The position numbers and the translations under genes were made by a program. Positions 1 to 51,844 of a stretch of DNA of 51,844 nt are shown here, piece by piece. The notes beneath the pieces were generated by a model that was not told the origin of the DNA, searched no databases, and was given only the letters and a program-made list of their open reading frames with translations. Origin of the DNA: an uncultured Bacteroidota bacterium (GTDB lineage: Bacteria > Bacteroidota > Bacteroidia > Flavobacteriales > Flavobacteriaceae); assembly GCA_902598295.1 (NCBI GenBank), contig CACKBA010000009.1:1-51844 (forward strand). The letters are read 5' to 3'. Every line of letters starts with the position of its first letter. Position 1 is the first letter of the stretch.

Positions 1-963
1 GAAAATTGGCTCAATAAAAACTCCATACCCTTTAAAAGACATGTTAATAATATCTATTGCTACAATAAATATTATAATGAAGAAAAACCTAATATTCTTT
101 TAAATTCACACCACGATACAGTTGAACCAAACGATTCTTACACAAACGATCCTTATGAGCCAATTGTCGATCAGGGAAAGCTTTATGGTCTTGGAAGTAA
201 TGATGCAGGTGCAGCATTAGTTTCTCTTCTTTCTACATTTAAATTTTTTTATGATTGCAAGAATTTAAATTATAACCTGATTTTTTTAGCTTCAGCCGAG
301 GAAGAAAAATCTGGTAAGAATGGAATAAAAAGTGTTATTCCAAAACTGCCAAAGATTGATTTTGCAATTATCGGTGAACCAACAAAGATGGAAATTGCTG
401 TTGCTGAAAAGGGATTAATTGTCTTTGACTTGATAATTGAGGGAACTTCTAGCCACGCAGCTCACCCAAATACAAATAATCCAATTCAAAAAATCAACAA
501 AATAATTGAGCAAATTAACGCATTAGATTTTAATAAAGTTTCCAAAATTCTTGGACAAGTTAAGGTAACAATCACTCAAATAAATGCTGGCAAACAACAT
601 AACGTTGTTCCATCTAATGTTAAAATGGTTGTTGATGTCAGAGTTAATGATTTATATTCAAACAAAGAGATTTTGGAGATATTTCAGCAAAATATAGACT
701 GTAAAATAGTACCCAGAAATCTTGAACTAAACAGTAAGTCAATTGATAGCAATCATCAAATTAATTATGTTGCGAAAAAGTTAAACATAAACACCTACGG
801 ATCACCAACTCTTTCTGACCAATCAAAAATCAAATGTAATTCTGTAAAGATTGGACCAGGAGATTCAGAAAGGTCACATACTGCTGATGAATTTGTTTAT
901 TTGGATGAAATAAAAGAAGCAATTCCTAAGTATATAAAAATATTAGAAACGTTAAAAATCTAA
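1..963 (+). CDS. argE: Acetylornithine deacetylase-like M20 peptidase, 5'-truncated
   Basis: The open frame enters from the left edge in frame 1 and ends at 963, so about 40 N-terminal residues are missing. Visible M20/ArgE metal-site motifs are SHHDT (visible residues 36-40, metal His and supporting Asp), GSNDAGA (bridging Asp about 69), SAEEEKSG (catalytic and metal Glu about 100-101), GEPT, and a C-terminal GPGDSERSHTADEF with the last metal His. That C-terminal signature is typical of Bacteroidetes ArgE, which removes the N-acyl group from N-acetyl- or N-succinyl-ornithine in cytoplasmic arginine synthesis. DapE-type deacylases share the fold, so the substrate is inferred. The internal ATG at 388 is not the start because conserved metal ligands lie upstream. 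Its stop overlaps the convergent lpdA stop by 4 bases (CTAA). Confidence 0.85.
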   Translation, partial: ENWLNKNSIPFKRHVNNIYCYNKYYNEEKPNILLNSHHDTVEPNDSYTNDPYEPIVDQGKLYGLGSNDAGAALVSLLSTFKFFYDCKNLNYNLIFLASAEEEKSGKNGIKSVIPKLPKIDFAIIGEPTKMEIAVAEKGLIVFDLIIEGTSSHAAHPNTNNPIQKINKIIEQINALDFNKVSKILGQVKVTITQINAGKQHNVVPSNVKMVVDVRVNDLYSNKEILEIFQQNIDCKIVPRNLELNSKSIDSNHQINYVAKKLNINTYGSPTLSDQSKIKCNSVKIGPGDSERSHTADEFVYLDEIKEAIPKYIKILETLKI

Positions 964-2360
964 ATATGAATAGGCCTGTTCTCTAAAGCAGCAAGAGCAG
1001 CTTCTTTCAGTGCTTCTGAATATGTAGGATGTGGATGACTCATCATTGCTATATCCTCACAGGATGCTTTAAATTCCATTGCAGTAACAGCTTCGGTAAT
1101 TAGGTCTGCTGCCCTTGCTCCTATTATATGAACTCCAAGTATCTCATCAGTTTTTTTATCAGCTAGAATCTTTACAAAACCACTTAAATCGTTACTAGCT
1201 CTTGACCTACCGAGGGCTCTCATTGGAAAACTTCCTTTTTTATAATCTATTTTTTCTTCAATCAGTTGTTGCTCAGTCTTACCAACACTAGAAACTTCAG
1301 GCCAGGTATAAATTACATTTGGAACTAAATTATAATCAATGTGCGGTTTTTGATTTTTTAAAATTTCTGCAACAGCAATTCCTTCCTCTTCAGCTTTATG
1401 TGCCAACATAGGTCCATTAACAACATCACCAATTGCAAAAATATCTTTATTAGTTGTTTTAAACTGTTTATCAATAATGATTTTTCCAAACTTATCAGTA
1501 TCTACACCAACAGAACTCAAACCTAAATTCTCGGTGTAGGGTTTTCTTCCCACTGAAACTAAACAATAATCTGAAACAAACTCTAAAATTTCCCCCAAGT
1601 TATTTTCAGCTTTAACAACCACATTGCTTTCGTTTGAATTCACATCGAAAACTTTTGATGATAAGTAAAAATTAATTTTTTCTTTTTTAAATATTTTAAG
1701 TAATTCTTTAGAAATATCATTGTCCATGAAAGGTGTAATCTTTTCTGAATATTCAATAATATTAACCTCAGAACCGAGTCTGTTGTAAACTTGACCGAGT
1801 TCCAGACCTATAACACCTGCACCAATGATGGTAAGCGATTTAGGAATTTCACTTAAAGAAAGAGCCTCTGTTGATGTTATAATTCTGTGTTTATCAATAT
1901 TTATAAATGGTAAAGTTGCAGGTTTTGATCCAGTCGCTATTACACATTTTTCAAATTTGATTTTTTGATTTTTTTCGTTTTCAATATTGATTAAATGATC
2001 GTCAACAAAACTTGCAAAACCATTGTATACATCAATGTTATTTTTGTTCATTAAAAAATCGATCCCCTTCACAGTTTGAGAAACGACATTGTTTTTCCTG
2101 TCTATCATTTTTTTAAAATCTAAAGAAATTGTTCCTTGCACGTTTATTCCATGACTTGAAATATTATTCACTACTTCGTAATAATGATGAGAAGAATCCA
2201 ATAATGCCTTTGACGGAATACAACCTACATTCAAACATGTTCCACCAAGAGATGAGTATTTTTCAATAATAGCTGTTTTAATTCCTAACTGAGACGCTCG
2301 TATTGCGCAGACGTAACCACCAGGACCTGAACCAATAACAACTAAATCGTAATTTTTCAC
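960..2360 (-). CDS. lpdA: Dihydrolipoyl dehydrogenase (E3)
   Basis: A 466-residue flavoprotein that reoxidises dihydrolipoamide to lipoamide with NAD+, as the E3 subunit of pyruvate/2-oxoglutarate dehydrogenase and glycine cleavage complexes. The sequence shows an N-terminal FAD-binding GSGPGG (residues 10-15), the redox disulfide in GGTCLNVGCIPSK (Cys42 and Cys47), a second dinucleotide-binding GAGVIGLE in the middle, an FAD-contacting AIGDV, and the C-terminal HPHPTYSEA with the His444/Glu449 catalytic pair. Length is normal for the family. The start codon is GTG at 2360, giving MKNYDLVVIGSG. A perfect TATTTTTG -7 box lies 5 bases before it, so the transcript may be almost leaderless. It stands alone, not in an operon with E1/E2, and overlaps argE by 4 bases at the 3' end. 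A gcvT gene elsewhere in the window belongs to another E3-dependent system. Confidence 0.95.
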   Translation of the reverse strand: MKNYDLVVIGSGPGGYVCAIRASQLGIKTAIIEKYSSLGGTCLNVGCIPSKALLDSSHHYYEVVNNISSHGINVQGTISLDFKKMIDRKNNVVSQTVKGIDFLMNKNNIDVYNGFASFVDDHLINIENEKNQKIKFEKCVIATGSKPATLPFINIDKHRIITSTEALSLSEIPKSLTIIGAGVIGLELGQVYNRLGSEVNIIEYSEKITPFMDNDISKELLKIFKKEKINFYLSSKVFDVNSNESNVVVKAENNLGEILEFVSDYCLVSVGRKPYTENLGLSSVGVDTDKFGKIIIDKQFKTTNKDIFAIGDVVNGPMLAHKAEEEGIAVAEILKNQKPHIDYNLVPNVIYTWPEVSSVGKTEQQLIEEKIDYKKGSFPMRALGRSRASNDLSGFVKILADKKTDEILGVHIIGARAADLITEAVTAMEFKASCEDIAMMSHPHPTYSEALKEAALAALENRPIHI

Positions 2361-2365
2361 TATAA

Positions 2366-2373
2366 CAAAAATA
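2366..2373 (-). promoter_or_regulatory. Candidate -7 promoter element of lpdA
   Basis: On the minus strand the bases read TATTTTTG, a full match to the Bacteroidetes TAnnTTTG -7 consensus. It ends 5 bases before the GTG of lpdA. No clear TTTG -33 box is seen 19-21 bases upstream, so support rests on the -7 match and its position. Confidence 0.4.
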
Positions 2374-2380
2374 CTAAATG

Positions 2381-2410
2381 TTGGTAGATATTTATTCGTT
2401 TATAACTTTA
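2381..2410 (+). promoter_or_regulatory. Candidate promoter of the nhaC-ftsK operon
   Basis: TTG at 2381-2383, then 19 bases, then TAACTTTA at 2403-2410. This matches the Bacteroidetes TTTG-N19-TAnnTTTG layout with one mismatch in the -7 box (final A instead of G). A start site near 2417 would leave a leader of about 40 bases before nhaC. Weak evidence on its own. Confidence 0.3.
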
Positions 2411-2456
2411 AATTCATCTAATTAATGTCGCTTTTTATGAATATATTAGCAAAAAA

Positions 2457-3908
2457 ATGGAAACGGAAAAAAATACAGCAGGTATTAACAATAAAATAAG
2501 TTTTTTTGACTCTTTAATTCCAATATTTTTTTTAATTATCCTTCTATTTTTAAACGTATATGTATTCTATGGTGATTTAGCACTTGAGGGTTCAAATCAG
2601 TTTATATTGCTAGTAGGAGCTTTCATAGCAATTTTAGTAGGCATTAAGAATAAAGTTAACATTGACTCAATTTTTGATGCTATTTCTAAAAATATCAAAT
2701 CAATAAGTACTCCAATACTAATCTTACTTTTGGTTGGTTCTCTTGCTGGATCGTGGTTACTTAGTGGAATTATTCCTTCAATGATTTATTATGGATTTAA
2801 AATTATTAATGCTTCTTTTTTTCTTCCAACCTGTATTATAATATGTGCCCTGACATCTTTTGCTACAGGAAGTAGTTGGTCAACCTCTGCAACTGTAGGG
2901 ATTGCACTAATAGGCATAGGAAAAGTCCTAGGTTTTGAAACTGGAATGGTTGCTGGAGCTGTTATTTCGGGGGCATATTTTGGTGATAAGATGTCTCCAC
3001 TCAGTGATACAACAAATCTTGCAGCTGCTGTTACTGAATCAAACTTGTTTGAACATATCAGATACATGATGATAACTACATTTCCAACAATAGCAATAAC
3101 ATTTGTATTTTTTTTATTTTTTAATCTAGTTAATATTCCTAGTGAGGGAATAACTAATCAGAGTTTCGTTGAGTTGATACCAAATTTTTTCAATACTAGT
3201 CCTGTTCTATTCTTAGTTCCGTTATTTGTAATTATGCTGATTATTAAAAAAGTAAACCCTGTCATTGCACTTTTTTTAGGGACGTTATCAGCCTCTTTTT
3301 TTGCTCTAATATTTCAAGGTGATATAATAGACTCAATTATTAAAACCAACGCAAGTCAACAACTTAATGAATATATGGTTGTAATGAACTCAATTGTTGG
3401 TGAAACTAAGATTGAAACTAACGTTAATTTTTTAAATGAACTTTTATACTCTGGTGGTATGGCAGGCATGCTCGATACTATTTGGTTAGTAATTTGTGCG
3501 ATGGTTTTTGGTGGTACTATGGACGGAATTGGTGCATTAAAAAAGATAAGTAAAACACTTTTAAATTTTGCAAAATCAAATTTCAGTTTATTTACGAATA
3601 CTGTATTCAGTTGCCTCACTGTAAACGTGACCGCATCTGATCAATACTTATCAATTGTAATACCTGGAAAAATGTATTCAAATTCTTACAAGGAAAGAGG
3701 TTTATCCTCTCTTAATTTAAGTAGAACCATTGAAGATTCTGGAACTGTTACATCAGTACTGATTCCTTGGAATACATGTGGAGCATATCAGTCAGGAGTT
3801 TTAAATGTTGGTGTTTTTGATTATTTTGTTTACGCTATTTTTAATTGGTTAAGTCCAATAACAACATTGGTTGTAGCATATCTAAAATTTAAAATAAAAA
3901 AAGTTTAA
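2457..3908 (+). CDS. nhaC: NhaC-family Na+/H+ antiporter
   Basis: A 483-residue, very hydrophobic polytopic protein with about ten to twelve predicted membrane segments. It has the features of the NhaC antiporter family: a glycine/serine-rich core (ATGSSWSTSATVGIAL, about residues 136-151), GAYFGDKMSPLSDTTNLAAA with conserved Asp and Ser/Thr residues (about 173-192), and a C-terminal half repeating the fold (DQYLSIVIPGKMY, then EDSGTVTSVLIPWNTCG). The family exchanges cytoplasmic Na+ for external H+ across the inner membrane, fitting a marine, sodium-rich lifestyle. The exact ion preference cannot be read from sequence; some NhaC homologues exchange organic acids or amino acids. Its TAA stop shares one base with the ftsK start, so it is probably the first gene of that operon. 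Confidence 0.88.
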   Translation: METEKNTAGINNKISFFDSLIPIFFLIILLFLNVYVFYGDLALEGSNQFILLVGAFIAILVGIKNKVNIDSIFDAISKNIKSISTPILILLLVGSLAGSWLLSGIIPSMIYYGFKIINASFFLPTCIIICALTSFATGSSWSTSATVGIALIGIGKVLGFETGMVAGAVISGAYFGDKMSPLSDTTNLAAAVTESNLFEHIRYMMITTFPTIAITFVFFLFFNLVNIPSEGITNQSFVELIPNFFNTSPVLFLVPLFVIMLIIKKVNPVIALFLGTLSASFFALIFQGDIIDSIIKTNASQQLNEYMVVMNSIVGETKIETNVNFLNELLYSGGMAGMLDTIWLVICAMVFGGTMDGIGALKKISKTLLNFAKSNFSLFTNTVFSCLTVNVTASDQYLSIVIPGKMYSNSYKERGLSSLNLSRTIEDSGTVTSVLIPWNTCGAYQSGVLNVGVFDYFVYAIFNWLSPITTLVVAYLKFKIKKV

Positions 3909-6151
3909 TGTCTGAGACTAAAAATAACTACAAGAATATAGCTGGGATTTTTCTCATATTTTTCTCTTTTCTTTTGATTATTTCTATGTTTTCTTTTCTT
4001 TTTAATTGGGAAGTCGATCAATCTGAATTAGATATTATATCAAATTCAAATATTCAAAATTATGGGAAAAAAATTGGTTTAGTTTTATCAAATGCATTGA
4101 TATTTAACGGTTTTGGTCTAGGATCTTTCGTTGTTCCTGTTCTTTTTTGTATTTACGGATTATCACTTTTAATAAATAGAGTTACAAAAAAACTAATTGA
4201 AATTTCAATTAATGGTTTAGTTATCTGTGTTTGGACATCATTATTTTTTAGTTACATATTAGAAAATAAAATTTATGGAGGTGTGTTTGGTTTTGAAATC
4301 AATACACTATTAATTGAATATATTGGAGATGTTGGACTGATTTTACTTTTAATGTTCTTCATGTTGTCTTTCGCAATACTAAATTTTAATGTAGACTTAA
4401 TGGAGTTACTAATGAATTTAATTAAGCCTAATAAATATATAAAGTCTACAATTGAAAATTTTGAGGAGACACCACCAAAAAACCAAGACAACAATAAAAA
4501 TATAAACGAGAGTAAAGAGATAAAACCAACTATTTCTAAGTTTTCAAAATTAGGAGAAGATGGACAAAATGATGATAACGCTGAAGTCAAAAAACTTGAA
4601 ATTGAGATTGAAGACACAAAACAAGAGGAAATTGTTGATGTTGAAAATTTACCAGATTATGATCAAAAACTAGACTTAGGTTCTTTTATTAAACCTAAAA
4701 TTGAGCTTTTAGTTGAACATGATAATACTGGTGCCATTAAGGTTGATGAAAAAGAGCTAGAAACAAATAAAAATAAAATTGAAGATACACTTCTGAATTA
4801 CAAAATTGAAATAAAAAGCATTAGAGCTACCATAGGACCAACCGTTACTTTATATGAAATCGTTCCTGAGGCAGGAGTTAGAATATCAAAAATTAAAAAC
4901 CTAGAAGATGATATCGCTTTATCATTATCCGCATTAGGAATTAGAATAATTGCTCCGATGCCCGGAAAAGGGACTATTGGAATAGAAGTTCCGAACGAAT
5001 CTCCAAAAATAGTATCAATTAAGTCTTTATTATCTTCTAAAAAATTTCAGGATGCTGAGATGGAAATTCCCTTAGCTCTTGGAAAAACAATTAGTAATGA
5101 AACTTTTGTTGTTGATTTGACTAAGATGCCACACTTGCTTGTAGCTGGAGCAACTGGACAAGGAAAATCCGTAGGAATTAATTCAATTTTAACTTCTATA
5201 ATTTACAAAAAACATCCTGCAGATATTAAATTCATACTTGTTGACCCTAAAAAAGTTGAATTAACATTATTTAATAAAATCGATAAACACTATTTAGCCA
5301 GAATACCTGAGGTTGATGATTCTATAATAACAGATAGCAAGATTGCTGTTAAAACATTAAAGTCTTTATGTAAAGAAATGGATAACAGATATGAGATGTT
5401 AAAAATTGCTAAATGTAGAAATATCAAAGAATATAATAACAAATTCAAAAAAAGGGTTTTAAACCCAAAGCAAGGTCATGATTATATACCTTACCTGGTT
5501 TTAATAATTGATGAGTTTGCAGATTTAATAATGACCACAGGAAAGGAGGTAGAAACAAACATAGCGAGACTTGCACAAATGGCAAGAGCTGTTGGTATAC
5601 ACTTAATACTAGCAACACAAAGACCCTCTGTAAACGTGATAACAGGATTAATAAAAGCAAATATTCCTGCAAGAATATCATTTAGAGTAACTAGTAAAAT
5701 TGATTCAAGAACAATATTAGATTCATCGGGTGCTGAGCAATTAATAGGGAGAGGAGACATGTTGTTTTCTCAAGGAGGTGATTTAATAAGACTACAATGC
5801 GGATTTGTTGATACACCTGAGATTGAAAAAATGGTTTCATTTGTTGGAAATCAAGTTGGATACAAATCCCCATATATTTTACCAGAAATAATTGATCAGG
5901 AGATAATCACAGGGTCTGAAAATGATATTTCAGAAAGAGACCCATTGTTTAAAGAAGCTGCGGAAATAATTGTTAATGCACAGCAAGGATCAGCATCTTT
6001 GTTACAAAGAAAAATGAAATTAGGTTATAATAGAGCTGGAAGGATAATAGATCAACTTGAAGCTGCTGGAATCGTAGGACCATTTGAGGGCAGTAAAGCA
6101 AGATCTGTTAATGTTAAAGATCTTCTTGATTTAGATGAGTTTTTAAAATAA
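3908..6151 (+). CDS. ftsK: DNA translocase FtsK/SpoIIIE
   Basis: A 747-residue septal DNA pump that moves chromosome termini to daughter cells and promotes XerCD dimer resolution. Four N-terminal membrane segments (about residues 10-160) are followed by a short acidic, charged linker (about 175-265), then the RecA-like motor with Walker A GATGQGKS (residues 414-421), Walker B LVLIIDEFADL (about 535), and the LATQRPS segment. A C-terminal winged-helix gamma domain (SASLLQRKMKLGYNRAGRIID, about 700-722) reads oriented KOPS sequences. It is at the short end of the family because of the compact linker. Order ftsK-lolA-lptF-ribB is common in Flavobacteriia. It overlaps nhaC by one base and precedes lolA by two bases. 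Confidence 0.95.
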   Translation: MSETKNNYKNIAGIFLIFFSFLLIISMFSFLFNWEVDQSELDIISNSNIQNYGKKIGLVLSNALIFNGFGLGSFVVPVLFCIYGLSLLINRVTKKLIEISINGLVICVWTSLFFSYILENKIYGGVFGFEINTLLIEYIGDVGLILLLMFFMLSFAILNFNVDLMELLMNLIKPNKYIKSTIENFEETPPKNQDNNKNINESKEIKPTISKFSKLGEDGQNDDNAEVKKLEIEIEDTKQEEIVDVENLPDYDQKLDLGSFIKPKIELLVEHDNTGAIKVDEKELETNKNKIEDTLLNYKIEIKSIRATIGPTVTLYEIVPEAGVRISKIKNLEDDIALSLSALGIRIIAPMPGKGTIGIEVPNESPKIVSIKSLLSSKKFQDAEMEIPLALGKTISNETFVVDLTKMPHLLVAGATGQGKSVGINSILTSIIYKKHPADIKFILVDPKKVELTLFNKIDKHYLARIPEVDDSIITDSKIAVKTLKSLCKEMDNRYEMLKIAKCRNIKEYNNKFKKRVLNPKQGHDYIPYLVLIIDEFADLIMTTGKEVETNIARLAQMARAVGIHLILATQRPSVNVITGLIKANIPARISFRVTSKIDSRTILDSSGAEQLIGRGDMLFSQGGDLIRLQCGFVDTPEIEKMVSFVGNQVGYKSPYILPEIIDQEIITGSENDISERDPLFKEAAEIIVNAQQGSASLLQRKMKLGYNRAGRIIDQLEAAGIVGPFEGSKARSVNVKDLLDLDEFLK

Positions 6152-6153
6152 TA

Positions 6154-6750
6154 ATGAATAAATATTATAACTTATTTTTTTTTCTATTTTTTTTATCAGT
6201 TGCTTCACAAAATGATGTTATGAATATAAAAAAGATGTATGAATCCATTGATTCATATAATCTTGATTATTCTCTCATTATCTCAACCCAAAAAGATAAC
6301 CAAGATGTAAGAATAATTGAAGAGTCAGGAACAATGTTCGGAAATAACTCTTCTTTCAAAATTAAACACGAGAACATTGATGTAATTAGTGATGGAGAGA
6401 AAATTTATAATATAATTCACAATATTAAAGAAATAAATATAACAGATTACTCAGAAAATAATCTTTGGAATCCTGTTTATATTTTTAAAAATTTTCTAGA
6501 AAGAATTAACTCAGATTTAATTACACAAAAGAAAGATCACATTCAAGTAAAATTTTTAGATTCAGATTTAGAAAGAACTTTCACCTTTTTCTTAGATAAA
6601 AATTATAATATTTTCAAATTAGAACTCAATAAAGAGGCATCTAAATCAAAAACAACAATTTTGATTAATAAACTTCAATTTACAGACAAAACTTTTAATA
6701 TCAATTTTGATAATTCTATATATAAAGAATACTATTTAAATTTCCTATGA
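6154..6750 (+). CDS. lolA: Outer-membrane lipoprotein carrier LolA-like protein
   Basis: A 198-residue secreted protein: a hydrophobic N-terminal signal segment (residues 4-17, ending near VASQ), then an all-beta domain with alternating polar and hydrophobic strands and the pattern SDGEKIYNI, in which the family places a YxPxx or similar loop. LolA shuttles lipoproteins through the periplasm from LolCDE to the outer membrane. The identification rests mainly on size, fold pattern and the conserved Bacteroidetes position between ftsK and lptF; the sequence is divergent. Its stop overlaps the lptF start (ATGA, 6747-6750), which suggests translational coupling. The neighbourhood is therefore envelope biogenesis: LolA for lipoproteins, LptF for LPS. 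Confidence 0.75.
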   Translation: MNKYYNLFFFLFFLSVASQNDVMNIKKMYESIDSYNLDYSLIISTQKDNQDVRIIEESGTMFGNNSSFKIKHENIDVISDGEKIYNIIHNIKEINITDYSENNLWNPVYIFKNFLERINSDLITQKKDHIQVKFLDSDLERTFTFFLDKNYNIFKLELNKEASKSKTTILINKLQFTDKTFNINFDNSIYKEYYLNFL

Positions 6751-8180
6751 AAGTACTTGATAGATATATTTTATATTCCTATTTGACAAAATTTATTAGT
6801 TTTTTCGTCATCATCATGATTGTTTTTATTTTCCAAACAATTTGGATGTTTATAGATGATTTAGCAGGAAAAGAACTAGATGCAGAAATATTATTCAAGT
6901 TTATTCTATATTATTGTCCAAAACTGATTCCATTGGTTTTGCCATTAACAGTTCTTTTGGCTTCAATAATGACATATGGAGATTTAGCTGAAAACTATGA
7001 GTTTGCTGCGATTAAATCCTCTGGAATTTCATTACTCAGATCAATGAAAGGTTTACTGGTTTTTAATATAGTTCTTTGTTTTTGTGTTTTTTTTATTTCT
7101 AATAATCTGATTCCTTATTCAGAGTTCAAGTCGTATAATTTGAGGAAAAATTTAGCTAAGGTTAAACCTACTCTTGCAATATCCGAGGGTATTTTTAATA
7201 ATTTAGGAAATATGAACATAAAGGTTGAGGATAAATATGGAATCAATAATAATAACTTAAATGATGTTATAATTCATAAAACAAATAAATACAATGATAA
7301 TTTAACAGTTATAAAGTCTGAAAGTGGACAACTTATTTTTGATGAATCACTTGATGTTTTAAATATTGTTTTGGTTAATGGATACAGATATGAAGAAATA
7401 TTAACGGAAGGAACAAATAATCAAGAGTTTAAACCACATACGACTATTAAATTTGACAAGCATACTATTGTTTTTGATTTAAAGAAGTTCTACGCAGTTG
7501 ATTTTAGTGAAGAAAAATATAATAATACTTTTCGTATGCAAAATATCAATCAACTTAAATATAGTGTTGACTCTCTAGAAAAAAAACTAGCGCAACAATA
7601 CAATAATTTCAGTGAGAGTTTTTATAAGAGAACAGGTTTATATAGTTTTCAAACAAACTACAAAGGTTCAGGAAACGTCAATAAAATTAACATTGATAAT
7701 CACAATACTATATTAAATGATTTTGAAGAAAGATACAGAAAACCAATTTTAAAATCAATTCAAAGAAATATTGAAAATCAAAGAGTTACACTCTCAACAC
7801 AAAAGACAAATTTTTTTGTTAGAAATAAATTAATCAATCTTCATAAATTGAGTTATTATGAAAAATTTGCTATTTCTTTGTCACCGATCATTCTTTTCAT
7901 ACTTGGATCATCATTAGGAGCAATAATAAGAAAGGGAGGTTTTGGTTACCCAGTGGTTTTTGCATTAATGATATTTTTAATTTATCATTTCATTGGAACT
8001 TTTTCTAAAAATGCTGCGGAAGATGGCACAATTAGTGCAACATTTGGAAGTATAATTTCAACATTAATAATTTTTCCCTTGTCAATTTATTTATTTAGAC
8101 GTGCAAGTATGGATAAAGAAATATTTAATATTGAGTTTTTTAGTTCAAAAATTCTCATGTATTTCAGGTTAAAAAAATGA
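6747..8180 (+). CDS. lptF: LptF/LptG-family LPS export permease (YjgP/YjgQ)
   Basis: A 477-residue inner-membrane protein with the LptF/G layout: an N-terminal amphipathic start (MKVLDRYILYSYL), three membrane helices including a proline-rich CPKLIPLVLPLTVLLAS stretch, a large periplasmic beta-jellyroll (about residues 130-360), and three C-terminal helices with the GSSLGAIIRKGGFGYP loop typical of the family. LptF and LptG with LptB2 extract LPS from the inner membrane and pass it to LptC/LptA. Bacteroidetes often carry a long LptF/G-type gene here, and which paralogue this is cannot be decided. It overlaps both neighbours by 4-base ATGA junctions. The periplasmic region has an extra charged, Asn-rich insertion around residues 270-340. 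Confidence 0.87.
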   Translation: MKVLDRYILYSYLTKFISFFVIIMIVFIFQTIWMFIDDLAGKELDAEILFKFILYYCPKLIPLVLPLTVLLASIMTYGDLAENYEFAAIKSSGISLLRSMKGLLVFNIVLCFCVFFISNNLIPYSEFKSYNLRKNLAKVKPTLAISEGIFNNLGNMNIKVEDKYGINNNNLNDVIIHKTNKYNDNLTVIKSESGQLIFDESLDVLNIVLVNGYRYEEILTEGTNNQEFKPHTTIKFDKHTIVFDLKKFYAVDFSEEKYNNTFRMQNINQLKYSVDSLEKKLAQQYNNFSESFYKRTGLYSFQTNYKGSGNVNKINIDNHNTILNDFEERYRKPILKSIQRNIENQRVTLSTQKTNFFVRNKLINLHKLSYYEKFAISLSPIILFILGSSLGAIIRKGGFGYPVVFALMIFLIYHFIGTFSKNAAEDGTISATFGSIISTLIIFPLSIYLFRRASMDKEIFNIEFFSSKILMYFRLKK

Positions 8181-9304
8181 AAATCAAATTAAACACTATT
8201 TCGGAGGCAATTGCAGATTTCAAAGATGGAAAAGTATTGATTGTGGTTGATGATGAAAACAGAGAAAACGAAGGTGATTTTGTTTTTCCAGCACAAATAA
8301 TAACAAAAGAAATTGTCAATTTTATGATTAAAAATGGAAGAGGATTGGTATGTGTACCCATGACATCTAAAAGATGTAAAAAATTATTATTGCAACCAAT
8401 GGTTACAAAGAACACCGAAGTTATGGATACTGCTTTTACAGTTTCTGTAGACCTAAAGGGAAATGGAATAACCTCTGGAATATCCGCTAGTGATAGGTCA
8501 AAAACAATTCAAGCATTGGTTAATTCAGATACAAAACCTAATCAATTAACTCGACCAGGACATGTTTTTCCACTAGTTGCAAAAGATGGAGGAGTTCTAA
8601 GACGATCTGGACATACAGAAGCTGCAGTAGATTTGGCTAGGATAGCCGGCTTTTTACCAGCTGGTGTGATATGTGAAATTATGAATGAGGATGGGTCAAT
8701 GGCAAGACTCCCTGAATTAATAAAAGTTGCTAAAAAATTTGATTTAAAAATAATATCTATCGAAGATTTGATTGCCTATCGAATGAAACATGATACTTTA
8801 ATTCAAAAGATTGATGAGACAACATTAGATATTTTAAATAATAACTTTAAACTACATGTTTTTAGTCAAGTAAACTCTGAAAAAATTCATTTTGCATTGA
8901 CTCTTGGTTTATGGAAAAAAAACTCACCTGTTTTGACTAGAATGATTTCAACAAACTCTATAAAAAATTCTGTAAACAGCATACACAATCAAAGTGATGA
9001 TGAATTAAATCGTTGTATTAATTTAATTATCAAAAATAAAGTTGGGTCAATTATTTTTATAAATCAGAGTAATGAAAGCTCTGTTGTTCTTGATAGTTTA
9101 AGCAAACTTGGTAATAAAGATATTAAGAAACCTTTATCATCTACAAATAACAAAAAAATGGACGCAAAAGATTTTGGAATTGGTGCTCAAATTTTGGGGA
9201 GTTTAGACATAGCGAAAATAAACCTTTTAACAAACAGAAGTAAAGTTAAAAGAGTTGGATTAAGTGGTTACGGACTTGAAATCCTAAAAAGAATTAAATA
9301 TTAA
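8177..9304 (+). CDS. ribB: 3,4-dihydroxy-2-butanone 4-phosphate synthase with degenerate GTP cyclohydrolase II-like tail
   Basis: A 375-residue riboflavin-synthesis enzyme. Residues 1-205 are a full DHBP synthase: [11 protein letters not shown] (acidic Mg-binding loop), [21 protein letters not shown] and [17 protein letters not shown], which bind ribulose 5-phosphate and make the four-carbon riboflavin precursor. Residues 206-375 occupy the place of GTP cyclohydrolase II but show none of the zinc-binding cysteines or the GCHII GxRCDCG signature, so this half is probably inactive in GTP hydrolysis. Such RibB proteins with a worn GCHII-like tail are known in Bacteroidetes, which then rely on another RibA. 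Last gene of the nhaC-ftsK-lolA-lptF-ribB operon (ATGA overlap with lptF). Its TAA shares the palindrome TTAA with the convergent permease gene. Confidence 0.9.
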
Positions 9305-10065
9305 AAAAACCACAACTTAAATGATAATAACACTACTGTAATTATTAAAAAAAATCGTATTATACCTTCCCCTTTTTTTACACTGTAACGACTTGCCCAC
9401 CATCCACCAAAAAGAGTTCCAAATCCTAGAGAAAATCCGTATCCAAAGTCAACAAGATCATTAAATAAAAAAGTCAAAAATGCTCCAATGGTATATATTA
9501 ATATTACAACAGATTTTGTAGCATTCACCTTGACTAAATTCATCCTATTATAGATACTCAGAAAAAGCATAATAACTAGACCTATCCCAGCGTTTACAAA
9601 TCCCCCATAGATTCCAATAATAAAAAAAATAATACAGGATTTGAGTAAATTTTTTCCTTTCAATCTTTCAGGTAAATTACCCTTTAGTACTTTAGGACTT
9701 AATAAAATTAGTAAAGTAACTATTATCATAATTATTGATAAGATTTTATTAAAAATCTTTTCATCAATGTCCGTTGCTAAGTTTGCTCCCAAAAGTGATC
9801 CAAATAGAGCAAACACACCAATATAAGCACTAAATGGGTATGTTGATATCCCTTTGCTTCTATATCCTACGTTAGCAGAAAGTGCAGTTAATATAAGAGC
9901 AATTCTATTTGTTCCGTTTGCAACGTTTGATGGTAAACCCAAAAAAATCAATATTGGAAGTGTAATCAACGAACCCCCGCCAGCCATTGTATTGATAACA
10001 CCAACAATACATCCAACCAAAATTAATACTGGATAATGCCAGAAATTATCAACTATTAAATCCAT
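9301..10065 (-). CDS. TauE/SafE-family membrane permease
   Basis: A 254-residue polytopic protein with seven or eight membrane segments. It has the two family hallmarks: an early [22 protein letters not shown] (about residues 17-38) and a second-half repeat [18 protein letters not shown]. The TauE/SafE (DUF81) family exports sulfite, sulfoacetate or other organosulfur anions; the substrate here is unknown. The ATG at 10065 ([13 protein letters not shown]) is chosen because the open frame further upstream to 10248 runs through the tRNA-Ser gene and gives the well-known false peptide EREGFEPP. The 3' end overlaps ribB by 4 bases. Sulfur-related genes (sulfatase, rhodaneses) occur later in the window but are not linked to it. 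Confidence 0.87.
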
Positions 10066-10125
10066 AATTATTTTGACCTTGTTGTAATAAAGTATTTTTT
10101 CTTTAAATATCAAAGATTTGTTAAT

Positions 10126-10133
10126 TATATTTG
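10126..10133 (+). promoter_or_regulatory. Promoter -7 box of tRNA-Ser
   Basis: TATATTTG matches the Bacteroidetes TAnnTTTG -7 consensus exactly and ends 8 bases before the mature tRNA 5' end. A TTTA at 10102-10105, 20 bases upstream, could serve as the -33 box. Confidence 0.6.
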
Positions 10134-10141
10134 CGCCCAAT

Positions 10142-10226
10142 GGAGAGATGGCAGAGTGGTCGAATGCGGTGGTCTTGAAAACCATTGAGGGTAACACCTC
10201 CGGGGGTTCGAATCCCTCTCTCTCCG
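10142..10226 (+). tRNA. tRNA-Ser (anticodon UGA)
   Basis: A class II (long variable arm) tRNA of 85 bases. The acceptor stem GGAGAGA (10142-10148) pairs with TCTCTCC (10219-10225), followed by discriminator G. The anticodon loop CTTGAAA at 10174-10180 carries TGA (10176-10178), which reads UCA. A long variable arm (GAGGGTAACACCTC region) and a T arm with GGTTCGAATCC are present. CCA is not encoded: the bases after the discriminator are CA then G. It has its own promoter and terminator, so it is a single-gene unit. Confidence 0.97.
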
Positions 10227-10230
10227 CAGT

Positions 10231-10259
10231 AAACCTTATGAAATTCATAAGGTTTTTTT
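10231..10259 (+). terminator. Rho-independent terminator after tRNA-Ser
   Basis: AAACCTTATG (10231-10240) pairs with CATAAGGTTT (10246-10255) around the loop AAATT, and the stem runs into seven T residues (10253-10259). It lies 5 bases after the tRNA. This is the clearest intrinsic terminator in the window. Confidence 0.9.
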
Positions 10260-10306
10260 GTTAATTAAATAACAATTAAAATCTGGTAGGACAAAACATA
10301 AATGCA

Positions 10307-10314
10307 TATTTTTG
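10307..10314 (+). promoter_or_regulatory. Candidate -7 promoter element of rocD
   Basis: TATTTTTG fits TAnnTTTG fully, with TCTG 21 bases upstream as a possible weak -33 box. It overlaps the TTG codon at 10312 and ends 3 bases before the in-frame GTG at 10318. If the box is used, GTG at 10318 is the more likely translation start, on a leaderless mRNA. Confidence 0.4.
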
Positions 10315-11565
10315 AATGTGCTTTCTAATAAAGAAAATAGTTACATAAAAAAAGAAGAAACATTTTGTTCAAATACCTATCATCCCCTTCCAGTTGTATT
10401 AAAGAAAGGTAAAGGAGTTTTTGTATGGGATATTCATGGAAAAAAATATTTTGACTTTCTATCCTCCTATTCAGCAGTTAATCAAGGACACTGTAATAAA
10501 AGGATTTTAAATGCATTTCTTAAACAATCAAGAAAATTAACACTGACATCTAGAGCCTTTTATAATAATGAACTGGGAAATTCTCTTGAGTATATAACTT
10601 CTATTTTTGGATATGATAAAATGCTTCCCATGAACTCTGGAGCTGAAGCTGTCGAAGCAGCCTTAAAAATTTGTAGAAAGTGGGGATATGAAATAAAAAA
10701 AGTTCAAAGAAACAAGGCTAAAATTATTGTTTGTAATGGAAACTTTCACGGAAGAACTACGACAGTTATATCATTTTCATCCAGCAAAGAAAGCAAGGAA
10801 AATTTTGGACCACTAACTCTTGGATTTGAAATAATTGAATACAATAACACTAATGAACTACAAAGAATGTTCAGAAAAGATAAAAATATTGTAGGTTTTC
10901 TAGTAGAACCAATTCAAGGTGAAGGTGGAGTTGTTGTTCCTGATAAAAATTATCTCAAAAAATCGAAAGAGTTGTGTGAAAAATATAATGTTCTATTTAT
11001 AGCAGACGAAATCCAAACTGGGATTTGTAGAACAGGGAGATTGCTGGCATGTGACCATGAAAATGTGAGACCAGACATAGTTATTTTAGGAAAGGCTCTT
11101 TCTGGTGGATTTTACCCTGTTTCAGGGGTACTTGCTGATGCATCAATAATGGGAGTTCTAAAAGTCGGACAACATGGATCAACATTCGGAGGAAATCCAT
11201 TAGGAGCTGTTGTAGCAAAAGAATCCATAAAGTATGCTGTTGAAAATGATTTATCAAAGAATGCGAGAATAATGGGCGATTTATTTAGAAATAATTTAAA
11301 TAAATTAAAAAGTAAACACAAATTGATAAAAAAAGTCAGAGGAAAAGGACTATTAAATGCTATAGTTCTAGATTGCAATGAAAATTCAAAGATTCCTTGG
11401 GAACTGTCCCTAAAAATGCGTGATAATGGATTATTAGCAAAACCAACTCAAGGTAACAAAATAAGATTTGCACCTCCTCTAATTATAAATAAAAGGCAAA
11501 TATTAAAATCCATTCAATTAATTGACACAAGTTTTTCAGAACTCAAAAATGAAAATTCAAATTAA
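10312..11565 (+). CDS. rocD: Ornithine--oxo-acid transaminase
   Basis: A 417-residue class III PLP aminotransferase that converts ornithine and 2-oxoglutarate to glutamate-5-semialdehyde and glutamate. Visible signatures are YHPLPVVLKKGKGVFVWDIHGKKYFDFLS, the ornithine-transaminase-specific SAVNQGHC, PMNSGAEAVE (phosphate binding), NFHGRT, EPIQGEGGVVVP, ADEIQTG, and LGKALSGGFYPVS carrying the PLP lysine. No ATG precedes the conserved N-terminus, so the start must be non-ATG: TTG at 10312 or GTG at 10318. A -7-like box overlaps the TTG, which favours GTG. The 3' end overlaps the next gene by 17 bases, so the two are co-transcribed. The partner gene supplies the likely source of ornithine from arginine or citrulline. 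Confidence 0.93.
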   Translation: MNVLSNKENSYIKKEETFCSNTYHPLPVVLKKGKGVFVWDIHGKKYFDFLSSYSAVNQGHCNKRILNAFLKQSRKLTLTSRAFYNNELGNSLEYITSIFGYDKMLPMNSGAEAVEAALKICRKWGYEIKKVQRNKAKIIVCNGNFHGRTTTVISFSSSKESKENFGPLTLGFEIIEYNNTNELQRMFRKDKNIVGFLVEPIQGEGGVVVPDKNYLKKSKELCEKYNVLFIADEIQTGICRTGRLLACDHENVRPDIVILGKALSGGFYPVSGVLADASIMGVLKVGQHGSTFGGNPLGAVVAKESIKYAVENDLSKNARIMGDLFRNNLNKLKSKHKLIKKVRGKGLLNAIVLDCNENSKIPWELSLKMRDNGLLAKPTQGNKIRFAPPLIINKRQILKSIQLIDTSFSELKNENSN

Positions 11566-12457
11566 CAATGAAACATCAACTCTAAAACAAGTCATTATTG
11601 GCAATGCCTATAATTTTAAATCTCCATTAAACTTTAGAGATTTGTACGATCCAACATCCTTAATGAACTATTTGAAAGGAAATTATCCAACTAAATTCCG
11701 ACTACAAAATCAACTTTCAAATTTTAAAAAAATATTAGTGAATCATAACGTAAAAGTTAATGAACTTGATGTAATCGATACAAATCAAATATTTGCCAGA
11801 GATTTAGGTTTTGTAATTGATGGTAATTTTTTTCTCTCCTCCATTCTTCCTGACAGAGAATTAGAATTAAATGGATTGAAAAATATTCTTAAAAAAATAA
11901 AAAATGTTATAAAACTTCCAAAAAGTGCTCACATTGAAGGAGGTGATGTTGTTGTAGATAAAAATCATGTTTTTATTGGCTACTACAACAAAAAAGATTA
12001 TAAGAATCAAATAACAGCTAGAACCAATAAAAAAGCAATTAAAATAATAAGTGACAGACTAAAAAATAAAGAAATATTTCCGATTGAATTGATAAAGTCC
12101 TCTATACTCCCATCTAAAAATGCTCTGCATCTTGATTGTTGTTTTCAACCTGTTTCCACAAATAAAGCTGTAGTATGCAAGGAAGCATTTGCAAATAAAA
12201 TTGAACTTGAGTTTTTAATATCATATTTTGGTGAAAAAAACATCTTTAATGTAACATTGAATGAAATGTCAAAGTTATACTGCAACTTTTTTTCAATTAA
12301 TCAAAATACTGTTATAACTGATATGAGATTTAAAAGATTAATAGATTGGTTACATAATATTGGCATGAATGTAGAAAAAGTTGACTTCTCTGAAATATCT
12401 AAACTTGGTGGTTTATTTAGATGTTGTACCCTACCTCTGATAAGAGAAAAAAAATAA
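11549..12457 (+). CDS. Guanidino-group hydrolase of the DDAH/arginine deiminase/amidinotransferase superfamily
   Basis: A 302-residue pentein-fold enzyme. Superfamily landmarks are the substrate-binding IFARDLGFVI, AHIEGGDVVV (conserved Glu/Gly/Asp), LHLDCCFQPV carrying the catalytic His, and GGLFRCCTLPL at the C-terminus with the probable nucleophilic Cys (292; Cys293 adjacent). The closest family is the flavobacterial group usually named dimethylarginine dimethylaminohydrolase-like. It probably acts on arginine, a methylated arginine or citrulline; the sequence does not tell which. ATG at 11549 is preferred over TTG 11522 because homology begins at MKIQINNETSTLKQVI. The 17-base overlap with rocD suggests a two-step route feeding ornithine to RocD. 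Confidence 0.85.
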   Translation: MKIQINNETSTLKQVIIGNAYNFKSPLNFRDLYDPTSLMNYLKGNYPTKFRLQNQLSNFKKILVNHNVKVNELDVIDTNQIFARDLGFVIDGNFFLSSILPDRELELNGLKNILKKIKNVIKLPKSAHIEGGDVVVDKNHVFIGYYNKKDYKNQITARTNKKAIKIISDRLKNKEIFPIELIKSSILPSKNALHLDCCFQPVSTNKAVVCKEAFANKIELEFLISYFGEKNIFNVTLNEMSKLYCNFFSINQNTVITDMRFKRLIDWLHNIGMNVEKVDFSEISKLGGLFRCCTLPLIREKK

Positions 12458-12496
12458 AAAATACAGTTTGGCTTGTTTATTGATGTTGTTAAGAAA

Positions 12497-13168
12497 GTGA
12501 AAAAAATTATACTATTTATTTTATTACCTGTTCTAACATTTGGTCAAGCAAATGATAATTCTATGATTGGAACAAATATAGGTTTGGATTTAGCCTACAT
12601 AAAAAGAGAACTTTCTATGCCATACAAGTCAAATAGACTCAAAATAGATGGAAATAAGTATTTTTTTAAGAAACCTTCAAATGCTACACTCCTTTTAACT
12701 GAAGAAGAAACACCAGTTAATGTAATTACAAATTATAACCTACTGGAACAAACCTTTGATATTTTTGATGGTACCGAAACCCTAAAGCTTCTACCCAATA
12801 AAATTAAAAAGGTAATTTTTCCCGATAAAGAGTTTGTCTCAATCAATGATAAATTTTATGAGGTTATCGAAATAAATGATAATTTTTCACTTCTTGCCGA
12901 TACCTATCTTGAAATTTATTTCCCCGAATATACGCCAGGAATACAAGATAAGCCTGACCCAAAATATCGTAAAAAAAATTCCGTCTTTTTATACTATAAA
13001 GACAGATTCAATTATGTTGAAAGAAGAAAAAGTTTTTTAGTATCCATGTTTGATAAGAAAATCGCTAAAGATGTAAATTCCTTTATCAAAAAAAACAAGA
13101 TATCTCCTCGCGATAATGATGAACTTAAATCTTTATTTATTGAATTTCATTCTTCCCTAAATAGATAG
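12497..13168 (+). CDS. Secreted protein of unknown function
   Basis: I do not recognise this family. The protein has a clean signal peptide (KKIILFILLPVLTFGQ, cleavage after Gly-Gln likely), then about 205 residues of mixed alpha/beta sequence with repeated short strands (NRLKIDGNKYFF, ETPVNVITNYN, FVSINDKFYEVIEIND) and a basic, helical C-terminal third (SFLVSMFDKKIAKDVNSFIKKNKISP). No catalytic motif is evident. A GTG at 12497 gives the most compact signal peptide; an in-frame TTG at 12473 would add eight residues. It starts 39 bases after the rocD-linked hydrolase and may share its transcript. The last 12 bases overlap the convergent KDPG aldolase gene. Confidence 0.7.
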   Translation: MKKIILFILLPVLTFGQANDNSMIGTNIGLDLAYIKRELSMPYKSNRLKIDGNKYFFKKPSNATLLLTEEETPVNVITNYNLLEQTFDIFDGTETLKLLPNKIKKVIFPDKEFVSINDKFYEVIEINDNFSLLADTYLEIYFPEYTPGIQDKPDPKYRKKNSVFLYYKDRFNYVERRKSFLVSMFDKKIAKDVNSFIKKNKISPRDNDELKSLFIEFHSSLNR

Positions 13169-13771
13169 TTCTAAAAACTTTTTAGATCTATTAGTAATTT
13201 CATTCCAATTATTAGTTTCAATCAGTGTTTGTTCAGCAATCCAAGATCCTCCTATTGCAATTACACTATCAGATTTTAGATATTTTTTGAAATTAGTTTG
13301 ATTAATTCCACCAAGAACAACGTATTTTAAATCGAGGTGTTTAAAAGGACTATTTATTGTATTTAAGTAGTCCATACCACCTAAATTTTCTGCTGGAAAA
13401 AATTTAAGGTAATTGATTCCATATTTAACTACGGATGAGATATCAGTTGGTGTTGAAATTCCTGGAACAAAATTAAAACCTAATTCAATAGATTTTTCAA
13501 TAATTTGGGTATCAGTTGAGGGAGAAAGTCCAAAGTCTGCTCCAACTTGTTTTGCAAAAATTAAATCATCAATCGTTAAGATTGTTCCTATTCCTACATT
13601 CAAAGGGATTTGAGAATTAACTATTTTATCAACAGATTTTTTGGAAGAATCAGTTCTTAATGCGATTTCAATATTTCTAATGCCTGAGTCATACAAGCAT
13701 TTTGCTAAATCAATGGCTTTTTTTTGGTCGTGAATAACCAAAACAGGGAGTATTTTATTATCAACAAGCAT
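13157..13771 (-). CDS. eda: 2-dehydro-3-deoxy-6-phosphogluconate/galactonate aldolase
   Basis: A 204-residue class I aldolase that cleaves KDPG (or KDPGal) to pyruvate and glyceraldehyde 3-phosphate. It has the Eda signatures: RNIEIALRT with catalytic Glu35 and Arg39, VGIGTILT, PGISTPTDI, and YLKFFPAENLGG with Schiff-base Lys123, then a phosphate-binding LGGINQ and AIGGSW. Length is typical. It is the last gene of the seven-gene reverse operon; its start overlaps the KDG kinase by 11 bases, so the two are translationally coupled and act in sequence. Whether it prefers the gluco or galacto epimer cannot be seen. The 3' end overlaps the convergent secreted-protein gene by 12 bases. Confidence 0.92.
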   Translation of the reverse strand: MLVDNKILPVLVIHDQKKAIDLAKCLYDSGIRNIEIALRTDSSKKSVDKIVNSQIPLNVGIGTILTIDDLIFAKQVGADFGLSPSTDTQIIEKSIELGFNFVPGISTPTDISSVVKYGINYLKFFPAENLGGMDYLNTINSPFKHLDLKYVVLGGINQTNFKKYLKSDSVIAIGGSWIAEQTLIETNNWNEITNRSKKFLELSI

Positions 13772-14729
13772 TATTAGTCATAAAGTTTTTTATTTCTGCG
13801 TCGTTAAATTTATTAACATCTCCTTTGTATGTATGTGCTATAGCAAAAGAAGATGCAGAAAATGATATAATTTTTTCAATATCCCATCCAGAGATGAATC
13901 CATGCATGGTAGCTCCTAGAAATGAATCTCCTGCCCCTACTCGATCAATTTGATTCACTTCATACACTTCACTCAAATAATTACTTGATTTTGAGTTTAT
14001 CAGTGCTGCTAACTTATTTTCTTTACGTATAGTCATTGCAATGAAGGGTATTTTATAGGATTTCAAAAGCTCCTCTACAGTTTTCTTTGTTTCATCAAAA
14101 ATATCACCATTGCTACTATTTACATTGATTTCCAAAATTTCTCTTACCGTATTTGAACTAGTAAATAGAAAGTCAACATTATTTAAAATTTTTTTAGTAA
14201 ATATTCTACATTGACTTAGAGACCATAAATTTTTTCTATAGTTTATATCATAAATAATTTTCACATCGTTACTTTTTGCTAACTCTACCATCTTTAATAT
14301 ATTTTCTTGACACTGACTAGATAAAGCTGGTGTTATTCCAGAGATTAGAAGATATTTTGCTTTTTTAATAGAATTTGAAAGAACAGCTTTTGGAACAGTG
14401 TACAGGGAAAAACTACTATTGGTACGATCATAGGAAATTTTAGTGGGATTATTATTTTTTCCCGGTATTGTGTAATAAACACCTAATCTGTTTTCATCAA
14501 AATTAAGATTACAGTCTATGTTGAATGATTTTAAAAATAACTCTATATCTTTACCTACAAAATTGTCAGGAAATGAAGACAAGAATTCGCAATTGTGTTT
14601 CCTTTGACCTAAAAAACTGAGAGCATTCGCCTCACATCCACCATAACTAATAGTATATTTGTTATCTATTGTTTCATCTTCAGATGAAATTCTTAACATT
14701 ATTTCCCCATAGGCAAGGATTTTATTCAT
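13761..14729 (-). CDS. kdgK: 2-dehydro-3-deoxygluconate/galactonate kinase (PfkB family)
   Basis: A 322-residue PfkB-family sugar kinase. It opens with KILAYGEIMLRI and GGCEANALSFLGQ (substrate-binding lid region), contains a mid-region DINYRKNLW, and ends with the PfkB signature DRVGAGDSFLGATMHGF, whose Asp is the catalytic base. Phosphorylation of 2-keto-3-deoxy-aldonate at O6 would feed the adjacent Eda-type aldolase. The DINYR-x-LW element and early Gly-rich block fit KDG kinases rather than fructokinases. It overlaps the aldolase by 11 bases and the RhaT-like gene by 1 base (TAATG-type junction). The pairing with an enolase-superfamily enzyme and an aldehyde dehydrogenase upstream defines the rest of the pathway. 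Confidence 0.88.
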   Translation of the reverse strand: MNKILAYGEIMLRISSEDETIDNKYTISYGGCEANALSFLGQRKHNCEFLSSFPDNFVGKDIELFLKSFNIDCNLNFDENRLGVYYTIPGKNNNPTKISYDRTNSSFSLYTVPKAVLSNSIKKAKYLLISGITPALSSQCQENILKMVELAKSNDVKIIYDINYRKNLWSLSQCRIFTKKILNNVDFLFTSSNTVREILEINVNSSNGDIFDETKKTVEELLKSYKIPFIAMTIRKENKLAALINSKSSNYLSEVYEVNQIDRVGAGDSFLGATMHGFISGWDIEKIISFSASSFAIAHTYKGDVNKFNDAEIKNFMTNNAC

Positions 14730-15730
14730 TACACAGAATTTCCAAGTCCAAGAACTATTGCAGATATTATTAAAACAACAAGTCCAGCAAGGAGCTTATT
14801 AAACGGTCCTTTGGCATTTTTCCACTCTCCAGCCCTGTAAGCCCAAAAATTACTAATTATTAAAGATAAGCCAAGAAGAATTGGCCAACCAATGACTGGT
14901 CCAATTTCACCCAACAGAGCTGCTCCCTGCCCATATACACCAAGCGCCGCAAACCAACAAAAACCTGCTATTATTGCCCATTTATACGCATTTTGTGATT
15001 TATTTATGCCAAAAGTTTTCCAAGAATTATTTCTAAATAGCAAAAATACAGAGTATCCGAAGTTCATCAAAAAAGCTCCCCAAAGCACCACTACCCATGC
15101 GACCAAGCTAGAATTTCTTGGGATGACGCCAAATTCGATTGCTGTTTGTGCTACTGGTGCGGCATTTGCAAATCCAACATTAAGTAAAGATGATAATAAA
15201 CCACATGTAACAGCAATTAAAATTCCTTTAGTTATATTTTTAGACTTATTTGAGGTTTCAATCAATTTATCTCTGTCTATTCCTGCCTTCGCTGTTATTG
15301 CAACTCCAATTAATGAAATAACTAAACCGGCTATTATATATGGGAATGATGGTTGAGAGGTCGCATTTTCAATTTGGAATAATGGAATAAGACTACCTGC
15401 TGATCCAGCAAGACCCATTACAATACCCATCGTTAATGACAGACCTATGTATGGAACACTTACCCCAAACATAATACCACCTACTCCCCAAGCAAAACCT
15501 AGTGCCATCGCCCAAAAAATTGCATCACGTGGAGAACTCGAGATAATTTCAAATAAATCAGGAATTGCAATGTATGCCCATATCATTGGAAATAATATCA
15601 TTGCAACTAAAACATGAATAACCCACCAAGACTCCCATGACATTGGATTCATGTATTTCATTCCCAAACCAAATGTTCCCTGGAAGAAACTAGCAAAAAT
15701 TAAAAGTAAAAAAGGTAAAAATAGTTCCAT
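14729..15730 (-). CDS. RhaT-family sugar:proton symporter
   Basis: A 333-residue membrane protein with about ten helices. The opening MELFLPFLLLIFASFFQGTFG, then MKYMNPMSWESWWVIH, and the central Gly/Ala-rich repeats (GFAWGVGGIMFGVSVPYIG; MGLAGSAGSLIPL) are characteristic of the L-rhamnose/H+ symporter RhaT in the drug/metabolite transporter superfamily. No rhamnose isomerase, rhamnulokinase or aldolase is nearby; instead it sits between an aldehyde dehydrogenase and KDG kinase, so it probably imports the monosaccharide that this oxidative route consumes. It lies two bases after the dehydrogenase stop and overlaps kdgK by one base. The family assignment is firm; the substrate is inferred from context. 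Confidence 0.85.
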   Translation of the reverse strand: MELFLPFLLLIFASFFQGTFGLGMKYMNPMSWESWWVIHVLVAMILFPMIWAYIAIPDLFEIISSSPRDAIFWAMALGFAWGVGGIMFGVSVPYIGLSLTMGIVMGLAGSAGSLIPLFQIENATSQPSFPYIIAGLVISLIGVAITAKAGIDRDKLIETSNKSKNITKGILIAVTCGLLSSLLNVGFANAAPVAQTAIEFGVIPRNSSLVAWVVVLWGAFLMNFGYSVFLLFRNNSWKTFGINKSQNAYKWAIIAGFCWFAALGVYGQGAALLGEIGPVIGWPILLGLSLIISNFWAYRAGEWKNAKGPFNKLLAGLVVLIISAIVLGLGNSV

Positions 15731-15732
15731 AA

Positions 15733-17175
15733 TTATTGTTTTGTTATTGTTATACGTTTTTTAATTAAGTAATCATCAAGTGCAAGCTCAGAGCAATCAT
15801 GACCAACTCCACTTTCCTTAATTCCACCATGTGGAAGATAAATATCATACTTAATACCATTTATTTGAACTTCTCCAAAATCAAGTTCATTGATAAAACG
15901 ATTAATTCTTTCTTTATTAGTAGTAAATAAGTATGATGCTAAACCATATTTAGTATTATTAGCCGAACTAATAACCTCATCCTCTGTTTTAAAAGAAATT
16001 AGTGAAGCAACGGGACCAAAAATTTCCTCATGAAAAATGTTCATTTTATCAGTTACCCCGCTAATCACTGTTGGTTGAATCCAATTACCTTGACTTAAGT
16101 CTTCAGGTGATTTTCCGCCGTACTGAATTTTTCCACCTTCCTCAATTGTCATTTTAATTAACTCTAAAACTCTTTCTTTTGACTTATTTGTAATCATAGG
16201 ACCGATATCATAATCAAGTTGTTTATTGTAACCTATTTTCAATTTCCTAGCTTTAGAAATCATTTTATCCATGAATTCATCAAAAACTTTCTCGTGGATA
16301 AAAAATCGATTTGCTGCAACGCATATTTGACCACAATTTCCAAATTTTATTGCTGCACCTATATTTGATGCTTGTTCAATATCTGCATCATCAAAAACAA
16401 TAAATGGTGCATTTCCACCAAGTTCCATACTATATTTTTTTATAGATGTAGCTGAATCTGAAATAACTCTTTTGGCGGTTTCTGTTGACCCTATCATTGT
16501 AATTAATTTCGGCAAAGTGCTTTTAGATAGGGTTGTAGCAACTTCCTCAGGTTCTCCACATAAAATATTCACAACTCCTTTTGGAAAGTTAATTTCATGA
16601 AGGATTTCACCAATAATGTATAATGATACTGGAGATAACTCTGATGGCTTTAAAATAATACTACATCCGGATGCAAGAGCAGGACCTAACTTAAATCCAG
16701 CGTTAAGCAATGGAAAATTCCAAGCCAAATATGCGACAACAACCCCAATTGGCTTTGAAACTAGATGGTGGTTGTGGGTTCCATCAGGATCAATAATTTC
16801 TTTATCCTTTTGATAATCTTCAATAATATCTGAGTAATATTTTAAACTGTTAGTGATTGACTCTATATCTTCTGCCGTAGCACCATATGGTTTTCCCATC
16901 TCATAAGAAATTGATTTTCTTAAAATCTCTTCTTTTTCTAAAATCTTATCTCTCAATATGAGCATCCACTCTTTTCTTTTCTTAAGTGGTGTTTTTGACC
17001 AATTTTGAAATCCTTGTTCTGCTGATTTTAAAGCTCTTTTAGAATCCAAACTGCTTGCCCATGAGAGTATAGCAATCTTCTCATCATTTAGAGGACTGAA
17101 AATTTCTTTTGTTTTATTATCAATCGAGGAAACTAGTTCTCCATCAATATACATTTTAAGTTGTCCAAAATTCAT
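15733..17175 (-). CDS. NAD(P)-dependent aldehyde dehydrogenase, probably acting on a sugar aldehyde
   Basis: A 480-residue ALDH-superfamily enzyme of normal length. It shows the cofactor/catalytic Asn in AYLAWNFPL, the cofactor-binding LKPSELSPVS and TMIGSTETAKRV, the general-base Glu in SMELGGNAPFIV and the catalytic Cys in FGNCGQICVAANRFF, plus EEIFGPVASL. Overall it looks like the succinate-semialdehyde/lactaldehyde dehydrogenase branch. Known 3,6-anhydrogalactose dehydrogenases belong to the same superfamily. Flanked by a cycloisomerase/dehydratase gene (2 bases upstream) and the RhaT-like symporter (2 bases downstream), it most likely oxidises the imported sugar aldehyde to an aldonate that the cycloisomerase then uses. 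Lactaldehyde oxidation is the main alternative. Confidence 0.85.
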   Translation of the reverse strand: MNFGQLKMYIDGELVSSIDNKTKEIFSPLNDEKIAILSWASSLDSKRALKSAEQGFQNWSKTPLKKRKEWMLILRDKILEKEEILRKSISYEMGKPYGATAEDIESITNSLKYYSDIIEDYQKDKEIIDPDGTHNHHLVSKPIGVVVAYLAWNFPLLNAGFKLGPALASGCSIILKPSELSPVSLYIIGEILHEINFPKGVVNILCGEPEEVATTLSKSTLPKLITMIGSTETAKRVISDSATSIKKYSMELGGNAPFIVFDDADIEQASNIGAAIKFGNCGQICVAANRFFIHEKVFDEFMDKMISKARKLKIGYNKQLDYDIGPMITNKSKERVLELIKMTIEEGGKIQYGGKSPEDLSQGNWIQPTVISGVTDKMNIFHEEIFGPVASLISFKTEDEVISSANNTKYGLASYLFTTNKERINRFINELDFGEVQINGIKYDIYLPHGGIKESGVGHDCSELALDDYLIKKRITITKQ

Positions 17176-17177
17176 TT

Positions 17178-18305
17178 TTAAATTTTAATTTCATTTAAAT
17201 AATTTTCATCCACATCAACTCCTAAACCTGGAAGTGTATTAGACTTGATATATCCATCTTTCATCGAGATATTATTTTTTATGATATTTTCTCGAATTTT
17301 ATTTTCAGTTCTATCGTATTCAATGTATGCATCATCTTGATAGAGTCTTCCGGGAATGGGTTCAAGATTTGATATGAAATTAATTGCTGTAAAAAATGCA
17401 ATTCCTGAACCCCATGTATGAGGAATTACTTTCACACCTTTGGTGGATGAAAGTGATGTTATTCTTTTTGCTTCAGTCAAACCACCACAGGAACAAATAT
17501 CCATTTGCAAAAAATCAATACATTTTTTATCCAAAAGCTTTTGAAAACCATATCTCAAATATTCACACTCACCAGCAGCAACTGGTATTTGAGACTTCGC
17601 CTTGAAATCTGAATATTGATCATAGAATTCAGGAGATAGTGGTTCTTCAAACCATTTGATTTCCGTGTTTTCTAATCGTTTTGAAAGTTTTAAAGCCTCA
17701 TCATATGAATAAGCGTGATTGGCATCAATCATAAGCTCAATATCAAAACCAATTGCATCTCTAACTGCTTTTACATTTTTTTCATCATCATCTACATTTA
17801 ATCCAACTTTCATTTTAATTGACTTAAAACCATCATTTACATATCCAATAGCTTCATCACATAAATCTTGGGTTAGGGTTTTTGAATCAGAAAAATAAAG
17901 ACCAGTTGCATAAGGTCTTATTTTTTCTCTGTATGAACCACCTAGAAGGCTAGAAACGGGTAATTTATGGTACTTTCCTTTAATGTCCCATATTGCAACA
18001 TCAATTGCACTAATTGCGGAAAGAAAAACTCCAGATCTTCCATAATCATGAACTCTTCGAAATAACGTCGACCAAATCACATCAGATTCTAATGGATTCA
18101 TTCCAATTATATTCTGCTTTATATAATCAATGCATTCTTTAACAACTGGTGCAGGTCCATATGCTTCTCCCCATCCAATTAATCCATTATCACAAATAAT
18201 TTTAACAACGCAAATTTTTCGATTACTGTATTCCCATTGTGAAAAATAAAATTCTTTCTCTAGATCTTCGTTTAAAATATGTGGTATTATTTTAGATATT
18301 TTCAT
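17178..18305 (-). CDS. Enolase-superfamily sugar-acid cycloisomerase or dehydratase (mandelate racemase-like)
   Basis: A 375-residue mandelate-racemase/muconate-lactonizing enzyme. An N-terminal capping domain (residues about 1-125) precedes a TIM-barrel with SIKMKVG (KxK acid/base), DANHAY (first metal Asp), WFEEPLSP (metal Glu), AAGECEY (metal Glu) and IPHTWGSG (catalytic His). The opening GLIGWGEAYGPAP, DIKGKYHKLPVSSLLGG and the C-terminal YIEYDRTEN...LPGLGVDVD resemble, from memory, D-galactarolactone cycloisomerase (Gci) more than galactonate or rhamnonate dehydratases. A ring-opening cycloisomerase making a 2-keto-3-deoxy-aldonate would fit the adjacent KDG kinase and KDPG aldolase, as in 3,6-anhydrogalactonate breakdown. 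The fold is certain; the reaction is inferred. It lies one base from the beta-helix gene and two from the dehydrogenase. Confidence 0.82.
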   Translation of the reverse strand: MKISKIIPHILNEDLEKEFYFSQWEYSNRKICVVKIICDNGLIGWGEAYGPAPVVKECIDYIKQNIIGMNPLESDVIWSTLFRRVHDYGRSGVFLSAISAIDVAIWDIKGKYHKLPVSSLLGGSYREKIRPYATGLYFSDSKTLTQDLCDEAIGYVNDGFKSIKMKVGLNVDDDEKNVKAVRDAIGFDIELMIDANHAYSYDEALKLSKRLENTEIKWFEEPLSPEFYDQYSDFKAKSQIPVAAGECEYLRYGFQKLLDKKCIDFLQMDICSCGGLTEAKRITSLSSTKGVKVIPHTWGSGIAFFTAINFISNLEPIPGRLYQDDAYIEYDRTENKIRENIIKNNISMKDGYIKSNTLPGLGVDVDENYLNEIKI

Positions 18306-18306
18306 T

Positions 18307-19941
18307 TTAAAAACCTTGCCATAAACCTTTTTGGTCTTCTTTTATTTTACTAATTTTCACTTTTTCAAATCCTAAAACATCAAATATATAAGATGCATCA
18401 AAACGGTTGATATCAAAAATCATGTGTTCTTTTAAATTTTGTTCGAGATTTGAAATATATGAGTTGGAACCAGAGAATAGTTTTTTAAGCTCATTTTCAG
18501 TTAATATGATGTTGTTTTTGGGTTGAATTAAAACATCTTTAGGCCAATGATCCCTGTAGAAAATATTATTTTCAAAAAAAACATTTATAATTTCAGTTCC
18601 GCCTCCTTTATCTGGTTTATACTGATCACCCAAAACCATTACAGGATCATTTTCGAAATAAAAAATATTATTGGCTACATAAATACCTTTTGAAGCTTTA
18701 TCTACAGCTATCTTTGGAATGATATCTTTTCCAACATATACCCTATTTCCGTAAATGTATGAATTAAAAGGACCATTTCTTTCCTTTCCTCTTCCAATAT
18801 ATCCACTCAACCAAAAAGTTTTTCCCTCTTGAAAAGCTCCATTTTTTCCCTTAACTCTGTGGCCATCATTGATGCTTATATTATTTCTATATGAACAATT
18901 ATAATTATTGCCTAAAATTTCAATAAACCCACCGGCATTGTTTCTGCTCAAGTTGTTTTCAACAATAACATCATTACAGTTAAAATCAATATGACATCCT
19001 GCTGAATCAGCAGGACCATTTGCATTTTGAAATTTATTTTGAGAAATGACAGCATTAGAAGTTCCCCACGTCCAAAGTCCACTACCCCTTCCCCATTTTC
19101 TAGTATCGTCAAATGAACCAGAATAGTTGATGTCATTTCCTCTAGCGAATAAATTTCTGGTACTATTAAAAACCATTCCTGGTCCACCTGTTCTTAAAAC
19201 AGTATTGTCAAATATTTCAAGGTTTTTGAATTGGTTTTCTTTTTTTCCAATAAAGCGAATAGCGGTATGTGAAATATTCGTGAATTGTGAATTTTTTATT
19301 GATATGTTCTCCAAGTTTCCAAATTCAGAAAGATTTAGAATGCGTATTCCCCAACCATAGCTTTTTGTTCCGTTAGGTGTTCGAACTTCACTTTCATTTC
19401 TTTCATAACCGGAATCTTCATAAAAAACATCTCTGATGTTGACTGACAATATATCTAAACCACTATGTAATTTTTTGTCAGTGACCAGATACAAAATCCC
19501 TGCTCTTAAATCAGTTTTTAGTTTTTTATGCAAATATTTATTTGCACCACCTCCATCCGCAGTAATATCAAGATTCCTAATTTCTATGTTTGATGAGTTT
19601 TCTATAAAAATAGCAGCAATTTTACCTTTTGAATTTATAATTGGTAGTTCAGAATTTCCGTCAGATTCATAATTGGAGATTTCAATTCCATCTTCATTTA
19701 TCAACTCTATTGTATTTAAAAAAGTAGAACCATTTGATAATAATATTTTATCACCATTTGATAATTTAATATTATTTAAAAAATCAAGACTTTTAAAAGG
19801 TTTTTCTTTAGTTCCAAGATTTGAATTATCCCCTGTTACTGAGTTGAAGAAATAACTATATCCATCATCATTTTTATCTCCGTATTGAATTTGAGAGCAT
19901 GAGCTAAAAACTAAAGCAATGATTAATAAAAATCTTTTCAT
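18307..19941 (-). CDS. Right-handed beta-helix lipoprotein, putative polysaccharide-active enzyme (copy 2)
   Basis: A 544-residue protein with a type II signal (ALVFSSC, Cys15) and a short spacer, so it is lipid-anchored. The body has an opening loop (FFNSVTGDNSNLGTKEKPFKSL) followed by many 22-26 residue coils such as IFIENSSNIEIRNLDIT, typical of parallel beta-helices in polysaccharide lyases and several GH families. The middle third carries a distinctive block: GRGSGLWTW (about 285), AGCHIDFNC (about 314) and GGFIEILGNNYNC (about 336). These recur in the upstream neighbour, showing common descent. No named CAZy family was recognised with certainty; beta-helix candidates include iota-carrageenase-like, pectate-lyase-like or GH141-like folds. 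It abuts both neighbours (0 and 1 base) inside the reverse operon. Confidence 0.78.
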   Translation of the reverse strand: MKRFLLIIALVFSSCSQIQYGDKNDDGYSYFFNSVTGDNSNLGTKEKPFKSLDFLNNIKLSNGDKILLSNGSTFLNTIELINEDGIEISNYESDGNSELPIINSKGKIAAIFIENSSNIEIRNLDITADGGGANKYLHKKLKTDLRAGILYLVTDKKLHSGLDILSVNIRDVFYEDSGYERNESEVRTPNGTKSYGWGIRILNLSEFGNLENISIKNSQFTNISHTAIRFIGKKENQFKNLEIFDNTVLRTGGPGMVFNSTRNLFARGNDINYSGSFDDTRKWGRGSGLWTWGTSNAVISQNKFQNANGPADSAGCHIDFNCNDVIVENNLSRNNAGGFIEILGNNYNCSYRNNISINDGHRVKGKNGAFQEGKTFWLSGYIGRGKERNGPFNSYIYGNRVYVGKDIIPKIAVDKASKGIYVANNIFYFENDPVMVLGDQYKPDKGGGTEIINVFFENNIFYRDHWPKDVLIQPKNNIILTENELKKLFSGSNSYISNLEQNLKEHMIFDINRFDASYIFDVLGFEKVKISKIKEDQKGLWQGF

Positions 19942-21714
19942 TTAATTACCATTATATGCTCCGATATTTGGTTTTGAGTCGCTTGTCACTGTATTCCCAA
20001 AATAGTCCCTACCTCCATTATTTTGAATATAATTTTTTACATCTGTGCTACCATTTATGATAAATCCTGAGTTAAAAGCAGGACTTCCTGATTTTAATTT
20101 ATAATCATTTGCTGAATTACCTCCTGTATTGGAAAATTGTGGATCTGTACTCAATAAATCACTAGGATCGTGATTATAGGGGTAATTTGAGTCTACAACA
20201 ACATTTCCGTAATACATGTTGTTACGAAATGAATTGAACTGTTCCGTATCATTTCTAATGTCCATAGTTAACTTGGCTTGATCACTTACATAAATGATGT
20301 TGTTGTATACATAAGTATAATCAGCTTCTCTGAAAAAGATTTCAATGTGACTCATAGGATTGTTGTTGACATCATTTATGCTGGGAACAAATACTGTATT
20401 ATTGTATATGAAGTTATTATTGGATGTCACTCTCCTGTTTTCCCCAGCGAAATCAGATATCCAAAAAACATTGCCATGGTGTTGACCCGTTCTTTTACCG
20501 TCTGCAATACTGATGTTATAACGATACCCGCACATTTCATTTTCACCTAAAATTTCAACAAAACCACCAAAATTATTTCTACTTAAGTTGTATTGCATCA
20601 CTACTCTTTCGCAACCCCAGTCAATGTGAGCACCATATGAATCTTGTGGTCCATAGGCATTCTCAAAAATATTTTCTTGAATAAGTGCATCATTACATGT
20701 GTAAGTCCACAAACCACTTCCCCTATTCCACATCCTGCTATCCTCATCAGAACCTGATCCATTGAAATGATTATTTTCTACAACAACATCTTTACATCTT
20801 GCCAAAACAATTCCAGACCCACCAGTATTTGTAAACTTTGAATTTTTAATTGTAATATTTCTGTGGTAAAATTCTGAATTAGCAGGGGACATTCTGTTAA
20901 CAATGTGAATGCCGTAATGACCTGTCAGGGAAATATCAACATCATCAATTTCAATGTTTGAATAATAATTTCTTTGACTGTTGTTGTAAGACTCAAATCT
21001 TATCCCATATCCCTGATGTTCTTTTGTTGCATCACCGGGTGTTGGGTATATATTTGATATTTTTACATTTTTAATACTGATATTTGAAATGTCTTTTCCA
21101 TCACCAAATCGAAGTGCCAAAATACCAAATCTTTCATCTTTTCCAGTTCGATCGGAGTTATGCATTAACTTATTAGATCCATCAGATTTTCTATGTGTTG
21201 CTTCATTGGTAAGCTCAACATTGGAGACGGTGATATTTTCAATATTTTCTAGAAAAATTGAGGCTTGATATCCATTTCCATCAATTATTGGAAGGTTGCC
21301 AGAACCATAACTATCCACAGTTATATGACTATTTTCAGAACCGGAACCACGTATTTTAAAATAACCTTTCCATGTGTCTCCTTTTTTAAATTTAATTATA
21401 TCCCCCGCATTAAAGGTTATACTATTTATCTTTCCAAGATTTTTAAATGCATTTTCCTCACTTTTTCCATCTTTTGAATCATCACCAGAACTAAAACTTA
21501 TGTAGTATGTTGTATTTCCATCAGAGGTTGAATCTGTATAATCATCTGGGTCTGAACCATCATCATCAGAATTATTTCCTCCGCCGTTATTTCCTCCATT
21601 GTTTCCTCCATTGTTTCCTCCATTGTTTCCTCCGTTGTCACCATCACCAGAACCACTGTCAGAGGAACATGATAAAACGAAAAGAGATAGTATCAAAATA
21701 AAAATTTTTTTCAT
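19942..21714 (-). CDS. Right-handed beta-helix lipoprotein with Gly/Asn-rich linker, putative polysaccharide-active enzyme (copy 1)
   Basis: A 590-residue lipoprotein, first gene of the reverse catabolic operon. The signal ends FVLSCSS (Cys16), followed by a flexible linker of GGNN repeats and Asp-rich sequence (about residues 18-62) that would hold the catalytic part away from the membrane. The beta-helix part starts at TYYISFSSGDDSKDG and repeats coils like ISIKNVKISNIYP. It shares with the downstream copy NRGSGLWTY (about 330), GAHIDWGC (about 361) and GGFVEILGENEMCGYRYN (about 382). Conserved Trp, His, Asp and Glu in this block are good active-site candidates, but this is inference. C-terminal SPAFNSGF and GAYNGN resemble the end of other secreted beta-helix proteins. 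It is divergent from the sulfatase gene across 62 bases. Confidence 0.78.
   Translation of the reverse strand: MKKIFILILSLFVLSCSSDSGSGDGDNGGNNGGNNGGNNGGNNGGGNNSDDDGSDPDDYTDSTSDGNTTYYISFSSGDDSKDGKSEENAFKNLGKINSITFNAGDIIKFKKGDTWKGYFKIRGSGSENSHITVDSYGSGNLPIIDGNGYQASIFLENIENITVSNVELTNEATHRKSDGSNKLMHNSDRTGKDERFGILALRFGDGKDISNISIKNVKISNIYPTPGDATKEHQGYGIRFESYNNSQRNYYSNIEIDDVDISLTGHYGIHIVNRMSPANSEFYHRNITIKNSKFTNTGGSGIVLARCKDVVVENNHFNGSGSDEDSRMWNRGSGLWTYTCNDALIQENIFENAYGPQDSYGAHIDWGCERVVMQYNLSRNNFGGFVEILGENEMCGYRYNISIADGKRTGQHHGNVFWISDFAGENRRVTSNNNFIYNNTVFVPSINDVNNNPMSHIEIFFREADYTYVYNNIIYVSDQAKLTMDIRNDTEQFNSFRNNMYYGNVVVDSNYPYNHDPSDLLSTDPQFSNTGGNSANDYKLKSGSPAFNSGFIINGSTDVKNYIQNNGGRDYFGNTVTSDSKPNIGAYNGN
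21591..21650 (-). repeat. Five 12-base tandem repeats encoding GGNN
   Basis: On the plus strand the unit TTCCTCCATTGT occurs four times in a row from 21591 and a fifth copy (21639-21650) has one change (TTCCTCCGTTGT). In the beta-helix gene it encodes the Gly-Gly-Asn-Asn linker. The unit is a multiple of three, so slippage would change linker length without a frameshift. Confidence 0.9.
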
Positions 21715-21776
21715 AGTTTAGAGAAGTAGGTTATCTAATATCAAGATACAAATTGAATTTGAAATATTAAATCTTC

Positions 21777-23438
21777 ATGTCAAAAATCATAGTACTACTT
21801 CTTTCGTTGTTTTTTGCTTTTGGATGCAACTCTGAAACTCAAACTAAACCAAATATTGTTTTAATTATGACTGATGATTTAAATGATTATAATGAGGATC
21901 TAAAAGGCCATCCACAGATAATTTCTCCAAACATTAAAAAATTGGCTGATTCTGGTGTATCTTTTAATAATGCATATTCAAACGATCCGATGTGTGGACC
22001 ATCAAGATCAAGTATGATCACAGGTGTGTATCCGCATAATTCATCTAATTTTTGGCAAAAACCCTGGTACAATAATGATGTGTTAAATAATACCAAAACA
22101 ATCATGGAGAAATTTAGAGAGAATGGATACTATGTTGTAGGTAGTGGTAAAATTTTACACCATAACAAAAAAGAATTATGGTCTGAATTTGAACATGATG
22201 CAGACTACGGACCTGTGGCATACAAGGGACTTCGGGAAAAAGGAAAAAGAGGAGTTGCCCACCCTGATGTTCAAAAACCCTTCTCTGAAATTGGACAAAT
22301 TGATGGTTCATTTGGTCCTTTTAGAAATATTTCAAACCTGGAGGAAGATGGTGAAAAAATTACATGGGCTTATGGTGGTTCTAGAGGATACAAAAAATTT
22401 AAGTATATAAGTGAAGATGACAGAGATTTAACCCCGGATGAAATCAATGCACAGTGGGCTGAAAATAAAATCAATGAGTTAGCCAAATCAGACAACGATA
22501 ATCCTTTCTTTTTGGCAGTTGGATTTTTAAGACCACATACACCACTTATTGCTCCACAAAAGTATTTTGATATGTATCCTCTTGAAGAGATTCAATTAGC
22601 CAATATCTTAGAAAATGACATGGATGATACATTTTTAAATTATGTTGAAAGCAATAATATTGAAAAGACTGAGGTTTGGGAAAACAACTCAACACTTACT
22701 CACAAACAACTAAGCAAAAGATCTGTTGAAATGTATTATAAACTTAAAGAATCTTATAAAGATTCTGATGAGGGACTAAAAAGGTTTACTCAAGCTTATC
22801 TTGCTTGTGTTACTGCCGTTGATGATAACATTGGACAAGTAGTTAATGCTATTGATAACTCTAAGTTCAAAGACAATACAATCATTGTTTTTGTTAGTGA
22901 CCATGGATGGACCATGGGTGAAAAAAATCATGTATACAAAAATTCACTTTGGGAAGAGAGCACAAGAGTTCCTCTAACAATTAGAGCACCTGGGGTTACA
23001 AAACCCAACTCAAAGGTTAATCATCCCGTTTCTCTGATTGATGTCTACCCTACTTTGTTGGAATTGGCAGGACTGGATAATAACACAGTAAAAAATGACA
23101 GAGGAAAACCACTAGATGGATTTAGCTTAAAGCCATTTCTGGAAGATCCAAATACAAAAAACTGGGATGGACCTCAAGGAGCCTTATCTGTTGTTTACAG
23201 CTCAGATCAAAATCAAAATATATCCTCTAATCATCATTATTCTCTCAGAACGAAAGACTGGAGATATATAATTTATGATTCAGGAAAAGAAGAACTCTAT
23301 CACAATGCTGTTGATCCGAAAGAATGGAATAACTTGGTTTATGAAAAAACTCATCCAAAAAGAGATGAGATGGTGAAAATTCTAAAAAAAATAACCCACC
23401 CAATGGTACCAAACGGTCTAAAAAAATTACAACTATGA
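21777..23438 (+). CDS. Sulfatase (S1 family, iduronate-2-sulfatase-like), lipoprotein
   Basis: A 553-residue formylglycine-dependent sulfatase. The N-terminus is a lipoprotein signal (SLFFAFGC, Cys17). KPNIVLIMTDDLN supplies the first calcium-binding Asp pair, and DPMCGPSRSS carries the CxPSR motif with Cys73 as the residue to be converted to formylglycine. GSGKILHH, FLRPHTPLIAP and FVSDHGWTMGEKNHVYK give further metal and sulfate ligands. The layout resembles iduronate-2-sulfatase-type members (S1_7 or nearby subfamilies) known from marine carrageenan, ulvan and fucoidan degraders. It would remove sulfate esters from oligosaccharides at the cell surface or in the periplasm. No maturation enzyme is in the window. 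It overlaps the GH2 gene by ATGA and is divergent from the beta-helix operon. Confidence 0.92.
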   Translation: MSKIIVLLLSLFFAFGCNSETQTKPNIVLIMTDDLNDYNEDLKGHPQIISPNIKKLADSGVSFNNAYSNDPMCGPSRSSMITGVYPHNSSNFWQKPWYNNDVLNNTKTIMEKFRENGYYVVGSGKILHHNKKELWSEFEHDADYGPVAYKGLREKGKRGVAHPDVQKPFSEIGQIDGSFGPFRNISNLEEDGEKITWAYGGSRGYKKFKYISEDDRDLTPDEINAQWAENKINELAKSDNDNPFFLAVGFLRPHTPLIAPQKYFDMYPLEEIQLANILENDMDDTFLNYVESNNIEKTEVWENNSTLTHKQLSKRSVEMYYKLKESYKDSDEGLKRFTQAYLACVTAVDDNIGQVVNAIDNSKFKDNTIIVFVSDHGWTMGEKNHVYKNSLWEESTRVPLTIRAPGVTKPNSKVNHPVSLIDVYPTLLELAGLDNNTVKNDRGKPLDGFSLKPFLEDPNTKNWDGPQGALSVVYSSDQNQNISSNHHYSLRTKDWRYIIYDSGKEELYHNAVDPKEWNNLVYEKTHPKRDEMVKILKKITHPMVPNGLKKLQL

Positions 23439-26400
23439 AAAAATTTCTGTTTTTATTATTTGTCTTAATAAGTTTTTCAATTGAATCCCAAGAGAGATTT
23501 AACAATCAAATGCTTAATGGAGAATGGGAAATAATATATGATGAAAATAATGAAGGAAAAAAGAATAAATATCATTCTAATGATGGTTTTGATAATGGAT
23601 TGATTGAAAAAATTTATGTACCTAGTGTTTGGGAGAGATATAAGAAAGACTATGAGGGTGTTGTTTATTACAGAAGAAAGTTTAAAGTTCCCAAATCAGA
23701 GTCAAATAAAAAAGTTCATTTAAATTTTAACGCTTCAAATTATATAACAGAGGTGTATGTTAATGACAATTCAATAGGATTTCATGAGGGGGGTTTTTCT
23801 CCGTTTTCTTTCAACATTGAGCATGTTCTTGATTTTGAAAATGAAAATACGTTAATAGTAAAAGTTATGGGTCCAATAACTATTCAAGACAAAGTTATTG
23901 ACGGAATTGGTCAAATGGAAACTCCACAGTGGAGAGGATCATATACAGGCGGAATATGGCAAGATATTTTCCTTTCATTTACAGCTCAAACCCATATTAA
24001 GGATGTTTTTATCATTGCGAACTATAAAAATGGAAGTGTAGAATTAAAAAACAAAATATTGAATGGATTAGGAGACGGTAATTACAGATATAAATATTCT
24101 ATCAATAATCTACATAATCCTTCTGAAAAAACAACATATGAAAAGGAGTTAACAATTCAAAACTCAAAATTAATCGTTGACTTTGATCTAAAACACCAAA
24201 TTAAAAATCACAAATTATGGTCTCCTGAAGACCCACAAATTTATGAGTTGGAAATTTTTTTAGATAAGGTTACTGAAAATGAACAAGGGACTGTATATAC
24301 AAAACTCGATCATGTCAAAGAAAAATTTGGATTTAGGGAATTTACAGTTGAGAATGATCGATTTTATTTGAATGGTGAACCAATTTATTTAAAAGCAGCT
24401 TTTTTTGAAGGTTTATATCCAGTTAAACTCTCATATCCTGACTCAAAGAAAATGATGATTAAAGAGATTTTATTGGCTAAAGAAGCGGGTTTTAATATGA
24501 TTAGACCATGGAGAAAACCTCCACCAAAAGAATGGCTTCATTTGGCTGATTCTATTGGCGTGTTAACGGTTGGTAGTATGGCAATAGAATGTATGGATAT
24601 GCCAATAGAATCTCCTTACCTGCCAAAAAGAGTAGAAAATGAAATAACGGAAGCAATCTTGAGGGACAGGAATCATCCCTCTATTGTGCAATGGGAATTG
24701 TTTAATGAAATAAGAAGACCTGTGCTGGCCAATATGTTAGTACCAATGTCTTTAAAAGCTAGAGAATTAGACCCAACTAGAATGATACTTGATGAGTCTG
24801 GAGGTTGGGCATATGGTGCCAACTTATACCTACCTTTTTCAAATAAAGCATTTAAATTTAATGACATCCATAATTACCCTGGACCAAACATCACAAATAA
24901 CAAATTTGATGGTTTTCTAACAATAGGTAATACTAAAGAGAAAAATATTGAATTAGGGTTAAATGCAAGAACACCTGGAAGAAATGTAGTGCCCAACATA
25001 TCATCTTATGTTTCAGAAATAGGATATGGAAGTTTACCCGATTTAGAGAATAATGAAGCTTTATTTAAAGAAAAAGGAAACCCAATAACCTATCCTTATA
25101 TATACCATATTAATTACAACAGAGATATAAAAAAGGCTTTAAGAGAAACAGGCTTGGATAAAATATTTAAATCTGCTACTGATTTCTACCTGAAACAGCA
25201 AGAAATTCATGGGATTGCTAACAAAAGAATGTTGGAGGCTATAAGGTCTAACCCTACTGTTATTGGTTATTGTGTACATGCTCTAACTGCTGGAGATTGG
25301 ATTATTGGTGCTGGATTACTTGATCTATGGCGCAATCCAAAAGGGAAAGCATATGATTTGACAAAAGAAGCTAATGAGGATAGAATCATTGTTATTAGAA
25401 CTGATAAAAGAAATTATTATCTAGGTGAGTCTATCAAAATAGAAATAAAAGGGATTAATGATAAGAGTGTATTGAACGGAAACCTTTCTGTTAGAATAAA
25501 ATCTCAGAAAAATAAAAAAGTTCTTTATGAGAATAAAACAAAGACACAGCTCGAAAAAGGAATATCTCTAATTCATGATGACACTGTAGATTTAGATGTG
25601 GGAAATTATATTATTGAATCTAATTTTAATTCACAAAAAACCAAATTATTTTCAGCGATTGAATTCAGTGTCTACAACACAAAATCAAAAAAAACTGGGA
25701 AAAAAATTGCTCTTGCCAATAAAGATAAAAGACTTGAAAAATTTCTAATTGATAAAGGGTTTGATGTAATAAGTTTTAATAAAAAACAAAAAATCGATGT
25801 TCCTGTGATATTTAGTAATGAAAAAGCAGAATTTATTAACTCTAGTGATGGAAACGTTGTTAAAAATGAAGACAATCAAGATAATCTTCTGTCACCGAGT
25901 GGGCCATCATCAAATTCAAAAAACAGTCAACTTGAGTCAAGAATCACCAAGTTAAACAGTTTTGTACAAAAGGGAGGAAATGTAATTTATCTTTCAGTGC
26001 CTGGAAAAACACGAGTAAGGAAAGGACCAAACCTAACTTTTATTGATGAAGGAGAAAACTACTTACCTGTTAAGTTTGTTAAAAATATTTCACAAGGATT
26101 ATGGGATGGAATTCTCCATGTTAATTCCAATCACAAAATTTTTAAAGATTTACCAACTAATGTCAACATGAGTGGAACATATGAGAATATAGCCCCAACT
26201 ATAACATTGAGAGGGATTGATGCGGAAAATTTAGTTAACACTATTGCATTTGATAGAATTCCCGACGGAAATATCATGAAAAGAAACTATATTGGTTCAG
26301 GAGATGTATGGTCAGGGTCAGATCTCTCAATTGTAAAACATGGGGATGGAAAAATTATTCTATCTACACTAAAATTAATTCAAAATATAGGATACGACCC

Positions 26401-26446
26401 TGTGGCTGAAATTGTTTTAATGAATATGATTAATTACTTAGACTAA
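23435..26446 (+). CDS. Glycoside hydrolase family 2 beta-glycosidase with extra C-terminal domain
   Basis: A 1003-residue secreted enzyme (signal MKKFLFLLFVLISFSIESQ). Domain order: GH2 sugar-binding jelly roll (about 25-190: LNGEWEIIYDE, VPSVWERY, YYRRKF), immunoglobulin-like domain (about 190-300), TIM barrel (about 300-650) with acid/base Glu425 in WELFNE and nucleophile Glu528 in VSEIGYG, then about 350 more residues. The last 250 residues (FVQKGGNVIYLS, HGDGKIILSTLKL) resemble the glutamine-amidotransferase-like accessory domain of some beta-galactosidases. The usual NRHE-type substrate loop is replaced by KAAFFEGLYP, so standard lactose activity is unlikely. Family substrates include beta-galactosides and beta-glucuronides; agar and porphyran galactosidases also belong to GH2. 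It is coupled to the sulfatase by a 4-base overlap. Confidence 0.9.
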   Translation: MKKFLFLLFVLISFSIESQERFNNQMLNGEWEIIYDENNEGKKNKYHSNDGFDNGLIEKIYVPSVWERYKKDYEGVVYYRRKFKVPKSESNKKVHLNFNASNYITEVYVNDNSIGFHEGGFSPFSFNIEHVLDFENENTLIVKVMGPITIQDKVIDGIGQMETPQWRGSYTGGIWQDIFLSFTAQTHIKDVFIIANYKNGSVELKNKILNGLGDGNYRYKYSINNLHNPSEKTTYEKELTIQNSKLIVDFDLKHQIKNHKLWSPEDPQIYELEIFLDKVTENEQGTVYTKLDHVKEKFGFREFTVENDRFYLNGEPIYLKAAFFEGLYPVKLSYPDSKKMMIKEILLAKEAGFNMIRPWRKPPPKEWLHLADSIGVLTVGSMAIECMDMPIESPYLPKRVENEITEAILRDRNHPSIVQWELFNEIRRPVLANMLVPMSLKARELDPTRMILDESGGWAYGANLYLPFSNKAFKFNDIHNYPGPNITNNKFDGFLTIGNTKEKNIELGLNARTPGRNVVPNISSYVSEIGYGSLPDLENNEALFKEKGNPITYPYIYHINYNRDIKKALRETGLDKIFKSATDFYLKQQEIHGIANKRMLEAIRSNPTVIGYCVHALTAGDWIIGAGLLDLWRNPKGKAYDLTKEANEDRIIVIRTDKRNYYLGESIKIEIKGINDKSVLNGNLSVRIKSQKNKKVLYENKTKTQLEKGISLIHDDTVDLDVGNYIIESNFNSQKTKLFSAIEFSVYNTKSKKTGKKIALANKDKRLEKFLIDKGFDVISFNKKQKIDVPVIFSNEKAEFINSSDGNVVKNEDNQDNLLSPSGPSSNSKNSQLESRITKLNSFVQKGGNVIYLSVPGKTRVRKGPNLTFIDEGENYLPVKFVKNISQGLWDGILHVNSNHKIFKDLPTNVNMSGTYENIAPTITLRGIDAENLVNTIAFDRIPDGNIMKRNYIGSGDVWSGSDLSIVKHGDGKIILSTLKLIQNIGYDPVAEIVLMNMINYLD

Positions 26447-27141
26447 TGGATACTCAAAACTATATAATTGAATTTATGTCGGATGAATGGATTAGGAATA
26501 CAATCATTTCCGTTTGTCTGATTTTAATAATCCTTTTTCTATCGAATAATTTTTTTAATAAAGATCAAAAATTAAAAATTGTAAAAATTCTCTCTTTATT
26601 TATGATTATTATGACAGTTACGGATCATTCAAGAAACGTCATGAGTGGTTTATGGAATGTTTCAGATAATCTTCCCTTACATATGTGTGGGTTAACCAAT
26701 CTAATCGCATGTTCTGTTTTATTTACAAAACTGAATAAAAGAGTTTTTGAATTTTTTTACTTTGCGGGAATCATTGGTGGAATACAGGCCTTTTTAACCC
26801 CGCAAATAAATAATTTTGATGGTTCAAATTTTGAATATATTTCATATCATACTTCTCATGCAGGAATAATTTTGATTCCAATTTTTCTTTTGACTAATTT
26901 GAAGTATTCCATAACAAAACTCTCTTGGTTTAGAGTTTGGGTCTATCTTAATGTAATTATTGCTTTTATAATTCCATTAAATTTTCAAATTGACTCAAAC
27001 TATATGTATCTAGCATCACCTCCAAATGTTGACAACCCATTATTAATTGGTGATTGGCCATACTACATATTTTTCTGGGAAATAATTGTGATTCTGTTCA
27101 CATACACTCTTTATGTGATATCAACAAAAAAGTTTATTTAA
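26446..27141 (+). CDS. YwaF-like integral membrane protein (TIGR02206-type)
   Basis: A 231-residue protein with six or seven hydrophobic segments. The central NLPLHMCGLTNLIACSVLF matches the conserved helix (LPLHMC/LPLQLC) of the YwaF/TMEM164-like family, and the spaced His residues (His in DHSRN, LPLH and SYHTSHAG) could form a membrane-embedded site. Function is not established for bacterial members; the eukaryotic TMEM164 relatives are reported acyltransferases. The ATG at 26446 overlaps the GH2 stop by one base, and the next gene begins directly after its stop, so it is apparently in the sulfatase-GH2 transcript. Whether it serves polysaccharide use or is a chance passenger cannot be told. 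Confidence 0.78.
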   Translation: MDTQNYIIEFMSDEWIRNTIISVCLILIILFLSNNFFNKDQKLKIVKILSLFMIIMTVTDHSRNVMSGLWNVSDNLPLHMCGLTNLIACSVLFTKLNKRVFEFFYFAGIIGGIQAFLTPQINNFDGSNFEYISYHTSHAGIILIPIFLLTNLKYSITKLSWFRVWVYLNVIIAFIIPLNFQIDSNYMYLASPPNVDNPLLIGDWPYYIFFWEIIVILFTYTLYVISTKKFI

Positions 27142-27753
27142 ATGAAAACCCCTATTAAAGTTTTTTCAGATTGGGTAAGATCTGGAAAAGATGAAGGAAT
27201 GAAGAATAATCATTTCAAACCAGTAATGAAAATGATTGAATTATTTGAAAACAAATATGAAAATCCTTCTATTATCGATGCAGGATGTGGAAATGGATGG
27301 TTAATTCGTCATTTTTATGAAAATAAAAAATACACAAATCTTACTGGTGTTGATGGCTCAAACGATATGATTGCAAAAGCAAAAACTTTAGATCATGAAA
27401 ATAATTATATATGCTCTGAACTTGATTTGTGGAAACCTGACAATAAAGTTGATGTAGTGATATCAATGGAGGTAATCTATTACTTTAAGAACCCTGAAAT
27501 AATAATCAAGCATATATTTAACAATTGGATTAAAAAAAATGGTGTTTTTATAATGGGTATTGATTTTTATCTAGAAAATGAAAAATGTCATGATTGGAAA
27601 GAAAAAACTGGAGTTGATACGATGGAACTTTTTAGTTCAGAAGTGTGGATTAATTTTTTTGAGGAAAGTGGTTTTAAAAATGTGAATAAATATTTTTTTA
27701 ATCAGGGAAAAGAATGGAAAGGAACATTAGTTGTTGAAGGATTTAAATTCTAA
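27142..27753 (+). CDS. Class I SAM-dependent methyltransferase
   Basis: A 203-residue small methyltransferase. It has motif I IIDAGCGNGWLIRHF (about residues 47-61) binding S-adenosylmethionine, the acidic residue after strand 2 in LTGVDGSNDMI, and motif IV VVISMEVIYYF (about 109-119). The C-terminal half has the usual last strands (GVFIMGID, SGFKNVNKYFF). No substrate-specific signature was recognised; it could act on a small molecule or a protein. It follows the YwaF-like gene with no gap. The last 27 bases overlap the convergent rhodanese gene, covering its C-terminal residues. Confidence 0.83.
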   Translation: MKTPIKVFSDWVRSGKDEGMKNNHFKPVMKMIELFENKYENPSIIDAGCGNGWLIRHFYENKKYTNLTGVDGSNDMIAKAKTLDHENNYICSELDLWKPDNKVDVVISMEVIYYFKNPEIIIKHIFNNWIKKNGVFIMGIDFYLENEKCHDWKEKTGVDTMELFSSEVWINFFEESGFKNVNKYFFNQGKEWKGTLVVEGFKF

Positions 27754-28104
27754 GTTTTTCTTTTTAACTTGTAAAATTCCACCCTCTAGGTTGTAAATAT
27801 TATTAAAACCTTTTTCTTGTATTAGTTTGGCAGCGTAATAACTTCTTCTTCCTGACCTACAGTAAAGTATAATATTTTTTTTTTCTTTGAATGAAGAAAT
27901 TGAGTCTAAAAAACTTGTACTGTAATAGTCAATATTAATTGAGTTTTTAATTCTAAAAGAATTAAATTCATCTGCAGTCCTAACATCGATCAAGACAGTT
28001 GAATCCATATCTAAAATTTTTGACATCTTTTTATAATCAATATCTAAAATTTGCTGTTGTGAAAATATTGAATTTATAAAAAACAGAATAATAAGTTTTT
28101 TCAT
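27727..28104 (-). CDS. Periplasmic rhodanese-like protein
   Basis: A 125-residue single-domain sulfurtransferase-like protein with an N-terminal signal segment (MKKLIILFFINSIFSQQ), so it is probably periplasmic. LIDVRTADEFNSFRIKNSINI is the CH2A rhodanese motif, and ILYCRSGRRS is the active-site loop with the persulfide-forming Cys and flanking Arg residues. C-terminal NIYNLEGGI completes the domain. It follows the persulfide-dioxygenase-like gene with no intergenic base, pointing to a joint role in sulfane-sulfur handling. Its 3' end overlaps the methyltransferase gene by 27 bases. Confidence 0.88.
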   Translation of the reverse strand: MKKLIILFFINSIFSQQQILDIDYKKMSKILDMDSTVLIDVRTADEFNSFRIKNSINIDYYSTSFLDSISSFKEKKNIILYCRSGRRSYYAAKLIQEKGFNNIYNLEGGILQVKKKNLEFKSFNN

Positions 28105-29472
28105 TTAAATTAGTTTGCTGATTCCACTAAAACCAGACTCAACATTTACAAGTTCTTTAAACTTGTCCCTTTTTAGTATTGAACATGCAATTACGCTTCT
28201 ATATCCACCAGCACAGTACACATAAGAAGTTGAGTTTTTATCTATTTTTTTATTCGAATCTATTTTTGAAAGAGGTATATTCTTTGATGATTTAAATTTT
28301 CCATTAATAAGTTCTGATTTTTCTCTAACATCAATGATTTGAGAGTTTTGAGAAGATTCATTAATAAATTGTTCAGGGTCAATTGATTTAATGTTTTCAG
28401 TTGGATACCCAGCTGTTTTCCAACTTTCAATGCCTGAATCTAAATAACCATGACAATTATCAAAACCTACTCTGGAAAGTCTTGTTATCGCCTCCTCCTC
28501 TTTTCCTTCCTCAACAATTAAAATAATTTCTTGGTTTATGTCCTTTAAAATTTCACCAACCCAAGGTGCAAATCTTCCGTTTAAACCAATAAAAATTGAA
28601 CCAGGAATATGCTCATGACAATAATCTAAGGGATTTCGAGTATCTACAACAATAACATCGTCTGATTTTATTCTATCAAAAACATAATCTGCAGTTAAAT
28701 TTTTTAAATTATTTTTTAGAATCTTATCAATTCCCACATAACCATCTCTGTTTAATTTTACATTTTGTGGAAAATAAGCAGGTGGTTCAGGTAAATCCTT
28801 AACCAATTCCTTCACAAAATCAATTTTTGAAAACTTTCCATTTAAGCTGTAGTTTACTTTTTTTTGATTAGCCAAAGTATCAACAGTTACTCTCATCATA
28901 TTTTTTCCACAGGCTGAACCAGCTCCATGCCCAGGATACACAGTAATATTATCGTTAAGAGGTTTTATTTTATTATTAATAGACTCGAATAACATCTCCG
29001 CAAGTTTTTCTTTACTTATACCTTGATATCTCTGGGCAACATCAGGTATACCAACATCGCCCAAAAAAAGAGTGTCTCCAGTAAATATAGCATGTTGATT
29101 ATTATCGGAATCAAATAACAAGTATGATGAACTCTCAAGAGTGTGACCAGGCGTGTGAATTAGTTTTATTTTCAAATCACCTAAAACAAAAATTTCATTA
29201 TCTGCCGATATAATACAATCATATTTGGGATCTGCATTTGGACCATAAACAATCGGTGCATTTGTTTTTTCAGAAATGCTCAAATGTCCACTCACAAAAT
29301 CTGCGTGAAAATGTGTTTGAAAAACATATTTTATTTTTGAATTTCTATTTTCAGCTTTTTTTAAATATATGTCAACCTCTCTCAGTGGATCGATAACTGC
29401 AGCCTCTCCATTACTTTCAATAAAATAAGATGCCTGTGATAGGCATCCAGTATATATTTGCTCTACAAACAT
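28105..29472 (-). CDS. MBL-fold persulfide dioxygenase-like protein fused to two rhodanese domains
   Basis: A 455-residue three-domain protein. Residues 1-240 form an ETHE1-like metallo-beta-lactamase domain: THFHADFVSGH metal ligands, HTPGHTLESS, FTGDTLFLGDVG and YPGHGAGSACG. Residues about 265-355 are a rhodanese-like domain with VVDTRNPLDY and a loop (LIVEEGKEEE) that lacks the catalytic Cys, so it is probably inactive. Residues about 365-455 are a second rhodanese with IIDVREKSEL and SYVYCAGGYRS, Cys present. The architecture matches CstB-like or BLH-like enzymes that oxidise persulfides to sulfite/thiosulfate during sulfide detoxification. The start is ATG at 29472, with TAATTTTG ending 4 bases upstream. 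It is transcribed together with the small rhodanese downstream. Confidence 0.9.
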   Translation of the reverse strand: MFVEQIYTGCLSQASYFIESNGEAAVIDPLREVDIYLKKAENRNSKIKYVFQTHFHADFVSGHLSISEKTNAPIVYGPNADPKYDCIISADNEIFVLGDLKIKLIHTPGHTLESSSYLLFDSDNNQHAIFTGDTLFLGDVGIPDVAQRYQGISKEKLAEMLFESINNKIKPLNDNITVYPGHGAGSACGKNMMRVTVDTLANQKKVNYSLNGKFSKIDFVKELVKDLPEPPAYFPQNVKLNRDGYVGIDKILKNNLKNLTADYVFDRIKSDDVIVVDTRNPLDYCHEHIPGSIFIGLNGRFAPWVGEILKDINQEIILIVEEGKEEEAITRLSRVGFDNCHGYLDSGIESWKTAGYPTENIKSIDPEQFINESSQNSQIIDVREKSELINGKFKSSKNIPLSKIDSNKKIDKNSTSYVYCAGGYRSVIACSILKRDKFKELVNVESGFSGISKLI

Positions 29473-29476
29473 TTCA

Positions 29477-29484
29477 CAAAATTA
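29477..29484 (-). promoter_or_regulatory. Candidate -7 promoter element of the persulfide dioxygenase-rhodanese operon
   Basis: The minus strand reads TAATTTTG, a full TAnnTTTG match that ends 4 bases before the ATG at 29472. A transcript from this box would be leaderless or nearly so. No TTTG -33 box is clear. Confidence 0.45.
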
Positions 29485-29528
29485 ACAAGAAAGTTTAATA
29501 ATTGTTTTTTTAAATTAAATTAGTATAT

Positions 29529-30260
29529 GTGGAATATGGGATAGTAAATTTAAATTTAGTACCAGTACGAAAAAAAAATAATGCGAAATCTGAAATGATT
29601 TCCCAATTTTTCTTTGGTGAAACTATACAGGTTATTTCTAAAAAGAACAACTGGAGTTTGGTTATTTCAAACCTAGACAATTACGAAGGATGGGTAAGAA
29701 CTTCTCATTTCCTATCTATTCCAAAATCTGATTTTATTAAAATTAACATAAAGAAAAAAAAATTCAGTAGCACTGAAACCTCATTATATAATAATGAGTT
29801 TAACGACTACACAGTGCCTGCGGGAAGTATAATTAGCAACTGTAAATATCTAGGCTTTGATTGTATTTCCAATGATAAAAATTTTCATAGTCTAGAGGAA
29901 ATTGCACTTTCATTTTTAAATTCACCATATCTATGGGGAGGAAAAACTAAGTTTGGTACGGATTGTTCAGGTTTTGTTCAATCTGTTTTTAAAATTTATG
30001 GGAAAATACTACCTCGTGACTCTTACCAACAAGCAGTGGTTGGGGTTGAAGTGAATTTAGAGAATTCGAAGGCAGGAGATTTGGCTTTTTTTGGAAAAAA
30101 AATTGATGCAATAACACACGTTGGAATTTTGATTTCCGATAAGAGAATTATTCATTCGTCAGGAAAAGTTAGGATAGATAACATAACTAATGAAGGAATT
30201 CTTAATGTAGACTCAAAAAAAATTTCTCATATACTTCAATCCATTAGAAGAGTGATTTAA
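29529..30260 (+). CDS. NlpC/P60 cysteine peptidase with N-terminal SH3-like domain
   Basis: A 243-residue peptidoglycan endopeptidase. Residues about 1-60 form a bacterial SH3-type fold (VPVRKKNNAKSEMISQFFFGE, WVRTSHF) and the C-terminal half is NlpC/P60: YLWGGKTKFGTDCSGFVQSVF with the nucleophilic Cys, DLAFFGKK, and THVGILI with the catalytic His; the third polar residue follows in RIIHSSG. Members cleave D-Glu-DAP bonds in stem peptides. No clear signal peptide is seen, as in other Bacteroidetes members beginning MEYGI, so cytoplasmic recycling is possible. The start is GTG at 29529; the overlapping ATG at 29527 reaches a stop at once. Its TAA shares TTAA with the convergent TPR gene. Confidence 0.88.
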   Translation: MEYGIVNLNLVPVRKKNNAKSEMISQFFFGETIQVISKKNNWSLVISNLDNYEGWVRTSHFLSIPKSDFIKINIKKKKFSSTETSLYNNEFNDYTVPAGSIISNCKYLGFDCISNDKNFHSLEEIALSFLNSPYLWGGKTKFGTDCSGFVQSVFKIYGKILPRDSYQQAVVGVEVNLENSKAGDLAFFGKKIDAITHVGILISDKRIIHSSGKVRIDNITNEGILNVDSKKISHILQSIRRVI

Positions 30261-31549
30261 TTTGAGAGTTGCTCAATTTTTGCATTAATTTCTTTGTATC
30301 CATCAATATTATCAAGTTTATAATAAAACTGTGATAACAGTTTTAAAACTTCTACATCATTTGGGTCATATTCTAGAGCCTTTTCACAGTAGGGTATGCA
30401 CTTTCTCCAAACATCATTAAGTTCTTCTTTTAGTTTATCGTACTTTGCAATATCACTCCTTTTATTTGACATAGCTATTTTATCCATTTCGCCAATAATA
30501 ATACTTTGTTGTTCCAATAGAATGTTTACGATAGCAACATAAGAATCTACATAATCGGGTTTAAATTCGATTGCTTTTTCAAAATATAACTTTGCATCAG
30601 CAGACTCTCCCTGTTCCGATGAAATTATTCCAAGATTATAATACAAAATACCATTTTCTGGATCTTTTTCGACAGCAAGTGTCATAATATCTTTAAATTT
30701 TTGGCGGTATTGAGATCTTAAATTATCATCTGTAGCATTGTTACTTAACCTTATATATAAATCGGCCTCATTTAAAATTAAATATAAATCGTCTGGTTGA
30801 ATAGACCTTGCTTCATTTATAGCATCAATCGCCAAATCATCTTCACCTTTTTTCACGTATATGAGTGCTATATTTTTTACAATTTCAGGGTATCTAGATT
30901 CGGTTTTACCAATTCTTGGATTAATATATTCTTTTGAAGACTGATATATTTTATATTCTGTCTCAGTTACTTTTTCTTCAATGCCTGATTGAACATTCGT
31001 TATAAAATATTCATCCTTTATGCCTGTGTAGTTTTTCTCCTTGAGAGACAAATAGTATTCAAGAGCAAGTTCAAAATTCTCAGCATTTACTGCGCCACTT
31101 GCAGCAAAATATAAATAATCAATATTTTTTTGTTTATCCATCTCATACGCTAGTAACAACTTCTCGACACCTTCCATCCATTTTTTTGAGGAATTGTCTG
31201 CAACAGCAGAATTAACAAGGGCAACTACCAATATTTCCTCTAGATTATTATAATCAAGTTTCATCTCAGAATTGTAAAAGGAAGTGTTAATAGATAAGAG
31301 TTTATCTAAAGAATTTGTTGCTAGCTTAAAAGACTTAATTTCTGTGTAAATTTTTGTTGCATAATAATAATATTGTGCATCCGTTTTACTGTCTCCTGAA
31401 AGCAAAAAGTCTTTATTTGATTCTAATACTGATTCAGCTTCCTGATAAAATTTCTGGTCAATTAATCTTTTGATTTGCCTTAATTCTTTTTTTTGGGCTA
31501 ATGAAAAATTAAAAAATAAAACTGTTACGTATATATATATTGATTTCAT
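30257..31549 (-). CDS. Secreted tetratricopeptide-repeat protein
   Basis: A 430-residue protein with a signal peptide (MKSIYIYVTVLFFNFSLAQ) and TPR units. The best are PENGILYYNLGIISSEQGESADAKLYFEKAIEFKPDYVDSY and a C-terminal repeat around YCEKALEYDPNDVEVLKLLSQFYYKL; weaker repeats fill the first half. TPR arrays mediate protein-protein contact, and no enzyme motif is present. It is probably periplasmic. The start lies 21 bases after the gyrA stop, so both are likely on one transcript; gyrA followed by a secreted TPR gene is a recurring flavobacterial arrangement, though the reason is unknown. The 3' end overlaps the NlpC/P60 gene by 4 bases. Confidence 0.85.
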   Translation of the reverse strand: MKSIYIYVTVLFFNFSLAQKKELRQIKRLIDQKFYQEAESVLESNKDFLLSGDSKTDAQYYYYATKIYTEIKSFKLATNSLDKLLSINTSFYNSEMKLDYNNLEEILVVALVNSAVADNSSKKWMEGVEKLLLAYEMDKQKNIDYLYFAASGAVNAENFELALEYYLSLKEKNYTGIKDEYFITNVQSGIEEKVTETEYKIYQSSKEYINPRIGKTESRYPEIVKNIALIYVKKGEDDLAIDAINEARSIQPDDLYLILNEADLYIRLSNNATDDNLRSQYRQKFKDIMTLAVEKDPENGILYYNLGIISSEQGESADAKLYFEKAIEFKPDYVDSYVAIVNILLEQQSIIIGEMDKIAMSNKRSDIAKYDKLKEELNDVWRKCIPYCEKALEYDPNDVEVLKLLSQFYYKLDNIDGYKEINAKIEQLSN

Positions 31550-31570
31550 AATTTAAATTATTATAATGAT

Positions 31571-34054
31571 TTAATCTTCAACAACATCGATTTCCTCAAT
31601 GTCAGTTACTTCTTGGTCATCAAATACAACTTTTGCAACTGCAGCAATTGAATCGTTGTTTTTAATATTAATTAGTCTGACACCCTGAGTTGCCCTACCC
31701 ATTACTCTTAGAGAGTTCACTTCCATTCTTATAGCAATTCCTGATTTGTTTATAATCATTAAATCATCCCCATCAGAAACGTTTTTTAAAGATACTAGGT
31801 TACCAGTTTTTTCTGTAATAGAGATTGTTTTTACTCCCTTACCACCTCTATTTGTTATTCTGTAGGCTTCTAATTTTGATCTTTTACCGTAACCATTTTC
31901 GGAAACAACTAAAATGTCACTGTCCATATCATTGACTGAAATCATTCCAACTACCTCATCTTTATCATCTTTCAATCTAATACCACGAACACCAGAGGCA
32001 TTTCTACCCATTGGTCGGGTTTTATTTTCCTCAAACCTTATACATTTACCTGACTTGACAGCTATAAGAATTTGAGAGTTTCCGTTGGTTAATTTTGCTT
32101 CTAGCAATTCATCGTCGTCTTTGATAGTTATTGCATTAATTCCATTAGATCGTGGTCTAGAATATTGCTCAAGTGATGTCTTTTTAACTTGTCCTTTTTT
32201 TGTACACATGATTACATAATGGTCATTTATATAATCATCATTCTTTAAGTCTTGTGTACATATGAAAGCTTTTACTTTATCATCAGGTTCAATGTTGATC
32301 AAATTTTGAATTGCTCTTCCCTTGGAAATTTTACTTCCTTCAGGTATTTCATAAACCCTCATCCAAAAACATTTACCTTTTTGAGTAAAGAATAGCATAT
32401 ATTGATGATTAGTTCCAACAAAGAGATACTCAAGAAAATCCTCGCTTCTAGTAGTGGAACCTCTTTGACCAACGCCACCCCTATTTTGGGTTTTGTATTC
32501 TGAAAGTGAAGTTCTTTTAATGTAACCAGCATGAGAAATTGTAAGTACAACTTTTTCATCTGGAATCATATCCTCAATACTTAATTCTCCGCCTGAAAAT
32601 TCAATAACTGATTTTCTTTCATCTCCATGCAAAGTTTTTATATCTAATAACTCATCTTTAATAATGGACATCCTTCTTTCTTTATTAGCTAAAATGTCCT
32701 TTAAATCCTTAATGAGATTGACTAAGTCGTCATATTCATTTCTTAACTTATCTTGTTCCAGTCCAGTCAATTGTCTTAATCTCATTTCAACTATGGCTTT
32801 TGACTGATTTTCAGACAAATCATATTTCTTCATCAAATTTTCCCTTGCCTCATCAGCATTTTTAGAGGCCTTAATTATAGATATCATATCATCGATGTTA
32901 TCGGACGCTATTATTAAACCCTCAAGAATATGTGCTCTGTCTTCCGCTTTTTTTAACTCAAATTTTGTTCTCCTTACTACAACCTCATGCCTATGGTCGA
33001 CAAAATGAACAATCATTTCTTTGAGATTTAAAAGTTTAGGTCTTCCGTTGACAAGTGCAATGTTATTGACACTAAATGATGATTGTAATGAAGTGTGCTT
33101 AAATAGTTTGTTTAGTACTATGTTTGGTATTGCATCCCTCTTTAGGACATATACGATTCTCATTCCTTTTCTATCCGATTCATCTCGGATATTTGAAATA
33201 CCATCTATTTTGTTATCATTTATCAACTGAGCTGTTTTTTGAATCATATCAGATTTGTTGACCAAATACGGAATCTCTGTAACAATTATACACTCTCTTC
33301 CATTTACTTCTTCAAAGACAGCCTTTCCTCTCATAACAACCCTACCTCGGCCTGTTTCAAAAGCTTCTTTTACACCATCATATCCATATATAATACCACC
33401 TGTTGGGAAATCTGGGGCTTTGATGTGATTAATTAATTCAGAAATTTCGATATCATTATTGTCAATGTAAGCAATGGTTCCATTAATTACCTCACTTAAA
33501 TTGTGTGGAGGCATATTAGTTGCCATACCAACTGCAATTCCCGATGCACCATTCACCAAGAGGTTTGGAATTTTTGTTGGTAATACGGTTGGTTCTTTTA
33601 ACGAATCATCATAGTTGAGTTGGAAATCAACAGTATCTTTATCAAGATCTTGCACCATTTCTTCTGATATCTTTTTCAGCCTAGCCTCTGTATATCTCAT
33701 GGCAGCAGGACTGTCACCATCAATTGATCCAAAGTTTCCTTGTCCATCTACAAGCATATATCTTAAACTCCATTCTTGAGCCATTCTAACCATGGTATCA
33801 TACACAGAACTATCACCATGTGGATGATATTTTCCCAAAACCTCTCCTACAATAAAAGCTGATTTTTTGTACTTGCTGTTAGATCTAAGTCCTAGTTCAC
33901 TCATGCCAAACAGGACTCTTCTGTGAACAGGTTTCAATCCGTCCCTTACATCCGGTAGGGCTCTCGAAACTATAACTGACATTGAATAATCAATGTAAGC
34001 TGATTTCATAGCTTCCTCTATGTTTATTGGGATTAATTTTTCTCTTTCCGCCAT
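31571..34054 (-). CDS. gyrA: DNA gyrase subunit A
   Basis: An 827-residue type IIA topoisomerase subunit that cuts and rejoins DNA while GyrB hydrolyses ATP to add negative supercoils. The N-terminal winged-helix/tower has [18 protein letters not shown] and [10 protein letters not shown] with the DNA-linking Tyr121. The quinolone-relevant Ser82 and Asp86 (E. coli 83 and 87) are the usual sensitive residues. The C-terminal half is a six-bladed pinwheel with the GyrA box [11 protein letters not shown] (DNA-wrapping Q-R-GG-x-G motif; about residue 505), which separates it from ParC. An acidic tail ends [12 protein letters not shown]. Length is normal. Upstream TATCTTTG at 34072-34079 is a likely -7 box. 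The gene is divergent from clpC. Confidence 0.98.
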
Positions 34055-34071
34055 TAGTTAGTAAATTTTAA

Positions 34072-34079
34072 CAAAGATA
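34072..34079 (-). promoter_or_regulatory. Candidate -7 promoter element of gyrA
   Basis: TATCTTTG on the minus strand is a full TAnnTTTG match, 17 bases before the gyrA ATG. The nearest TTTG upstream (34107-34104) is 24 bases away, longer than the usual 19-21 spacing. Confidence 0.45.
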
Positions 34080-34200
34080 AATATCTATAGAGGAAAACCT
34101 GTCCAAAAAGATGTTCTAAATTCACAAACTTATTAACATTTTTAACTTAAATTTTATAAAAATTTATCTGGATAATATTTAATTATTAAATTTAATTGAT

Positions 34201-34215
34201 ATGTCAATGTGACAT
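34201..34215. promoter_or_regulatory. Perfect inverted repeat in the clpC upstream region, possible operator
   Basis: ATGTCA-ATG-TGACAT is a perfect 6-base inverted repeat with a 3-base centre, 38 bases before the clpC ATG and in the only sizeable intergenic region of the window. It is too short and not T-followed, so not a terminator. Position fits binding of a dimeric regulator near a clpC promoter; the regulator is not identified. Confidence 0.35.
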
Positions 34216-34252
34216 GCGTTTATTTTGGTATAAGTTTTGAACATTAAAAAGT

Positions 34253-36778
34253 ATGGACGATAATTTTTCTTCGAGAGTAAAAGACGTGATTACATACAGC
34301 AAAGAAGAAGCTATAAGACTAGGACATGACTTTATTGGAACAGAACACCTACTACTTGGTATTTTGAGAGATGGTGGGGGAAAAGCTATAAAAATCTTGA
34401 AATCCCTTGATATTGATCTCGATTTTCTAAAAAGAAAAATTGAAATTTTAAGCCCGCCAAACCCGATAATGAATTACGAAGAAAATCTCAGAAAAAATCT
34501 TCATCTTACAAGGCAGGCTGAAAGAGCACTCAAAACAACTTTTTTAGAGGCAAAATTATTTCAGGGTAATTCGATAAATACCGCCCATCTACTGCTTTGC
34601 ATTTTAAGGAACGAAAACGATCCTACGACAAAACTACTTGAAAAGCTTAACATTAATTATGAGTCTGTCAAAGATTTTTTTAAAGAATTAATGTCTGAAT
34701 CTACAGAGTCATACGAAGAACCCGAATCATCTCAAACATTTGATGATGACTCAGAAAACAATGATGATTCAATTGAAGAAAATCCATTTTCTGTCAAATC
34801 CACTCCCACTAAGAATAAAAAATCTAAAACCCCAGTACTTGACAATTTTGGTCGAGATTTAACCGCTTTTGCTAGCGAAGGCAAGTTAGACCCAATCATC
34901 GGAAGGGAAAAAGAAATAGAGCGTGTCTCTCAAATTCTTAGCCGAAGAAAGAAAAACAATCCATTACTAATAGGTGAACCTGGAGTAGGAAAATCAGCTA
35001 TTGCTGAGGGTTTGGCTTTGAGAATTATTGAAAGAAAAGTTTCAAGATTATTGTATAATAAAAGAGTTATTTCTCTTGATTTAGCAAGTGTTGTGGCAGG
35101 AACAAAATATAGAGGGCAATTTGAAGAAAGAATGAAGGCTGTGATGAACGAACTTGAAAAAAATAAAGATGTCATTTTATTTATAGACGAAATCCACACC
35201 ATAGTTGGTGCAGGCGGTGCTATGGGGAGTTTGGATGCGTCTAATATGTTCAAACCAGCACTAGCAAGAGGTGAGATTCAGTGTATAGGCGCTACTACTC
35301 TTGATGAGTATAGAAAATACATTGAAAAAGATGGTGCTCTAGAAAGAAGATTTCAAAAGATTATTGTTGAACCTACCAGTATAAATGAAACAATTGAAAT
35401 ATTAACTAACATAAAGGATAGATACGAAGATCACCACAATGTAAAATATACTGATGCAGCAATTGAAGCATGTGTAAAATTAACTGATAGATACATTAAT
35501 GATCGTAATTTGCCAGACAAGGCAATTGATGCAATGGATGAAGCTGGGTCACGTGTTCACATCACCAACATGGATGTTCCAGAAAAAATTATTAATCTAG
35601 AGAAAAAACTGGAAGATGTAAGGGAAAAAAAGAATTCTGTTGTTAAAAATCAAAAGTATGAAGAGGCTGCAAGATTAAGAGATGATGAAAAGAGAATTGA
35701 AAAAGAATTGCTTACAGAACAAGAAAAATGGGATAATGAATTGAAGAAAAAAAGAGAGATAGTAGATGAGGAAAATATTATTGAAGTGATATCGTTGATT
35801 TCTGGTGTTCCAATTACTAGCTCAACAGATAATAGTCATGAGATTGAAATTAATTTGGAGAAATACCTTAAAAATAACATTATCGGTCAAGACAAAGCAG
35901 TAACATCTGTTGTTAATGCCATTCAACGGAATCAGACTGGTCTTAAAGACCCAAATAAACCAATAGGTTCATTTATATTTTTAGGGCAAACTGGTGTTGG
36001 AAAAACACAACTTGCCAAGTGTCTTGGATTAGAGTTGTTCAAGAAAAAGGATTCATTAATTAGAGTTGACATGAGTGAATACATGGAAAAGTTTTCAATT
36101 AGTAGATTAATTGGAGCACCACCTGGATATGTTGGATATGAAGAAGGTGGTCAATTAAGTGAAAGAGTTAGAAGACAACCTTATTCTATTGTCCTTCTTG
36201 ATGAAATTGAAAAGGCTCACCCCGATGTTTTTAATATGCTTCTGCAAGTCTTAGATGATGGTTATTTAACTGATAGTGTAGGCAGAAAGGTCGATTTTAA
36301 AAATACTGTTATTATAATGACTTCAAACATTGGAACAAGGAAGTTAAAAGACTTTGGAACCGGAGTTGGTTTTGATACTAACTACATGAAAGATTCAGAG
36401 AACAAAAACACTCAAGAAATATTAAAGAAAAGTTTAAGTAAAAAATTCTCTCCTGAATTTTTAAATAGGATTGATGAAATTGTCGTTTTCAATCAGCTCA
36501 CCGTTGAAAACATTGAAAGCATTGCCAAAATTGAAATAGCAAATTTTGTAGAAAGATTAAAAGAAATTGACTACTCAATCAAAATTGACAATAAAGCAAT
36601 AAAGTTTATTGCAAAAGAGGGATATAATAAAGAATATGGTGCTAGACCAATAAAGCGTGCAATCCAAAAACATCTTGAGGATGCGATAGCAAAAGAGATA
36701 GTGCAAAATAACTTTAAAAAAGGTGATAAAATTAATATCACAGCCAATAAAGATCAATTAGAAATAAAAAAAATCTAA
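34253..36778 (+). CDS. clpC: ATP-dependent Clp protease ATP-binding subunit ClpC
   Basis: An 841-residue Hsp100 AAA+ unfoldase. It contains a double Clp-N repeat (about 1-145: HDFIGTEHLLLGILRDGGG and NTAHLLLCILRN), a charged linker (about 150-185), AAA module 1 with GEPGVGKS (residues 241-248) and FIDEIHT, a UVR-type coiled middle domain (NQKYEEAARLRDDE, about 465-478), and AAA module 2 with GQTGVGKT (578-585), RVDMSEYMEKFSISRLIGAPPGYVGY and LLDEIEKAHPDVFN. The UVR segment and size mark it as ClpC rather than ClpB or ClpA. It feeds stress-damaged proteins to ClpP. It is divergent from gyrA; an inverted repeat in front suggests stress regulation. gcvT follows after 19 bases. Confidence 0.97.
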   Translation: MDDNFSSRVKDVITYSKEEAIRLGHDFIGTEHLLLGILRDGGGKAIKILKSLDIDLDFLKRKIEILSPPNPIMNYEENLRKNLHLTRQAERALKTTFLEAKLFQGNSINTAHLLLCILRNENDPTTKLLEKLNINYESVKDFFKELMSESTESYEEPESSQTFDDDSENNDDSIEENPFSVKSTPTKNKKSKTPVLDNFGRDLTAFASEGKLDPIIGREKEIERVSQILSRRKKNNPLLIGEPGVGKSAIAEGLALRIIERKVSRLLYNKRVISLDLASVVAGTKYRGQFEERMKAVMNELEKNKDVILFIDEIHTIVGAGGAMGSLDASNMFKPALARGEIQCIGATTLDEYRKYIEKDGALERRFQKIIVEPTSINETIEILTNIKDRYEDHHNVKYTDAAIEACVKLTDRYINDRNLPDKAIDAMDEAGSRVHITNMDVPEKIINLEKKLEDVREKKNSVVKNQKYEEAARLRDDEKRIEKELLTEQEKWDNELKKKREIVDEENIIEVISLISGVPITSSTDNSHEIEINLEKYLKNNIIGQDKAVTSVVNAIQRNQTGLKDPNKPIGSFIFLGQTGVGKTQLAKCLGLELFKKKDSLIRVDMSEYMEKFSISRLIGAPPGYVGYEEGGQLSERVRRQPYSIVLLDEIEKAHPDVFNMLLQVLDDGYLTDSVGRKVDFKNTVIIMTSNIGTRKLKDFGTGVGFDTNYMKDSENKNTQEILKKSLSKKFSPEFLNRIDEIVVFNQLTVENIESIAKIEIANFVERLKEIDYSIKIDNKAIKFIAKEGYNKEYGARPIKRAIQKHLEDAIAKEIVQNNFKKGDKINITANKDQLEIKKI

Positions 36779-36797
36779 CGTATCTAAAACCAAAAAT

Positions 36798-37880
36798 TTG
36801 ATTAAAACTACCCCACTCTTTAACACTCATGTCAAGTTGGGTGCAAAAATGGTGGATTTTGCTGGGTTTAAAATGCCTATTCAATATGCAGGTATTACAA
36901 CTGAGCATCTAAATGTGAGAAATAATGTTGGTATTTTTGATGTTTCGCACATGGGAGAGTTTTTAATTTCTGGTCCTGAGTCAACATCTTTCTTAAATTA
37001 CATATGTTCTAATAACATTAAAAATATAAAAATAGGAAGAGCACAATACAATTTGCTTATTAATCAAAATGGAGGAATAATAGATGACCTTATTGTTTAC
37101 AAAACTTCCAAATATGAATATATGTTGGTTGTTAATGCTGCTAATATTAAAAAAGATTATGATTGGATAAAAAAGAATATAAATGGATTTAAATGTAAGA
37201 TAAATGATAAATCTGACGACTTAGGTTTGATTTCGGTACAAGGCCCCAACTCAACAAAACTATTAAATGATGTTTTTAAGGATGTAAATATTAGAGAACT
37301 CTCGAGATTTTACTTCAAAAAATTTGAAAATAGATTAAAATATAAAAATGAAATTATTATTTCAAAAACTGGATATACTGGATCAGAAGGATATGAAATA
37401 TATATATCGAATGAAGATATTACTGTGCTATGGAATGAACTTCTAAATCTAAATGATAAATATAAAGTTATGGCTACAGGATTGGGTGCAAGAGATACAC
37501 TAAGGTTAGAAATGGGTTACTGTTTGTATGGAAACGACATAGACGATCATACAACACCTTATGAAGCCAATTTAATGTGGGCTACGAATCTAAATAAAGA
37601 TTTTATTGGAAAACAGAAACTACTAAACTCAATCAAGAATTCAAAAAAAAGAATGATAAATTTTAAAATGGTTGACAGAGGAATCCCAAGAAAAGGAAAT
37701 GAGTTATTTAATTCTAATAAAATTAAAATTGGAAATGTAACATCAGGCACATTCTCTCCCTCCGCAAAAGTTGGGATTGGTATAGGATATATCAATGGGA
37801 ATAATCATGATAATTTATTAATAAAAATTAGAGATAAATTCTTGAGCATTGACATTATAAAACTTCCTATTCATGGGTAG
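36798..37880 (+). CDS. gcvT: Glycine cleavage system aminomethyltransferase (T protein)
   Basis: A 360-residue tetrahydrofolate-dependent enzyme that takes the aminomethyl group from the lipoyl H protein, releasing ammonia and making methylene-THF. Visible features are GAKMVDFAGFKMPIQY, the T-protein signature VGIFDVSHMGEF, NQNGGIIDDLIVYK, SKTGYTGSEGYEIY, LGARDTLRLEMGYCLYG and a C-terminal GNVTSGTFSPSAKVGIGIGYI. Length is standard. The start must be TTG at 36798, because the conserved N-terminus begins right there and no ATG precedes it. It may be read through from clpC and overlaps the yebC-type gene by 8 bases. Other glycine cleavage genes are not in the window, although lpdA could provide the L protein. 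Confidence 0.96.
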   Translation: MIKTTPLFNTHVKLGAKMVDFAGFKMPIQYAGITTEHLNVRNNVGIFDVSHMGEFLISGPESTSFLNYICSNNIKNIKIGRAQYNLLINQNGGIIDDLIVYKTSKYEYMLVVNAANIKKDYDWIKKNINGFKCKINDKSDDLGLISVQGPNSTKLLNDVFKDVNIRELSRFYFKKFENRLKYKNEIIISKTGYTGSEGYEIYISNEDITVLWNELLNLNDKYKVMATGLGARDTLRLEMGYCLYGNDIDDHTTPYEANLMWATNLNKDFIGKQKLLNSIKNSKKRMINFKMVDRGIPRKGNELFNSNKIKIGNVTSGTFSPSAKVGIGIGYINGNNHDNLLIKIRDKFLSIDIIKLPIHG

Positions 37881-38586
37881 AGCATTTGAGTTTAGAAAAG
37901 CCAGAAAGTTCAAAAGATGGGCCGCCATGGCAAAAACATTCACAAGAATTTCAAAAGATATTGCGTTAGCCGTCAAAGATGGTGGACCTAGTATTGATTC
38001 AAATTTCAGATTAAGATCCATTATTCAAAATGCTAAGGCTGCTAATATGCCAAAGGACAATATTGAACGAGCTATAAAAAATGCAAGTAATAAAAATTTT
38101 GAAAATTATAAAGAAGTTGTACTTGAGGGTTATTCAGTCGGAGGTATCGCAGTAATTTTAGATTGTATTAGTAATAATAACAATAGAACAGTAGGTAATA
38201 TTAGAAGTTATTTCAACAAAACAAATGGAAACTTAGCAACAAATGGATCAGTTGAATTTCTTTTTAAAAAAGTGTGTTTTTTTAAAATAAAATTTGATGG
38301 AAAGAAAGACGATTTAGAATTAGAATTTATTGATTATGGACTTATTGAGTTAGAAAATGACAATGAGTTCAATCATATGGTTATGTACGGTGAGTTTGAT
38401 TCTCATGGAAGAATTTTTCAAGAACTAGAAGATAGAGATATTGAAATTATAGAATCAGATTTTGATAGAATACCCTTGAATTACAAAACATTAAATGAGC
38501 AGGAACTTCAAATATTCAATAAGTTCATTCAAATTTGTAACGAAGATGATGATATCCAAAAAATATCTCATAACCTACAACTATGA
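37873..38586 (+). CDS. YebC/PmpR-family DNA-binding regulator or translation factor
   Basis: A 237-residue protein of the TACO1/YebC family. The N-terminal MGRAFEFRKARKFKRWAAMAKTFTRISKDI and SNFRLRSIIQNAKAANMPKDNIERAIKNA are diagnostic, followed by EGYSVGGIAVILDCISNNNNRTVGNIRSYFNKTNGNLATNGSV and two alpha/beta domains. Members have been described as transcription regulators (PmpR) and, more recently, as factors that help ribosomes through polyproline stretches. Which role applies is not visible. It overlaps gcvT by 8 bases, suggesting coupling, and its last 6 bases overlap the convergent acyltransferase gene. Confidence 0.95.
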   Translation: MGRAFEFRKARKFKRWAAMAKTFTRISKDIALAVKDGGPSIDSNFRLRSIIQNAKAANMPKDNIERAIKNASNKNFENYKEVVLEGYSVGGIAVILDCISNNNNRTVGNIRSYFNKTNGNLATNGSVEFLFKKVCFFKIKFDGKKDDLELEFIDYGLIELENDNEFNHMVMYGEFDSHGRIFQELEDRDIEIIESDFDRIPLNYKTLNEQELQIFNKFIQICNEDDDIQKISHNLQL

Positions 38587-39111
38587 ATATTCGATAACTT
38601 TACCTTTTATGCCTTTAAAAAAGCATTTAAATTTATTTAAATCTTTATTATAATCCCCTGATATTTCAAAAGGTTCAGAAAAATTTATAATCCTGTCAAG
38701 ATAATTTAGTGAAACACAAATTATTGGAACTTTTGCTTTTTTTGCGATAAAATAAAAACCTGACTTCCATTTATTTACTTTTTTTCGAGTACCTTCTGGT
38801 GATAAGGCCAATCTAAATTCAGTATGAGTTGAATAAATTTCAGCAATTTGGTCTACAGTATTAGAGTTACTATTTCTATTTACAGGATATCCTCCCATAT
38901 ATCTCATAAATAAGTTGAGAGGAAAAAAAAATAATTCTTTTTTTCCAATAAAGTAAATTTTTAAATTAAAAATTCTTCTAACCATAATTCCAATAAAAAA
39001 ATCAAACCAATGTGTATGAGGAGCAACAATTATGACACATTTTTTTGGCAAAAATTTAAAGTTACCAGAAACATTCCATTTAAAAATCCTGTAAAATAAA
39101 AATTTAGTCAT
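38581..39111 (-). CDS. Lysophospholipid/1-acyl-glycerol-3-phosphate acyltransferase family protein
   Basis: A 176-residue PlsC-like acyltransferase, short for the family. It has the catalytic HX4D motif in APHTHWFDFF (about residues 31-40), a second block YMGGYPVNR, and the substrate-binding SPEGTRKKVNKWKSGFYFIA with the FPEGTR-type signature. One or two hydrophobic stretches suggest peripheral association with the inner membrane. It transfers an acyl chain to a lysophospholipid or a related acceptor; the true acceptor is unknown. The gene overlaps kdsB by 8 bases, so it is in an envelope-linked operon with KDO activation, and a role in LPS or lipid finishing is plausible but not shown. Confidence 0.87.
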   Translation of the reverse strand: MTKFLFYRIFKWNVSGNFKFLPKKCVIIVAPHTHWFDFFIGIMVRRIFNLKIYFIGKKELFFFPLNLFMRYMGGYPVNRNSNSNTVDQIAEIYSTHTEFRLALSPEGTRKKVNKWKSGFYFIAKKAKVPIICVSLNYLDRIINFSEPFEISGDYNKDLNKFKCFFKGIKGKVIEYS

Positions 39112-39820
39112 TTAAAAAATATTTATTTGCATTTTCTAAATCAGAGGGAGTGTCGATTGAAATACTTTCATCATAAACCTGAATCATTTTGAATTTAAAA
39201 TTATTTTCAACAAGCCTTATGGCTTCAATTTTTTCTTTCTTTTCATTGTTTGTTTGACCAATCAAAGAAAATCTTTTCAAAGCTGATTTTCTAAATGCAT
39301 AAACACCCACATGCTTAAAGTAGTTTTTATTTTCTGTATCAAATTCCCTGGTAAATTTAATAGCAAATTGATTTTTATCCGTACTAACTTTAACCACACT
39401 TTTTTTTTTTGCAGTGGCTTCATCAATTTTAATCATTAATGAAACAACATCAATGTTATACTCAATATCACTCTTGTAAACTTCAATTATTTTTTCAATT
39501 TGATTTTTTTTTAGAAATGGCTCATCACCCTGAACATTAATAATAATTTCACAATCAAAACTATTTATAAATTCAGCTATCCTATCTGTTCCCGTTTCGT
39601 GTATTTTTTTACTTATAAAGTGTTTTATTGAATATTTATCAAGTACTTTAGAAATTTCCAAAGAGTCGGTAATTACGGCAATTTTATCAAAAAGATTAAA
39701 ATTTAAGAGATTTGTAAATGTTTTGACAATGAGCGGAGTTCCACCAAGTTTTTTTAACATTTTTTTCTGCAATCTAGTGGAATCTAGTCTAGCTGGAATT
39801 AAAGCAATGATTGACATCAT
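39104..39820 (-). CDS. kdsB: 3-deoxy-manno-octulosonate cytidylyltransferase
   Basis: A 238-residue nucleotidyltransferase that activates KDO with CTP to CMP-KDO for the LPS inner core. Signatures are IALIPARLDSTRLQKKML (nucleotide-binding loop), VITDSLEI, INVQGDEPFLKK with the metal-binding Asp, and HVGVYAFRKSALKRF near the C-terminus. Two ATGs are adjacent at 39820 and 39817. The second gives MSIIALIPAR, matching other KdsB starts, and leaves 4 bases after a TAATTTTG box, the same spacing as in front of the persulfide dioxygenase gene, so 39817 is the likelier start. An acyltransferase gene overlaps the 3' end. Confidence 0.95.
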   Translation of the reverse strand: MMSIIALIPARLDSTRLQKKMLKKLGGTPLIVKTFTNLLNFNLFDKIAVITDSLEISKVLDKYSIKHFISKKIHETGTDRIAEFINSFDCEIIINVQGDEPFLKKNQIEKIIEVYKSDIEYNIDVVSLMIKIDEATAKKKSVVKVSTDKNQFAIKFTREFDTENKNYFKHVGVYAFRKSALKRFSLIGQTNNEKKEKIEAIRLVENNFKFKMIQVYDESISIDTPSDLENANKYFLND

Positions 39821-39821
39821 C

Positions 39822-39829
39822 CAAAATTA
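39822..39829 (-). promoter_or_regulatory. Candidate -7 promoter element of kdsB
   Basis: TAATTTTG on the minus strand, a full TAnnTTTG match, lies one base before the first kdsB ATG and 4 bases before the second. This placement argues for initiation at the second ATG on a leaderless message. Confidence 0.45.
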
Positions 39830-39839
39830 AATATTAATC

Positions 39840-39869
39840 TTTGTTAATTTAAAAAAAATTGTAGTTTTG
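39840..39869 (+). promoter_or_regulatory. Promoter (-33 and -7) of the membrane protein-DUF3822-rsmD operon
   Basis: TTTG at 39840-39843, an 18-base spacer, and TAGTTTTG at 39862-39869 together match both Bacteroidetes promoter boxes. The -7 box ends 7 bases before the ATG at 39877, so the leader would be at most a few bases. It is back-to-back with the kdsB promoter. Confidence 0.6.
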
Positions 39870-39876
39870 TTTTTCG

Positions 39877-40551
39877 ATGAAAAAGTTTGAATTAACAGAA
39901 AAAAATAGAAAAATAACCACTTACGTACTCTATATTCTTTCGTTGATTTTGGTTTTTCTCATTTTTAAATCAATAAATTCTCCAATAAAATTTAATGAAG
40001 TTAAAAATGAAAGATATTCAAAAGTCATTGATAGATTAAAGGACATAAGAAATGCCCAGATTGCCTTTAAAAGTGTAAATGGTATTTATTCAAATGATTT
40101 TGAAGAGCTTATAAAATTTATTGATTCTGCTGAATTCACAATAACTCAAAAAAGAGATTCCAGCTATATGGAATATGACAGAATCTACAGAATCGATATG
40201 TTGAGAGAGATTATCGTAACAGATACACTTGGTTTTGTCTCTGTTAAAGATTCTTTATTTGCAAATAACATGGATTATAAAAATATGGCTATAATTCCTA
40301 TTGAAGGAGTTGAAAGTTTATTTACGCTCAAGGCGGATGTTATAGATAAAAACGGTTACAATGTACCCGTATTTGAAGTAAGAGTTTCGAAAGATGTTAT
40401 CCTTTTTGATCAAAACAAAGATTTATTAAGTCAAGAGAAGGAAACTATGTCTGTTGATGGTGTTAATGGTCCTGATTTAGTTTTGGGATCACTTACTGAT
40501 GTTAGTACTAGCGGAAACTGGCCAACAACTTTTGATGTCGAAACAAAATAA
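39877..40551 (+). CDS. Single-pass membrane protein of unknown function, conserved next to DUF3822/rsmD
   Basis: A 224-residue protein with a basic cytoplasmic start (KKFELTEKNRKI), one membrane helix (about 15-31, YVLYILSLILVFLIF) and a periplasmic domain. After the helix comes ERYSKVIDRLKDIRNAQIAFKSVNGIYSNDFEELIKFI, which resembles the amphipathic helix of type II pseudopilin-like proteins, then a beta-rich region with GVESLFTLKADVIDKNGYNVPVFEVRV. No enzymatic motif is present. I know it only as a conserved neighbour of DUF3822 and rsmD in flavobacteria; its function is unknown. The pseudopilin comparison is inference. The 3' end overlaps the DUF3822 gene by 17 bases. Confidence 0.83.
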   Translation: MKKFELTEKNRKITTYVLYILSLILVFLIFKSINSPIKFNEVKNERYSKVIDRLKDIRNAQIAFKSVNGIYSNDFEELIKFIDSAEFTITQKRDSSYMEYDRIYRIDMLREIIVTDTLGFVSVKDSLFANNMDYKNMAIIPIEGVESLFTLKADVIDKNGYNVPVFEVRVSKDVILFDQNKDLLSQEKETMSVDGVNGPDLVLGSLTDVSTSGNWPTTFDVETK

Positions 40552-41311
40552 TTCAATCAAAGTTTATTTAAATATAGTCCTCACCCCTAGTTATGTTGTT
40601 TCACAACTCAGGGATTTCGAAGGTGGAAATATTTTTCTTACTGAAAAATTAGATTTTGAAAAATCATCTGATTCTAATTTGTTTTTATTAAAAATTAAAG
40701 AGATTTTAAACATTATAAATATCGATTTGTATGATGTTGTAGAACCGAAGTTAATTTTTGATAATGATTATTACACTTTTGTTCCGAGTGTATTATACCT
40801 TAAAGGTAAAGAAAAAACATATTTAAAGTTTAGTACAGAACTTAATGATTACGATTTTGCAACTTCAGACTTTATTGAAAAACTTAGTATTTATAACATA
40901 TACCTTCCATATGTCAACATTAATAACTACTTAATAGATAAATTTCAAAAATTAGAATTTTATCATTTTAATACAGTATTATTAAATTCTTTTTTAATAA
41001 GAGAATCTGAAATTATATCTGCATCCGTTCCTGGACCTGATTCATGTTATTGTTTTATCAAACAAGGGTATTTAAAAATATTAATTTTAAAAAATGGAGA
41101 AATTTTATTTTTTAACTCATATACTTACAATACACTAGATGATATTCTATATTATCTTATACTTTCATTAAAAGACAAGAATCTAGAATATATTAATACT
41201 CCTTTGAGAGTTTATCATGATAATGAAAATCAGGAGTTTGAAATTAGGTTTAAAGAATTCTTTGGAAATGTTTCCTTCATTAAATATTTTGGTGTTGAAC
41301 AAATTCTTTAA
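40535..41311 (+). CDS. DUF3822 family protein
   Basis: A 258-residue cytoplasmic protein of the Bacteroidetes DUF3822 family, whose members have an actin/hexokinase-like (ASKHA) appearance. Visible elements are LNIVLTPSYVVSQL at the start, TFVPSVLY, HFNTVLLNSFL and a late strand-rich half (YLKILILKNGEILFFNSYTYNTLDDILYYLILSL) typical of the family. Function is unknown. The ATG at 40535 (MSKQNNSIKVYLN) is preferred over the more upstream ATG at 40499, which would overlap the previous gene by 53 bases. rsmD follows after 3 bases, so the three genes form an operon. Confidence 0.82.
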   Translation: MSKQNNSIKVYLNIVLTPSYVVSQLRDFEGGNIFLTEKLDFEKSSDSNLFLLKIKEILNIINIDLYDVVEPKLIFDNDYYTFVPSVLYLKGKEKTYLKFSTELNDYDFATSDFIEKLSIYNIYLPYVNINNYLIDKFQKLEFYHFNTVLLNSFLIRESEIISASVPGPDSCYCFIKQGYLKILILKNGEILFFNSYTYNTLDDILYYLILSLKDKNLEYINTPLRVYHDNENQEFEIRFKEFFGNVSFIKYFGVEQIL

Positions 41312-41314
41312 TCA

Positions 41315-41851
41315 ATGAGAATTATCTCTGGTAAATTAAAAGGTAAAAAATTAAATATTCCAAAGAACATTAAAGTTAGACCCACTACAGATCAGTCAAG
41401 AGAAGGTCTATTCAACATACTGGTCAATAGGTTTGATTTTAATGAAATTAAAGTATTAGATATATTTTCAGGAACAGGTTCTATTAGTTTTGAATTTTCC
41501 TCGAGAGGAGTTGAAAAAGTATATTCAATTGACAAAAATTACAATTCAGTAAAGTTTATTAAAAATTTCTCAGAAGAAAATAATTTAAATATTAAAGTTT
41601 TAAAAAGAGATATTTTCAAATCTAATTTAAAAACTGATGTAAAGTTTGATTTAATATTTGCAGATCCACCCTATTCTAATAAAAAAAAGTATTACACAAA
41701 TTTATTGTCAGTACTTAGAAAAAAAATTTCCTACTCAAATGATGCATTATTAATACTTGAACATCCAGAAAATATTGAATTAAAAAATGATGAATATATA
41801 ATTGAACAAAGAAAATACGGAGGATGTGTATTCTCTTTTATTAATTTATAA
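41315..41851 (+). CDS. rsmD: 16S rRNA (guanine(966)-N(2))-methyltransferase
   Basis: A 178-residue SAM-dependent RNA methyltransferase that modifies G966 of 16S rRNA in the assembling 30S subunit. It opens MRIISGKLKGKKLNIP and RPTTDQSREGLFNIL, the RsmD signature, then SAM motif I VLDIFSGTGSISFEFSSRG, and the catalytic motif FADPPYSN (DPPY, N2-guanine type). Length fits. It closes the operon that starts at 39877; its end is 54 bases from the convergent rhomboid gene, the only convergent pair in the window that does not overlap. Confidence 0.95.
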   Translation: MRIISGKLKGKKLNIPKNIKVRPTTDQSREGLFNILVNRFDFNEIKVLDIFSGTGSISFEFSSRGVEKVYSIDKNYNSVKFIKNFSEENNLNIKVLKRDIFKSNLKTDVKFDLIFADPPYSNKKKYYTNLLSVLRKKISYSNDALLILEHPENIELKNDEYIIEQRKYGGCVFSFINL

Positions 41852-41905
41852 ATAATTGATAATGAGAACTTTCTTTATAAATATTTAAATCTCTTAATTA
41901 TATAT

Positions 41906-42739
41906 TTATTTTTTCTTTCCTGCCTTAAATAAGTACTCTTTTTCTTGTTTCGTAAGACTGTCATAACCAGATTCTGATATTTTATCAAGAATGGAATCAA
42001 TTTTATTTTGGTTAAACTTATTGTCCATTCTTTTTATTTTTTGTGAGGTTTTTTTTGATGTTTCAAAAAAAGAAAAGATGTAATCAATAAAATTTTGATT
42101 ATATAAATTTTTATAAAAATAATATCCCCAAATTGAACCCCCAATATGTGCGATATGACCTCCAGCATTGCCATTAGGTATTTGAATGACATCTAAAAGA
42201 AATAGAAAAATCGCTAAATACAATAATTTTAAATCAAAAAAGAAAATTCTAATCTTATAATTAGGATTGTAAAAGGTTAGAAAAAATATAATTGCAGAGA
42301 CACCGGCGGATGCACCAATCATTGATGACTTAACACCACTAAAAACAGGAAAAAGGTTATAACTAATTATATAAGTTAATCCACCTGCAACAATTCCACT
42401 AAAGAATAGTTTTTTTAATGTCTTTTTTCCAAACAGGTCATGAATAATATTTCCAAAGTAATAGAAAAGTAGCATATTCCAGAAAATGTGGGAAAATGAA
42501 CTTTGGTTATGAAAAAAACCATATGTAAATATTGACCATGGCTTAAAAATTAGTTCAGAAAAATCAGCAGTAATATAAAACCACCTGAATATTGATTCAG
42601 ATTCGAACTCTAATTTAAATAAATAAAATATTACATCGAGTATATATGGAAGAAAATGAATACAAACTATATAAAATATTATTTTTTGAACAATATTTAA
42701 ACTATGTATAAACCCCTCTATTCTGTCTCTTAGTTCCAT
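41906..42739 (-). CDS. Rhomboid-family intramembrane serine protease, copy B
   Basis: A 277-residue membrane protease. It has six core helices with the catalytic serine in MIGASAGVSAIIFFLTF (GxSxG form, GASAG), the helix-1/loop feature YGFFHNQSSFSHIFWNMLLFYYFG, and the catalytic histidine in HIAHIGGSIWGYYF. A basic, soluble tail of about 60 residues ends in LTKQEKEYLFKAGKKK. Rhomboids cleave membrane-anchored substrates within the bilayer. Substrates are unknown. It overlaps the other rhomboid gene by 10 bases, and the pair follows mutL. The divergent N-terminus and long tail distinguish it from copy A. Confidence 0.9.
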   Translation of the reverse strand: MELRDRIEGFIHSLNIVQKIIFYIVCIHFLPYILDVIFYLFKLEFESESIFRWFYITADFSELIFKPWSIFTYGFFHNQSSFSHIFWNMLLFYYFGNIIHDLFGKKTLKKLFFSGIVAGGLTYIISYNLFPVFSGVKSSMIGASAGVSAIIFFLTFYNPNYKIRIFFFDLKLLYLAIFLFLLDVIQIPNGNAGGHIAHIGGSIWGYYFYKNLYNQNFIDYIFSFFETSKKTSQKIKRMDNKFNQNKIDSILDKISESGYDSLTKQEKEYLFKAGKKK

Positions 42740-43467
42740 CTTCTATTGTTAAACTGTGATTTTTTCCAATACCACATCATCAAGAAACCAGTGATTGCTC
42801 CACCAATATGTGCAAAATGAGCTATAGAACCAATTGAGGCTGAGGTTAGACCAAAAAACAAATCTACGAGAATTAAACCTGGAACAAAAAATTTTGCTTT
42901 TATGGGTATTGGAGGAAATAACAACATAAGTTTTGTGTTAGGAAACATAAATGAAAATGCAACAACTATTCCATATATAGCTCCTGATGCACCAATCATT
43001 GGGATATTAAAATCATTATAGGCTGATGACATTTTTGCTTCAGACACAAACTCAAGTATGTAAGTTGGGTAGGTAGACGAATTCAAAATACTAATAATTT
43101 GATCTTTACTAACACTAGCATCAGAAAGTACGTTTACGAATGAATTAATATTAATGTAGTTTGCATAACTTTGAAGTATAGCTGCACCAATTCCGCACGA
43201 AAAATAAAAAAACAAAAACTTATTTTTTCCCCATATATTAACTAGTGTTGATCCAAACATCCACAATGCAAACATATTAAATGCCAAATGCATGAGATTT
43301 CCGTGCATAAACATGTGTGTAATTACTTGACTATATAGGAACTTGTCATTTTCAAAATAATACAACGAAAAAACATCTCTACTTAAGTCATATGAAAATT
43401 GAGAACCAATATAAAATATCAAGTTAACAACCAACAACTGAGTTATAATGGGAGGTGTTCTGTTCAC
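42730..43467 (-). CDS. Rhomboid-family intramembrane serine protease, copy A
   Basis: A 245-residue, compact rhomboid. Catalytic elements are GASGAIYGIVVAFSF with the serine nucleophile, HMFMHGNLMHLAFNMFALWMFG for the oxyanion/His-Asn region, and AHFAHIGGAITGF with the catalytic His in the last helix. The N-terminus (MNRTPPIITQLLVVNLIFYI) is typical of Bacteroidetes rhomboids. An insertion around residues 95-135 (NINSFVNVLSDASVSKDQ) lies between helices. It overlaps mutL by one base (TAATG-type) and copy B by 10 bases, so the three are co-transcribed. No substrate is suggested by the context. Confidence 0.92.
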   Translation of the reverse strand: MNRTPPIITQLLVVNLIFYIGSQFSYDLSRDVFSLYYFENDKFLYSQVITHMFMHGNLMHLAFNMFALWMFGSTLVNIWGKNKFLFFYFSCGIGAAILQSYANYININSFVNVLSDASVSKDQIISILNSSTYPTYILEFVSEAKMSSAYNDFNIPMIGASGAIYGIVVAFSFMFPNTKLMLLFPPIPIKAKFFVPGLILVDLFFGLTSASIGSIAHFAHIGGAITGFLMMWYWKKSQFNNRRWN

Positions 43468-45218
43468 TAATTAAATTTTGAATTAATGTTTTCTATATTC
43501 ATCTTATAAATAATTCTCTTATTGTCTGGAGAATAATTTGGTTCTTTGCAACTAAAAATTTTGTTTAATAGAAGATCTTGCTCCTTTTTGTTTTTCAATT
43601 TTAATATTTTTTTCGACTTTGATTTTGCAAGCAACCTTGCAATCCGATCATTTAGACTTGGAGATAAATGCTCAAGACCCTCATAATTTTTCTCTATAAT
43701 GTCCAAAAAAATTGATTCAACCTCCGCAAATTCAAATGCAGGATGTATTGATGTAATATTGACATTATTTTGCTTAATAGAAAAGGTAAAACCTAAGTGG
43801 TTTAGAATATTTTTTACTGAGTTAATCACTATTATATCTTTCGAAGAAAAACCTATTTCGACAGGGTATAATAATTTCTGAGACAAATTTCTTTTATTAT
43901 TAATTTCATTCAGAAGTTGTTCATAATATATTCTGTAAAAAGCTCTCTTTATATTAATAATCAATAAATCTGTTTTGCTTTTGGTGATTAAAAATTTATT
44001 GGAAAAATCAAAAACCGGATATTCACTTATTAGTTCTATATCATTTTCAGAAAATATTGATTCTCTTTTGTTTTCAACAAAAAACTCGTTTATGTTAGAG
44101 TTGCTGTTTTTATCTGATGCTTTAAAAGGAGTAAAACCATAATCAACCTCGATAGTTGGGGCAGAAACCTTTGTTTCAGATGGGATTGACATATTAATAT
44201 TATTGCTAAAGTCAATATTTGGAACAACATTATATTTCCCTAAACTATGCTTTATAGTTGATAGAATTATTGCATATATTATGTTTTCATCATCAAATTT
44301 GACCTCCGTTTTTGATGGATGTACATTAACATCAATTTTATCTGGGGCACATTCTAAAAAAAGAATATAAGATGGCTTAACTTCTTTATCAACAAGACCA
44401 TCATATGATTTCGAAATTGCATGGTTTAGATAATTACTCTTTACATATCTATTATTAATGTATAAAAACTGATTATTTCTTGATTTATTTAGAAACTCAG
44501 CCTTAAAAACAAAACCTTTTATTTTAACAAGGTTTGTCTTTTCTTCAATTGGAATAATTTTCTTCTCAATTGATTTTCCTAAAACCTCGACTATTCTTTT
44601 TTTTTGGTTGGCAGTTTTTAAATTATAGATGGGGTGATTATTATGTTTAAGTGTAAATTCTATTTCAGGGTGAGAAAGTGCTAACCTAACAAACTCATTA
44701 ATTATATGCTTGAACTCAATTTTATCAGATTTCAAAAACTTTCTTCGAGCAGGAACATTGTAAAAAATATTCCTAGATATCACGGTTGTTCCTTTTGAGC
44801 CAACCTCCTCTCCGAGTTTTGAAATATCATTATTATCAACTTCTATGAAATTTCTTATCCCACAATTATCATTACAAGATGATATTTTTGTTTTTGAAAT
44901 CGAACAAATACTCGAAAGGGCCTCACCTCTGAAACCCTTAGAGTTAAGCTTAAATAAATCCTCAAATGAATTCAGTTTGGACGTTGAATGGTTTAAAAAA
45001 CAAACTTTTAAGTTGTTTAAGTCCATCCCTATACCATCATCACTGACTTGTATTTCTGTTTTACCAAAATCTGTGATAAAAACATCAATTTTTTTTGCAT
45101 TAGAATCAATCGAATTTTCAATTAACTCTTTCAATATTGATGAAGGTCTTTGAATTACTTCTCCAGCAGCAATCTTATTGATAACATCGAAGGAAAGTTT
45201 TTTTATAATATTACCCAT
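43467..45218 (-). CDS. mutL: DNA mismatch repair protein MutL
   Basis: A 583-residue GHKL ATPase linking MutS mismatch recognition to strand removal. The N-terminal third has IKKLSFDVINKIAAGEVIQRP, ELIENSIDSNAKKIDV (Mg-binding Glu/Asn) and DDGIGMDLNNL, then FRGEALSSI and GTTVISRNIFYNVPARRKFL. The middle has VDVNVHPSKTEVKF, the lysine-bearing transducer loop. The C-terminal dimerization domain shows no clear DQHAxxERxxYE or CPHGRP endonuclease motif: the equivalent region reads NIKRAFYRIYYEQLL. Flavobacterial MutL often retains a form of this motif, so nicking activity is uncertain. It overlaps the small membrane protein gene by 8 bases and rhomboid A by one. Confidence 0.96.
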   Translation of the reverse strand: MGNIIKKLSFDVINKIAAGEVIQRPSSILKELIENSIDSNAKKIDVFITDFGKTEIQVSDDGIGMDLNNLKVCFLNHSTSKLNSFEDLFKLNSKGFRGEALSSICSISKTKISSCNDNCGIRNFIEVDNNDISKLGEEVGSKGTTVISRNIFYNVPARRKFLKSDKIEFKHIINEFVRLALSHPEIEFTLKHNNHPIYNLKTANQKKRIVEVLGKSIEKKIIPIEEKTNLVKIKGFVFKAEFLNKSRNNQFLYINNRYVKSNYLNHAISKSYDGLVDKEVKPSYILFLECAPDKIDVNVHPSKTEVKFDDENIIYAIILSTIKHSLGKYNVVPNIDFSNNINMSIPSETKVSAPTIEVDYGFTPFKASDKNSNSNINEFFVENKRESIFSENDIELISEYPVFDFSNKFLITKSKTDLLIINIKRAFYRIYYEQLLNEINNKRNLSQKLLYPVEIGFSSKDIIVINSVKNILNHLGFTFSIKQNNVNITSIHPAFEFAEVESIFLDIIEKNYEGLEHLSPSLNDRIARLLAKSKSKKILKLKNKKEQDLLLNKIFSCKEPNYSPDNKRIIYKMNIENINSKFN

Positions 45219-45501
45219 TTAAAAAAATTGATAAATCAAAGTCAATTATATATAAGAAAATTAAAATTAGAACAACTATTATGTAAAATAAAGTCTTTGA
45301 GAAAATGGTATTAGATCTATTTCTAGACCTTAACCTGGCTTCCCTCCATGAATTAGATTTGTCAAATATACTGTTAGATTCTTTGTGCTTAGCATAAACA
45401 GAATCAAAACCATATGGGTTTATTTTATTTGATTTCGAATATCTTGGGGAATACCGAAACTTTTTATTTCTTGGTTTTCTAAAAATATTTATTAAACTCA
45501 C
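45211..45501 (-). CDS. Small single-pass membrane protein upstream of mutL
   Basis: A 96-residue protein with a very basic N-terminal half (FRKPRNKKFRYSPRY) and a single C-terminal membrane helix (about 70-88) ending YIIDFDLSIFLNG. Flavobacterial homologues in the same position before mutL often carry the label riboflavin synthase subunit beta; nothing in the sequence supports that name. The Lys/Arg-rich part could bind nucleic acid or lipid headgroups, but that is speculation. It overlaps mutL by 8 bases. A TAGGTTTG box at 45544-45551 is a possible promoter for it and mutL. Confidence 0.82.
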   Translation of the reverse strand: MSLINIFRKPRNKKFRYSPRYSKSNKINPYGFDSVYAKHKESNSIFDKSNSWREARLRSRNRSNTIFSKTLFYIIVVLILIFLYIIDFDLSIFLNG

Positions 45502-45543
45502 TTATGAATTTTAAATTTAAATTTACAAAAAATGATATCATTT

Positions 45544-45551
45544 CAAACCTA
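45544..45551 (-). promoter_or_regulatory. Candidate -7 promoter element of the small membrane protein-mutL-rhomboid operon
   Basis: TAGGTTTG on the minus strand is a full TAnnTTTG match 42 bases upstream of the first gene of the operon. No -33 match was found. Confidence 0.35.
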
Positions 45552-45588
45552 ATATTATTTAAAGTAATGACTATATTTAACCTCGAAA

Positions 45589-46587
45589 ATGAGAACCTTA
45601 GTCGATAAGATAAATGAGTTATTAAACTCAAAAAAAAGAATAACAATAACAACACACACAAATCCGGATGGTGATGCTATTGGAAGCAGTTTTGCTCTTT
45701 ACCATTATTTACTAAAACACAATCATGATGTTAAAGTTGTTACGCCAAATAAACATCCAGAATTTTTAGATTGGGTTCCTGGAATAAAAGATGTAGAAAT
45801 TTATGATGATAACCCAGAAAAATGTAAGAAAATTATTAATGATAGTGATTTGGTATTTACTCTTGATTTTAATGACTTAAAAAGAGCAAGTAAGTTAGGT
45901 TTAACCATAAATCAATTTAAGGGAACAACCATTATGATTGATCATCACCAAAATCCTGTTGGATATAGCGATATTGAGATTTCTGAACCGAATATAACTT
46001 CAACATCAGAAATGATATATATGTTTATAAAAATATCTGGAAAAATTGATAAAATTGATAAGGATATAGCTACATGTATTTATTTAGGAATGATGACTGA
46101 CACAGGTTCGTTCCAATATAAGGGCGTGAACAGCAGTACACATCAAATAATTTCATCTCTTTTAGCATGTGGTGTTGACAATAACAAAATTTATAACAAT
46201 GTATATAATAGCAATGAGATTAGTAAACTCAGACTATTATCTGTTGCTTTAAAAAATTTAGAGTTAATAACAGAAAATAAGACTGCAGTAATGCATATAA
46301 CCCAAGATGATTTAAAGAAAAATGATTATAAAAAGGGTGATTCAGAAGGTATTGTAAATTATGGATTAACACTTAGTGGAATACATTTTTCTGTAATTTT
46401 TATTGAGGACGAAGATGAAAAAAATAAATTTAAAATATCCTTTAGATCGAAAGAAAATTTCCCATGTAATGATTTTGCTTCTAGTTTTTTTAATGGAGGT
46501 GGTCACCTAAATGCAGCAGGGGGTATTTATAAAGGAAATTTAAATTCTGCAATAGAATACTTTAAAAAATCTTTAAATGAATTTTAA
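45589..46587 (+). CDS. nrnA: DHH-family phosphoesterase, oligoribonuclease/pAp phosphatase
   Basis: A 332-residue DHH/DHHA1 protein of the NrnA type, which degrades short RNA oligonucleotides and converts 3'-phosphoadenosine 5'-phosphate to [18 protein letters not shown] (about residues 21-34) is the first metal motif, LDFND the second, MIDHHQNP (about 115-121) the DHH triad and [12 protein letters not shown] the fourth. The DHHA1 C-terminus has [28 protein letters not shown], which contacts substrate. Length is typical. A TATATTTA box at 45572-45579 lies 9 bases before the ATG and is one base off the -7 consensus. Its 3' end meets the prolyl isomerase gene. In flavobacteria this gene often precedes gldI-type isomerases. 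Confidence 0.93.
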
Positions 46588-46588
46588 T

Positions 46589-47659
46589 ATGAAAAAAATT
46601 ATAATTTTAACGTTAATATTTAGCATAAATCTCTCATGTAATATGTCACAAGAAAAAAACACAATCTACGCTTCCATTGAAACAAATAAAGGAATAATAA
46701 AAACAGAGTTATTTTTTGAAAAAACCCCGATCACCGTTGCTAATTTTATATCACTTTCTGATGGGACAAATAAAAATGTTAGTGAAGAATATAAAAATAA
46801 AAAATATTATAATGGCTTGACTTTTCATCGAGTTATATCTGATTTTATGATTCAAGGTGGTGATCCCACAGGAACTGGATCAGGATCACCTGGATATAAA
46901 TTTAAGGATGAAATTGTTGAGGATTTAAAGCACGATTCAAAGGGCATATTGTCTATGGCTAATGCAGGACCAGGAACAAATGGAAGTCAATTTTTTATCA
47001 CACACAAAGAAACACCTTGGCTAAATGGAATGCATACTGTTTTTGGTAAAACTGTTGAAGGATTAGATGTGATTGATAAAATATCTCAGGGAGACTCAAT
47101 CTTAAATATTGAAATAATAAGAACTGGTCCTAAGGCTAAAAAATTCAATGCTTCAAAAATATTTACAAATCACTTTAAAGAGGAGGAAAAATTAAAATTG
47201 TTGAAAGAAAAAGAAAAGGAAAATACACTCAAAGAGACGTCAAAAAGACATGACAAACTTAAAAACAAAACCAAGGAAACTGAGTCAGGTTTGAAATACA
47301 TTGTTACTGAAACAGGAAATGGTATTAAAGTAGACGAAAACAAGGTAATATTAACTCACTATGCTGTTTATTTTGAAGATGGGCAACTACTAGATACTTC
47401 TGTTCTGGAAATTGCTAAAAAGTTTGATATGGTCAACATTCAAAGGAAAAATGCAAATGGTTACACACCTATTGAAGCAAGGGTTGGACCAAAGGACATG
47501 ATGATATCTGGTTTTAAAGAAGGGCTAAAACTGCTTAGTATTGGTGATAAAGCAATTTTATACATCCCATATTATCTAGCTTATGGAGAGATGGAAAATA
47601 GAGGTATACCTGCAAAATCTAACTTAATATTTGAGGTTGAAATTGTTGATCAACTTTAA
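46589..47659 (+). CDS. Lipoprotein with cyclophilin and FKBP peptidyl-prolyl isomerase domains
   Basis: A 356-residue periplasmic folding factor. It has a lipoprotein signal (SINLSC, Cys17 from the second ATG), a cyclophilin domain at about 27-180 ([48 protein letters not shown]), a Lys/Glu-rich coiled linker (about 190-225) and an FKBP domain from about 228 to the end ([45 protein letters not shown]). The two domains are unrelated isomerase folds in one chain, an arrangement known in Bacteroidetes. ATG 46589 is chosen since it opens the signal with MKKIII; 46577 would add four residues. It follows nrnA by one base and may help lipoprotein or gliding/secretion protein folding, in the manner of GldI. 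Confidence 0.9.
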
Positions 47660-47660
47660 A

Positions 47661-48713
47661 ATGGTTTCAAAAGATAATTACTGTTTTTTCTTTACATTTT
47701 TTTTTCTATCCATTACATTTTTAATCAATAATCTTGGAAATTTAAATACTATAAATTATGATATTTTGTATCAAATGTGGTACAACATAACATCCAGTAT
47801 TACAATTTTTTTTCCATTTTCCATAGGTGACACACTATACTTAATTTATCCAATAGCATTTATTTATTTTTTTAGAAAAAAAAAACTTAGGAGAAAAAAA
47901 CTATTAATAAGTTTATATTTTCTATCATTTCCTTACATATTGTTTTATTGGTCATGGGGATTCAATTACAAAAGAATAAAACCGAATTCAATTGAATATA
48001 CTACCAATGAATTAATTGAGGTTACTGATTATTACATCACAAGAGTTAATAATTCTCAGTTTAATATCACAAATAATAAAAATAAAGCTGTTATAGTTGA
48101 AGACAACTTCAGTGAATTAAGAAAAAAAATTATAAACTCCTTAGATGAGACCACAAAACAATTTCAAATAAAAAACTTTACTAAACATCCAATAAAAATA
48201 TCTCAATTTTCAACATTACTTTCTTACATGGGGTTTTCTGGATATATTAACCCATTTACCTTAGAGGCGCACATAAATAAAAATATTCCAAAAATATCTT
48301 ATCCCTTCACAATTTCACATGAAATTGCTCATCAATACGGAATATCTTTTGAGAATGAAGCAAATTTTTTTGGATTGAAAAATACTCTTAATTCGAATGA
48401 TAAAGTTATTAATTATTCTGGCGAATTGATGGCATTACAATATCTTCTTTATGATTTAAGACTTAAAGACAATTACGAAAGATCACAACTAATCAATAAG
48501 TTAAATGGTGGAGTCATAAAAAACCTACAAGAAAAAAGATTCTACAATGAAAAATTCAAAAACCCTTTTGAACCATATATTAAGAAAATATATGATTTTT
48601 TTCTAAAAAGCAACAACCAAAATAATGGAATAAAAAGTTATAATTTGGTTGTTAACTTATTAATACAAGACTATCAATCCAAAATTAATAACTCAGTTTC
48701 TGATTCAAGCTGA
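47661..48713 (+). CDS. DUF3810 family membrane protein with HExxH zinc-peptidase motif
   Basis: A 350-residue protein. Three hydrophobic segments fill about residues 1-110, followed by a soluble domain with FSTLLSYMGFSGYINPFTLEAHINKNIP and SHEIAHQYGISFENEANFFG. The HEIAH plus downstream Glu is the pattern of zinc metallopeptidases (gluzincin-like), so peptidase activity is plausible but unproven for DUF3810. The ATG at 47661 is used because the more upstream in-frame start at 47631 would lie inside the preceding gene and add hydrophilic sequence. It begins one base after the isomerase gene stop. The last 40 bases overlap the convergent BNR-protein gene, the longest overlap in the window. Confidence 0.83.
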   Translation: MVSKDNYCFFFTFFFLSITFLINNLGNLNTINYDILYQMWYNITSSITIFFPFSIGDTLYLIYPIAFIYFFRKKKLRRKKLLISLYFLSFPYILFYWSWGFNYKRIKPNSIEYTTNELIEVTDYYITRVNNSQFNITNNKNKAVIVEDNFSELRKKIINSLDETTKQFQIKNFTKHPIKISQFSTLLSYMGFSGYINPFTLEAHINKNIPKISYPFTISHEIAHQYGISFENEANFFGLKNTLNSNDKVINYSGELMALQYLLYDLRLKDNYERSQLINKLNGGVIKNLQEKRFYNEKFKNPFEPYIKKIYDFFLKSNNQNNGIKSYNLVVNLLIQDYQSKINNSVSDSS

Positions 48714-51700
48714 TTCTTAAGTTTGCTAAAATCTTTACTTAACATTTCCACCATATCACCATATTCAACAATTAAAGACATTGCTTTTCCTAAACTCTCA
48801 ATATGCATTTTTGTTGGACCATAGGATGAATTAAGTCCTCTGACAGCCACACTCAATCTATCAGAAATTGTTTCAATGTCTTTTTCTCTAACCTCTTTTT
48901 TTGATTTGTTTCCTGAAACGAAAACATCAATTTTGTTGATTTTGTTATTAATATCATTGTATGAATCAACATAACTCTGATAATTACTGGATCTAGATAT
49001 TAATGATATAATCGATTTATTAGTTTCTTTAATTTTATTGAACTTACTGTTAGCTAATGAATAGTCATTAAATGCACCCTCTATTTTAACCACATATTCA
49101 TCAATTTGAGCATTATTGGGATTGGCTAAAACACCTGATCTAATTCTTTCAACCTCAAAAAATTTACTACCAATTTTATTAACCTGACCCCCATAAGCAG
49201 TATAAACATTAAATGAATATTTTCCTGAGTTAACTCTAATACTCGGCGAATAAAACCTTGATGAACCAGATGAGATATGGGTACTAATTTTTTTTGTTAA
49301 ATCCCAAGATACCCTGTTAAAACCTTTTTTATAGGGAAGTGTAAATCTATCTATAAAAGAATTCTCACTATTATAGATTTCAATGATTGTTATTGGTGTT
49401 TTTTCATTTAATTCTTCATCTAACTCCTCCCATCCTGGGAAAGGAATATTCAAGTTAGATTTTTCCAAACCCTTTTCAACCTTCAATCTCATTTGTTTTT
49501 TGGTTAAAATTTCATCACTCATATAGAAAGTAAGGATTGCTCCGTAATCAGGATTTTTGGCATAATATGTATTACTGCCTTGTGAAGAAGAGCCTGATTT
49601 TATAGGACTGTATTGGAGTGCTTTTCTAGGTGTAAATACTAAATTATTTTTTAGAGAAGCAGAAGATAAAAATCTTAAAGGTGAATAATCATCTAGAACA
49701 TAAAAACCTCGACCAAAAGTTGCAGCTACAAGATCATTTTCTCTTTTTTGGATTGCTAAATCACGAACAGATATTGTTGGTAGTCCAGATGAAAACTTGA
49801 CCCATTTTTTTCCTCCATTTACAGAAACATAAATCCCATATTCAGTTCCTAAAAACATTAAGTTTTTATCTACATGGTCCTGTACCAATCTCCAACAAAG
49901 AAAACCGTCTGGAATGCCTGTAGTTATGTTTTTCCACGACCTGCCTCCATCATTTGACTTGTAAACATAAGGTTTATAATCGCCAAATTTGTGATTATCT
50001 AATAACACATAAACTGTGTTAGGATCAAACAAATCTGCTTTTATATCATTTACGAACGAGCCCTTTGGGACACCTGGTAATTTTTCTACGCTAACTTTTG
50101 TCCAATTTTCACCATAGTCTCTGGTATATTGAATTATTCCGTCATCAGTGCCTGCATAAATGATGTTTTTGTCAACTGGGGATTGGGACAATGATGTTAT
50201 AGTGTTGTAGGTTGACATTGCATAAACATCCCATGGATTGTCCCAACTTTGAACCTTACCCATAATTGGCAATTCGAATCTTTCTTGGTTCAATGTTAAG
50301 TCGTCTGATATAGCTTTCCATTCGTCACCCCTGTTGTTCGAAACCCATACTCTTTGAGAGCCAAAAAATATTGTTTCTGGGTTATGTGGACTAACCAATA
50401 TGGGCGCATCCCAATTAAACCTTTCATATGGTTCATTCAAATCATTTTGAGGTTTTATGAATGTTGCTTCACCATTGGTTCTGTCTATCCTATGAATATT
50501 TCCTTGCTGGGACTGAGCATAAACTATGTTTGGATTTCCTGGTTCAGTTGCAGGTTGGTGACCATCACCACCTAGTAAAACAAACCAATCTGAATTGGTT
50601 ATTCCGGTCTCTTTAAAAGTACGACTTGGTCCACCTTGAGTATTGTTATCTTGTGTTCCACCAAAAATATTATAAAACGGATATGCATCATCAACTGCTA
50701 GTTTATAAAATTGTGTTAATGGTAAGTTTGCTACAAACTTCCATGAGTTGGTATCATCAAAAGATTCGTAGACACCTCCATCAGTACCAATTAACAAATA
50801 ATTAGGATCGCTCATTTTAAATGTAAGTGAGTGGTTATCAACGTGCTTATCACTTTCATTCATTATATAAAAATCCTTACCACCATTTTCAGAGACTTGA
50901 ACTTTTGTATCCATCAGGTATATTTTATCGAACACATGAGGAGATGCAACAAGTTCTTGATAATAATGTGGTCCTGTAGCTCCTGATACAGTATCAGACA
51001 TCTTTAACCAACTTCCTCCAGAATTTGTAGTCTTATAAACTGCACCGTTTCTTCTGTCGGTTTCTACAGCAGCATAAAGAATTGTACTGTCAAATGGAGA
51101 GATAGCCAACCCAATTTTTCCAAGATTTGAATTTGGTAATCCATCTTTAATTTCAATCCAGTTTTTTCCATGATCAGTTGACTTATATATTGATGTACCA
51201 GGACCTCCACCCATGTAAGACGCAACATTTCTATGTCTTTGCCAAGTTGCCGCATATAAAATGTCTGGATTTAACTTATCAATAACAATATCAGTAACTC
51301 CTGTCCAATCATTGACACTTAAAACATTTTTCCATGTTTTTCCTCCATCAATTGATTTAAACAAACCTCTTTCACCTCCAGAGGACCATAGTGGTCCTTG
51401 AGAAGCAACAAATACAATATTCGGGTCTTTTGGGCTAACAATTATTTTCGAAATATGTTCGGATGATTTAAGCCCCATTGATTTCCAACTCTTTCCAGCA
51501 TTTTCACTAACATAAACACCATGTCCAATTCCGACATGTCTTCCACCTACATTTTCACCTGTTCCAAGCCAAACTTTAGATGTATTGTGAGGGTCTATTG
51601 TAATACAACCAGTAGAATAAAAGGTTTCGTTATCAGCAATTGATTTCCATGTAGTTCCAGAATTAACAGTTTTCCAAACACCACCTGAACCAACAGCAAC

Positions 51701-51844
51701 ATACCATTCATTTTCGTTTTCAGGATTAATTGCAATATCTGCAATACGACCCGACATAAAAGCTGGACCAACTGACCTAAATTCAAGGCCTGATAAATCA
51801 GAAGATTTTAATTCTTCAATGTTAATTTTTTTCTTTTGAGCTAA
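48674..51844 (-). CDS. Large secreted BNR/sortilin-like beta-propeller protein, 5'-truncated
   Basis: The frame stays open to the right edge: upstream of the Met at 51757 it continues as a normal mature N-terminus (IEELKSSDLSGLEFRSVGPAFMSGR) preceded by LAQ, a likely signal cleavage site, so about 20 residues are missing. The visible 1056 residues contain many Asp-box/BNR repeats (SxDxGxxW: KSIDGGKTW, KSTDHGKNW, KTTNSGGSW, KSNDGGRSW, SVNGGKKW), forming two sortilin-type propellers over the first 700 residues. A beta-rich part with SFIDRFTLPYKKGFNRVSWDL and a helical tail (about 880-1050) follow. Such Bacteroidetes proteins are usually called VPS10/sortilin-related or glycosyl hydrolase; no sialidase catalytic residues are evident. 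Binding or structural function is likely. It overlaps DUF3810 by 40 bases. Confidence 0.85.
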   Translation of the reverse strand, partial: LAQKKKINIEELKSSDLSGLEFRSVGPAFMSGRIADIAINPENENEWYVAVGSGGVWKTVNSGTTWKSIADNETFYSTGCITIDPHNTSKVWLGTGENVGGRHVGIGHGVYVSENAGKSWKSMGLKSSEHISKIIVSPKDPNIVFVASQGPLWSSGGERGLFKSIDGGKTWKNVLSVNDWTGVTDIVIDKLNPDILYAATWQRHRNVASYMGGGPGTSIYKSTDHGKNWIEIKDGLPNSNLGKIGLAISPFDSTILYAAVETDRRNGAVYKTTNSGGSWLKMSDTVSGATGPHYYQELVASPHVFDKIYLMDTKVQVSENGGKDFYIMNESDKHVDNHSLTFKMSDPNYLLIGTDGGVYESFDDTNSWKFVANLPLTQFYKLAVDDAYPFYNIFGGTQDNNTQGGPSRTFKETGITNSDWFVLLGGDGHQPATEPGNPNIVYAQSQQGNIHRIDRTNGEATFIKPQNDLNEPYERFNWDAPILVSPHNPETIFFGSQRVWVSNNRGDEWKAISDDLTLNQERFELPIMGKVQSWDNPWDVYAMSTYNTITSLSQSPVDKNIIYAGTDDGIIQYTRDYGENWTKVSVEKLPGVPKGSFVNDIKADLFDPNTVYVLLDNHKFGDYKPYVYKSNDGGRSWKNITTGIPDGFLCWRLVQDHVDKNLMFLGTEYGIYVSVNGGKKWVKFSSGLPTISVRDLAIQKRENDLVAATFGRGFYVLDDYSPLRFLSSASLKNNLVFTPRKALQYSPIKSGSSSQGSNTYYAKNPDYGAILTFYMSDEILTKKQMRLKVEKGLEKSNLNIPFPGWEELDEELNEKTPITIIEIYNSENSFIDRFTLPYKKGFNRVSWDLTKKISTHISSGSSRFYSPSIRVNSGKYSFNVYTAYGGQVNKIGSKFFEVERIRSGVLANPNNAQIDEYVVKIEGAFNDYSLANSKFNKIKETNKSIISLISRSSNYQSYVDSYNDINNKINKIDVFVSGNKSKKEVREKDIETISDRLSVAVRGLNSSYGPTKMHIESLGKAMSLIVEYGDMVEMLSKDFSKLKNQLESETELLILD

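Follow-up and report, generated by a model that had tools for sequence, protein, structure and literature searches.

Two adjacent genes of an uncultured flavobacterium, named here BHa and BHb, encode predicted right-handed beta-helix proteins which, by sequence, form a separate GH136-related clade with an altered active site and are not ordinary GH136 enzymes. Their predicted fold and proposed mechanism are known from GH136; their clade, their changed active site, and their anhydrogalactose context are new. On balance, we favor the view that BHa and BHb are retaining glycosidases, probably exo-acting, which depolymerize a carrageenan-type sulfated galactan. Within the window (the whole analyzed stretch of 51,844 nucleotides), the relevant features are:

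13157..13771, minus strand: KDPG/KDPGal-type aldolase (DauD role)
13761..14729, minus strand: 2-keto-3-deoxy sugar-acid kinase (DauC role)
14729..15730, minus strand: RhaT/DMT-type sugar-proton symporter
15733..17175, minus strand: DauA-type 3,6-anhydro-D-galactose dehydrogenase, 47% identical to PS47 DauA (PDB 6PNU)
17178..18305, minus strand: DauB-type 3,6-anhydro-D-galactonate cycloisomerase, 50% identical to ZGAL_3156 (PDB 5OLC)
18307..19941, minus strand: BHa, GH136-like right-handed beta-helix protein with lipoprotein-type N-terminus, 544 aa
18847..19134, minus strand: putative BHa active-site block, residues 270-365 (W290, W292, D312, H317, D319, E341, R352)
19942..21714, minus strand: BHb, GH136-like beta-helix protein with lipoprotein-type N-terminus and acidic Gly/Asn-rich linker, 590 aa
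20482..20769, minus strand: putative BHb active-site block, about residues 316-411 (W336, Y338, D358, H363, D365, E387)
21777..23438, plus strand: family S1 sulfatase with lipoprotein-type N-terminus, divergent from the operon
23435..26446, plus strand: GH2 glycosidase (beta-galactosidase/glucuronidase group)

The seven minus-strand genes form an operon in the order BHb-BHa-dauB-dauA-symporter-kinase-aldolase; neighboring genes overlap slightly or lie no more than 2 nt apart, with 0 nt between the BHb stop and the BHa start. The sulfatase and GH2 genes run divergently, starting 62 nt upstream of BHb, and the locus is flanked by housekeeping genes (gyrA, clpC, gcvT, ftsK). No SusC/D protein was recognized among the window proteins scanned, SusD-type genes being present elsewhere in the genome, and a promoter and terminator scan returned no more matches than chance. 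Thirteen related SAG/MAG loci keep the operon order as far as each contig extends, which shows stable linkage in the genus but, because the neighboring genes are conserved as well, is no sign of independent selection for that linkage. An earlier interpretation from the DNA letters (the sequence-only reading) had described a polysaccharide-degradation locus, and this was borne out; of its nine genes, only BHa and BHb encode secreted proteins that had no assignment.

BHa and BHb share 34% identity (E 5e-60). Both score over the cut-off of the Pfam Beta_helix model, and AlphaFold2 predicted a right-handed beta-helix for each (mean pLDDT 82.7 for BHa and 78.9 for BHb), confirming the fold proposed earlier; the lipid anchor proposed with it agrees with the signal and lipobox-like N-termini readable in both sequences. 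Of their description as tandem paralogs, the adjacent position stands; a fresh in-place duplication is ruled out by the phylogenetic tree, which resolves two old, separately supported clades.

The GSGLWT[WY], H-I-D-[FW]-x-C, and GGF[IV]EILG-x-N segments occur in both proteins in the order and spacing claimed by the sequence-only reading. Its further claim that this block is far better conserved than the rest also held: identity between the two proteins is 56% across BHa residues 270-365, compared with 28% over the remainder, and none of 20,000 shuffles of the match states reached the observed block window. Among 27 homologs, the invariant residues (BHa numbering) include R281, W283, R285, G286, S287, W290, D312, S313, G315, H317, I318, D319, E341, R352, D359, R362, and W377. 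The catalytic role suspected for the block gains support from GH136, whose acid/base and nucleophile align inside it. In ErLnb136, the acid/base is D568, the nucleophile D575, and the residue for stacking W548 (PMC7335108); in the PDB sequence, Asp570, Asp577, and Trp550 fit these published numbers at a common offset of 2, whereas at offset 0 residue 568 would be Asn. The three residues align with D312/D319/W292 of BHa and D358/D365/Y338 of BHb. Both proteins thus carry the two catalytic aspartates seven residues apart that characterize GH136, and this D-x6-D pair is invariant in the 27 homologs. Two features set the BHa/BHb clade apart: the Asp located five residues past the acid/base in GH136 is replaced by His, and the GGFxEILG segment adds an invariant Glu that the GH136 structures lack. 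Because of these changes, the subsites, and perhaps the mechanism, may differ from those of GH136. In the BHa model, the DSSP strand register places W290/W292, H317/D319, and E341 on successive strands and on one face, which suggests an arrangement consistent with a groove or pocket.

The sequence-only reading could not assign the proteins to a known family, a view that no longer holds, since the profile search, Foldseek, and the catalytic-pair alignment all lead to GH136. Single-sequence searches already match lacto-N-biosidases, and the profile of the 27 homologs, searched against the PDB, found five sequences at E <= 0.01, all of them GH136-type lacto-N-biosidases (including 6KQS, 7e-37; 7V6M, 2e-35; 5GQC, 4e-35; 7V6I, 1e-28). 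GH136 structures occupied Foldseek ranks 1-6 for both AlphaFold2 models (E 1e-20 and 4e-14). By VIA-align, BHb superposed on GH136 with Z 33.6 (rmsd 2.8, 466 residues, 27% identity) versus Z 29.1 (rmsd 2.5, 333 residues) for the best other family. For BHa, GH136 gave Z 26.6 (428 residues, 24% identity) and another beta-helix protein Z 28.8 (335 residues, 14% identity); as GH136 is not set apart here, the BHa assignment rests on sequence and Foldseek.

Similarity to LnbX-type structures is therefore significant in sequence and extends over the whole fold: BHa and BHb share the entire beta-helix with LnbX (5GQC), BsaX (7V6I), TnX (7V6M), and ErLnb136 (6KQS), and have in common with GH136 lacto-N-biosidases the YYxSxxxGDD N-terminal region, the G-x-W-x-[WY] aromatic strand, the catalytic D-x6-D, and the C-terminal GN-x3-P-[DN]-[IL]-GA motif. 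They differ from these enzymes in their marine sulfated-galactan setting and in having no adjacent GH136-I partner, since no helical GH136-I/LnbY-like partner was found in the operon or within the two proteins. To our knowledge, GH136 has been characterized only as a gut milk-oligosaccharide family. Against the NCBIfam LnbX equivalog cut-off of 2500 bits, BHb scored only 32 bits and BHa was unmatched.

The D-x6-D pair occurs in every relative examined, within two kinds of site. The first, GIWPW...D-x4-D-x-D, is found in the GH136 structures and in BHd of this genus; the second, GSxxW...D-x4-H-x-D...GGFxE[IV]LG, is found in BHa, BHb, BHc, and Flammeovirga. The tree, whose GH136 sequences were taken from alignments (two of them partial), splits the two kinds at 100/100 support and supports the BHa and BHb clades at 100/100 each, and BHb groups closer to BHc/Flammeovirga at only 88/77. 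The Flammeovirga kamogawensis protein, encoded on a 640-kb replicon, belongs to the same wider HID/HVD-GGFxEILG clade but, unlike BHa and BHb, lies outside any dau neighborhood; the CAZy GH136 calls on Flammeovirga chromosome II were made by annotation only (PMC8653839). The suggestion of a new enzyme family thus survives for the clade, the altered residues, and the substrate context, but not for the fold or the catalytic dyad. A strong match to a characterized family, named in the sequence-only reading as evidence against novelty, was half realized, the GH136 match coming with an altered active site.

From its gene content, the locus encodes 3,6-anhydro-D-galactose catabolism. DauB matches the Zobellia 3,6-anhydro-D-galactonate cycloisomerase (5OLC; E 3e-129, 50% identity), compared with 37% identity to the Agrobacterium galactarolactone cycloisomerase (AtGCI) and a far lower match to the L-anhydrogalactonate enzyme 5XD7 (E 1.5e-40). 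At the 216 sites that differ between ZGAL_3156 and AtGCI, DauB agrees with ZGAL_3156 at 78 and with AtGCI at 29. The best PDB match of DauA is PS47 DauA (E 5e-146, 47%), other aldehyde dehydrogenases reaching at most 315 bits. DauA, a DauB nearer to ZGAL_3156, the kinase, the aldolase, and the symporter, which together mark the D-anhydrogalactose (dau) pathway, all occur in the operon, and the same dau set, including kinase, aldolase, and DMT symporter, is present in Zobellia (PMC5698469). With this pathway in the locus, the substrate is most likely a carrageenan-type galactan, not ulvan, alginate, or fucoidan.

Backbone cleavage had been called the one activity missing from the locus, but two activities lack a known enzyme: beta-1,4 cleavage (endo or exo) and alpha-1,3-(3,6-anhydro)-D-galactosidase. 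A search whose control worked found no GH127 anhydrogalactosidase in the 21 genomes surveyed from the genus; because each genome is only 55-85% complete, this absence rests on their number. A search with PF11308 (GH129) gave no match anywhere, its controls being silent as well, and Zobellia DagB reportedly shares just 16% identity with GH129. In the locus, no gene was recognized as a GH16 or GH82 carrageenase, and the GH16 genes of the genus could not be tied to carrageenases, their best NCBIfam matches being weak and mostly to glucanase/glycanase models. The carrageenan locus of Zobellia galactanivorans (ZGAL_3145-3159) shares dauA-D, the DMT sugar symporter, and sulfatases with the locus described here, and Zobellia likewise has a GH2, placed elsewhere in its genome; it differs in that GH127 and GH129-like anhydrogalactosidases serve (PMC5698469) where two GH136-like proteins, and no GH127, are found here. 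The Pseudoalteromonas fuliginea PS47 locus resembles this one in having DauA and lacking GH127/GH129, and it carries an exo-enzyme, GH167, which frees a beta-neocarrabiose disaccharide; it differs in that no GH136-like protein is named in the text consulted and that its unassigned anhydrogalactosidase candidates are beta-propellers (PMC6923384).

BHa orthologs (43-50% identical) are rare, occurring in 5 of 394 other Bacteroidota genomes at E 1e-30 with distant paralogs counted. A divergent MAG, G426, carries a GH2-sulfatase-dau cluster orthologous to this locus (identities: GH2 41%, sulfatase 49%, dauA 58%, dauB 58%, symporter 65%) and, on a separate contig, SusC-SusD-BHa; BHb and GH127 were both missing there above the cut-off. 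This gene set suggests BHa as the common depolymerizing enzyme. A strict tie of BHa to anhydrogalactose is ruled out by orthologs in genomes that have no DauB at E 1e-20 (G158, G432); G095, G427, G430, and G431 have only 27-35% DauB matches. In G185, two GH127 genes lie beside dauA-dauB, and BHa is broken.

GH136 enzymes break a beta bond with retention and yield a 1,3-linked disaccharide. Under the reading we prefer, BHa and BHb would depolymerize, outside the cytoplasm, a sulfated galactan containing 3,6-anhydro-D-galactose. Asp312 (BHa) or Asp358 (BHb) would act as the acid/base and Asp319 or Asp365 as the nucleophile in a double displacement, with the sugar stacked on W292 or Y338. BHa would cut a beta-galactosidic bond from the chain end. 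This bond is preferred for BHa given that GH136 enzymes possess a pocket and act on beta bonds with retention, and also given the BHa orthologs in genomes lacking DauB. BHb may cleave another linkage in that polymer, possibly an alpha-1,3 bond whose hydrolysis would release anhydrogalactose. This division of labor is a guess, and GH136, at about 25% identity, is the source by analogy of both the anomeric preference and the exo mode. The sulfatase and GH2 would trim the products, the symporter would presumably import the monosaccharide, and DauA-D would convert anhydrogalactose to pyruvate and glyceraldehyde-3-phosphate. We infer the substrate, the bond, the exo mode, and the protein roles, whereas homology, the catalytic-pair alignment, the fold prediction, the operon, and the pathway were computed.

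The dau genes in the same operon and the lack of GH127 across the genus also fit another assignment, that BHa and/or BHb are alpha-1,3-(3,6-anhydro)-D-galactosidases replacing GH127 and GH129-like DagB, with GH2 taking the next galactose; we consider this less likely. In its favor, the set of BHa, GH2, sulfatase, and dauA-D without GH127 recurs in G426, the genome with two GH127 genes has a broken BHa, and GH2 already supplies beta-cleavage. By our reasoning, the alpha bond is equatorial in the forced 1C4 anhydrogalactose, so an equatorial-bond machine could be reused, and Pseudoalteromonas is reported to require such an enzyme, from a family not yet identified (PMC6923384). Against it stand the BHa orthologs in genomes with absent or only distant DauB, one of which (G158) sits beside galactose genes, and a DagB-type enzyme could still be present given the silent PF11308 controls. 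On the question of which bond is cleaved, the G426 set and the DauB-less genomes pull in opposite ways. It is rather unlikely that the proteins form a new two-enzyme route in small-genome open-water flavobacteria for carrageenan-type anhydrogalactans, combining an exo-acting beta-helix enzyme that would free a neocarrabiose-type disaccharide with an alpha-1,3-(3,6-anhydro)-D-galactosidase.

The backbone cleavage favored by the sequence-only reading would correspond to endo-acting beta-helix carrageenases feeding oligosaccharides to the sulfatase and GH2. Many endo-enzymes have beta-helix folds, the locus has no recognized GH16/GH82 carrageenase gene, and the long acidic linker past the BHb lipobox could set BHb at the cell surface; however, GH136 enzymes have a pocket, whereas polymer-acting beta-helix enzymes have a long cleft (PMC8106489), and the genus carries separate GH16 genes, which together make an endo role quite unlikely. 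That reading had also listed PL6, GH82, and GH141 as candidate families, but the family profile search of the PDB returned GH136 only. GH82 gave no profile match, and its absence from the fold lists as well excludes nothing in itself; GH141 (BT_1002) was seen by fold and not by the profile. Polysaccharide lyases or epimerases of PL6/AlgE type are highly improbable: AlgE and PL6 structures share the broad fold (Z 25-29 with the models), but no PL6 or AlgE chain appeared at E 0.01, the GH136 D-x6-D dyad is invariant, and carrageenan-type galactans, by established chemistry, contain no uronic acid for beta-elimination.

A sister clade of GH136 whose active site is altered thus lies in an anhydrogalactose operon of marine flavobacteria whose small genomes lack GH127, the known anhydrogalactosidase family. 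If the preferred role is confirmed, sulfated galactans of red algae (or of unknown planktonic origin) would gain a new enzyme class, the step that has no assigned enzyme in certain carrageenan degraders would gain a candidate open to testing, and anhydrogalactan use by open-water flavobacteria would gain a genetic marker. Should the two-enzyme route be true, a beta-helix fold would be linked for the first time to alpha-1,3-(3,6-anhydro)-D-galactosidase activity, and carrageenan growers without GH127 or GH129 would gain a candidate family.

The neighborhoods of BHa orthologs include SusC-SusD (L014, L016, L018, G095), sulfatases (L015, L017-L020, G095, G158), and GH2 (L019); L018 comes from a cultured relative, Flavilitoribacter nigricans. 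In G158 (99% complete), with neighboring genes named by eye from their sequences, BHa follows the orthologous sulfatase and adjoins galE, with galT, galK, and a gene for a formylglycine-generating-enzyme-like protein nearby.

Within the anhydrogalactose operon of the window, the kinase and aldolase genes (13157-14729), which fill the DauC and DauD roles, share just 39-50% identity with their counterparts in the related loci L004-L012, whereas dauB and the symporter reach 72-88% in the same comparison, which suggests from sequence identity that the kinase and aldolase genes may have been swapped for other versions among related loci.

In one Flavobacteriaceae genome (G185:C17, L066 9384-11131), stop codons or a lost reading frame interrupt BHa, one of the two neighbouring GH136-like beta-helix proteins. 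The same genome carries two genes of the known anhydrogalactosidase family GH127 adjoining dauA-dauB on a separate contig, as if, in this single genome, one route (BHa or GH127) had replaced the other. In one MAG, two ORFs stand in place of an intact BHa (L005 10001-11596), reflecting either a frame or stop change or a sequencing error. The anhydrogalactose cluster of the divergent MAG G426 also includes additional sulfatases and a GH78-like protein (L094 2809-5358), the latter a possible further anhydrogalactosidase candidate.

Two further paralogs of the beta-helix pair were located as follows.

L049 4543-6540 and 13990-14907; L051 5551-7560 and 7590-8528: BHc (with its GH16 neighbour in G032)
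L054 6643-8097 and 8133-9509: BHd and sulfatase

BHc, the third paralog, is present in the window's own genome and has both the GH136-type catalytic Asp pair (D-x6-D) and GGFVEILG; in genome G032 it is adjoined, in divergent orientation, by a small GH16 lipoprotein of unassigned specificity. BHd, the fourth, is nearer to true GH136 and adjoins a sulfatase.

Family S1 sulfatase matches number 6-29 per genome in the window's genus (G000-G018), a very high density for marine genomes of only 0.9-1.5 Mb. In one relative, the sulfatase is duplicated in tandem (L003 4855-8165), the two copies being 76% and 90% identical to that of the window.
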